From a virus: DNA of 28,410 nucleotides. Positions within the stretch are counted from its first letter, which is position 1; every line of letters starts with the position of its first letter. Below, piece after piece: positions 1 through 28,410 of the stretch. Made by a program: the position numbers and the translations under genes. The notes beneath the pieces were generated by a model, which saw only the letters and a program-made list of their open reading frames with translations, had not been told where the DNA came from and did not search any database. The stretch spans positions 1 through 28,410 of the IMG/VR virus record IMGVR_UViG_3300031722_000130. One strand, 5' to 3'.

Positions 1-160
1 TGTCGTTAGTAGCGTTATGCTCCGTTCGCATCCAATAATGAAACGCGTCATAAAACATACCATTTCGATTCGGAAAGACTTTTCCCGGGCCACAATAGTC
101 AGCTTGGAATATATCCCGATATGCATAATATCGTTCGCGGGTGAGTGGAAACTGTATCAC
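1..160 (-). CDS. Hypothetical protein, N-terminal part (runs off left edge)
   Basis: This reading frame stays open for 53 codons to the window edge. It starts with a GTG at 160 that overlaps the TGA of the upstream gene (GTGA), and a strong GAGGTGGG ribosome site stands just before it. The visible product is rich in Tyr, Phe and Arg and begins MIQFPLTRERYYAYR. I do not recognise the family. It belongs to the minus-strand chain of coupled small genes at 157-1141, so it is probably an early protein of unknown function. Confidence 0.6.
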   Translation of the reverse strand, partial: MIQFPLTRERYYAYRDIFQADYCGPGKVFPNRNGMFYDAFHYWMRTEHNATND

Positions 161-429
161 GCCCACCTCAACGAGAAGAACATCGCATCTTCTTCGCGGT
201 CGAACGAAAAATAGAGACGAGTATCATCGAACACGTGGTGGCTCATAATACGTTTTATTCCGTAGAAAGTGCCGTCGCAGTAACTCCACGTTCCGGCGCG
301 AGAAGGTCGTTCGGGATCATCAACACGATGACCTCCCCAGCGTTCATGACACCATTGAACCACGTGAATGTAGTTCGTATGCTTGGTAGGACGAACGACC
401 CAGCAATTTCGATCCTTGAGGAATTTCAT
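157..429 (-). CDS. Small aromatic-rich protein, possible tandem paralogue (copy C)
   Basis: A 90-residue protein beginning MKFLKDRNCW. I chose the ATG at 429 because it overlaps the stop of the upstream gene as ATGA; a GTG at 435 is an alternative. The end, EEDAMFFSLRWA, matches the end of the next gene upstream (KDVTFFLLRWG), and both carry a WC pair followed by a Gly/Trp-rich middle. The two and the gene at 1174-1395 look like diverged copies of one family. Function unknown; no catalytic motif, signal peptide or membrane segment seen. Confidence 0.7.
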   Translation of the reverse strand: MKFLKDRNCWVVRPTKHTNYIHVVQWCHERWGGHRVDDPERPSRAGTWSYCDGTFYGIKRIMSHHVFDDTRLYFSFDREEDAMFFSLRWA

Positions 430-608
430 CCCCACCTCAGCAGGAAAAATGTAACATCCTTCATCGCTCGAAACTTATACCAGCCTCCCCAATGGTCCCA
501 CTTGTCGCCCAGCTTGCCAAATGTTTGGGAGCACCAGCGGAATTTCTCTGAGCCAGGGTCTGCGTCAACGTAAAATTCAAACCACCCATATCTTTCAACG
601 AATTTCAT
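426..608 (-). CDS. Small aromatic-rich protein, possible tandem paralogue (copy B)
   Basis: A 60-residue protein starting MKFVERYGWF. The ATG at 608 overlaps the TGA of the TOPRIM-like gene (ATGA); an ATG at 614 would add two residues. It has a WCSQTFG..G..W stretch followed by FR...D.TFFLLRWG, a layout shared with its neighbours at 157-429 and 1174-1395. Translation is coupled on both sides. Function unknown. Confidence 0.7.
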   Translation of the reverse strand: MKFVERYGWFEFYVDADPGSEKFRWCSQTFGKLGDKWDHWGGWYKFRAMKDVTFFLLRWG

Positions 609-1141
609 AACCATCTCGCAAACGTACGGAGGAATTCATCTTCGGGCAAGCTACTAACATCGTGGTCTTCTGGCAAATACAGCACTGAATCGCCGAACTT
701 GGCCAACTTCGCACCCGGCTTGTCGCCCTGTACGCAGGCGATCTTGCGTTGCGGCATCGCCATCAACCACCCACCAAGATGAATTGGGTTGCAGCCCATC
801 ATTGCGACTGCTGGCAACCCGTGATGATGTAAACGACACGCATCAAAGATGCCTTCAGTGATGAAGAAGAATGGATCGAGCCAGTCAACAGTTTCGAGAC
901 CCCAAACAACGAGCTCAGAATCGCGGCTCGCGCAAGGCTTGGTCGTCCAGCTGAAGTATTTCTGTTTTTTGTAGTCGCCGACTTCTTTCTTCGGCTGTGA
1001 TGGGTTGTAGCATTGATAGCCGTAGCATTTGCCTGACAGGTTGTACATCGGGAACGCGGCGATTTCGTCGCCAACGTAGATGTTTGAATATCGTTCGACA
1101 TCCAACCAACGTGACTTCAAATGTGATAGCATCTTTTCCAT
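605..1141 (-). CDS. TOPRIM-like domain protein
   Basis: A 178-residue protein. Residues 92-101 read FFITEGIFDA, the usual form of the TOPRIM acidic motif (hydrophobic strand, then EG.fDA, with Glu96). GLPAVAMMG (108-116) follows as the next strand, and D140 in VQGDKPGAK is a candidate for the second acidic motif. TOPRIM domains occur in primases, topoisomerases and OLD nucleases. This one has no helicase or zinc-ribbon part, so it is a short stand-alone version. The start is uncertain: the ATG at 1141 lies only 7 bases beyond the -10 box of the promoter at 1149-1177, which would give a leaderless mRNA. The ATG at 1132 after GGAAAAG is an alternative. The longer frame reaching 1177 is excluded because it runs through that promoter. 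Confidence 0.65.
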   Translation of the reverse strand: MEKMLSHLKSRWLDVERYSNIYVGDEIAAFPMYNLSGKCYGYQCYNPSQPKKEVGDYKKQKYFSWTTKPCASRDSELVVWGLETVDWLDPFFFITEGIFDACRLHHHGLPAVAMMGCNPIHLGGWLMAMPQRKIACVQGDKPGAKLAKFGDSVLYLPEDHDVSSLPEDEFLRTFARWL

Positions 1142-1148
1142 AACTCGT

Positions 1149-1177
1149 ATTATACGCGAACGGGGAGGAAAAGTCAA
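1149..1177 (-). promoter_or_regulatory. Sigma70-type early promoter (TOPRIM-like operon)
   Basis: On the minus strand TTGACT (1177-1172) and TATAAT (1154-1149) are 17 bases apart, the optimal spacing. It shares the extended TTGACTTTTCC and GCGTATAAT context with the other early promoters here. Its -35 box overlaps the stop codon of the upstream gene. Confidence 0.85.
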
Positions 1178-1395
1178 CCAGTATGAGGATTTCCGAGGAT
1201 GAACATCGTTAGATCAGATTCGTTACGGAAACAGAGAATGAGCGTGTCGCTTCCGTGCAGATACTCCCAGGCTTCCCCGCAATAACCGAATTTCCACATC
1301 ATCCACCGTATCACCGGCTTCGTGCTTGATATTCCAGTGCGAGGAACAGAGGTACGATACGGGAATTGGGAGTAATCTGACCTGCTGTTTAGCAT
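1174..1395 (-). CDS. Small aromatic-rich protein, possible tandem paralogue (copy A)
   Basis: A 73-residue protein starting MLNSRSDYSQF. The ATG at 1395 is preferred because it lies 4 bases after the upstream stop; longer starts lie inside that gene. The sequence W..WKFGYCGEAWEYL then LILCFRNESDLTMFIL matches the pattern W..-FG..G..W, FR...D.T.F.L of the gene at 426-608. Function unknown. Its stop lies inside the -35 box of the next promoter, so the two transcription units abut directly. Confidence 0.65.
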   Translation of the reverse strand: MLNSRSDYSQFPYRTSVPRTGISSTKPVIRWMMWKFGYCGEAWEYLHGSDTLILCFRNESDLTMFILGNPHTG

Positions 1396-1399
1396 TCGG

Positions 1400-1585
1400 T
1401 TACTCGCCGCCGAGCACAGCAGAGCAGAATCCCCACAGGAAGGCAAGGGTGAGGCCGATAACGATGAGCGGCGTTAGAAGAAAGATGATGACCTTGGCTG
1501 GGCGCGACATCCGCCGGTAGACTGCATCAGCGTCGGCAGACGCCTTCGCCAGCTCTTTGAAGGCTGCTTCTTCTTCGTTATTCAT
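1400..1585 (-). CDS. Small single-pass membrane protein
   Basis: A 61-residue protein starting MNNEEEAAFKELAK. The first half is a charged amphipathic helix and residues 33-56 form one strongly hydrophobic membrane segment (VIIFLLTPLIVIGLTLAFL). It overlaps the 3' end of the preceding membrane-protein gene by 8 bases, so the two are likely made together. No family recognised; small early phage membrane proteins often act on the host envelope, but nothing here shows this. Confidence 0.65.
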   Translation of the reverse strand: MNNEEEAAFKELAKASADADAVYRRMSRPAKVIIFLLTPLIVIGLTLAFLWGFCSAVLGGE

Positions 1586-1787
1586 TGATGTCGTCGGCGC
1601 CTTCTGCTGCTTTGGCAATAATGAACGCACCGAGCGCCAGTCCCATACCGTAGCTGATCGTGTGCAGGATGAATTTTTTCGGATCGACGAACTGGTCCAC
1701 CATTGCCGACAGCAGCACCGGGATTAGATAAAAGGTCACAGTGTAGAGTCCGATCAGGGCGAGTTTGACTTTCGTTGAGTTTTTCAT
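1578..1787 (-). CDS. Small membrane protein, two predicted segments
   Basis: A 69-residue protein MKNSTKVKLALIGLY... with hydrophobic stretches at about residues 9-30 and 40-60 separated by a short charged loop (DQFVDPKK), and an acidic tail ending EGADDINE. The ribosome site is weak (AAGAAAG about 6 bases upstream). It lies between the gene at 1803-2030 and the membrane protein at 1400-1585 in the early operon from the 2269 promoter. Function unknown. Confidence 0.65.
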   Translation of the reverse strand: MKNSTKVKLALIGLYTVTFYLIPVLLSAMVDQFVDPKKFILHTISYGMGLALGAFIIAKAAEGADDINE

Positions 1788-1802
1788 AGTGTTCTTTCTT
1801 GG

Positions 1803-2030
1803 TTAGTTGACTTGTTTGTAAACCGGGAAATCTTCGCTTATCGCAACACACCATCGCGTTCCTGGACGATAAGACCGTTCGCGCTCGATAGCTTTGACTG
1901 TTTTGCGATTGACCTTCGTTACCGTTGCAGTAACGTTATAGTGGCCACCACGACCGTTGCCATTACAGGTGAACTCAAACACATCACCGTCTTTGAGCTC
2001 TTTGGCATTAGTGATTCGGATCGAGGTCAT
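1803..2030 (-). CDS. Small hypothetical protein (beta-rich)
   Basis: A 75-residue protein starting MTSIRITNAKELKDGDVF. The ATG at 2030 overlaps the TAA of the preceding gene (TAATG), which fixes the start; a longer in-frame extension to 2123 would lie within that gene. The middle, VFEFTCNGNGRGGHYNVTATV, reads like alternating beta strands with a Gly/Asn turn. Early operon member; no known family recognised. Confidence 0.7.
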   Translation of the reverse strand: MTSIRITNAKELKDGDVFEFTCNGNGRGGHYNVTATVTKVNRKTVKAIERERSYRPGTRWCVAISEDFPVYKQVN

Positions 2031-2236
2031 TACGCTGCAACCTTGACCAGTTGCTCGCCTGTTTGCTTGATTGTGGTCATCGAAGTGTATCGCGGGTGTT
2101 TGTAGTCGATGAACACGAAACATTCAGTAAATCGCGTAACCGTACCTTTGACCAGCTCGCGATAGTTTGGAAGGATGAACACAACCGTATCGCCCACTGC
2201 TAACTTGTGAGACATAAAATCAAAGTGTTCGACCAT
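2030..2236 (-). CDS. Small hypothetical protein, first gene of early operon
   Basis: A 68-residue protein MVEHFDFMSHKLAVGDTVVF.... The start is well supported: AGGAGAAGCAA precedes the ATG and a perfect promoter lies 33 bases upstream. The sequence pattern (GDTVVFILPNYRELVKGTVTRF, then FVFIDYKHPRYTSM) suggests a small beta-barrel, such as an SH3-like fold, but this is only a guess from hydrophobicity. It heads the operon that runs to about 1174. Confidence 0.75.
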   Translation of the reverse strand: MVEHFDFMSHKLAVGDTVVFILPNYRELVKGTVTRFTECFVFIDYKHPRYTSMTTIKQTGEQLVKVAA

Positions 2237-2268
2237 TTGCTTCTCCTGTAATGCGTTTCAATATTCGT

Positions 2269-2296
2269 ATTATACACGAACTACAGGAAAAGTCAA
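2269..2296 (-). promoter_or_regulatory. Sigma70-type early promoter, duplicated cassette copy 1
   Basis: TTGACT (2296-2291) and TATAAT (2274-2269) on the minus strand with a 16-base spacer. The 63 bases from the -35 box to the ATG (2296-2234) are nearly the same as 11354-11292: I count 7 differences. Promoter, untranslated leader and ribosome site have thus been reused as a unit. Confidence 0.9.
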
Positions 2297-2305
2297 CCGA
2301 TATGG

Positions 2306-3598
2306 TTAGGAAAGAATGCCTCCGGAGGCCCATCGTGCGCCACCCAGTGATACCCAGTGTGAGGGTTTGCCTATCGCAGGAGCCGAGTTGATTACCCAGG
2401 TCCCCGGCTTGGCTTCGTAGGTTGGGATCGTGGCAGAGCTGGTGACTGCGACTTCACCTACGTTGAGCTTCGGTATCGACACTGATCCGTCGACCTCCAG
2501 CGTTAGGTTCTCTTTATTGTTCGCAGACAGTACGAGCTGCTGATTGCGCTCGGTGCCAAAAAACGCCACGTTTTGACGCTGTTTCTTCACTAAAACCTGG
2601 CATTCTGCGTCCCAAATGTCAAGAACAGCGGCTGGTTCTACGGTGCCTATACCAATGCGCTTGTTTCCTGCAAAAAGGGCGTTTCCGAGTGTGGATTCGC
2701 CTTCGACGATGAGCGTCTTGAGATGGCCGAGCTTTTGCAGATTGGATTCTGTGATCGAAGTACCGAGCTGATTCCCTTTGACGATCTCTTTCCCGTCGAG
2801 GGTGATTTTTGACAGATTGATGCCGTCGGTCTTGATTTTTGCGAAGACGGTGTCGGCGAATATATCGAACATCTCTTTCGTCATTGCCAAACGTACCAGT
2901 CCAGCAGCGCGTTCGCTCACGTCTTTGAAGAAGGGTGAGTCAGGATCGATTTCACCAGTGAGGGTAAGATCGCCGTCTACTGTGAGATCACCTTTGATGT
3001 CAGCTGACGCTGCAACAAGACGATTTTCAACGACAGTGGCCTCGTCCATAATGGTCAGAATACAACCAGTGGCTCTGTCCTGGATGCCAGTGGATCCGAA
3101 TTTTTGAATGATCCCGCCTACGACATTTTCGCCTGATGCGCGGAAGGATGACAGATCAATCGCTGCTCCCGGGATCGACTTATCCGGAAAATTCACCGTC
3201 TTGATTGCATTTCCTAGAGTCCGGTCTACGTATTCTCGTAGCATTGCCTGCACATCGACCTGGGCCAATTTTTGCGCGACGTCAGCCTGCACCTGCTTCG
3301 TTAGCTGCGCCTTCAGGGAATCTACGATTACAGTCGTCTGTTCTACTGCTGCATCAGATACCGTTTGAGTGACATCGATTGCTGCGGATTTTTTTGTTAC
3401 TTCGTCCGCCAACTTAGACTTGAGTCCGTCGACTATCGATCCTGCAAGCTCGGTCGTTAAATCCTGGACGAGCTGGTTGACATCGATTTGCGCGATTCGG
3501 GCTGTTACGTCCTCAGCAACCTGCCCGGCGATTGATTGTTCTACGTCTCGTATTAGAGTCTTGGCTAATTCTGCTGCTAGATCATTGGTTGTTGGCAT
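2306..3598 (-). CDS. Long fibre-like virion protein
   Basis: A 430-residue protein. Residues 1-130 are predicted helical/coiled coil and hold three spaced repeats beginning AQIDV (36), AAIDV (72) and AQVDV (112), a period of about 36-40 residues. The middle has short beta repeats typical of fibres (IKGDLTVDGDLTLTGEI, about 201-217). The last third has RIGIGTVEPAAVLDI and ends in a Gly/Trp-rich segment with SHWVSLGGARW. These features suggest a trimeric tail-fibre or whisker-like protein; the receptor-binding role is inference. The ribosome site AAAGG is 7 bases before the ATG, and the start overlaps the end of the upstream gene by 17 bases. Confidence 0.7.
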   Translation of the reverse strand: MPTTNDLAAELAKTLIRDVEQSIAGQVAEDVTARIAQIDVNQLVQDLTTELAGSIVDGLKSKLADEVTKKSAAIDVTQTVSDAAVEQTTVIVDSLKAQLTKQVQADVAQKLAQVDVQAMLREYVDRTLGNAIKTVNFPDKSIPGAAIDLSSFRASGENVVGGIIQKFGSTGIQDRATGCILTIMDEATVVENRLVAASADIKGDLTVDGDLTLTGEIDPDSPFFKDVSERAAGLVRLAMTKEMFDIFADTVFAKIKTDGINLSKITLDGKEIVKGNQLGTSITESNLQKLGHLKTLIVEGESTLGNALFAGNKRIGIGTVEPAAVLDIWDAECQVLVKKQRQNVAFFGTERNQQLVLSANNKENLTLEVDGSVSIPKLNVGEVAVTSSATIPTYEAKPGTWVINSAPAIGKPSHWVSLGGARWASGGILS

Positions 3599-3902
3599 CG
3601 AGTACCTTTATCTTGGATTCTATGACAGAGTAGAAAGAATCTACCTCTCCGGAGAATCTACCTTTAATGTGTTGCATTGCGTCTAGCGCCGATTCATATC
3701 TCCCTGCATTGTACGAATCAATAAACGTCTGATGAAGTCTGCATAGACGTTCTAGGTCTGGCATCTCGCCTAACACTGATTCTGGTTTGACTACGCAATA
3801 CGCTGTGAGCAATATACCATCAGTATTAAATGTTTCGAGCTCTAAAACTGTGTGCTTAGAGCGTAGCTCGTCAGCTGATTCTTTACCTAGAATGATTTGC
3901 AT
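3582..3902 (-). CDS. Conserved-looking hypothetical protein
   Basis: A 106-residue protein starting MQIILGKESADELRSKHTVLELETF. The ATG at 3902 shares bases with the TAA of the exonuclease gene (TAATG). From memory, proteins with this opening occur in other T4-type phages near DNA-metabolism genes, but no function is known to me. The C-terminal half is helical and charged (SYNAGRYESALDAMQHIKG). Confidence 0.7.
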   Translation of the reverse strand: MQIILGKESADELRSKHTVLELETFNTDGILLTAYCVVKPESVLGEMPDLERLCRLHQTFIDSYNAGRYESALDAMQHIKGRFSGEVDSFYSVIESKIKVLDANNQ

Positions 3903-4444
3903 TATTTCTTCTTCGGCGTGATGCCGAGCTGCTTGTAAATATTCTGCACTGCGACTGCTTGGGCGAACGCATCTGCTAGAGCGTTGTGCGCTGACTTGTT
4001 ACTTGTTTTTGCGGAGTCATCGCCAAGATCCATAATCGTGCGCGAATCGCGAATCTGCCAGAAGTTCCAAGGACACGGTTGTTTCATCTGCTTATACAGA
4101 TTCTCCAGCATCCCGATGTCGAACAGAATACCTTGAGCCCAGATCTTATCAACACCGACCACGTATTTGTTGATCTGCGCAAGCACGTCAACTAGAGGAA
4201 GGCGATCTTCTTCGCTCATTGCTTCTTCGAAGATTGCTGGATCCTGCTTGCCCCACCATTCTAAGGTTGACTCGTCGATAGTACGACCTAATGCAGTTTG
4301 CTCGTCAACGTTGATTCGAAAATACAACGGAGTATGCGGCTCTTGCAGATTGTATGGATCAAACTTTACTGCCCCTAGCGTCAAGACCACTGCATCTGGT
4401 CCGGTACCTAGAGTTTCCATGTCGATCATAACATGCGTGCTCAT
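3902..4444 (-). CDS. dexA: DEDDh 3'-5' exonuclease, DexA-like
   Basis: A 180-residue protein with all motifs of the DEDDh exonuclease superfamily: Exo I is MIDMETLGTG with D8 and E10, Exo II is ILFDIGML with D109, and Exo III is HNALADA with H153 and D158. The opening DMETLGTGPDA matches the T4 exonuclease A / RNase-T-like branch. Such enzymes degrade single strands 3' to 5' with two metal ions; in T4, DexA is a DNA exonuclease. It could act in host-DNA recycling or end trimming. The start overlaps the clpS stop (ATGA), so it is translated with ClpS. The symbol is by similarity only. Confidence 0.85.
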   Translation of the reverse strand: MSTHVMIDMETLGTGPDAVVLTLGAVKFDPYNLQEPHTPLYFRINVDEQTALGRTIDESTLEWWGKQDPAIFEEAMSEEDRLPLVDVLAQINKYVVGVDKIWAQGILFDIGMLENLYKQMKQPCPWNFWQIRDSRTIMDLGDDSAKTSNKSAHNALADAFAQAVAVQNIYKQLGITPKKK

Positions 4445-4752
4445 AGGGTGGCCTCCAATTTTATTAAAAGTGGAAATCCGGCGTTGCGAGCCATGATTGT
4501 TGCTTCGACGCCTTTTTGCTCGGCGAGTTCGTATGGTAGAACGGCAGCAACTGCTGAGCCTTCTTCATGCACTTGCATACACAAGGCATTTGCCGAGTCT
4601 TCCGAATGATTGAAAATTGCCATAAGACTGGCTACTACGAATTCCATCGTAGTGACGTTGTCATTCATATAAATGACCGAAAACAGACTTGGCTTTGCAA
4701 GGTCAAGCTTCGCTTTGGTTTTTTCTTTAACTGAGGTGTCAGTTGATGCCAT
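4441..4752 (-). CDS. clpS: ClpS-like adaptor for ClpAP protease
   Basis: A 103-residue protein with the full ClpS core: FSVIYMNDNVTTMEFVV, a central helix with MQVHEEGSAV, then LAEQKG and a final PLLIKLE. The N-degron pocket residues of E. coli ClpS (N34, D35, M40, H66) line up with N30, D31, M36 and H62 at a constant offset of four, so substrate binding is probably intact. Bacterial ClpS brings N-end-rule substrates to ClpA. A phage copy might redirect host proteolysis; that is inference. The ribosome site AGGAACTATC and the first codons lie in a 19-base sequence repeated exactly before the fibronectin-III gene at 23256-23274. Confidence 0.9.
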   Translation of the reverse strand: MASTDTSVKEKTKAKLDLAKPSLFSVIYMNDNVTTMEFVVASLMAIFNHSEDSANALCMQVHEEGSAVAAVLPYELAEQKGVEATIMARNAGFPLLIKLEATL

Positions 4753-4771
4753 GATAGTTCCTGTATAAGTA

Positions 4772-4789
4772 AGGGGGATTTCTCCCCCT
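4772..4789 (-). terminator. Hairpin with GAAA loop between hsp20 and clpS
   Basis: On the minus strand AGGGGGA-GAAA-TCCCCCT forms a perfect 7-base-pair stem closed by a GNRA tetraloop. It lies just after the hsp20 stop and before clpS. Only a poor T tract follows (TACTTAT), so it may be a weak terminator or an mRNA end/processing element rather than a full stop signal. Confidence 0.6.
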
Positions 4790-4799
4790 AGATTAGGTG

Positions 4800-5273
4800 T
4801 TACTCGATTGATTTTTCAATCTGTGTTGCTGATCCGATAGCAATCTTTCGAGGTTTTAACTCCTCTGGGACTACTACCTCTAGGTCGATCTCTAACAGTC
4901 CGTCGGCATACTTCGCACCGAGAACAACAACGTGTTCAGCTAAGGATAGCACCTTAGTAAACGATTTGCTGCTGATGCCTTTGTAGACGTACTCTTGTTC
5001 AACACGATCTTTCTGATAACCAGAAATCGTCAACACATTGTTTTCGACTGCGATGTCGAGCTCGTTTTCCTTAAATCCTGCTACAGCTACTGATATAGTA
5101 TAGCTGGTATCGCTATGTTTCACAATATCGTGTGGCGGATATTTTTCAGAATTGGCAAGATTGCTTGCAGTGTGGGACAGACGATCAAACATTGTGTCGA
5201 AGCCGACAGATGCTCGATGTAAGTTGGCGAATAGTGTTGGTAAATCAACTGTAGATAGACGTACTGAGTTCAT
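4800..5273 (-). CDS. hsp20: Small heat-shock protein, Hsp20/IbpA family
   Basis: A 157-residue protein of IbpA-like length. The alpha-crystallin domain spans about residues 45-140: PPHDIVKHSDTSYTISVAVA, then GFKENELDIAVENNVLTISG, and the family's late strand YADGLLEIDL. The N-terminus holds LPTLFANLHRASVGFDTMFDRL, the usual IbpA-type region. It is an ATP-independent holdase chaperone that keeps unfolding proteins soluble. A late-type promoter (5338-5345) and a strong hairpin at the predicted mRNA 5' end (5304-5335) precede it, with AAGGAG before the ATG. Phage-borne Hsp20 is known from T4-like cyanophages. Confidence 0.92.
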   Translation of the reverse strand: MNSVRLSTVDLPTLFANLHRASVGFDTMFDRLSHTASNLANSEKYPPHDIVKHSDTSYTISVAVAGFKENELDIAVENNVLTISGYQKDRVEQEYVYKGISSKSFTKVLSLAEHVVVLGAKYADGLLEIDLEVVVPEELKPRKIAIGSATQIEKSIE

Positions 5274-5303
5274 GATTTTTCTCCTTTATTAAGCAAGTCA
5301 TGA

Positions 5304-5335
5304 TGTATGCAGCCCGACAATCGGCACTGCATACA
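5304..5335 (-). promoter_or_regulatory. Strong hairpin at the hsp20 mRNA 5' end
   Basis: A 9-base-pair perfect stem (TGTATGCAG with CTGCATACA) encloses an inner CCGA/TCGG stem with a three-base loop. It starts 2 bases after the late octamer, so the stem would begin at or next to the transcript 5' end. It does not include the ribosome site, which lies about 20 bases downstream. It could protect the mRNA or serve as a protein-binding operator. Confidence 0.65.
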
Positions 5336-5337
5336 CA

Positions 5338-5345
5338 TATTTATA
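5338..5345 (-). promoter_or_regulatory. T4-type late promoter, perfect TATAAATA
   Basis: The minus strand reads TATAAATA exactly, the T4 late consensus. It is 64 bases before the hsp20 ATG and is the best match among the octamers in this window. Confidence 0.8.
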
Positions 5346-5371
5346 CGCTCTTTTAGGGAGATGACAAAATA

Positions 5372-5395
5372 TTTTGGTAATCAATCTGACCAAAA
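5372..5395 (-). terminator. Putative terminator after bS21 gene
   Basis: TTTTGGT and ACCAAAA form a 7-base-pair inverted repeat around a 10-base loop, 19 bases beyond the bS21 stop codon, with AT-rich sequence on both sides (ATATTTTG follows on the minus strand). The stem is AT-rich, so the call is tentative. Confidence 0.45.
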
Positions 5396-5413
5396 ATACT
5401 AGAACCAAGACTA

Positions 5414-5659
5414 TTAGAAGAATTTCTTTGGAAGGGTATCGTTGGATACCTTCTTGAGCCAGCGTTTGCGAGCTTGAGCTGCTGCGCGTTTTCTTTTTGT
5501 GGTAGGCTTTTCATAAGCCTCACGTTCCTTGAGCTCGATGAGCAGGCCCGAGTCTTGGACCTTATTTTTGAACTTTCGAAGACCAGCTTCGAATCTACCG
5601 TCTTGAATGTAGACTGTATTGCCTGGACACATATCCGGTGATGTATTAAACGTTGCCAT
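5414..5659 (-). CDS. rpsU: Ribosomal protein bS21 homologue
   Basis: An 81-residue basic protein. Residues 15-53 match bS21: GNTVYIQDGRFEAGLRKFKN, then V..SGLLIELKEREAYEKPT, followed by the basic KRKRAAAQARKRWLKK tail. bS21 sits at the 30S platform near the mRNA exit and helps start-site selection; phage copies can enter host ribosomes. This one could bias initiation towards phage mRNAs, which is inference. The N-terminus has about 14 extra residues (MATFNTSPDMCPGN). It overlaps the upstream gene as TAATG. Confidence 0.92.
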   Translation of the reverse strand: MATFNTSPDMCPGNTVYIQDGRFEAGLRKFKNKVQDSGLLIELKEREAYEKPTTKRKRAAAQARKRWLKKVSNDTLPKKFF

Positions 5660-6042
5660 TATTTTCCTTGGGTTAAGTTGTTGACGAAATAGTCAACGGG
5701 TGATTCAATTCGGCGATTTTGTGACATCAGGAAAGTCTTCTCTCCGTAGTGATAAATCTCGCCCGCCTTTGCTGCAAGACGATCCTTGTGTGGACTGTCT
5801 TCGTTCTGCACCGTGTTGATGATTGTAGCTGATACTTTGCCCATCACCGCGTGGAGCCATTCACGGTTGTTCATCGCTACGCAATAGACGTAAACCGTGA
5901 ATACGTCTGCTGCTGTCTTCAGATAGAAAGCAACATTCTCTATTTCAGATTGTGTTGGATCTATCAATAAAACACTGAATACTCGGCCGTCAATGAAGTC
6001 GGGCGGAGTGACAATGTTTGAGCACTCTTCGATTGTTTCCAT
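5659..6042 (-). CDS. Hypothetical protein coupled to bS21
   Basis: A 127-residue protein METIEECSNIVTPPDFIDG.... The middle alternates strands and helices (VFSVLLIDPTQSEIENVAFYL, then VFTVYVYC, then VSATIINTV), suggesting an alpha/beta fold. No catalytic motif is clear. It shares a TAATG overlap with bS21, so the two are made in step; a role linked to translation is possible but untested. Confidence 0.75.
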   Translation of the reverse strand: METIEECSNIVTPPDFIDGRVFSVLLIDPTQSEIENVAFYLKTAADVFTVYVYCVAMNNREWLHAVMGKVSATIINTVQNEDSPHKDRLAAKAGEIYHYGEKTFLMSQNRRIESPVDYFVNNLTQGK

Positions 6043-6067
6043 GTTGCCTCTTGTTTGTTTTGTTAGA

Positions 6068-8353
6068 TTACTCAGGATGAGCCCCTAAATACTTTGCTAC
6101 CTGCTCTTGTTCTAAATCCGACAGATCATCTGCATCGTATTCACCAGTTGACACCTTAGCAATGAGTAATTTTATATACTCTTCCTCATAAGCATACACG
6201 TCTACGTTGGCTTTGTCAACTGAAATCCACTTAGAATCATTCCATTTGAACAACCTCGCCGGAGTGTAGTCAATACGTAAGAACATATCGCCTTTGTCTG
6301 GATTTGGAGGGAATGCAACACCAAAACTAGCAGCCCGACCTTTTGGTAATGCCGCCAAATTATCTTCCAAACGAGACATGTCTGTGTCGATTTTTTCTGG
6401 AATATGCGCGTCAGAATAACCTAACGAATGATCTGCCACCTTACGTGCCACAACACCAGACCTATGATCCTCGCTGAATACGATTGGTTCTGGTAATGAA
6501 GCAGTTGCGTCGAATACTAATTCTACTGGTGCTACAACTTCTTGAGTCTCTGGTTCTACTGGTTCTTCTAATTGAGCTTCTAACTCAGCAAACACTTCAG
6601 TTGCATCATGCCACTCAGCATCAGCAGAGTCAGCAATCTCAATTCGTTCAGCTAATACCTGCGGAAGGTCGTCTGCTGGTTCGTCAATCTCAGGTAATGG
6701 CTCCGGCACTGGTTCTACTGCCTCACCTTCGTATAATTCCCAACGATTCGCATCTAGGACTGATTGGAACTCTTCGCCTAACGGTTCTTGACTGGCGACG
6801 ATTGTATCGACGGGTGTTGTCACGGTTGCTGCTGCGAGTTGGGCGCGTAACGATTCAATTTCAGCTATGGCAGCGTCAAGCTTTTCTTGCATCTCTCGTT
6901 GCACTTGCTGAGATTTCATTGTTGAATGACGGAGTGCTGCTAATGCTCCTTCCCTCGACAGAATCTCTTCTCGAAGCTCTTTTTGCTGTGTGGTTACAGA
7001 TTCTATCTCTGATAGCACAATCTCAAGCTCGTCTTCTTTCCCCTTAGCCAACGCCTGAGCAAGCTCTAACTGAGTAGCCAAATCATCCAATAACTGCAAA
7101 TCAGTTTTTGCAGTTGCTAATTCTTGCTCGACGGTCTCTTTGTTTGTTAGCAAGGAATCGTATTCTGCTACTAGAGCTGCCAAATCGTCCTTCAGCGTCT
7201 TTTCACGACTTAACGATTCGGTTACTGTTTCCTCTAGCCCGTTAATCATAAAATGTAAATCAGTGACATGGTCTGTCATGTCTGTGACTTGCTGGATTAT
7301 CCCGCCTAATTCTTTTTCTCTTAGAGCTCGAACCTCAGTTGCTGCGGATAATTGTTTGTTTGTTTCGTCAAGGTTGATAACGGAATTTTCAGCGCAACCA
7401 TCGCATTCACTAAGCAGACGTTTTTCGAACTCTAACTCACATTGGGCACGAGTTGTTTCTACTGCTTGACTTACTAATTCTGCAATGTGCTCTTCAGTTT
7501 TGTGGGAGATTGTCTCTTTCGCTGATGTTAGCTTTGCTGCCTCTTGCACGGCCTCAATCTCTGCTTCGATCTTGTCGTGCTTCTTCTTTCGTCGATCTAA
7601 CGACGACCAATCCATGGAGGTAGTTGCTGCAAGGAGTAGAACGATTGCTAACGGATCAAAAACTGCAACGATAATCATAATCACCCAACGTACTGCCGCT
7701 TCTAAGATTGTTTCGTCGGCTTTATCGCCATAGATGACTGCTGCGATATATCGAATTGGACCAACGTCTGCTACGACTTTTCGTAACTGACTTGCTACTG
7801 GTGATCGTTGTTCTTGAAGTTTGACGATTTCTTTCTGCGCTTCGTCGATGTCTTTCTGTAATGCAGAACGTTCTTTTGCTTGTGATTTGCGCAATGCTGC
7901 TGCCTTAGTAGCGCCTGTATCTGTTGTTGATCTTGCGAGTAACTGGTCAACTGATCCGTCCATCTGCACCAATGCTTTCTTTGATGAGTCGATGTTGTCA
8001 CGTTGCGTTTTTATCTTCTCGTCGAATAACGAGACCTGGGCTTGAATGTCGCCGGATGGTACTGCTTGATCTGCGTGTCCTTTTGACAGGAATCCAAAAA
8101 TGCCCATCGAGGTGATGAACATCAGAATGACCACTGCTAAGGTAAGGTATGATTTAATTTTCCAATCTGCGCGGTGCCAATTATAGTGCAGCCAAACTAC
8201 TGTTGAAACTTTTCCTAGCTCTAATGCCGCTCCCATGATAATGATAGGGATGACTGCGGCGGAAAATATCGCGGCGAGACCGACGATGCTGAAGTATGCC
8301 GAGATGCTCGAAATAATCAAGGCGGAGAGTAGTGTGGTTAATCCTAATATCAT
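6068..8353 (-). CDS. Large membrane-anchored coiled-coil protein
   Basis: A 761-residue protein. Residues 1-50 and 69-92 are strongly hydrophobic (two to three membrane segments, including VVILMFITSMGIFGFLSKG), and another segment lies near 215-245 (WVIMIIVAVFDPLAIVLLLA). Between them (105-200) and after them (250-510) are long coiled coils rich in Glu, Lys and Gln. Residues about 530-625 are Pro/Glu/Ala-rich and probably unstructured. The C-terminal part contains GDMFLRIDYTPARLFKWNDS, a motif I associate with phage fibre proteins. From memory the N-terminal block recurs in T4-type phages of environmental bacteria; its function is unknown to me. An octamer ACTAAATA stands 4 bases before the ATG, with no clear Shine-Dalgarno sequence. 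Confidence 0.85.
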   Translation of the reverse strand: MILGLTTLLSALIISSISAYFSIVGLAAIFSAAVIPIIIMGAALELGKVSTVVWLHYNWHRADWKIKSYLTLAVVILMFITSMGIFGFLSKGHADQAVPSGDIQAQVSLFDEKIKTQRDNIDSSKKALVQMDGSVDQLLARSTTDTGATKAAALRKSQAKERSALQKDIDEAQKEIVKLQEQRSPVASQLRKVVADVGPIRYIAAVIYGDKADETILEAAVRWVIMIIVAVFDPLAIVLLLAATTSMDWSSLDRRKKKHDKIEAEIEAVQEAAKLTSAKETISHKTEEHIAELVSQAVETTRAQCELEFEKRLLSECDGCAENSVINLDETNKQLSAATEVRALREKELGGIIQQVTDMTDHVTDLHFMINGLEETVTESLSREKTLKDDLAALVAEYDSLLTNKETVEQELATAKTDLQLLDDLATQLELAQALAKGKEDELEIVLSEIESVTTQQKELREEILSREGALAALRHSTMKSQQVQREMQEKLDAAIAEIESLRAQLAAATVTTPVDTIVASQEPLGEEFQSVLDANRWELYEGEAVEPVPEPLPEIDEPADDLPQVLAERIEIADSADAEWHDATEVFAELEAQLEEPVEPETQEVVAPVELVFDATASLPEPIVFSEDHRSGVVARKVADHSLGYSDAHIPEKIDTDMSRLEDNLAALPKGRAASFGVAFPPNPDKGDMFLRIDYTPARLFKWNDSKWISVDKANVDVYAYEEEYIKLLIAKVSTGEYDADDLSDLEQEQVAKYLGAHPE

Positions 8354-8357
8354 AGTG

Positions 8358-8365
8358 TATTTAGT
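8358..8365 (-). promoter_or_regulatory. Late-type octamer ACTAAATA at the membrane-protein gene
   Basis: It matches 6 of 8 bases of TATAAATA and continues with the C seen after many copies here. Only 4 bases separate it from the ATG at 8353, so any transcript would be leaderless or nearly so. Confidence 0.4.
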
Positions 8366-8424
8366 CCAGGTATAGCGTACAGCTTACGCTTTTCGTTGGG
8401 TGTATAGCAACGAAATCGGTAAGA

Positions 8425-8592
8425 TTATTTCCAGGGGCGGCCCTGAGTCGGCGATTTAAGCGAGATGTCGAGGATATGCAGAGGGCGATATCCGACAGTG
8501 TCTGTTGTGGCTCGTTTGGTTTGTGCTAAGGCGAGCTTGGCTGCTTTACGCGCTGTCTTGCTGCCGAGATGACTAATACCGTTTTTTGACAT
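8425..8592 (-). CDS. Small basic protein
   Basis: A 55-residue protein starting MSKNGISHLGSKTARKAAKL. The ATG at 8592 follows AGGAGACATCATC and is 19 bases downstream of a late-type octamer; a longer frame to 8628 runs through that octamer. The N-terminal half is rich in Lys, Arg and Ala, as in small nucleic-acid-binding proteins, but no known family is recognised. Confidence 0.7.
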   Translation of the reverse strand: MSKNGISHLGSKTARKAAKLALAQTKRATTDTVGYRPLHILDISLKSPTQGRPWK

Positions 8593-8611
8593 GATGATGT
8601 CTCCTATACGG

Positions 8612-8619
8612 TATTTATC
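8612..8619 (-). promoter_or_regulatory. T4-type late promoter GATAAATA
   Basis: Seven of eight bases match TATAAATA and it is followed by CC. It is 19 bases before the ATG of the basic protein, with the ribosome site AGGAG between, a layout typical of T4 late promoters. Confidence 0.65.
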
Positions 8620-8628
8620 ACATATCAA

Positions 8629-8715
8629 TCACTTCGGGCAAGAGAGAATGAGGAGTGTTACAATGTTGAAAGCAATGGCGCTAAACGTGATAAGAATGAG
8701 TCGAATCACGTCCAT
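8629..8715 (-). CDS. Possible 28-residue membrane peptide
   Basis: The frame MDVIRLILITFSAIAFN... is almost wholly hydrophobic and ends LLILSCPK. It starts 4 bases after the stop of the preceding gene, with AAAGG 11 bases upstream. Phages do encode such peptides, but the frame is short and could be chance. A longer ATG at 8814 lies within the neighbouring gene and is less likely. Confidence 0.4.
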   Translation of the reverse strand: MDVIRLILITFSAIAFNIVTLLILSCPK

Positions 8716-8719
8716 GCCG

Positions 8720-8896
8720 TCAATGTGCCTTTGGTTGTTGCTGATCGACGTATGAGCACTGACGAGTTTTGATTGCGTCGTTGATTGCGTCGTCGAATGG
8801 ATTGTCAAATACAAATTTCAGATCATTGTATAGTTCTTCGATCTCGTCGTCGGATGCGTTTGCGGCGCTGAGTTGGTCGAACAGTCTGTGTGCCAT
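8720..8896 (-). CDS. Small acidic hypothetical protein
   Basis: A 58-residue protein starting MAHRLFDQLSAANASDDEIE. The ATG at 8896 lies 20 bases after a late-type octamer with AAAGGGAATAT in between as ribosome site. The product is acidic and mostly helical (NDLKFVFDNPFDDAINDAIK). The coding DNA holds a near-perfect 12-base tandem repeat (gattgcgtcgtt/c around 8773-8796) that encodes the DDAIND/AIK part. Function unknown. Confidence 0.65.
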   Translation of the reverse strand: MAHRLFDQLSAANASDDEIEELYNDLKFVFDNPFDDAINDAIKTRQCSYVDQQQPKAH

Positions 8897-8916
8897 ATAT
8901 TCCCTTTTACTGTAAG

Positions 8917-8924
8917 TATTTATT
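8917..8924 (-). promoter_or_regulatory. T4-type late promoter AATAAATA
   Basis: Seven of eight bases match TATAAATA, followed by CTT. It lies 20 bases before the ATG of the acidic 58-residue protein and in a gap between genes. Confidence 0.65.
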
Positions 8925-8953
8925 GTACTATAGTCTTGGATTTAACGCAATGA

Positions 8954-9793
8954 TTATTTAAAAGGATGCCGAAACGAGAGCTTGTCAAATCCGTGTTGCG
9001 CGATTCGATCCTTATCTGAAATCGTAACCATCTCCGGGGTTTGGCGAGGAATAACCCCACCAACATACATGCTCAACTCTTGCATTGCAGTGAATGGATC
9101 CTTCACTTTGACGAATTGAAGCTTCTTCAAAACAGGCAGAAACGAAATAGTCTCGTCGTACAGGTCGACAACGAAGTATGGGACCTTGTTGTCAACAAAA
9201 ATGTCGCTATGCTTATCGGCGATTGAGTTGCTGATGCCGCGAACCAGCTGATGCATCTGACGGGAATATGTGCGATTCTTGTTTTTCTTTGAGCCGGTTC
9301 GCCCGCTCTCGAGATAGTTCGTCGCAAATTTCGGAGTGTTGCAATACATCATCGCAGTAAATTTATCTGATACTGCATCAATGTCGGCATCGTCGGACAG
9401 GTAACTGAACTCAGTTACTTCCTTGCCGGAGGAAGTCCACGCCTCGATACTACGCATTTCGTATTCATACGGATCAGGTTTGAACTCAGCTCGGTACATA
9501 ACCGCAGGATACAGTTTTCCGCAGAACCCAACAATCACGACACGCACCGTAGCAAACGTGATGTTATCGTCGACGCTATCAGGCATGGCGCTCCAGGTCA
9601 ACGAATACGGAACGCGCTGACCGATTTGACTACGATATCCGTTAGTCAGTCCAGCGTCCTGCAATGATTGTTGAATCTTTCTGACCACAGATTCTGGGCC
9701 GGCCGATTCTTCACGCAGAAAGATGAGCGACTCGTCGCGGCCGTATACCAGTGCGGAGTCGTAGTAGTCTTTGATTTTGCTGATTATTCTCAT
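8954..9793 (-). CDS. Conserved-looking phage protein of unknown function (279 aa)
   Basis: A 279-residue soluble protein starting MRIISKIKDYYDSALVYG and ending ISDKDRIAQHGFDKLSFRHPFK. From memory, proteins with the same opening (RI..K..DYYDS...G) and end (DR..QHGFD..SFR.P) occur in other large phages as hypothetical proteins. No catalytic motif is evident. The ATG at 9793 overlaps the preceding stop as ATGA, so it is translated by coupling; this explains the weak ribosome site. It is the last gene of the early operon from the promoter at 10315-10342. Confidence 0.85.
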   Translation of the reverse strand: MRIISKIKDYYDSALVYGRDESLIFLREESAGPESVVRKIQQSLQDAGLTNGYRSQIGQRVPYSLTWSAMPDSVDDNITFATVRVVIVGFCGKLYPAVMYRAEFKPDPYEYEMRSIEAWTSSGKEVTEFSYLSDDADIDAVSDKFTAMMYCNTPKFATNYLESGRTGSKKNKNRTYSRQMHQLVRGISNSIADKHSDIFVDNKVPYFVVDLYDETISFLPVLKKLQFVKVKDPFTAMQELSMYVGGVIPRQTPEMVTISDKDRIAQHGFDKLSFRHPFK

Positions 9794-9969
9794 GGTCTTT
9801 TATTTATTGAAAATATGCGTGTAACCTTGTATTGCCCGAATTTGCTGATGAACGCATCAGTATCGGGTAGAGCTGCGAGCTCGTCGAACTCGTCGTCGAG
9901 TGGCTCCGGAACGAGGTATCGAACCCCGTTGGCGTCAAAGCAAATAGTCAGATTTTCTTCGGTCATCAT
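9790..9969 (-). CDS. Small acidic hypothetical protein
   Basis: A 59-residue protein MMTEENLTICFDANGVRYLV... with an acidic centre (EPLDDEFDELAALPDTDAF) and a basic end (YKVTRIFSINKRP). The ATG at 9969 overlaps the TAA of the upstream gene (TAATG) and its TGA overlaps the next ATG (ATGA), so it is a true coupled member of this operon. Function unknown. A late-like octamer (AATAAATA, 9801-9808) lies within its 3' end. Confidence 0.75.
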   Translation of the reverse strand: MMTEENLTICFDANGVRYLVPEPLDDEFDELAALPDTDAFISKFGQYKVTRIFSINKRP

Positions 9970-10100
9970 TAACCCAGGTAGAAATCAACAGCACCGGAAT
10001 ACTGTGGTGCTAAAATCCGCACAACAGTACCGAAGTCGTCAACGGTCTGACGAGCCCGGAACAACGCCGTATAGAACACGTCGTACTCTGTGGCGTCCAT
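9969..10100 (-). CDS. Small hypothetical protein (43 aa)
   Basis: A 43-residue protein MDATEYDVFYTALFRARQTV... ending GAVDFYLG. Its stop overlaps the next start (TAATG) and it follows the upstream gene by 7 bases, with AAGG 11 bases before the ATG. The first half is a predicted helix. No family recognised. Confidence 0.65.
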   Translation of the reverse strand: MDATEYDVFYTALFRARQTVDDFGTVVRILAPQYSGAVDFYLG

Positions 10101-10107
10101 CGCCGGC

Positions 10108-10269
10108 TTAACCTTGGCAACGAGCAGTAAGACCGCGGGGAGCAGCGACCGTCTTGCAGACCTTCATCATCACCGTTTGACCGTTCATCTCGATCGGAAC
10201 CATCGTGTAATCAGCGGCTTTGGTCTTAGCAGCATTTGCCTTCCTGTTCACTTCGCGCATTTTGGCCAT
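10108..10269 (-). CDS. Small basic protein, first gene of early operon
   Basis: A 53-residue protein starting MAKMREVNRKANAAKTKAAD, basic and probably helical at the N-terminus, with GQTVMMKVCKTV later. I chose the ATG at 10269, which has AAAGGAACTG upstream and lies 45 bases below the promoter -10 box; the longer frame to 10335 would run through the promoter. Function unknown; nucleic-acid binding is possible from charge alone. Confidence 0.7.
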   Translation of the reverse strand: MAKMREVNRKANAAKTKAADYTMVPIEMNGQTVMMKVCKTVAAPRGLTARCQG

Positions 10270-10314
10270 TTTGCAGTTCCTTTGTTGTGTTACGTTTGTA
10301 GTTCCAATATGTGT

Positions 10315-10342
10315 ATTATACGCGGATTTGACCAAAAGTCAA
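10315..10342 (-). promoter_or_regulatory. Sigma70-type early promoter
   Basis: TTGACT (10342-10337) and TATAAT (10320-10315) on the minus strand, 16-base spacer, with the shared TTGACTTTT and GCGTATAAT contexts. The start of the leader (ATACACATATTG) resembles that of the promoter at 11327-11354. Confidence 0.88.
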
Positions 10343-10345
10343 CCT

Positions 10346-10531
10346 TTATTTACGCCACGGCGCATTTTCATTGTCGTTTTCTTTAAGGAACACCGATAGC
10401 TGATCTCGCTCGTCTTGCGGCAACGAGGTATGCCACACGTAAAAATCCGGAATAGCATTCGGCTCATTTGCCGCAATGCGGAGATACTGCTTCTTCATCA
10501 TCGCAATCATTTCTTCGTCGGACAGTGTCAT
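10346..10531 (-). CDS. Small hypothetical protein, helical
   Basis: A 61-residue protein MTLSDEEMIAMMKKQYLRIA... with AAGGAT 6 bases before the ATG. It looks wholly helical and moderately acidic. It ends 4 bases before the next promoter's -35 box, so it closes the transcription unit that starts at 11327. Function unknown. Confidence 0.65.
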   Translation of the reverse strand: MTLSDEEMIAMMKKQYLRIAANEPNAIPDFYVWHTSLPQDERDQLSVFLKENDNENAPWRK

Positions 10532-10534
10532 GGC

Positions 10535-10777
10535 TTATCCTTGAACAATACCGAGGCGGCCCAGTCGATCAAACTTGTAGATGATCGACACCATTCGCGT
10601 ATTTTCATAGACCTTAGCTGCTGCGGCGCGATAGTCGTCGTCGGTCGCGTTGTCGAGCCCGGTCACACGTTTTAGGGCGTTTCGATACTTTCGCTCGCTT
10701 CCCGCCTTGATCTTCTGCAGATCGTATTCAATCAGATCTGCTACCATGCTATCCATTACAGAACCATCACCCATCAT
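10535..10777 (-). CDS. Small hypothetical protein (80 aa)
   Basis: An 80-residue protein starting MMGDGSVMDSMVADLIEYDL. GAGGAG stands before the ATG, which overlaps the previous stop as ATGA. The centre is basic and helical (KAGSERKYRNALKRVTGLDN). No known family recognised. Early operon member from the 11327 promoter. Confidence 0.7.
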   Translation of the reverse strand: MMGDGSVMDSMVADLIEYDLQKIKAGSERKYRNALKRVTGLDNATDDDYRAAAAKVYENTRMVSIIYKFDRLGRLGIVQG

Positions 10778-11106
10778 TTCTCCTCAGTAGTCAACACTGC
10801 TATCTTGCCCACAGCAACGTGACGGGCGATCGCCGAAACTCGCCAAAACACCTTCTTCTTGAATTCTTTGCCGTTCTTGTCGCAAAGCACCAGATCGTAA
10901 ACATGATTATGAACTGGCATATCGCTGACGCCATTGCTTTTGCGGAGGCGGACGATTTTTGTGAACTGCCCGGGCTTGAAGGATTCACCTAACGTGATGC
11001 CTTCATAGCCAGTTGTCCAGCAAAGGACTGTGCCGACCGGATATGCAGTTAGTGATTCGAGCCAACGTTTGTAACCGTATAAATCTTCGCTTGCTTTTGG
11101 GATCAT
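10774..11106 (-). CDS. Hypothetical protein (110 aa)
   Basis: A 110-residue protein MIPKASEDLYGYKRWLESLT... with several short strands (VGTVLCWTTGYEGITLGESF; HVYDLVLCDKNGKEFKKKVF). The mix suggests a small beta-rich fold. Its start overlaps the membrane-protein stop and its stop overlaps the next start, both as ATGA. Function unknown. Confidence 0.7.
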   Translation of the reverse strand: MIPKASEDLYGYKRWLESLTAYPVGTVLCWTTGYEGITLGESFKPGQFTKIVRLRKSNGVSDMPVHNHVYDLVLCDKNGKEFKKKVFWRVSAIARHVAVGKIAVLTTEEK

Positions 11107-11294
11107 TGTTTTTCTGCCGTAAATAAGTCAACAAATTCAATACCTGCGGCATAAACAACACCTGCGATCAATGCGACGGCTGCAATCACCGGCAGCACAT
11201 CGCTAGATTCTGGCATCAACACGCCAGTTGCAACTGATCCAATAATCAAGATCCATGCCAGCTTTTTATGAATACTTTTGGCGAACTTAGTCAT
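11103..11294 (-). CDS. Small membrane protein, two segments
   Basis: A 63-residue protein MTKFAKSIHKKLAWILIIGS... with a basic N-terminus and two hydrophobic stretches (about 12-27 and 34-54) split by PESSDVLP. It is the first gene behind the promoter at 11327-11354 and has AGGAGCAGCAA before the ATG. The promoter, leader and ribosome site are near-copies of those at 2234-2296, though the two proteins are unrelated. Confidence 0.75.
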   Translation of the reverse strand: MTKFAKSIHKKLAWILIIGSVATGVLMPESSDVLPVIAAVALIAGVVYAAGIEFVDLFTAEKQ

Positions 11295-11326
11295 TTGCTG
11301 CTCCTGTTGTGCGTTTCAATATGTGT

Positions 11327-11354
11327 ATTATACACGGATTACAGGAAAAGTCAA
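11327..11354 (-). promoter_or_regulatory. Sigma70-type early promoter, duplicated cassette copy 2
   Basis: TTGACT (11354-11349) and TATAAT (11332-11327) with a 16-base spacer. The segment 11354-11292 matches 2296-2234 at about 56 of 63 positions, including the leader ATATTGAAACGCA and the ribosome site. Confidence 0.9.
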
Positions 11355-11361
11355 CCGATAT

Positions 11362-11532
11362 TTACACCGGATAGCTGACCTGGAGTTCGGTTTGCCCGGT
11401 CTCTTTGTCGATCAGGGTCGCCCAGCGTGGCGTGGTATTGTCGCAGCATTGGCGGAATTCTGCTTCGCTGTTGAACTCGAGCGTTGTGGTATTTTTGGAC
11501 GACTTAAATCTCAGGATAGCGACGAATTTCAT
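11362..11532 (-). CDS. Small hypothetical protein (56 aa)
   Basis: A 56-residue protein MKFVAILRFKSSKNTTTLEF... with GAGGAGAAACAA before the ATG and an ATGA overlap with the upstream stop. It ends ETGQTELQVSYPV. The pattern of strand, strand, helix (SEAEFRQCCDN) and strand suggests a compact alpha/beta protein. No family recognised. Confidence 0.7.
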   Translation of the reverse strand: MKFVAILRFKSSKNTTTLEFNSEAEFRQCCDNTTPRWATLIDKETGQTELQVSYPV

Positions 11533-11729
11533 TTGTTTCTCCAGGACCAGTTTAGGATTGCCAAGCAGATCGGTTCATACAGCGATGCGCAATCTTCTCG
11601 CGAAAGGAAACTGCCATTCTCGGACAGACCGAAATTGCCGATCGTGCTGTTGTGGACTTTGATGTGACGGCCATCAACTGTGACTTCGAAGTTATTGCCG
11701 GCAATTTTCGTTACGCTTATCGAACTCAT
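11529..11729 (-). CDS. Small hypothetical protein, beta-rich N-terminus
   Basis: A 66-residue protein starting MSSISVTKIAGNNFEVTVDG. AAAGGAGAACCAA is an excellent ribosome site. The first 30 residues form likely strands, followed by a helix and an end rich in Trp (AILNWSWRNK). Coupled by ATGA to the next gene. Function unknown. Confidence 0.7.
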   Translation of the reverse strand: MSSISVTKIAGNNFEVTVDGRHIKVHNSTIGNFGLSENGSFLSREDCASLYEPICLAILNWSWRNK

Positions 11730-11741
11730 TTGGTTCTCCTT

Positions 11742-12002
11742 TTACCAGCGCGACGACTCAAGATCAAGCTTTTCTGTTACACGATTTTTTTCATGCTTGC
11801 ATTTCGTGCATACATCGCAGGAAGTGTCGAATGCCATCTTACCTTCCCAGTATCGGTTACCACGAAAAACATAATTGTGTTCGCACTTTGCAATCTTGCG
11901 GGCCTTTGCTGCTGCTTCGGCTTCATTGAGCTCTCTGCTCAGTGCATTAGCAACGGTGTACGCTGCGAGCATTTCGGCTTTGATTACTTTGACTGATCGC
12001 AT
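11742..12002 (-). CDS. Small protein with cysteine/histidine cluster (possible zinc site)
   Basis: An 86-residue protein starting MRSVKVIKAEMLAAYTVAN, mostly helical to residue 43. The second half holds CEHNY then SCDVCTKCKHE, so four Cys and two His are spaced as C-x-H ... C-x2-C-x2-C-x-H; a zinc-binding knuckle is plausible. The ATG at 12002 follows AGGAGTTACAA. A longer frame to 12086 crosses the promoter at 12037-12064 and is rejected. First gene of its operon. Confidence 0.72.
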   Translation of the reverse strand: MRSVKVIKAEMLAAYTVANALSRELNEAEAAAKARKIAKCEHNYVFRGNRYWEGKMAFDTSCDVCTKCKHEKNRVTEKLDLESSRW

Positions 12003-12036
12003 TTGTAACTCCTGTAACGTCTTATCCAATACAGCG

Positions 12037-12064
12037 ATTATACGCTGATTGCAGGAAAAGTCAA
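12037..12064 (-). promoter_or_regulatory. Sigma70-type early promoter
   Basis: TTGACT (12064-12059) and TATAAT (12042-12037) with a 16-base spacer and TTGACTTTTCCTG context. Its -35 box overlaps the stop codon of the gene at 12061-12249. Confidence 0.88.
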
Positions 12065-12249
12065 GAGAATTCTGCAATAGAATCAAAGTAGTCAGCTACT
12101 CTCTTCTGAAGCGTCGTATAGAAATCGCGTATTTCGTGCAGTGCTTGAACGGGATCTACTGACGATGACCGAAAAAATATACCGAAACCATGCTCCCTGC
12201 TCCATTGCAGTAATTCTGCGTCAGTCGGTCGGACTAGTGCTAACGACAT
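12061..12249 (-). CDS. Small hypothetical protein (62 aa)
   Basis: A 62-residue protein starting MSLALVRPTDAELLQWSREH. The ATG at 12249 follows GGGAGACATC; an in-frame ATG at 12276 lacks a ribosome site. The product is helical with an SSSVDPVQALHEIRDFY stretch. It lies below both a sigma70-type promoter (12292-12319) and a late-type octamer (12267-12274), so it may be expressed early and late. Function unknown. Confidence 0.68.
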   Translation of the reverse strand: MSLALVRPTDAELLQWSREHGFGIFFRSSSVDPVQALHEIRDFYTTLQKRVADYFDSIAEFS

Positions 12250-12266
12250 GATGTCTCCCAAGACAT

Positions 12267-12274
12267 TATTTATC
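12267..12274 (-). promoter_or_regulatory. Late-type octamer GATAAATA
   Basis: Seven of eight bases match TATAAATA, 17 bases before the ATG at 12249. It sits inside the leader of the sigma70-type promoter unit, an unusual tandem arrangement. Confidence 0.5.
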
Positions 12275-12291
12275 ATGCTTCTTATATCTGT

Positions 12292-12319
12292 ATTATACAG
12301 ACACTATGGCGAAAGTCAA
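12292..12319 (-). promoter_or_regulatory. Sigma70-type early promoter, leftward arm of divergent pair
   Basis: TTGACT (12319-12314) and TATAAT (12297-12292) with a 16-base spacer. It points left, away from the rightward promoter whose -35 box starts 33 bases further on. Confidence 0.87.
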
Positions 12320-12351
12320 CCAGTTTCTATATTCTTTTTCTACGATAGTTC

Positions 12352-12380
12352 TTGACTTTTCGCCATGTATCGCGTATAAT
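12352..12380 (+). promoter_or_regulatory. Sigma70-type early promoter, rightward
   Basis: TTGACT (12352-12357) and TATAAT (12375-12380) with a 17-base spacer, in the same TTGACTTTT and GCGTATAAT context as the leftward promoters. It drives the plus-strand operon from 12408. Confidence 0.92.
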
Positions 12381-12407
12381 CATGGTATTAGAAGTGTAGG
12401 AAAAGCA

Positions 12408-12674
12408 ATGATACACATAAAGAATACAGCACGAGATTTACTACGGTTAGGGTTCACCGGGTATAGGTTTATTGGTAACCCGACTTATGCCGCTCAGTGG
12501 ATTGAGGAACGGTTTAATCCGGACGACTACTGGCAACTAGAGGGGATCACCATCTTTGTTCGGAACCTAACCGCAGAAACTATGTTGCGTCTAGCGTTCC
12601 ATGATCGGATCCTAGACACTGTTGTGATGCAGCGTAATGGTCAACTAAAAGTGAAGGAGAACAGAATTGTGTGA
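12408..12674 (+). CDS. Small hypothetical protein, first of plus-strand early operon
   Basis: An 88-residue protein starting MIHIKNTARDLLRLGFTGYR. The ATG at 12408 has AGGAAAAGCA before it and lies 27 bases beyond the -10 box; the longer frame from 12306 spans the promoter. The part ITIFVRNLTAETMLRLAF recalls the F.FRN..D...F.L pattern of the left-end paralogues, but the match is too weak to claim kinship. Function unknown. Confidence 0.72.
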   Translation: MIHIKNTARDLLRLGFTGYRFIGNPTYAAQWIEERFNPDDYWQLEGITIFVRNLTAETMLRLAFHDRILDTVVMQRNGQLKVKENRIV

Positions 12675-12975
12675 ATGCTATCAAATTGGTGGCCCATGGA
12701 TTGACTTCGATCCGAGCTGTCCAGAACACGGCCACGATGCGCAACGCCGAGAGCGGGAAGCCGAGGAAGAACGTAAAGCAGCCGCTGACCGCGAAGCTGA
12801 TCTCGACGCCCGTATCGAACGCCTCGAACGATTGATCGACGAACAAGCAGAACGCATTGCAAATCTCGAAGATGACAACCGCGAACACAGGGGCGACATT
12901 CTTAGCTTGACCCGCCAAGTTGACTACCTAGACAGCGATGTTCGGACCATTGAACGCCAAGTCAACTCCGACTAA
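12667..12975 (+). CDS. Small Cys/His protein with coiled-coil tail (TTG start)
   Basis: A 102-residue protein. It starts at TTG 12667, with AAGGAG seven bases before it, overlapping the upstream gene by 8 bases. The N-terminus MCECYQIGGPWIDFDPSCPE continues into HGH and gives a C-x-C ... C-x2-H-x-H set, likely a zinc site; this short motif is common in small phage proteins. Residues 26-100 are a long charged coiled coil (RIERLERLIDEQAERIANLE). It may be an oligomeric adaptor, but no partner can be named. Confidence 0.75.
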   Translation: MCECYQIGGPWIDFDPSCPEHGHDAQRREREAEEERKAAADREADLDARIERLERLIDEQAERIANLEDDNREHRGDILSLTRQVDYLDSDVRTIERQVNSD

Positions 12976-12976
12976 T

Positions 12977-13267
12977 ATGGACGACACAGAACGAAATATT
13001 TTTGACATACTACGCAAGCCGGTGTGGATGACGCAGGTACGAATCTTACTTACAACCGAGAATCCTGATCCGCCCGATCATATCAGTAACCGAGTAAAAT
13101 CAATCAAGCTTATACGGCAAGAACTAAGTATTGGGTTGTTTGAGGCAAAGGGTGTGATGGATAAGGTACTCTTGTTGCTGTCTCCAGACAAAATCGGGCC
13201 CGAAACAATGCAGTCCGCCAGACTAAATGATCGGCTTTGTGATCTAGCTAAACAAATCGCAGCATAA
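12977..13267 (+). CDS. Protein with ribosomal L7/L12 C-domain-like segment
   Basis: A 96-residue protein starting MDDTERNIFDILRKPVWM. The segment VKSIKLIRQELSIGLFEAKG followed by VMDKV closely follows the signature of the bL12 C-terminal domain (K...IR...GLGLKEAK..V), the surface that recruits translation GTPases. The rest of bL12 (dimer domain and hinge) is absent. Whether it acts on the ribosome is unknown. No Shine-Dalgarno is seen; the ATG lies one base after the upstream stop (TAATATG), so translation may rely on reinitiation. A longer frame from 12938 is less likely. Confidence 0.6.
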   Translation: MDDTERNIFDILRKPVWMTQVRILLTTENPDPPDHISNRVKSIKLIRQELSIGLFEAKGVMDKVLLLLSPDKIGPETMQSARLNDRLCDLAKQIAA

Positions 13268-13281
13268 CCTAAGGAAAAGAA

Positions 13282-13560
13282 ATGATAATTTACAAATACC
13301 CTCTCGTAATAACCGACACGCAAACCGTTCATCTACCGTACAACGCAAAAATTCTTACTGCGCAAATGCAGGGCGAGGATTTGCGACTGTGGGCATTGGT
13401 CGACGAGCTCGAAAATCTATCCCAACCTGTCAAAATCGCAATCTACGGCACAGGCAATCCTATCGAGGGTGATGCCGGCACCTATATCTCCACTGTCCAA
13501 CTGCAAGGTGGTGGCCTGATTTTTCACGTGTTCGAGAAGGCTGTATCGGATCTGCTATGA
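13282..13560 (+). CDS. Small conserved phage protein, DUF7352-like
   Basis: A 92-residue protein with the pattern of a widespread phage family, as I recall it: MIIYKYPLVITDTQTVHLPY, an AKILTAQ.QG..L.LWALVD middle, then IAIYGTGNPIE and GGGLIFHVFE. The fold is predicted beta-rich. Its role is unknown. AAGGAAAAGAA before the ATG is a good ribosome site, and the stop overlaps the next ATG (ATGA). Confidence 0.8.
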   Translation: MIIYKYPLVITDTQTVHLPYNAKILTAQMQGEDLRLWALVDELENLSQPVKIAIYGTGNPIEGDAGTYISTVQLQGGGLIFHVFEKAVSDLL

Positions 13561-13721
13561 CAAAAATTGACCAAGCAATAGAATACGTCAAAATGGAACT
13601 CGGTTTCGTAAAAGACCCAATTGGGTATCAAGAGGCCGAGTATTACGTTAGCTGCCGAGCAAAAGAAGACATCCTCGAGGATGTTTTGTATCGGCTTGAG
13701 CAAATCAAGAAAGGAAAATAA
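13557..13721 (+). CDS. Small hypothetical protein (54 aa)
   Basis: A 54-residue charged protein MTKIDQAIEYVKMELGFVKD... ending DVLYRLEQIKKGK. The ATG at 13557 overlaps the upstream TGA as ATGA, and the next gene starts 2 bases after its stop. It looks wholly helical. Function unknown. Confidence 0.7.
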   Translation: MTKIDQAIEYVKMELGFVKDPIGYQEAEYYVSCRAKEDILEDVLYRLEQIKKGK

Positions 13722-13722
13722 C

Positions 13723-13926
13723 ATGGACCTCAATACCTCTGCATTTGTGGGTGAATTCACGCTGCGTGGAATCCGTCGAAGCAATGATCGAATTCAGTCC
13801 GACATTGAACCCGGGGCGTATCTCGATGAGTGGCCAGCAGAGTTCGAATTCAACGGTCGCACTTACACGCTGATCGAAATCAATTCGTCGTTCCCTGGTG
13901 GCAGAGAAGAGGCTCACTATGTCTGA
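13723..13926 (+). CDS. Small hypothetical protein (67 aa)
   Basis: A 67-residue protein starting MDLNTSAFVGEFTLRGIRRS. AAAGGAAAATAAC gives the ribosome site. The second half, FEFNGRTYTLIEINSSFPGG, is a probable beta hairpin. Its 3' end overlaps the next gene by 8 bases. Early operon member, function unknown. Confidence 0.7.
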   Translation: MDLNTSAFVGEFTLRGIRRSNDRIQSDIEPGAYLDEWPAEFEFNGRTYTLIEINSSFPGGREEAHYV

Positions 13927-14179
13927 CACTGTAAAAGTCATTGAGGTCGAATGGACCTGGCGTGATCGCTGGTCTGGCCCAGAAAACAATGGGTACACCT
14001 ATCACTGGAATACGGCAATCGCGAAAAAATATATCGCCGATTACTGGGATTCGATGCCCGATTCGGTTCAAGAAGAATACAACAGTCCCGGAATCCTATG
14101 CATAGTTGACGTAAACCCTGTCTTTGCGCTGTTAGTTGAAGGCAAAGGCACCGTCAAAACCAATGAGAAGATGGCATGA
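13919..14179 (+). CDS. Small hypothetical protein (86 aa)
   Basis: An 86-residue protein starting MSDTVKVIEVEWTWRDRWSG, rich in Trp and Tyr. The ATG at 13919 lies within the end of the previous gene, with AGAAGAGG before it; a longer frame from 13898 is possible but has a poorer site. It ends with NEKMA and overlaps the next start as ATGA. No family recognised. Confidence 0.7.
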   Translation: MSDTVKVIEVEWTWRDRWSGPENNGYTYHWNTAIAKKYIADYWDSMPDSVQEEYNSPGILCIVDVNPVFALLVEGKGTVKTNEKMA

Positions 14180-14343
14180 GTTATCTAGAAAAAGCATTGG
14201 CTTGGCTCGACTATGTCTACGTTGCTATTGGGTATGTCGTTCTGAAAGCAATTCTCAAGCCGTTTTTGAAATACTCCGAAACCGCCCGAGGCGTTGACGA
14301 GTATTGGACTGTCTTGATGGGCAACACGAAGAAGCCCGAGTAG
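14176..14343 (+). CDS. Small hydrophobic protein (55 aa)
   Basis: A 55-residue protein MSYLEKALAWLDYVYVAIGY... Residues 12-32 (DYVYVAIGYVVLKAILKPFL) form a weak membrane or amphipathic segment, followed by a polar tail ending MGNTKKPE. The ATGA overlap with the gene before it supports translation. Function unknown. Confidence 0.6.
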   Translation: MSYLEKALAWLDYVYVAIGYVVLKAILKPFLKYSETARGVDEYWTVLMGNTKKPE

Positions 14344-14377
14344 CACTCTTGATTAACCACAACCTAAGGAAGTAAAA

Positions 14378-14692
14378 ATGGAACTCGAAATTACCGCAAC
14401 ACGCACAGAACCAATGCCGAAAGAACTGAAGAAATGGATCAAAGGATTCTGTCAAGGCAAAGAACATGTCGTAGTTGCCCATCGGATGGCCCACTCTAAA
14501 GAGCATCTGGGCAACGTGACTCTTGAGGAGTCGTTAAACTTGATCCGTTATAGTGAGTTGTTTCAGGCGTATGTTGGCGAAGGAGAAATGCACAATCCAG
14601 CACGACAAGAGCTCGTCAAGAAATACGTTGCTGACTGCGTTAAAAAGATCGTCCTCGCAAAATTCGACAAAGCGTATTACTGCGGCGACTAA
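14378..14692 (+). CDS. Hypothetical protein (104 aa), end of early operon
   Basis: A 104-residue protein starting MELEITATRTEPMPKELKKW with AAGGAAGTAAAA before the ATG. Mostly helical, with a HRMAHSKEHLGNVTLEESLN stretch and scattered Cys near the ends. It is the last gene behind the rightward sigma70-type promoter; no terminator is obvious after it. Function unknown. Confidence 0.7.
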   Translation: MELEITATRTEPMPKELKKWIKGFCQGKEHVVVAHRMAHSKEHLGNVTLEESLNLIRYSELFQAYVGEGEMHNPARQELVKKYVADCVKKIVLAKFDKAYYCGD

Positions 14693-14716
14693 TCACAGGC
14701 AGCATTAGCAAATTCG

Positions 14717-14724
14717 GATAAATA
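14717..14724 (+). promoter_or_regulatory. Late-type octamer GATAAATA before the GIY-YIG operon
   Basis: Seven of eight bases match TATAAATA. It ends 5 bases before the ATG at 14730, so a start about 6 bases downstream would give a leaderless mRNA. No Shine-Dalgarno sequence is visible. Confidence 0.5.
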
Positions 14725-14729
14725 TATGA

Positions 14730-15086
14730 ATGCGATCAAACGAATTCATAACTGAAGGGCGTCGTGGCCTTAACAACACGAACCACATAATCTACTGTCT
14801 CAAAAACAAGGTCACCGGCGATATTTACGTCGGTGTCACCTTGGCAGGTAAGGATCCAGACCACTCACTCAAAGTTCGATGGCAGAAGCACGTCCGACGT
14901 GCGCTAACAGAAAAACGTCAGTGGACCTTATGTATCGCTATCCGTAAATACAAGCCAGAGAACTTCGAGACTAGCATCTTAGAAAAAGTCAAAGGCAAAC
15001 TCAACGCGCACCGTCGGGAACACGAGATCATCTCCGAACTCAAGCCGAAGCTGAATGTTGCGCACTATGAATCGAAAGACAAATGA
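14730..15086 (+). CDS. GIY-YIG endonuclease with capsid-targeting-like leader
   Basis: A 118-residue protein. The GIY-YIG fold is clear: HIIYCLKNKVTGDIYVGVTL (residues 19-38) has both conserved Tyr positions, RWQKHVRRAL (50-59) the arginine region, and HRREHEII (94-101) the metal-binding Glu98. It is a single nuclease domain without a DNA-recognition tail, shorter than homing members. The first ten residues MRSNEFITEG precede the domain and resemble the T4 capsid-targeting sequence, with a possible prohead-protease cut after Glu9. The stop overlaps the receiver gene (ATGA). It may be a head-packaged nuclease, a repair/recombination nuclease or a minimal homing enzyme. Confidence 0.85.
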   Translation: MRSNEFITEGRRGLNNTNHIIYCLKNKVTGDIYVGVTLAGKDPDHSLKVRWQKHVRRALTEKRQWTLCIAIRKYKPENFETSILEKVKGKLNAHRREHEIISELKPKLNVAHYESKDK

Positions 15087-15442
15087 AAACCATTCTAGTC
15101 ATCGACGATGCCGAAGTAATCCAACTCATCACTAAATCTGTTCTCGGGCACGACTTCCACATGGTCGAAGCTACTGATTCGGATACTGGATTGATGTTAG
15201 CACAAAATATTGTACCAGACTTGATCCTTCTTGACATTATGATGCCTGGAAATTTTGACGGTCTAGAATTGCTAGACATTATCAAATCTGATGCTACCCT
15301 ATCCCACATCCCTGTCATACTAATGACCGGGCACGACTTCAACGGAATTGCATCAGCAATACGACATGGTGCTGTATCGTATTTCACAAAGCCGTTTAGT
15401 GTCTATCAACTAGCAGTTGCTGTCAAGGAAGCATTAGCATGA
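15083..15442 (+). CDS. Stand-alone response-regulator receiver domain (CheY-like)
   Basis: A 119-residue protein that is only a receiver domain. All key residues are present: acidic pair D8-D9 (LVIDDAE), phospho-acceptor D51 (LILLDIMMPG), T82 (ILMTGHD) and K103 (FTKPF). It should therefore accept phosphate from a histidine kinase. No output domain is fused, as in CheY or Spo0F. Translation is coupled on both sides (ATGA) to the GIY-YIG nuclease and the P-loop kinase. It could tap a host signalling pathway; the cognate kinase is unknown. Confidence 0.92.
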   Translation: MKTILVIDDAEVIQLITKSVLGHDFHMVEATDSDTGLMLAQNIVPDLILLDIMMPGNFDGLELLDIIKSDATLSHIPVILMTGHDFNGIASAIRHGAVSYFTKPFSVYQLAVAVKEALA

Positions 15443-15894
15443 GACTAACAGACATACATCCACAGTTCGTGCTAGTTATGGGCGGCGCTGGATCAGGTAA
15501 AAATTACTTCATCGAACACCACCCAACGCTGTCACATTACACATTAATAGATGTCGACGCAATAAAGGGCAAAATGGGGCTCGATCTTGCTATGAAATCC
15601 ATAAAACCGTCTATGATTGCGGCGTTTGACTCCAAAAAAGACGTCGCACATCCTACCACTGGCGCACATCTTAAAGGGCAGCAAAACAAGATCGCGATTG
15701 CAAAGCAATATGGTTACACGGTGACCCTAATTCTTATCGACACTCCAATCGAGCAGGCTATAGAGCAGGTCAGAAAACGTCGTCGTGAAGGCGGGCATGA
15801 TGTTGGGTTGGAGAAGATTGTTGAGACAAACAAAAAGGCTCGAGAAAATTTTAATCTTCTCAAGCCCTTAGTTGATTCTGCTTTGATAGTTTAG
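15439..15894 (+). CDS. Zeta-toxin-like P-loop kinase
   Basis: A 151-residue protein. The Walker A motif is GGAGSGKN (residues 15-22), followed by IDVDAIK (37-43), where zeta/AAA_33-type small-molecule kinases hold their catalytic acid, and VRKRRREGGHDVG (111-123), the arginine-rich lid region of this family. Zeta toxins phosphorylate UDP-N-acetylglucosamine, but phage relatives have no proven substrate. No antitoxin gene is adjacent. It is the third gene of the coupled operon, and its TAG overlaps the stop of the convergent gene at 15891. Confidence 0.82.
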   Translation: MRLTDIHPQFVLVMGGAGSGKNYFIEHHPTLSHYTLIDVDAIKGKMGLDLAMKSIKPSMIAAFDSKKDVAHPTTGAHLKGQQNKIAIAKQYGYTVTLILIDTPIEQAIEQVRKRRREGGHDVGLEKIVETNKKARENFNLLKPLVDSALIV

Positions 15895-16124
15895 TGCAAC
15901 GTGTGAATCATCACTGAATCTGGATCAGCAATCCCAAACGCCTTAAAAATTTCCCTTACTTTTTCTGGTACCTCGAAGTAATCTAACGGCATGAATACTG
16001 ATTTTAGTTCGCCGTCTGGACCCAAAACAAATCCATAGTCTTCATTGGTGATTTCATCATCAAACATTTCCACTCTTGCGTCATCGTCTTGCTCGTATTC
16101 GGGTGCATCATTGTTCTTAGACAT
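15891..16124 (-). CDS. Small acidic hypothetical protein (late)
   Basis: A 77-residue protein starting MSKNNDAPEYEQDDDARVEM. The first 30 residues are very acidic, then YGFVLGPDGELKSVFMPLDY, then a helical end (EKVREIFKAFGI). The ribosome site AGGAGGT is perfect, and a late-type octamer lies 31 bases before the ATG. From memory similar proteins are common in T4-type phages, without known function. Its stop overlaps the convergent kinase stop by 2 bases, with no terminator between them. Confidence 0.8.
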   Translation of the reverse strand: MSKNNDAPEYEQDDDARVEMFDDEITNEDYGFVLGPDGELKSVFMPLDYFEVPEKVREIFKAFGIADPDSVMIHTLH

Positions 16125-16155
16125 TTGGTGTACCTCCTAGTTAATACCGCATTAG

Positions 16156-16163
16156 TATTTATG
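16156..16163 (-). promoter_or_regulatory. T4-type late promoter CATAAATA
   Basis: Seven of eight bases match TATAAATA and it is followed by CTA. It lies 31 bases before the ATG at 16124, in the short gap behind the metallopeptidase-like gene. Confidence 0.68.
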
Positions 16164-16164
16164 A

Positions 16165-16803
16165 TTACACCGGTAATGAACTCAGCTGAATGTAGTAGTC
16201 TACTGTAAGCTTGACTAATTGGTTGACTATAGAATGTTCGGCTCCGAACGCGTTCTTATAGGCTTTATACATCGCAGTCTGTGACATATATTTGCTGTTA
16301 AGTTTTGGTGGCCGATGTTTTAGGTAGATCTCAACTGCAATAGAATAGGCATACGCATCGATCTCGTCCGGATTACCTAAATAATTCTGGTCGTTCTGCA
16401 TGTGTTCGTCATCGTTCCCGCTAACAAACATCGTAGATCCAATGTCAAAATCGCGAGCTCGATATTGCCGTTGATGGACAATCTCGTGCCCACTGCATTC
16501 GATAAGATCAATACAAACCTGTGGCCAATCTATATCGGCAATCTTGATCGTTTTCTGATCCGGATTGTATGTGACGTAAATAGTGATCGATTTAGCGCCT
16601 GCTTCGTCATCGTGCGGATCATACAATCCGCCGATAATAATCTGATCGAGATCAACATTGCTGTCTCTGGTGGTGCTAACTCTCGAATCAACATTGCCTA
16701 TTAGGCTACGAATAAATCTAGTAAGTTCGCTCGGGGTAAATTCTGTATCTTTAACTTCTTCCCCGAGCGACTTCATACTTTCGTAAATCTGAATCAGTGT
16801 CAC
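16165..16803 (-). CDS. HExxH metallopeptidase-like protein (zincin)
   Basis: A 212-residue protein. SGHEIVHQRQY (104-114) holds a clean HExxH with H106, E107 and H110, and NPDEIDAYAYSIAVEI (144-159) offers E147 as third zinc ligand 37 residues later, as in gluzincins. This pattern suggests a zinc-dependent peptidase, but the substrate is unknown. The start is GTG at 16803 with AAAGGCACATT upstream. The N-terminus MTLIQIYESM loosely resembles the capsid-targeting leader seen on other proteins here (I-Y-E then S). It is downstream of the SleB-type hydrolase gene. Confidence 0.72.
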   Translation of the reverse strand: MTLIQIYESMKSLGEEVKDTEFTPSELTRFIRSLIGNVDSRVSTTRDSNVDLDQIIIGGLYDPHDDEAGAKSITIYVTYNPDQKTIKIADIDWPQVCIDLIECSGHEIVHQRQYRARDFDIGSTMFVSGNDDEHMQNDQNYLGNPDEIDAYAYSIAVEIYLKHRPPKLNSKYMSQTAMYKAYKNAFGAEHSIVNQLVKLTVDYYIQLSSLPV

Positions 16804-16825
16804 AATGTGCCTTTATAAAATGCAG

Positions 16826-17596
16826 CTATCTTTCGGCGTAAAACAAATGGCCGTCGATTTGAGCGACAAACTTGAGCCGTTTAGCCCATGCCGGCTTAAT
16901 ATACGAGGCATGAAACGATGTTGCTCCTTCAATGATGTCGATCATTTTACCGTTGTTAGCAAGTAATTCGTTGGCTGCGCGTAGGCTTTGTATCCAGTTA
17001 GCACTATTCTTCACTACTGGAGGGCGTTTGCTACAGGTCCACGAAAACTGGCATACTGCGGTTTGCGTACTTTGACTACCTTCGTAAATCACCCCGCATA
17101 TCGTTCTAGGATAGCTCGGTGATTTTAATCGGTTCAATACAACTTGACCTACTGCTATTTTGCCTACGTAGCTTTGGCTCCCAGCCTCGTAATAAATGTT
17201 ATCAGCCATACACTGAAGATCATTTTTCGGGATCGGGACCGGTGTAGTATCTTCCTGTAACGCAAACGTCGGCTCTACTGTAGATTTAAACAGCCAAGCT
17301 GATGCTGCCTCGGCGGCACTTGGGTCTAATGGAGACTCGTCTCCCTCGGTAGCGTGGGCGGTGCCAATTACTGACAATGACTCAATTATTTGAGACACAG
17401 TTTCTAGCTTCTCGGTTACGTACGGTAACATCGAGTTTTGAATGTTAAGAAGTCGGGCTAATGAGTGATCAACTGTTGCAGTTATTTTGGAGTATAACTG
17501 TTCGGTATTACCGAAACTAAGAATAGCAACAAGGCTTAATGTTAACCATACAAAAACTGCGAATGACGACTTACTCGGGAAAAGATTATTTTCCAT
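16826..17596 (-). CDS. SleB-family cell-wall hydrolase, membrane-anchored
   Basis: A 256-residue protein. Residues 11-28 form an N-terminal membrane anchor or signal (FAVFVWLTLSLVAILSFG), followed by a spacer to residue 125. The C-terminal Hydrolase_2 domain (130-253) has ADNIYYEAGSQS with catalytic-type Glu137, then VGQVVLNRLKSPSYP, CQFSWTC and GATSFHASYIKP. SleB-type domains are lytic transglycosylases that cut peptidoglycan. It could serve in lysis from the membrane or as a virion lysin; the anchor favours an envelope-bound lysis enzyme. A late-type octamer lies 46 bases upstream and AGGAG precedes the ATG. Confidence 0.88.
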   Translation of the reverse strand: MENNLFPSKSSFAVFVWLTLSLVAILSFGNTEQLYSKITATVDHSLARLLNIQNSMLPYVTEKLETVSQIIESLSVIGTAHATEGDESPLDPSAAEAASAWLFKSTVEPTFALQEDTTPVPIPKNDLQCMADNIYYEAGSQSYVGKIAVGQVVLNRLKSPSYPRTICGVIYEGSQSTQTAVCQFSWTCSKRPPVVKNSANWIQSLRAANELLANNGKMIDIIEGATSFHASYIKPAWAKRLKFVAQIDGHLFYAER

Positions 17597-17621
17597 CGAT
17601 TGGTTCTCCTTTCAGCAATTA

Positions 17622-17639
17622 CAGATTTTAATGTCTGTT
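17622..17639 (-). promoter_or_regulatory. Small hairpin at the start of the SleB mRNA
   Basis: ACAGA and TCTGT form a 5-base-pair stem with an 8-base AT-rich loop. It begins 3 bases after the late octamer, much like the larger hsp20 hairpin, so it would sit at the mRNA 5' end. Confidence 0.4.
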
Positions 17640-17642
17640 AGT

Positions 17643-17650
17643 TATTTATC
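17643..17650 (-). promoter_or_regulatory. T4-type late promoter GATAAATA
   Basis: Seven of eight bases match TATAAATA. It lies 46 bases before the SleB-type gene, in the 128-base gap after the PAAR-peptidase gene. Confidence 0.65.
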
Positions 17651-17724
17651 ACTCCAGTTAATGAAGCAATAACTAAATATTACAGGTTGTAAAGGAGTAT
17701 GTCAAATCGTTTGGCTAAATTCGG

Positions 17725-18498
17725 TTATGGTACGAGGAACGGTGGTAACCCCTGGCCCTTCGGTCCAGTGCTATGGGTGTAAGGTTCTGCTCCAGTTAAG
17801 GTGCACATGATCCTCGTGGCCTGGCTTTGTGGCTTCCCGTTGTAGGAGATATGAACCCAGGTTGAGTTATGCTTCTCGTAGATGGTCTGAGAGAACGGCA
17901 GATTATTACTGATGATCCACTTAAACATCTCTTGATCCCGTGCTGCAGATCCAGTGGAAATATCTGCCGCGCAACCCAATCCGTGGTCAGTGTTCCCCAT
18001 ACCGCCAGATACTGTTCTGAACCCGCTGTTGAGCTTGTTGGTAGACAGAATATTGAATCCTGCTGCCATGATCGGATCTAAAATTTCTAAGCAGAGTGCT
18101 GACCAGTTACATGCTATCTTGTTTGCAGTTAGCCCACGTTGATCGACTGGGATCTGTTGCGCGTGAGACAGCTTGAAATATTTGCTGACCTGAATCTGCA
18201 TCTCGTTCGTTGTGATCGTTGCTGGAAACTTGCTACAGCTAACGTATTCTGTCGGATTAGGTGCAGGAGTATTAGGTGCATCAGTGGCTTTCGGCATATA
18301 GGTTGCATCTGCTGCTACAACTGCTTTCTGCCCCTCTTCTGTGTTTTCGTACACTGGTGCACCGCCTATCGATAACACTCCAGGCGCGATTACTGCGAAG
18401 CTTGGGAATGGGCCGTTTCCGATGAAGACTGTTGGAGACCCTGTTACGATTACATCACTGTCTGAATCGGTGTCACCCATTCTAGCTGCTTGTGGCAT
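17725..18498 (-). CDS. PAAR-M15 peptidase fusion (tail-tip lysin)
   Basis: A 257-residue protein. The N-terminus MPQAARMGDTDS and FPSFAV..APGVLSIGGAPVY (1-50) match the PAAR repeat fold that caps the tail-tube spike. A Pro/Ala linker (about 70-84) leads to a peptidase M15-like domain with NSGFRT (157-162), H172 and D179 in DHGLGCAADI, and H216 in WVHIS: the H-x6-D ... H zinc set of D-Ala-D-Ala carboxypeptidase/endopeptidase-type enzymes. The likely role is piercing the outer membrane and cutting peptidoglycan cross-links at infection. AAGGAATAAT precedes the ATG. Confidence 0.88.
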   Translation of the reverse strand: MPQAARMGDTDSDSDVIVTGSPTVFIGNGPFPSFAVIAPGVLSIGGAPVYENTEEGQKAVVAADATYMPKATDAPNTPAPNPTEYVSCSKFPATITTNEMQIQVSKYFKLSHAQQIPVDQRGLTANKIACNWSALCLEILDPIMAAGFNILSTNKLNSGFRTVSGGMGNTDHGLGCAADISTGSAARDQEMFKWIISNNLPFSQTIYEKHNSTWVHISYNGKPQSQATRIMCTLTGAEPYTHSTGPKGQGLPPFLVP

Positions 18499-18506
18499 AT
18501 TATTCC

Positions 18507-18710
18507 TTAGAGTGAGGTAGGGTGGGCCATTTCTGACTTAACCGCTTCGATAGCACCTGTTGCTTTTAAGGCAACCACTGATGCAGCTCTACCCAATGAT
18601 GCGTTTGACCCGATGTTTCCGAACAACTCGTGAAGGGTTGCGTCAATTTGAAGCAATGCATTAACTATTGCCTGGGCATCTGCTGAAATAATTGTTGGTT
18701 CCGTTGGCAT
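18507..18710 (-). CDS. Small helical protein in tail-gene context
   Basis: A 67-residue protein starting MPTEPTIISADAQAIVNALL, predicted as two helices rich in Ala. AGGATAACATT is the ribosome site. It lies 8 bases upstream of the PAAR-peptidase gene and 4 bases after the Sm-like gene, so it is probably co-transcribed with tail genes. Function unknown. Confidence 0.75.
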   Translation of the reverse strand: MPTEPTIISADAQAIVNALLQIDATLHELFGNIGSNASLGRAASVVALKATGAIEAVKSEMAHPTSL

Positions 18711-18714
18711 AATG

Positions 18715-19029
18715 TTATCCTAAGATGATTCCAGGTTTGCGTACAGTTTCGATTCCGGTTGTCAACTTGCGATAGTGATCAGCAACTTGCTCTGCGGATA
18801 GGTTATCTAACACCACCTGGCGTTTCGATAATCTAAAAGTTTGCCCCGGCACAACCGACATCATTGGAGGTGCAAATTGAATTCCTCCTTCTCGTAGAGG
18901 TACTACGAGCAATGGCTGGTCGATTACCCATTGCTCTCCGTCGTCGTGTTCCATCTTTGCTACAATTTCTTCGCCGTTGATCAGCTTAAATGATACTATC
19001 GATCCTGCTTCGTAAAATACTTTTTCCAA
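18715..19029 (-). CDS. Sm-like small protein (TTG start)
   Basis: A 104-residue protein. The first 50 residues, with VSFKLINGEEIVAKMEHDDG then PLLVVPLREGG, have the strand order of Sm/LSm-like beta barrels; I recall similar small proteins in T4-type phages. RNA binding is not proven. It starts at TTG 19029, since no ATG or GTG precedes the domain, and GAGGAAATAAA supports this. It directly follows the GNAT-like gene. Confidence 0.7.
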   Translation of the reverse strand: MEKVFYEAGSIVSFKLINGEEIVAKMEHDDGEQWVIDQPLLVVPLREGGIQFAPPMMSVVPGQTFRLSKRQVVLDNLSAEQVADHYRKLTTGIETVRKPGIILG

Positions 19030-19040
19030 TTTATTTCCTC

Positions 19041-19628
19041 TTATTTAGGGTTATACCACATGCCAGTGAATGGCATCAATAAACTACTTTCGTTTACTAG
19101 ATTTTGTTCCGGATAATGATCACGCCGTTCTAGTATCCAACAATAGCGATGCAAGTCTGGGCTACTGTCATCGGGATATACATTGATATCAGTAACCCTA
19201 GGGTCAGCAATGCGCTCTGTCTTAGTATCAAAAATCATCGGCTGCAAGCCTAATGCAGGCAGAGTCTTAGTCCATAGTTTCCTTCCGGCCCAAGTTTGCT
19301 CTAGGTCACTTTGCAGCGACTTATTCAACTTCTCTTTAACGTACTTATACAACTTACCTGCCAGCTGTTGGCCTTTATACGGGTCATACGTTGCTATATT
19401 CTTAGATTGCCAGACTTTGCCGTTAATCCTGCTACGAAAACCTGCATATGCTGCTATTTTTCTATCGTCGTCAGTTAAAATCAAAACACGATCATGCCCT
19501 TCTTCGAGATAGTTCAACATAAAATTGCGGTCAAACATCCCCATCGGATTAGACGCAATTCTATGTTGTTCAGCAAGAGAATACGGAAATTCATTGTCTC
19601 CCACCATTTCGATCTCGTTGATTTTCAT
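19041..19628 (-). CDS. GNAT-like acetyltransferase-fold protein
   Basis: A 195-residue protein. VLILTDDDRKIAAYAGFRSR and IATYDPYKGQQLAGKLYKYV have the layout of GNAT strands 2-4, with G..LA.KLY at the acetyl-CoA loop position; SLQSDLEQTWAGRKLWTKTL fits a variant seen in other phage proteins. Substrate unknown. I prefer the ATG at 19628 (MKINEIEMVGDNEF), because its opening fits the leader found on other proteins here, though AAGG is 11 bases away; an ATG at 19682 would add 18 residues. Confidence 0.65.
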   Translation of the reverse strand: MKINEIEMVGDNEFPYSLAEQHRIASNPMGMFDRNFMLNYLEEGHDRVLILTDDDRKIAAYAGFRSRINGKVWQSKNIATYDPYKGQQLAGKLYKYVKEKLNKSLQSDLEQTWAGRKLWTKTLPALGLQPMIFDTKTERIADPRVTDINVYPDDSSPDLHRYCWILERRDHYPEQNLVNESSLLMPFTGMWYNPK

Positions 19629-19679
19629 TTTAGATATAACCTTAAATTCAGTCTTAACCACACTATCCGCCCCCACAAG

Positions 19680-19693
19680 CATAAATACTTATG
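19680..19693. promoter_or_regulatory. Near-palindromic late promoter between divergent genes
   Basis: CATAAATACTTATG is almost its own reverse complement. The plus strand gives CATAAATA (7 of 8 to the T4 consensus), 22 bases before the endonuclease ATG at 19710. The minus strand gives CATAAGTA, 51 bases before the GNAT-like start. It may work in both directions. Confidence 0.6.
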
Positions 19694-19709
19694 CGAACAA
19701 GGATATTAT

Positions 19710-20534
19710 ATGAATATTTATCAGCATACTAACCCCGATAAAAATAACACGCCATTCACTTACTTGATAGGCTGGTCAGCCCTCAATAAATGGTACTACG
19801 GTTGTCGGTATCGCAAAGGATGCCATCCTACAGACTTGTGGACGACTTACTTCACAAGCTCCGACGAAGTAAAACAATTTCGTAGAGAGCACGGTGAGCC
19901 AGATGTTATTCAGGTTCGACATGTTTTCTCGGCTAATCAGCAAGCCAAACTATGGGAGTCACGAGTCCAAACTGCTATCCCTCGCACATCAAGAATCCAT
20001 TGGCTCAACAAAAAGTTTGGTGACACGTTTGCTAATGTTGTAGATGGGTTTACTGGCAAAAAGAAATCTGCAAAATCTAAACTCCGCCAAAAAGAAACTA
20101 TGATGCAAAAGTACGGCGTAGAAAACGGCGGCCAAACTGAAAAATCTAAAGCTACTGCTAAGGCACGAATGTTGTCACCAGCAAATCCGTCATACCACCA
20201 AACCAACGCGACGAAGAAAAAAATATCAGAAACTAACCTAACCAACATGGCGAATATGACTGCCGATGAACGGTCAGCTAAGTTCGGATCTTGCGGTGAA
20301 AAGAATCCGTTCTTTGGCAAGCATCATTCTCCTGAACTACTCGCAGAGATGCAAATCAAAAAATCAGCCGCCTGGGCTAAAAATAAAAGCTGTTGGATGC
20401 ATACCCCGACAGGAGAGAATATTCGCGTTCATTCTATAGACGTTGAAACTGCTATAGCATCAGGATGTAAAAAGGGGTATGCTCCGGGAACACACCCCAA
20501 TAATACACGAAACTACTCTAAAAAATCAATCTAA
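19710..20534 (+). CDS. Free-standing homing endonuclease (GIY-YIG-like with NUMOD3)
   Basis: A 274-residue protein. TYLIGWSALNKWYYGCRYRK (about 17-36) is a GIY-YIG-type start, and a Glu in AKLWESRVQ fits the catalytic position. A basic linker follows, then NUMOD3-type DNA-binding modules (EKNPFFGKHHSPE, and the similar ANPSYHQT) and a final TPTGENIRVHSIDVE module. It probably cuts an intron-less or homing-free allele to spread itself. The ATG at 19710 has AAGGA upstream; the longer frame from 19494 crosses the opposite-strand gene and the promoter. Its 3' end overlaps the convergent reductase gene by 9 bases. Confidence 0.82.
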   Translation: MNIYQHTNPDKNNTPFTYLIGWSALNKWYYGCRYRKGCHPTDLWTTYFTSSDEVKQFRREHGEPDVIQVRHVFSANQQAKLWESRVQTAIPRTSRIHWLNKKFGDTFANVVDGFTGKKKSAKSKLRQKETMMQKYGVENGGQTEKSKATAKARMLSPANPSYHQTNATKKKISETNLTNMANMTADERSAKFGSCGEKNPFFGKHHSPELLAEMQIKKSAAWAKNKSCWMHTPTGENIRVHSIDVETAIASGCKKGYAPGTHPNNTRNYSKKSI

Positions 20535-22379
20535 AGAGCAGGCGCCTCCTGCACATGCGGCCTCCATCGTATGAGCTGTCAAATCAGTCCCTTCGATAAC
20601 CTGAGTCAGATCGATGTCATGCAAATTTTGCACCAATGCTTCGAACTCTTCCTTCGTGCAGTTGGTGAAAGGTGCTTGAACATACGTGCCGCCGTCGAAG
20701 GGTAGAACAGCAACGCCATTGTACTCGTTACGATTGTTCCACATCCACTCGCCTACTGGTTCCCATTCACGCGGCTTGACTGAAATCGTGCAAGATACGT
20801 TGTGACGCTGCTCGCCAGATACGTGGCCCGGGACGATCCATTCTTGGCTCACCTTACGAACACGCTTGAGCAACTGGATCGCTGTTTCGGTACGCATGAT
20901 GGCGTTCTCTGGTGCCTTCTGCGGGAACGATACAACTGCCTCTAAGTGTGGCTTGAACTGGCAGTCTTCGATAAGCATCGGGAAGTTTTTCTGGAGGTAA
21001 CCAAACAACGGTTCATTCTTGCCAACGCGAACACGGCGAATGTAGTAATCATTGTGCCAACCATGGATGCCGGATGCTGAACCAACAACCAACGATGCTG
21101 TACCACTTGGTTTCGTCAACGTTGTACGAGCCGCTGCGTTGATGCCGATGATAGCTGCAACGCGCTTGTTTTCTTCAACAACCTTTTCAGCTGCTTCGGT
21201 CATGTTGAGCCCTAATACGCGACCCGATGCGATGCCAGTCATACCTACGCCAAGCAATGCTTCCTTCTCTGTTGTGTCTTTCCAGATGCTACGTAAATAG
21301 TGGAAGTTTGTGTAACCAGCTTGCAACGTACCGATGAATGCTGCGGCTTTGGCGCGTTCGTTGTAATCTTCTTGCGATTCAACATCATCAACGTTGAGCT
21401 CAGTAAGGTTACAGAACTGGAACGGATTCAGTGTTGCTTCAACGCAAGGGTTCGAAAGGATTTCACGATTGTTTGTGAAATACACGCCTGGCTCGCCCGA
21501 TCCTGATCCTTCAATACGCTTCCACAGATCAAGGAATTCGCTCTTTGTAATCTTGTCACGTTCGAGGACGACTGAGTTGTTAGCACGACCGCGCTGAGGA
21601 TTCAATTCCCACCACGAGCCAGCTTTGCACGAGATCATATCCATGTCGTCTAAGCTGAAGAATGCAATCATAGCTGCGCGACGAATACCTCCGCTCAACA
21701 CTGCATCAGCAATGTGGCACATGATGTCGTGACATTCGATGCTCGTTAGCTTGCGCCCAATGGCAGTATTCAAAATCTTTCGGATTTGGTCGATACAGAT
21801 ACGTAATGGGTCCGGACCTGGTGCCTTGCCACCTGCTGTGATTAGCTGTGAGCCTTTTGCACGAATGTCGCGATAGTCAAAGTCTGGATCCGACTTGCCG
21901 CACGAATACGCTTTGAACAATACCTTAACCGCATCTGCCCAACCTTCAATCGAATCGCCTACTAAGAAGCGACGACGCTTTGGTGCTGGCCCTTGTATAA
22001 CTGGTAATTTCGCGATGTGATGTTGTTGAACACTGTAGCCGAAGCCCGTGCCGCCAAGCAGTAGTTCCATTGCCTCAGCAAAGATAACCGGGTGGTCGAC
22101 TGGCGCATAAGCACAGTTGAAAATTCTTGTGTTGTTGAGTTCGATAGGTCTGCCGCCAAACTGCATTGACCGCATAGACGGCAATACTTTCTTGGTGTAA
22201 ACGAACTTACGATAGACTTGCTTGATTTCTTCCTTCAGTTGCGGGTATTTTCGTATGTGCATCGACATATTACGATCACAGATCTCTTCCCAGGTCTCAC
22301 GTCGACCAATTTCCGGAATGAACTTAGCATACTTTTGAAACACTATAACATCGCTCAATATTTTTTGTGATACATCCAT
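20526..22379 (-). CDS. nrdJ: Class II (B12-dependent) ribonucleotide reductase, monomeric type
   Basis: A 617-residue protein that converts ribonucleoside triphosphates to deoxy forms using adenosylcobalamin. The catalytic set of Lactobacillus-type RTPR is intact: C89 (IFNCAYAPV), radical C312 and E314 (SNPCVEATL), and partner C323 (FCNLTEL) exactly 11 residues after C312. The C-terminal relay pair is C609/C614 (CAGGACSLD). Other landmarks are GGTGFGYSVQ (109-118) and SGGIRRAAM. It needs no NrdB or NrdI, so the phage can make dNTPs in or out of oxygen if the host supplies B12. It is about 120 residues shorter than the Lactobacillus enzyme. Start ATG 22379, with GAGAGAGA as a weak ribosome site. 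Confidence 0.93.
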   Translation of the reverse strand: MDVSQKILSDVIVFQKYAKFIPEIGRRETWEEICDRNMSMHIRKYPQLKEEIKQVYRKFVYTKKVLPSMRSMQFGGRPIELNNTRIFNCAYAPVDHPVIFAEAMELLLGGTGFGYSVQQHHIAKLPVIQGPAPKRRRFLVGDSIEGWADAVKVLFKAYSCGKSDPDFDYRDIRAKGSQLITAGGKAPGPDPLRICIDQIRKILNTAIGRKLTSIECHDIMCHIADAVLSGGIRRAAMIAFFSLDDMDMISCKAGSWWELNPQRGRANNSVVLERDKITKSEFLDLWKRIEGSGSGEPGVYFTNNREILSNPCVEATLNPFQFCNLTELNVDDVESQEDYNERAKAAAFIGTLQAGYTNFHYLRSIWKDTTEKEALLGVGMTGIASGRVLGLNMTEAAEKVVEENKRVAAIIGINAAARTTLTKPSGTASLVVGSASGIHGWHNDYYIRRVRVGKNEPLFGYLQKNFPMLIEDCQFKPHLEAVVSFPQKAPENAIMRTETAIQLLKRVRKVSQEWIVPGHVSGEQRHNVSCTISVKPREWEPVGEWMWNNRNEYNGVAVLPFDGGTYVQAPFTNCTKEEFEALVQNLHDIDLTQVIEGTDLTAHTMEAACAGGACSLD

Positions 22380-22409
22380 TTTTTCTCTCTCTCAAATTAT
22401 GTTGTCATG

Positions 22410-22417
22410 TATTTACG
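22410..22417 (-). promoter_or_regulatory. Late-type octamer CGTAAATA before the reductase gene
   Basis: Six of eight bases match TATAAATA and CATG follows. It lies 30 bases before the reductase ATG. A reductase is usually needed early or in mid infection, so another promoter may exist that I do not see. Confidence 0.4.
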
Positions 22418-22420
22418 TCC

Positions 22421-22449
22421 GACACGGAGGTAATGACATATTCCGTGTC
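22421..22449. terminator. Inverted repeat upstream of the reductase
   Basis: GACACGGA and TCCGTGTC form a perfect 8-base-pair stem around a 13-base loop. On the minus strand it lies after the gene at 22513 and just before the late-type octamer. It lacks a following T tract on that strand, so it could be a terminator, an operator or an mRNA element. Confidence 0.45.
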
Positions 22450-22512
22450 CATTTCTTTTGTGCTACAATTGCTGATGGTGCGAAGACAACGACAGATACT
22501 CGGTACTACTTT

Positions 22513-22962
22513 TTAATATTTCGATAGGTGTAAATCTTCTGAGGAATAGACCTTGTCTATTGATACATCTTTACTAAGCTGCTCATTACTTATGACGGTA
22601 TCGAAGATGTAATTCAGCACATATTTTCCTCGATCAATCAACACTAGATTGTAATTTTGGGCAGTAGAACTGTCCACTATTGTCTCTAGTAAAAATTCGT
22701 GTTGCTTTCCGTGACTTGATAGAGCTAAGGTATAGAACATTCCTAAGGCTTTAGCTAAATCGTCAAATTTTCCGTCATCAATAAGTTCCCATGGCGTAGG
22801 CCAATCTTCTGGCGATTGCCGGTCGAGGTAATGATTAACGAATGGGGCATAACTCCACAAATGGGCAGTTTGTTGTACTGCCTCTTCGAACGGAAGAGTC
22901 CCGATTCGGGTTCGAAACTCTTTCCATGCAACAAGTCTTTCGTCAGACTTCAAATTCCACAT
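22513..22962 (-). CDS. Conserved-looking T4-type phage protein (149 aa)
   Basis: A 149-residue protein starting MWNLKSDERLVAWKEFRTRI. From memory its hallmarks (W..FR..IG.LP...A, a W..AP....YL segment, then WPTPWELIDDGKFDDLAKAL and a GM.YTLAL segment) recur in T4-type phages as a protein of unknown function. No catalytic motif is clear. AGAGAGAAG stands before the ATG. It lies between the fibronectin-III gene and the reductase. Confidence 0.78.
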   Translation of the reverse strand: MWNLKSDERLVAWKEFRTRIGTLPFEEAVQQTAHLWSYAPFVNHYLDRQSPEDWPTPWELIDDGKFDDLAKALGMFYTLALSSHGKQHEFLLETIVDSSTAQNYNLVLIDRGKYVLNYIFDTVISNEQLSKDVSIDKVYSSEDLHLSKY

Positions 22963-23030
22963 CTTCTCTCTTTCATGTTAGGCCGAGAAGCCAGTTAGTG
23001 CTACGGATAATTCTAGCTAGATGTTCTTGA

Positions 23031-23264
23031 TTACGGTACAAGTAGCACGTTTGATGGTGCTGATGGTGCGCTCTCACCAATCGCGTTGATTGCTGTGACT
23101 GTGAAAGTGTATGAACTGCCGTTCCCCTGCAACCCGTCAACTAAGATCGGAGATGCGTTTCCTACAAACACCGTAGTGACTGGGTCAGTTGCGACGTGAT
23201 ATGACGTGATTGGTGACCCACCGTTGTTTAACGGTGCGTCAAAAGTGATAAGAGCTGATGCCAT
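23031..23264 (-). CDS. Fibronectin type III module, lacking its first strand
   Basis: A 77-residue protein that is nearly one Fn3 domain: ITFDAPLNNGGSPITSYHVA, then SYTFTVTAINAIGESAPSAP and SNVLLVP. The domain's usual first strand (P.AP.NV.A) is missing here, but sits at the very end of the tailspike gene 15 bases upstream, in the same reading frame. AAAGGAACTATC precedes the ATG. Fn3 modules decorate phage virions and may bind carbohydrate surfaces. The 19 bases around its start are identical to the clpS start region. Confidence 0.8.
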   Translation of the reverse strand: MASALITFDAPLNNGGSPITSYHVATDPVTTVFVGNASPILVDGLQGNGSSYTFTVTAINAIGESAPSAPSNVLLVP

Positions 23265-23279
23265 GATAGTTCCTTTAAA

Positions 23280-25133
23280 TTAAGCCAACGATGCGACAAC
23301 GTTAGTTGGTGCATCTGGTACTTCTAATAGTGATGCGACAACGTTAGTTGGTGCATCTGATACGGTGCTAACCAAAGTAGCAACAACATTTTGCGGCGAA
23401 GAAGGTGCACTAATAATCAATGCCGCTGCTACGTTAGTTGGAGCGTCTGGTACTGAGTCAAGTAATCTTGCTGGTGCAGTGCTTCCGATTAATGTTCTAC
23501 TTGATAACGTGAGTATAGAGTTAAATCTCTCAACTGACGAGGTGTAGGTTAGTTCAACTGTATTGTTATTTAGCGTTGGGACAAGGCTGATCCCAAGATC
23601 GTCAGTCTCAACATAATCATCGGAAAACGTGGTTTCTCCAGCGATCGGAGTGATGTGTAATGTTCCGATGCGCTTCTTGCTCCCAGTTAGGGAATTACGA
23701 ACTACGGTGTATTCAATGATAGTCGGATAATCCTCAAAGCCAATCACCCCCACTGTAATCGGAGTCAACACCCCATCTGCTAAGACAGTGTCACTACCGC
23801 CTGCCGTATGCAGTTTGCCTAGTATGGTACGCCCATCTGACAGAGTCGCAAAACTTGCCTTACCATTGAGATCAATTGCAGGAATTGCTGAGCCAGACGA
23901 ACGAGCAAACGTATCGCCGAAGCTATAGCAGTTGTCGCCGTTGAAGTAAATTACAGATGAATCCGGAGTTGCTTCGGTCTCGGGTAAAACAGGAATACGC
24001 TGACCGTTACCAACATTCTTGAAGGTGTTAAACGCGCTAACGAGGTGCGATACTGGGAATCCGTTAGGGCCGCCGCCGACAATGCCTTCCTTCGCTACCC
24101 GGTCAAACATCGAATGCGATATTTTGATCTCGGACGGTGATGGTGGATCAATGTTCATCATCCCAACTGCTACTCCTTGGTACAGGTCAAAGAACAATCC
24201 ACTAATAACGTTGACGTTGGAGGTCGAATCCTTTGTAAATATGCCGTATGTTTTATCTGCAAAGTCGCAGTTAGTAAGATAGATGTTGGCTGGAGGTGTG
24301 ACGAAGCCCGGTACTGTCGGAGTTACCTTACTATATTTGATCCTAAGGCTTGCAGTCGGAGCAACAGGCAGTAGCGTCGGCGGTGGTAATGTAGGATTAG
24401 GGTCACCTTGCATTCTCACGCGATTAAACCACACATCCACGGTCGCATCTAACACAATCACATCATTGCCGGTGAGATTCAAAAAGGTGATGCCGTCGAT
24501 TTCGATATTGCCAGGGGCAACTACAGATAATCCCAGTTCTGTCATTTTCGCCATATCAGGCGACCCGGCAGCGCATGGTTGCCCTGCGTCAGTTTGAATA
24601 ATGAATGTTGAATTTTTTCCGTCGCCTTTGAGCTTGACGTAAGGCAGCAAACGAATGTAGTCGCCGGATAACTTGTAGGTCCCTGCTGGTACATATAACG
24701 TTCGACGCACCGCAGGAGTGTCTTTAACTTTTGAGGCTTTGTATAGTTGTTCGATTGCGCGATTGAATGAGCCTACAGAGTTATACACTCCGTTCCCCAT
24801 AGACGTGGTACCAAAGTCACGAATATTAGCGAAGTCGTCGAACTTATCTTGCATTGAACGAGTAACATCTGTTGATGCCGATTCACCCGTTTGCACTTCA
24901 TACCCGCCAAGCAATCCTTTGAAGGTGTATAAGTTATTTAGGCTGAGAACAGCACTGTGAGCGGTCAAGATCTCAGTGTTTCCTAACTCTGGTGCACCTT
25001 CTTCGTGAGTGCCGTTACCAATGAACAACCTACGTTGATCTATCGACCAGCCAAGCTCTGCGCTGGCTAGTGATTCCGGTAAGTCTTCCTGTAGGCCTCG
25101 TCGTTGTTGTATGCGCGATATCTGCAAAATCAT
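23280..25133 (-). CDS. Tailspike with pectate-lyase-type beta-helix
   Basis: A 617-residue protein. Residues 5-45 (QQRRGLQEDLPESLASAELG, then RRLFIGNGT) match the N-terminal attachment module of many phage fibres and tailspikes. From about 98, FANIRDFGTTSMGNG and RRTLYVPAGTYKLSGDYIRL mark a Pectate_lyase_3-type right-handed beta-helix running to about 450. The region 450-558 may be a C-terminal beta domain. The last 59 residues are four short repeats of [VA]P[DS][AS]P.NV.A. A capsule- or polysaccharide-degrading role is typical of such spikes; the substrate cannot be told. A late-type octamer lies 26 bases upstream and AAAGGAATAC is the ribosome site. Confidence 0.87.
   Translation of the reverse strand: MILQISRIQQRRGLQEDLPESLASAELGWSIDQRRLFIGNGTHEEGAPELGNTEILTAHSAVLSLNNLYTFKGLLGGYEVQTGESASTDVTRSMQDKFDDFANIRDFGTTSMGNGVYNSVGSFNRAIEQLYKASKVKDTPAVRRTLYVPAGTYKLSGDYIRLLPYVKLKGDGKNSTFIIQTDAGQPCAAGSPDMAKMTELGLSVVAPGNIEIDGITFLNLTGNDVIVLDATVDVWFNRVRMQGDPNPTLPPPTLLPVAPTASLRIKYSKVTPTVPGFVTPPANIYLTNCDFADKTYGIFTKDSTSNVNVISGLFFDLYQGVAVGMMNIDPPSPSEIKISHSMFDRVAKEGIVGGGPNGFPVSHLVSAFNTFKNVGNGQRIPVLPETEATPDSSVIYFNGDNCYSFGDTFARSSGSAIPAIDLNGKASFATLSDGRTILGKLHTAGGSDTVLADGVLTPITVGVIGFEDYPTIIEYTVVRNSLTGSKKRIGTLHITPIAGETTFSDDYVETDDLGISLVPTLNNNTVELTYTSSVERFNSILTLSSRTLIGSTAPARLLDSVPDAPTNVAAALIISAPSSPQNVVATLVSTVSDAPTNVVASLLEVPDAPTNVVASLA
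23290..23359 (-). repeat. Direct repeats at the 3' end of the tailspike gene
   Basis: A 28-base sequence beginning gatgcgacaacgttagttgg occurs twice without change (23290-23317 and 23332-23359), with a 42-base period. A diverged copy lies near 23420-23447 and a weaker one between. The period is 14 codons, so the repeats encode SDAPTNVVASL-type units and could expand or shrink by slippage or recombination without a frameshift. Confidence 0.85.
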
Positions 25134-25159
25134 TCGTGTATTCCTTTTACTCTATCTAG

Positions 25160-25167
25160 TATTTATG
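25160..25167 (-). promoter_or_regulatory. T4-type late promoter CATAAATA (tailspike)
   Basis: Seven of eight bases match TATAAATA and CTA follows, as at 16156-16163. It lies 26 bases before the tailspike ATG. Confidence 0.7.
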
Positions 25168-25177
25168 CAAAAAGGAA

Positions 25178-25873
25178 TCAAGCAACGACTGAATAATATT
25201 TTTCTACCCTCGACCACCATTGGTCAGCCCAGTAATCAAACTCTTCGCCTTCGATGACCCATTGCTGGTATTCACAGGCTCTACTGCACATCAAAATCAC
25301 GCCAGTGCGAATGTTTGTCTTGTAGACTTCGTTGTGGGCCAAGGCGTAGGCACATAGCTGAAGCTTGTAATCAGTAACATATTCATCCTTCTTTGGCTTG
25401 TTGGTTTGTTTGTAATCGAAGATTGCTTCGTTTCCCTTCCATAGTCCGGCGCCGTCTGTTGACCCTGCATAGAGACCGGGAAAATATAGCGGGATTTCAA
25501 CTCCCCATAGTTCGTTGAGATGGATCAGTCCCTCGTTGATAATCTTCTGCGCCATCGGATGAGCGATCTTCTGTACCATGTTTGTACCAGGCGGCTTTGA
25601 TAACCCTAGTGTATGTTCCTCTAGGAGTTTGTGCATTACGGTACCAACACCAGCTGCCTCAGTTGTGATCGTCTGAGCCTTTTGATGGCCAACAGCATCA
25701 CGCCATTTTTGCAGGCCGTCGAGCTTCTCTTGTGGCATTGTGGCAGACAGAATTGTCGTAACGGATGGTAGCTTCTCCCCGGTTGGGGTAGAGTAAAATC
25801 GTTTGCCGTTGATTGATTGCCTACTCATCGAAGCGTAGTCGAATTTTGGCACTACTAGAGTTTGTGTATTCAT
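25178..25873 (-). CDS. PD-(D/E)XK nuclease, RecB/Cas4-like fold
   Basis: A 231-residue protein. VGTVMHKLLEE (76-86, with H81) is the usual N-terminal G..(v/m)H motif of RecB-type nucleases. YAGSTDGAGL (135-144, D140) and AIFDYKQTNK (150-159, D153 and K155) give the D...(D/E)xK core, and YKLQLCAYA (169-177) is the QxxxY motif. It is expected to cut DNA in a metal-dependent way, perhaps in recombination or DNA processing. No cysteine cluster typical of Cas4 is seen and there is no CRISPR context. The ribosome site is poor. A small structured element (25882-25922) separates it from the upstream gene. Confidence 0.82.
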   Translation of the reverse strand: MNTQTLVVPKFDYASMSRQSINGKRFYSTPTGEKLPSVTTILSATMPQEKLDGLQKWRDAVGHQKAQTITTEAAGVGTVMHKLLEEHTLGLSKPPGTNMVQKIAHPMAQKIINEGLIHLNELWGVEIPLYFPGLYAGSTDGAGLWKGNEAIFDYKQTNKPKKDEYVTDYKLQLCAYALAHNEVYKTNIRTGVILMCSRACEYQQWVIEGEEFDYWADQWWSRVEKYYSVVA

Positions 25874-25881
25874 CTAACTAT

Positions 25882-25922
25882 GTTACATGGTGCTAGGCAC
25901 CGATTGCTACCGGTTTGGTAAC
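25882..25922 (-). other. Small structured intergenic element
   Basis: An outer GTTAC/GTAAC pair encloses two possible hairpins: GGTGC/GCACC with a 3-base loop, and TACC/GGTA with a 5-base loop. It fills the gap between two minus-strand genes and ends next to a stop codon. It may be a weak terminator; it is not a tRNA. Confidence 0.35.
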
Positions 25923-26309
25923 TTAGCTGCGTTTATTTGCTGCGGATTGTGCCATGTTCTGGACAGTATCTTCTGGATTCATAGCTTGATCTTCTTCGTT
26001 ATCGAAGGTCTCGTCCTCTGAATCGTCGTTATCTGACTTGAGCGTGATCTCGTCTTTGCTGAAAGTCTTGATCAGGTTTTTGACTGCTTCGTCGCTTTCG
26101 AACGCTGACGTAAGAGCGTGGTAATCAAACATTGACCGACCTGCATTACGGACGAGTTGAATGACGCTGTCTGTGCGCAACGTAGCCGATTCGGCATCAT
26201 CCTCTGACCGTTCTTTCAGGTAGAGCAGAATCGTGATCAGATCCTCGTTCTCCGAATCGTCGGGTCCTTCTGTTAGCCATCCTTCTGAAATGATTTCGCG
26301 GATTTTCAT
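25923..26309 (-). CDS. Acidic virion-candidate protein with capsid-targeting-like leader
   Basis: A 128-residue protein starting MKIREIISEGWLTEGPDDSE. The leader fits the pattern of T4 head-targeted proteins, with possible prohead-protease sites after Glu9 (I-S-E/G) and after Glu14 (L-T-E/G). Residues 24-95 align with the next gene upstream (LITILLYLKERSE..., RTDSVIQLVRNAG, SDEAVKNLIKTFSKDEITL), so the two are paralogues. An acidic stretch (SDNDDSEDETFDNEED) follows. Start and upstream stop overlap as TAATG. Function unknown; a core or internal head protein is possible. Confidence 0.75.
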   Translation of the reverse strand: MKIREIISEGWLTEGPDDSENEDLITILLYLKERSEDDAESATLRTDSVIQLVRNAGRSMFDYHALTSAFESDEAVKNLIKTFSKDEITLKSDNDDSEDETFDNEEDQAMNPEDTVQNMAQSAANKRS

Positions 26310-26752
26310 TACAGTCCTCGATTCGAAGCACGGCCAGCCATTGCGCTGACTGTTGCTGCGTTCTTTTGTTTCATTTTGGCTGGATCGGATTCTGCTGATT
26401 TTTCGTTCTTCACAGTAAGAATGTCTGAGGAGAACTTAACCTTTGTTGGGTTGATCGAGTCAATGTATTTTCGAACCTCGCTGTTTTGATTGTTTAGAGC
26501 AATCAAATCTTTGAGCAAGAATGGTTTGCCGGTAGCCTTAACCACTGCGTTAGTAATGACTGTTGGCTCGACATCAGTGTGACCTTGAGCAATAAGCTCG
26601 CGTAAGGTTGACGTTACTGCTACTACAGTCTTATCACCGGTGCCTGGCTCGACTTCCCAGTCTGCGGATGGTTCGGAAGTATCACCTTCGAGATCCAATG
26701 CAGGGTCCATCTCTTCGTCAAAATCTTCACAAATAATTTCGTTAATCTTCAT
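26309..26752 (-). CDS. Acidic virion-candidate protein, paralogue of the next gene
   Basis: A 147-residue protein starting MKINEIICEDFDEEMDPALD. The leader has Glu9 in I-C-E, again like a prohead-protease site. The centre (VVAVTSTLRELIAQGHTD, TVITNAVVKATGKPF, NSEVRKYIDSINPTKVKFSS) aligns with residues 24-95 of the gene at 25923-26309. The end is Lys/Ala-rich (DPAKMKQKNAATVSAMAG). It is coupled on both sides (ATGA upstream, TAATG downstream). Structural or internal head role is inference. Confidence 0.75.
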   Translation of the reverse strand: MKINEIICEDFDEEMDPALDLEGDTSEPSADWEVEPGTGDKTVVAVTSTLRELIAQGHTDVEPTVITNAVVKATGKPFLLKDLIALNNQNSEVRKYIDSINPTKVKFSSDILTVKNEKSAESDPAKMKQKNAATVSAMAGRASNRGL

Positions 26753-26919
26753 TCTACTTCCCTTTTAGCTGCATATCGAATATCATGGTCCCAGTCTAAG
26801 AATTCAAAGTATGAAATTTCGTTGTTCTGAACTGCATCATATGTTATCCGAACATCTGGTTCATTTAGATCTTCGTTGATAGAATCCATCGACTCAATCA
26901 GCTTGCGCATATCGGCCAT
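26749..26919 (-). CDS. Small hypothetical protein coupled in the virion operon
   Basis: A 56-residue protein starting MADMRKLIESMDSINEDLNE. The ATG at 26919 shares bases with the TAA of the upstream gene (TAATG) and its TGA overlaps the next ATG (ATGA), so despite its size it is well supported. The first 16 residues are helical (MRKLIESMDSINED); the rest holds EISYFEFLDWDHDIRYAAKR. Function unknown. Confidence 0.75.
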   Translation of the reverse strand: MADMRKLIESMDSINEDLNEPDVRITYDAVQNNEISYFEFLDWDHDIRYAAKREVE

Positions 26920-27611
26920 TATCGACGATCCCTACCTAACGGAGCATCACCACCTGCATCTGCGTCGGACCCGCTAAGGTCTTGATCCATCGGAGGCTGT
27001 TCTGCTGGGTTCATTGCTGCTGGATCTTGTGGCATTGCGTTTGGATCCATACCCATTGCTGTTGGATCTTGTGCGACTGCGGTATCTTCACCGGTCAATG
27101 CTCGTGCGCTAGCGTCGAGCTGCTCACGTGCTTGTGATACTTGCTGCGATAAGGTCATTAACACTTGACCAACTGTATTCTTGAATGCGTCGGCTTGTTC
27201 GCTGCCGATCTGATCGCGAATCGAGTCAAGCAATGCTGGAAGCTGTTCGTTCTGCATCTTGCCAACTTTTTCGATCATGTCTTGAGTGGTGTCGACCATA
27301 TCTTTTGCTGCTAAGATAGCTGCTGCGGTTCCAACTTCATCTTCATTGAGGCGTTGCACTTTGTGAGCGTCAATCCAACGTGACAGCCCTTCGTAAACGA
27401 TGAGCATTTCTAGGTACTTCGGATTCTTTTCAGCAGTGTGAATTGCGCTGCTCTTACGAATGCGTGTGACGGTTTCTAGAATCTTGTCACGCATTGCGTT
27501 AGCTTTTGGCAGCGTAATTGATTCGTAGTCTAGTTTGAACCCGAATCGGCTCTCGGTGACTTGGTTTAGCTTCTTGAGCGACGGAGTTTGTGGCAAATCA
27601 GTTAATTTCAT
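26919..27611 (-). CDS. Probable virion or head-core protein (230 aa)
   Basis: A 230-residue protein starting MKLTDLPQTPSLKKLNQVTE. Residues 30-170 are long helices (NEDEVGTAAAILAAKDMVDT, GKMQNEQLPALLDSIRDQIG, SQQVSQAREQLDASARALTG). The last 50 residues are repeats rich in Met, Pro, Asp and Ala (DPTAMGMDPNAMPQDPAAMN). From memory a family with this layout is known as a structural protein in T4-like cyanophages. It could be a scaffold/core or baseplate component. A late-type octamer lies 33 bases upstream. Confidence 0.78.
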   Translation of the reverse strand: MKLTDLPQTPSLKKLNQVTESRFGFKLDYESITLPKANAMRDKILETVTRIRKSSAIHTAEKNPKYLEMLIVYEGLSRWIDAHKVQRLNEDEVGTAAAILAAKDMVDTTQDMIEKVGKMQNEQLPALLDSIRDQIGSEQADAFKNTVGQVLMTLSQQVSQAREQLDASARALTGEDTAVAQDPTAMGMDPNAMPQDPAAMNPAEQPPMDQDLSGSDADAGGDAPLGRDRR

Positions 27612-27644
27612 GTTGGTTTCCTAAGCAAAATGTGTTCCATGTAG

Positions 27645-27652
27645 TATTTATG
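27645..27652 (-). promoter_or_regulatory. T4-type late promoter CATAAATA (virion operon)
   Basis: Seven of eight bases match TATAAATA and CTAC follows, as with other copies. It is 33 bases before the ATG at 27611 and heads four or more coupled genes. Confidence 0.7.
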
Positions 27653-27683
27653 GCGAATGGCAAACTTCTGTTACATTGTCTAT

Positions 27684-28175
27684 TCACCGCATTATGTACC
27701 TAACTTTATTTATGATCTTTTCGAATTCTTGTTTAGCGCGAACTAATTTTCGTTTAGCGTCCTCGTATTTACTTGAGTATAAATCAATTTTGAATTGATC
27801 GTTATCTAAGTGAGCATTATCTAATCTAACACGGAATATCGACTTATCTAAATCCAATTTCCCTACCTGCCAGTCTGCATCACGTAACTCTGCTGCATCT
27901 TTAGTCCTACGCAAATAATTCAACACACAGAAAAATATAGCACCTCGCTTATCGTTAAATTCGATGTCGTCGACCTTCCAACACACGGTCGATATTTTTT
28001 CTACCTTATACGTTCCTACTAAATAATCACCCGTTTGCAAATGAATACACACAGGCAATTCACTGTTGAGTTGAAGGTCAGCTAGCTCGTTTTTTGCCCA
28101 TTGAGTTACGTGCTGTAACTTTGCGTCTTCAGTCGTCTTTGATTTTTTTGCAGAAGATGATTTTCCCGTCGGCAT
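27684..28175 (-). CDS. Hypothetical protein (163 aa), Sm/SH3-like centre
   Basis: A 163-residue protein. The N-terminus is basic and flexible (MPTGKSSSAKKSKTTEDAKL). LPVCIHLQTGDYLVGTYKVE, then CWKVDDIEF, suggests a small barrel that binds a ligand or nucleic acid. The end is a charged helix (KYEDAKRKLVRAKQEFEKII). GGAGAAAAA precedes the ATG, and its 5' end overlaps the upstream gene by 47 bases. Function unknown. Confidence 0.75.
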   Translation of the reverse strand: MPTGKSSSAKKSKTTEDAKLQHVTQWAKNELADLQLNSELPVCIHLQTGDYLVGTYKVEKISTVCWKVDDIEFNDKRGAIFFCVLNYLRRTKDAAELRDADWQVGKLDLDKSIFRVRLDNAHLDNDQFKIDLYSSKYEDAKRKLVRAKQEFEKIINKVRYIMR

Positions 28176-28347
28176 TTTTTCTCCTAGACACTACGTCCTT
28201 AGTCACTAGGTTGTTAGCAAGAAGTTGCTCACGCTCCGACAGCTCTGATTTGAGGAGGTCAGCCTTCTTGCTAATTTTGTCTAGCACTTCGGATTCTTCA
28301 TTTGTAATAGGCACCGTGATGCCCGACAGGAGTTCATGTATTTTCAT
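28129..28347 (-). CDS. Small protein with MKIxEL leader
   Basis: A 72-residue protein starting MKIHELLSGITVPITNEESE. The centre is helical and charged (VLDKISKKADLLKSELSERE) and the C-terminal end, VVSRRKNADGKIIFCKKI, resembles a small winged-helix wing. From memory, similar short proteins are widespread in T4-type phages. The ATG is 4 bases from a late-type octamer. The first six residues are like the capsid-targeting leader, but Glu9 is replaced by Gly. Confidence 0.72.
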   Translation of the reverse strand: MKIHELLSGITVPITNEESEVLDKISKKADLLKSELSEREQLLANNLVTKDVVSRRKNADGKIIFCKKIKDD

Positions 28348-28351
28348 TACG

Positions 28352-28359
28352 TATTTACC
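28352..28359 (-). promoter_or_regulatory. Late-type octamer GGTAAATA
   Basis: Six of eight bases match TATAAATA, followed by CGTA. It is 4 bases before the ATG at 28347 and overlaps the stop codon of the partial gene upstream. The weakest of the set. Confidence 0.35.
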
Positions 28360-28410
28360 TAAATCGTAAACGATTCAAAAAAGATATTCTTCTTCGGTCC
28401 GGCGACGATA
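28359..28410 (-). CDS. C-terminal end of a protein (runs off right edge)
   Basis: The minus-strand frame ends ...IVAGPKKNIFFESFTI before a TAG at 28361-28359. The composition looks like a genuine protein end, and in this compact genome a gene is expected here. Too little is visible to name it; a virion protein would fit the neighbourhood. Confidence 0.45.
   Translation of the reverse strand, partial: IVAGPKKNIFFESFTI

Follow-up and report, generated by a model that had tools for sequence, protein, structure and literature searches.

A fibronectin type III domain encoded in two parts by a phage tailspike gene and its neighbour, probably rejoined by donor-strand complementation

The window, by which we mean the whole stretch of DNA analysed here, is a 28.4-kb phage contig (28,410 nucleotides, IMG/VR virus record IMGVR_UViG_3300031722_000130). 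Its minus strand carries a tailspike gene, followed by a small gene encoding 77 amino acids and then by a gene for a 149-aa protein (Table 1). The tailspike matched the Pfam family PF12708 above the cutoff, and its match with PF18454 (Mtd_N) stayed below that family's own cutoff. The C-terminal end of the tailspike ORF reads ...DSVPDAPTNVAAALIISAPSSPQNVVATLVSTVSDAPTNVVASLLEVPDAPTNVVASLA, then TAA. This tail contains four copies of the 13-residue A strand of a fibronectin type III (Fn3) domain, placed at a spacing of 14-15 residues, and a donor peptide of the window reads VPDAPTNVVASLA. Such A strands are called donors below, and Fn3 bodies that lack the A strand are called acceptors.

Table 1. 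Features of the tailspike locus in the window.
Feature	Position	Strand	Basis or remark
Tailspike gene, 617 aa	23280..25133	(-)	Mtd-like N-terminus, pectate-lyase-type beta helix, donor tail from ~aa 560
Donor A strand 1, aa 560-572, SVPDAPTNVAAAL	23418..23456	(-)	A-strand matrix
Donor A strand 2, aa 575-587, SAPSSPQNVVATL	23373..23411	(-)	A-strand matrix
Donor A strand 3, aa 590-602, TVSDAPTNVVASL	23328..23366	(-)	A-strand matrix
Donor A strand 4, aa 604-616, EVPDAPTNVVASL	23286..23324	(-)	A-strand matrix; strand placed in the acceptor by the AlphaFold2 model
Junction, TAA stop and 15 nt with AAAGGA ribosome site, TAATTTAAAGGAACTATC	23265..23282	(-)	ORF and sequence reading
Acceptor gene, 77 aa, Fn3 body of strands B-G, A strand missing	23031..23264	(-)	Pfam fn3 profile
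Next gene, 149-aa protein	22513..22962	(-)	Syntenic marker for spike relatives with or without the Fn3 module

To recognize A strands, a position matrix was derived from unrelated phage contigs, using the A strands of their intact Fn3 domains. The four donor copies of the spike were its top four sites among all ORFs of the window, with scores of 16.3-24.7 bits, and the next best site had 11.5 bits. In an 11-residue form of the matrix, a score of at least 15 bits occurs at about 2.5e-6 per random position, and 20 bits was never reached in 2 million positions. Donors 3 and 4 are nearly identical at the DNA level (23286-23366), which points to a recent duplication, while copies 1 and 2 have diverged. 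The donor number may thus change through tandem duplication, which would alter the valency of the spike.

The 77-aa protein scored 32.4 bits against the Pfam fn3 profile (PF00041, cutoff 25), and the match covered profile positions 15-82 of 84. Since the match begins only at position 15, strand A is missing from this protein, and no A motif precedes strand B in the acceptor frame. The absent strand sits on the upstream protein, the spike. The original prediction that one Fn3 domain is split over two adjacent genes was therefore confirmed by the A-strand matrix on the spike tail and the Pfam profile on the acceptor. It had also described the two ORFs as sharing one frame, separated by one TAA and 15 bases with a ribosome site, and the sequence agrees with this (15-nt spacer, TTTAAAGGAACTATC). 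The feature does lie at the proposed position of 23031-23450, apart from two small corrections: its strand is the minus strand, and the first donor copy extends slightly past 23450, to 23456. Neither the acceptor nor the donors of the window contain Lys or Cys, so an isopeptide or disulphide lock is impossible there.

The structure of the two parts was modelled with AlphaFold2 as one chain, consisting of the window donor tail and the acceptor with the TAA read as Gln, on a 32-row alignment that included intact Fn3 domains. The block-mean pLDDT was 87-98 from donor 4 to the end, and donor 4 was predicted to pair as strand A of a complete Fn3 domain. Donors 1 and 2 (pLDDT 56-60) and donor 3 (58-73) were all unstructured in the model. 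A Foldseek search with this model returned Fn3 domains, those of titin among them, with matches about 100 columns long. The model shows the compatibility of the two parts rather than their binding, because fusing them into one chain and aligning them with intact domains both favour such an outcome.

A similar arrangement was present in L002 and L003, which are two assemblies whose DNA is the same over 4991-8000. Their spike is 51% identical to the window spike over its length, and its tail has three A strands. The gene order in L003 is spike, ORF1, ORF2 and then the 149-aa gene, which is 60% identical to that of the window. ORF1 (96 aa) consists of Fn3 strands B-G and, at the C-terminal end, a new A strand (ADVPGAPTNVVAV, then stop), and ORF2 (79 aa) consists of Fn3 strands B-G without an A strand. 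When ORF1 was modelled alone with AlphaFold2, the body had confidence near 80 with no residue reaching 90, and the C-terminal donor (about 44) formed no strand. It means that, according to the model, ORF1 does not close on itself. With the 149-aa gene as marker, three further spike relatives (L029, L032 and L033) were found. Their spikes end with the motif that otherwise leads into the donors (...SSRTLL, ...ASRTLT and ...IKTLYQ, each followed by the stop), and the 149-aa gene comes directly next. Both the donors and the acceptor are missing from these three loci, so donors and acceptors are present together or absent together. On the 166-kb L032 contig there was no acceptor or Fn3 match, and no orphan A strand was flagged. 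A named phage collection gave no close relative when it was queried with the window acceptor and spike, and the L003 acceptor found only ordinary Fn3 domains there.

The same split was found in other phages by DNA patterns. The pattern of an acceptor start led to L052, a 139-kb contig, and the pattern of an A strand followed by a stop led to L061, an 18-kb contig. Other matches of the acceptor-start pattern were intact domains with an ATG out of frame and were rejected. L052 and L061 each have a gene of the ORF1 type, an acceptor with a C-terminal donor, and then a further acceptor, which in L061 is the N-terminus of a 1518-aa protein matching virion structural and tail fibre families. The gene immediately upstream of the first acceptor lacks a terminal donor in both contigs. 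The scheme requires a donor elsewhere in such a case, and donors were located in both. In L052 the upstream 510-aa tail protein carries an extra internal A strand ahead of a complete Fn3 domain. On the contig of L061, a 226-aa protein about 5.5 kb off (L158:10224-10904, minus strand) holds a lone A strand (TVPSAPTNVVATLL, 28.7 bits) that no Fn3 body follows; this internal donor was seen in a single contig. The 226-aa protein has repeated LNIGLPSISAG-type units, its A strand is near-perfect, and PHROGs gave no known family for it.

In L004, an unrelated contig and likewise the single contig with its type of split, a 136-aa protein (4018-4431) has an A strand at its end, and its gene overlaps by ATGA with the next one (4428-7049), which sets in at strand B and encodes five Fn3 domains. 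Its relative in Alcaligenes phage QDWS535 is a separate gene that lacks the donor. L004 fits the scheme, yet a frameshift or sequencing error is possible, and we regard it as supporting only and outside the core evidence.

Of the 153 distinct Fn3 domains that this subfamily has in the fetched phage loci, 144 are preceded in frame by their A strand. The nine others comprise seven gene-initial acceptors and two real domains with a longer A-B loop. Five of the seven gene-initial acceptors (six of eight when the window is included) lie directly downstream of a gene that ends in a donor. In 120 acceptor-free loci (1.29 Mb) no convincing orphan A strand was found, and 134 matrix matches there belong to Fn3 domains. 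Eight orphans flagged in these loci turned out on inspection to be spurious short or antisense frames or, in L014, a domain with a long loop. For the pattern of an A strand followed by a stop, all four hits in viral contigs were genuine; they come from three distinct phages, with one phage present as two assemblies. Its 11 hits in 257 Gb of genomes were all due to chance. The acceptors had pN of 0.13-0.37 and pS of 0.62-0.84, and the donor means were 0.25 and 0.67, respectively, with silent sites so near saturation that pN/pS is only a rough guide.

The Fn3 domain is thus encoded across two chains, with donors multiplied, in several phages. We consider it probable, at about 80%, that donor-strand complementation between chains adds Fn3 domains or whole fibres to the tail non-covalently. 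In both the sequences and the fused-chain model, one protein is short of one strand and its partner offers the matching strand. The C-terminal tail of the spike would present four A strands as donors, and the downstream gene would make a separately translated Fn3 acceptor short of that strand. On taking up a donor strand of the spike, the acceptor would complete its beta sandwich, and the Fn3 domain would be held non-covalently at the spike tip. The capacity could be up to four acceptors per chain and twelve per spike trimer. By our own estimate, the donor spacing of 14-15 residues (about 45-50 A when extended) suffices to line up Fn3 bodies of about 35-40 A side by side. Relay subunits, in which an acceptor has its own C-terminal donor as in the relatives, could chain acceptors, and an acceptor at the N-terminus of a large tail fibre would let the fibre hook on likewise. 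The surplus of donors on the spike, four for one acceptor gene, is unexplained except by valency or slippage. From all this we infer binding of the parts on the virion, their stoichiometry and a benefit of the added domains for adsorption. Strand complementation had been proposed in the original prediction, and it is now strongly supported by its recurrence in three or four other phages, by the joint absence of both parts in relatives, by orphan donors that occur only with acceptors and by the models.

Another reading, which the original prediction had offered as rare readthrough, is that stop-codon readthrough or frameshifting yields a small share of longer spikes to which the Fn3 domain is covalently joined, like the frameshifting in some phage tail proteins. 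The shared frame and the single TAA with 15 nt in the window would suit it, four of the five junctions are in frame (window, L003, L052 and L061), a -1 fusion at the ATGA overlap of L004 would yield a domain of normal length, and programmed frameshifting is known to add phage Ig-like domains (PMC9022992). However, the L003 spike ends with TAG and its acceptor is out of frame behind a 44-nt spacer, and there are two in-frame stops at the ORF1-ORF2 junctions of L003 (TAA..TAA), L052 (TAA..TAA) and L061 (TAATAG), so neither the frame relation nor a single leaky stop is conserved in the relatives. Most acceptors also have their own AAGGA-type ribosome site, including the first acceptors of the window, L003, L052 and L061, and the four donor copies of the spike would serve no purpose. 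We regard this reading as very improbable, and the in-frame junctions, somewhat commoner than chance, are the expected remnant of a split tandem array. It is very unlikely that the pieces are a decayed or rearranged Fn3 array, broken by mutation and without joint function. A deletion can leave adjacent domain fragments, and the recent duplication of donors 3 and 4 could be read in this way, but the cut point is identical in unrelated contexts, no ribosome site is damaged, and some relatives have neither donors nor acceptor. The proteins are also kept although silent sites are nearly saturated, which counts against decay. The broken domain of the original prediction is probably the wrong picture, given this conservation at the protein level and donors that are multiplied and reused both internally and C-terminally.

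The small protein could also be a stand-alone Fn3 domain acting by itself, with the spike repeats as an unrelated C-terminal tail. An Fn3 domain without the A strand might fold alone, and the modelled body of L003 ORF1 is Fn3-like even without it. Its confidence was nevertheless below that of the donor-completed window domain, the match of the spike repeats is specific to A strands, and orphan A strands are confined to contigs with acceptors; we consider this reading very unlikely. Hardly any credence is given to self-completing circular permutants, for which it speaks that ORF1 of L003, L052 and L061 holds all seven strands in permuted order. The linker between strand G and the donor is only about 3-5 residues, the same as in tandem arrays, whose A strand at that place is part of the domain that follows, and the open form of L003 ORF1 in the model, with its donor unfolded, is what such a linker leads one to expect. 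The window acceptor has no such tail at all.

Donor-strand assembly has been described for bacterial pili and for a small number of other fibres. Neighbouring subunits of uromodulin are linked by beta-strand donation, and the system differs from the phage case in its eukaryotic ZP module and proteolytic activation. The uromodulin filament has a unique assembly mechanism (PMC7486124). In chaperone-usher pili, the adjacent chain supplies the strand that an Ig-type subunit is short of (PMC10673952, PMC4654587), and the phage system would share with them strand donation between chains and subunit chains with a capping or anchoring end subunit. The pili, however, lack strand G, take the donor from an N-terminal extension and need a periplasmic chaperone and usher, whereas the phage case concerns strand A, a C-terminal or internal donor, Fn3 domains and tail parts; no chaperone or usher genes were seen by eye among the window ORFs. 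The TasA fibres of Bacillus subtilis (PMC9674648) are alike in assembly by donor-strand exchange and differ in fold and in their role as biofilm matrix fibre. SpyTag/SpyCatcher (PMC12384687) likewise divides an Ig-like domain into a short strand and a larger remainder, which find one another, with the same idea of an attachment clip. It is a man-made split of CnaB2 locked by an isopeptide bond between Lys and Asn/Asp, whereas the phage split is natural and cannot be linked through Lys in the window; L003 ORF1 has no Lys either. The phage pair would work in the manner of donor-strand exchange and as a non-covalent counterpart of SpyTag/SpyCatcher, while it belongs to neither kind of system. Known Ig-like and Fn3 decorations of phages, such as gp17.1* of SPP1 (PMC9022992), place Fn3 domains on tail proteins covalently, in frame or by frameshift, whereas two chains are involved here. 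We found no case of donor-strand assembly in phage tails or with Fn3 domains in the open-access literature.

If the complementation is true, it accounts for the way in which some phages attach receptor-binding modules to their tails with no gene fusion, and it provides a natural protein clip free of cysteine and lysine, with a 13-residue tag and a 77-residue catcher. We see an even chance that it represents a general, chaperone-free way of attaching phage tail parts, with bases of 1-4 donors, chainable relays, and terminal subunits or receptor-binding fibres led by an acceptor, in which the donor number could tune how many domains are displayed. It is also a warning for annotation, because a short "orphan" Fn3 gene and the proline-rich repeats of a tail protein may together make up one domain.

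Some other features were noticed in these loci. A ribonucleotide reductase gene of L032 (L032:6531-8201) is apparently broken by an intein-like stretch (TIKPSGCRTIESSIKTTAGNQTMVELMALAGYDIDDYL) that its relatives do not have. ORFs resembling homing endonucleases (GIY-YIG-like by eye) were seen in the window (19494-20534, plus strand), in L003 (3550-4305) and in L029 (860-1642 and 2311-3162); in several relatives they lie near the spike or ribonucleotide reductase genes, at differing positions. The 149-aa protein, for which 13 viral loci were found, is kept beside the spike despite the changing spike and Fn3 content.
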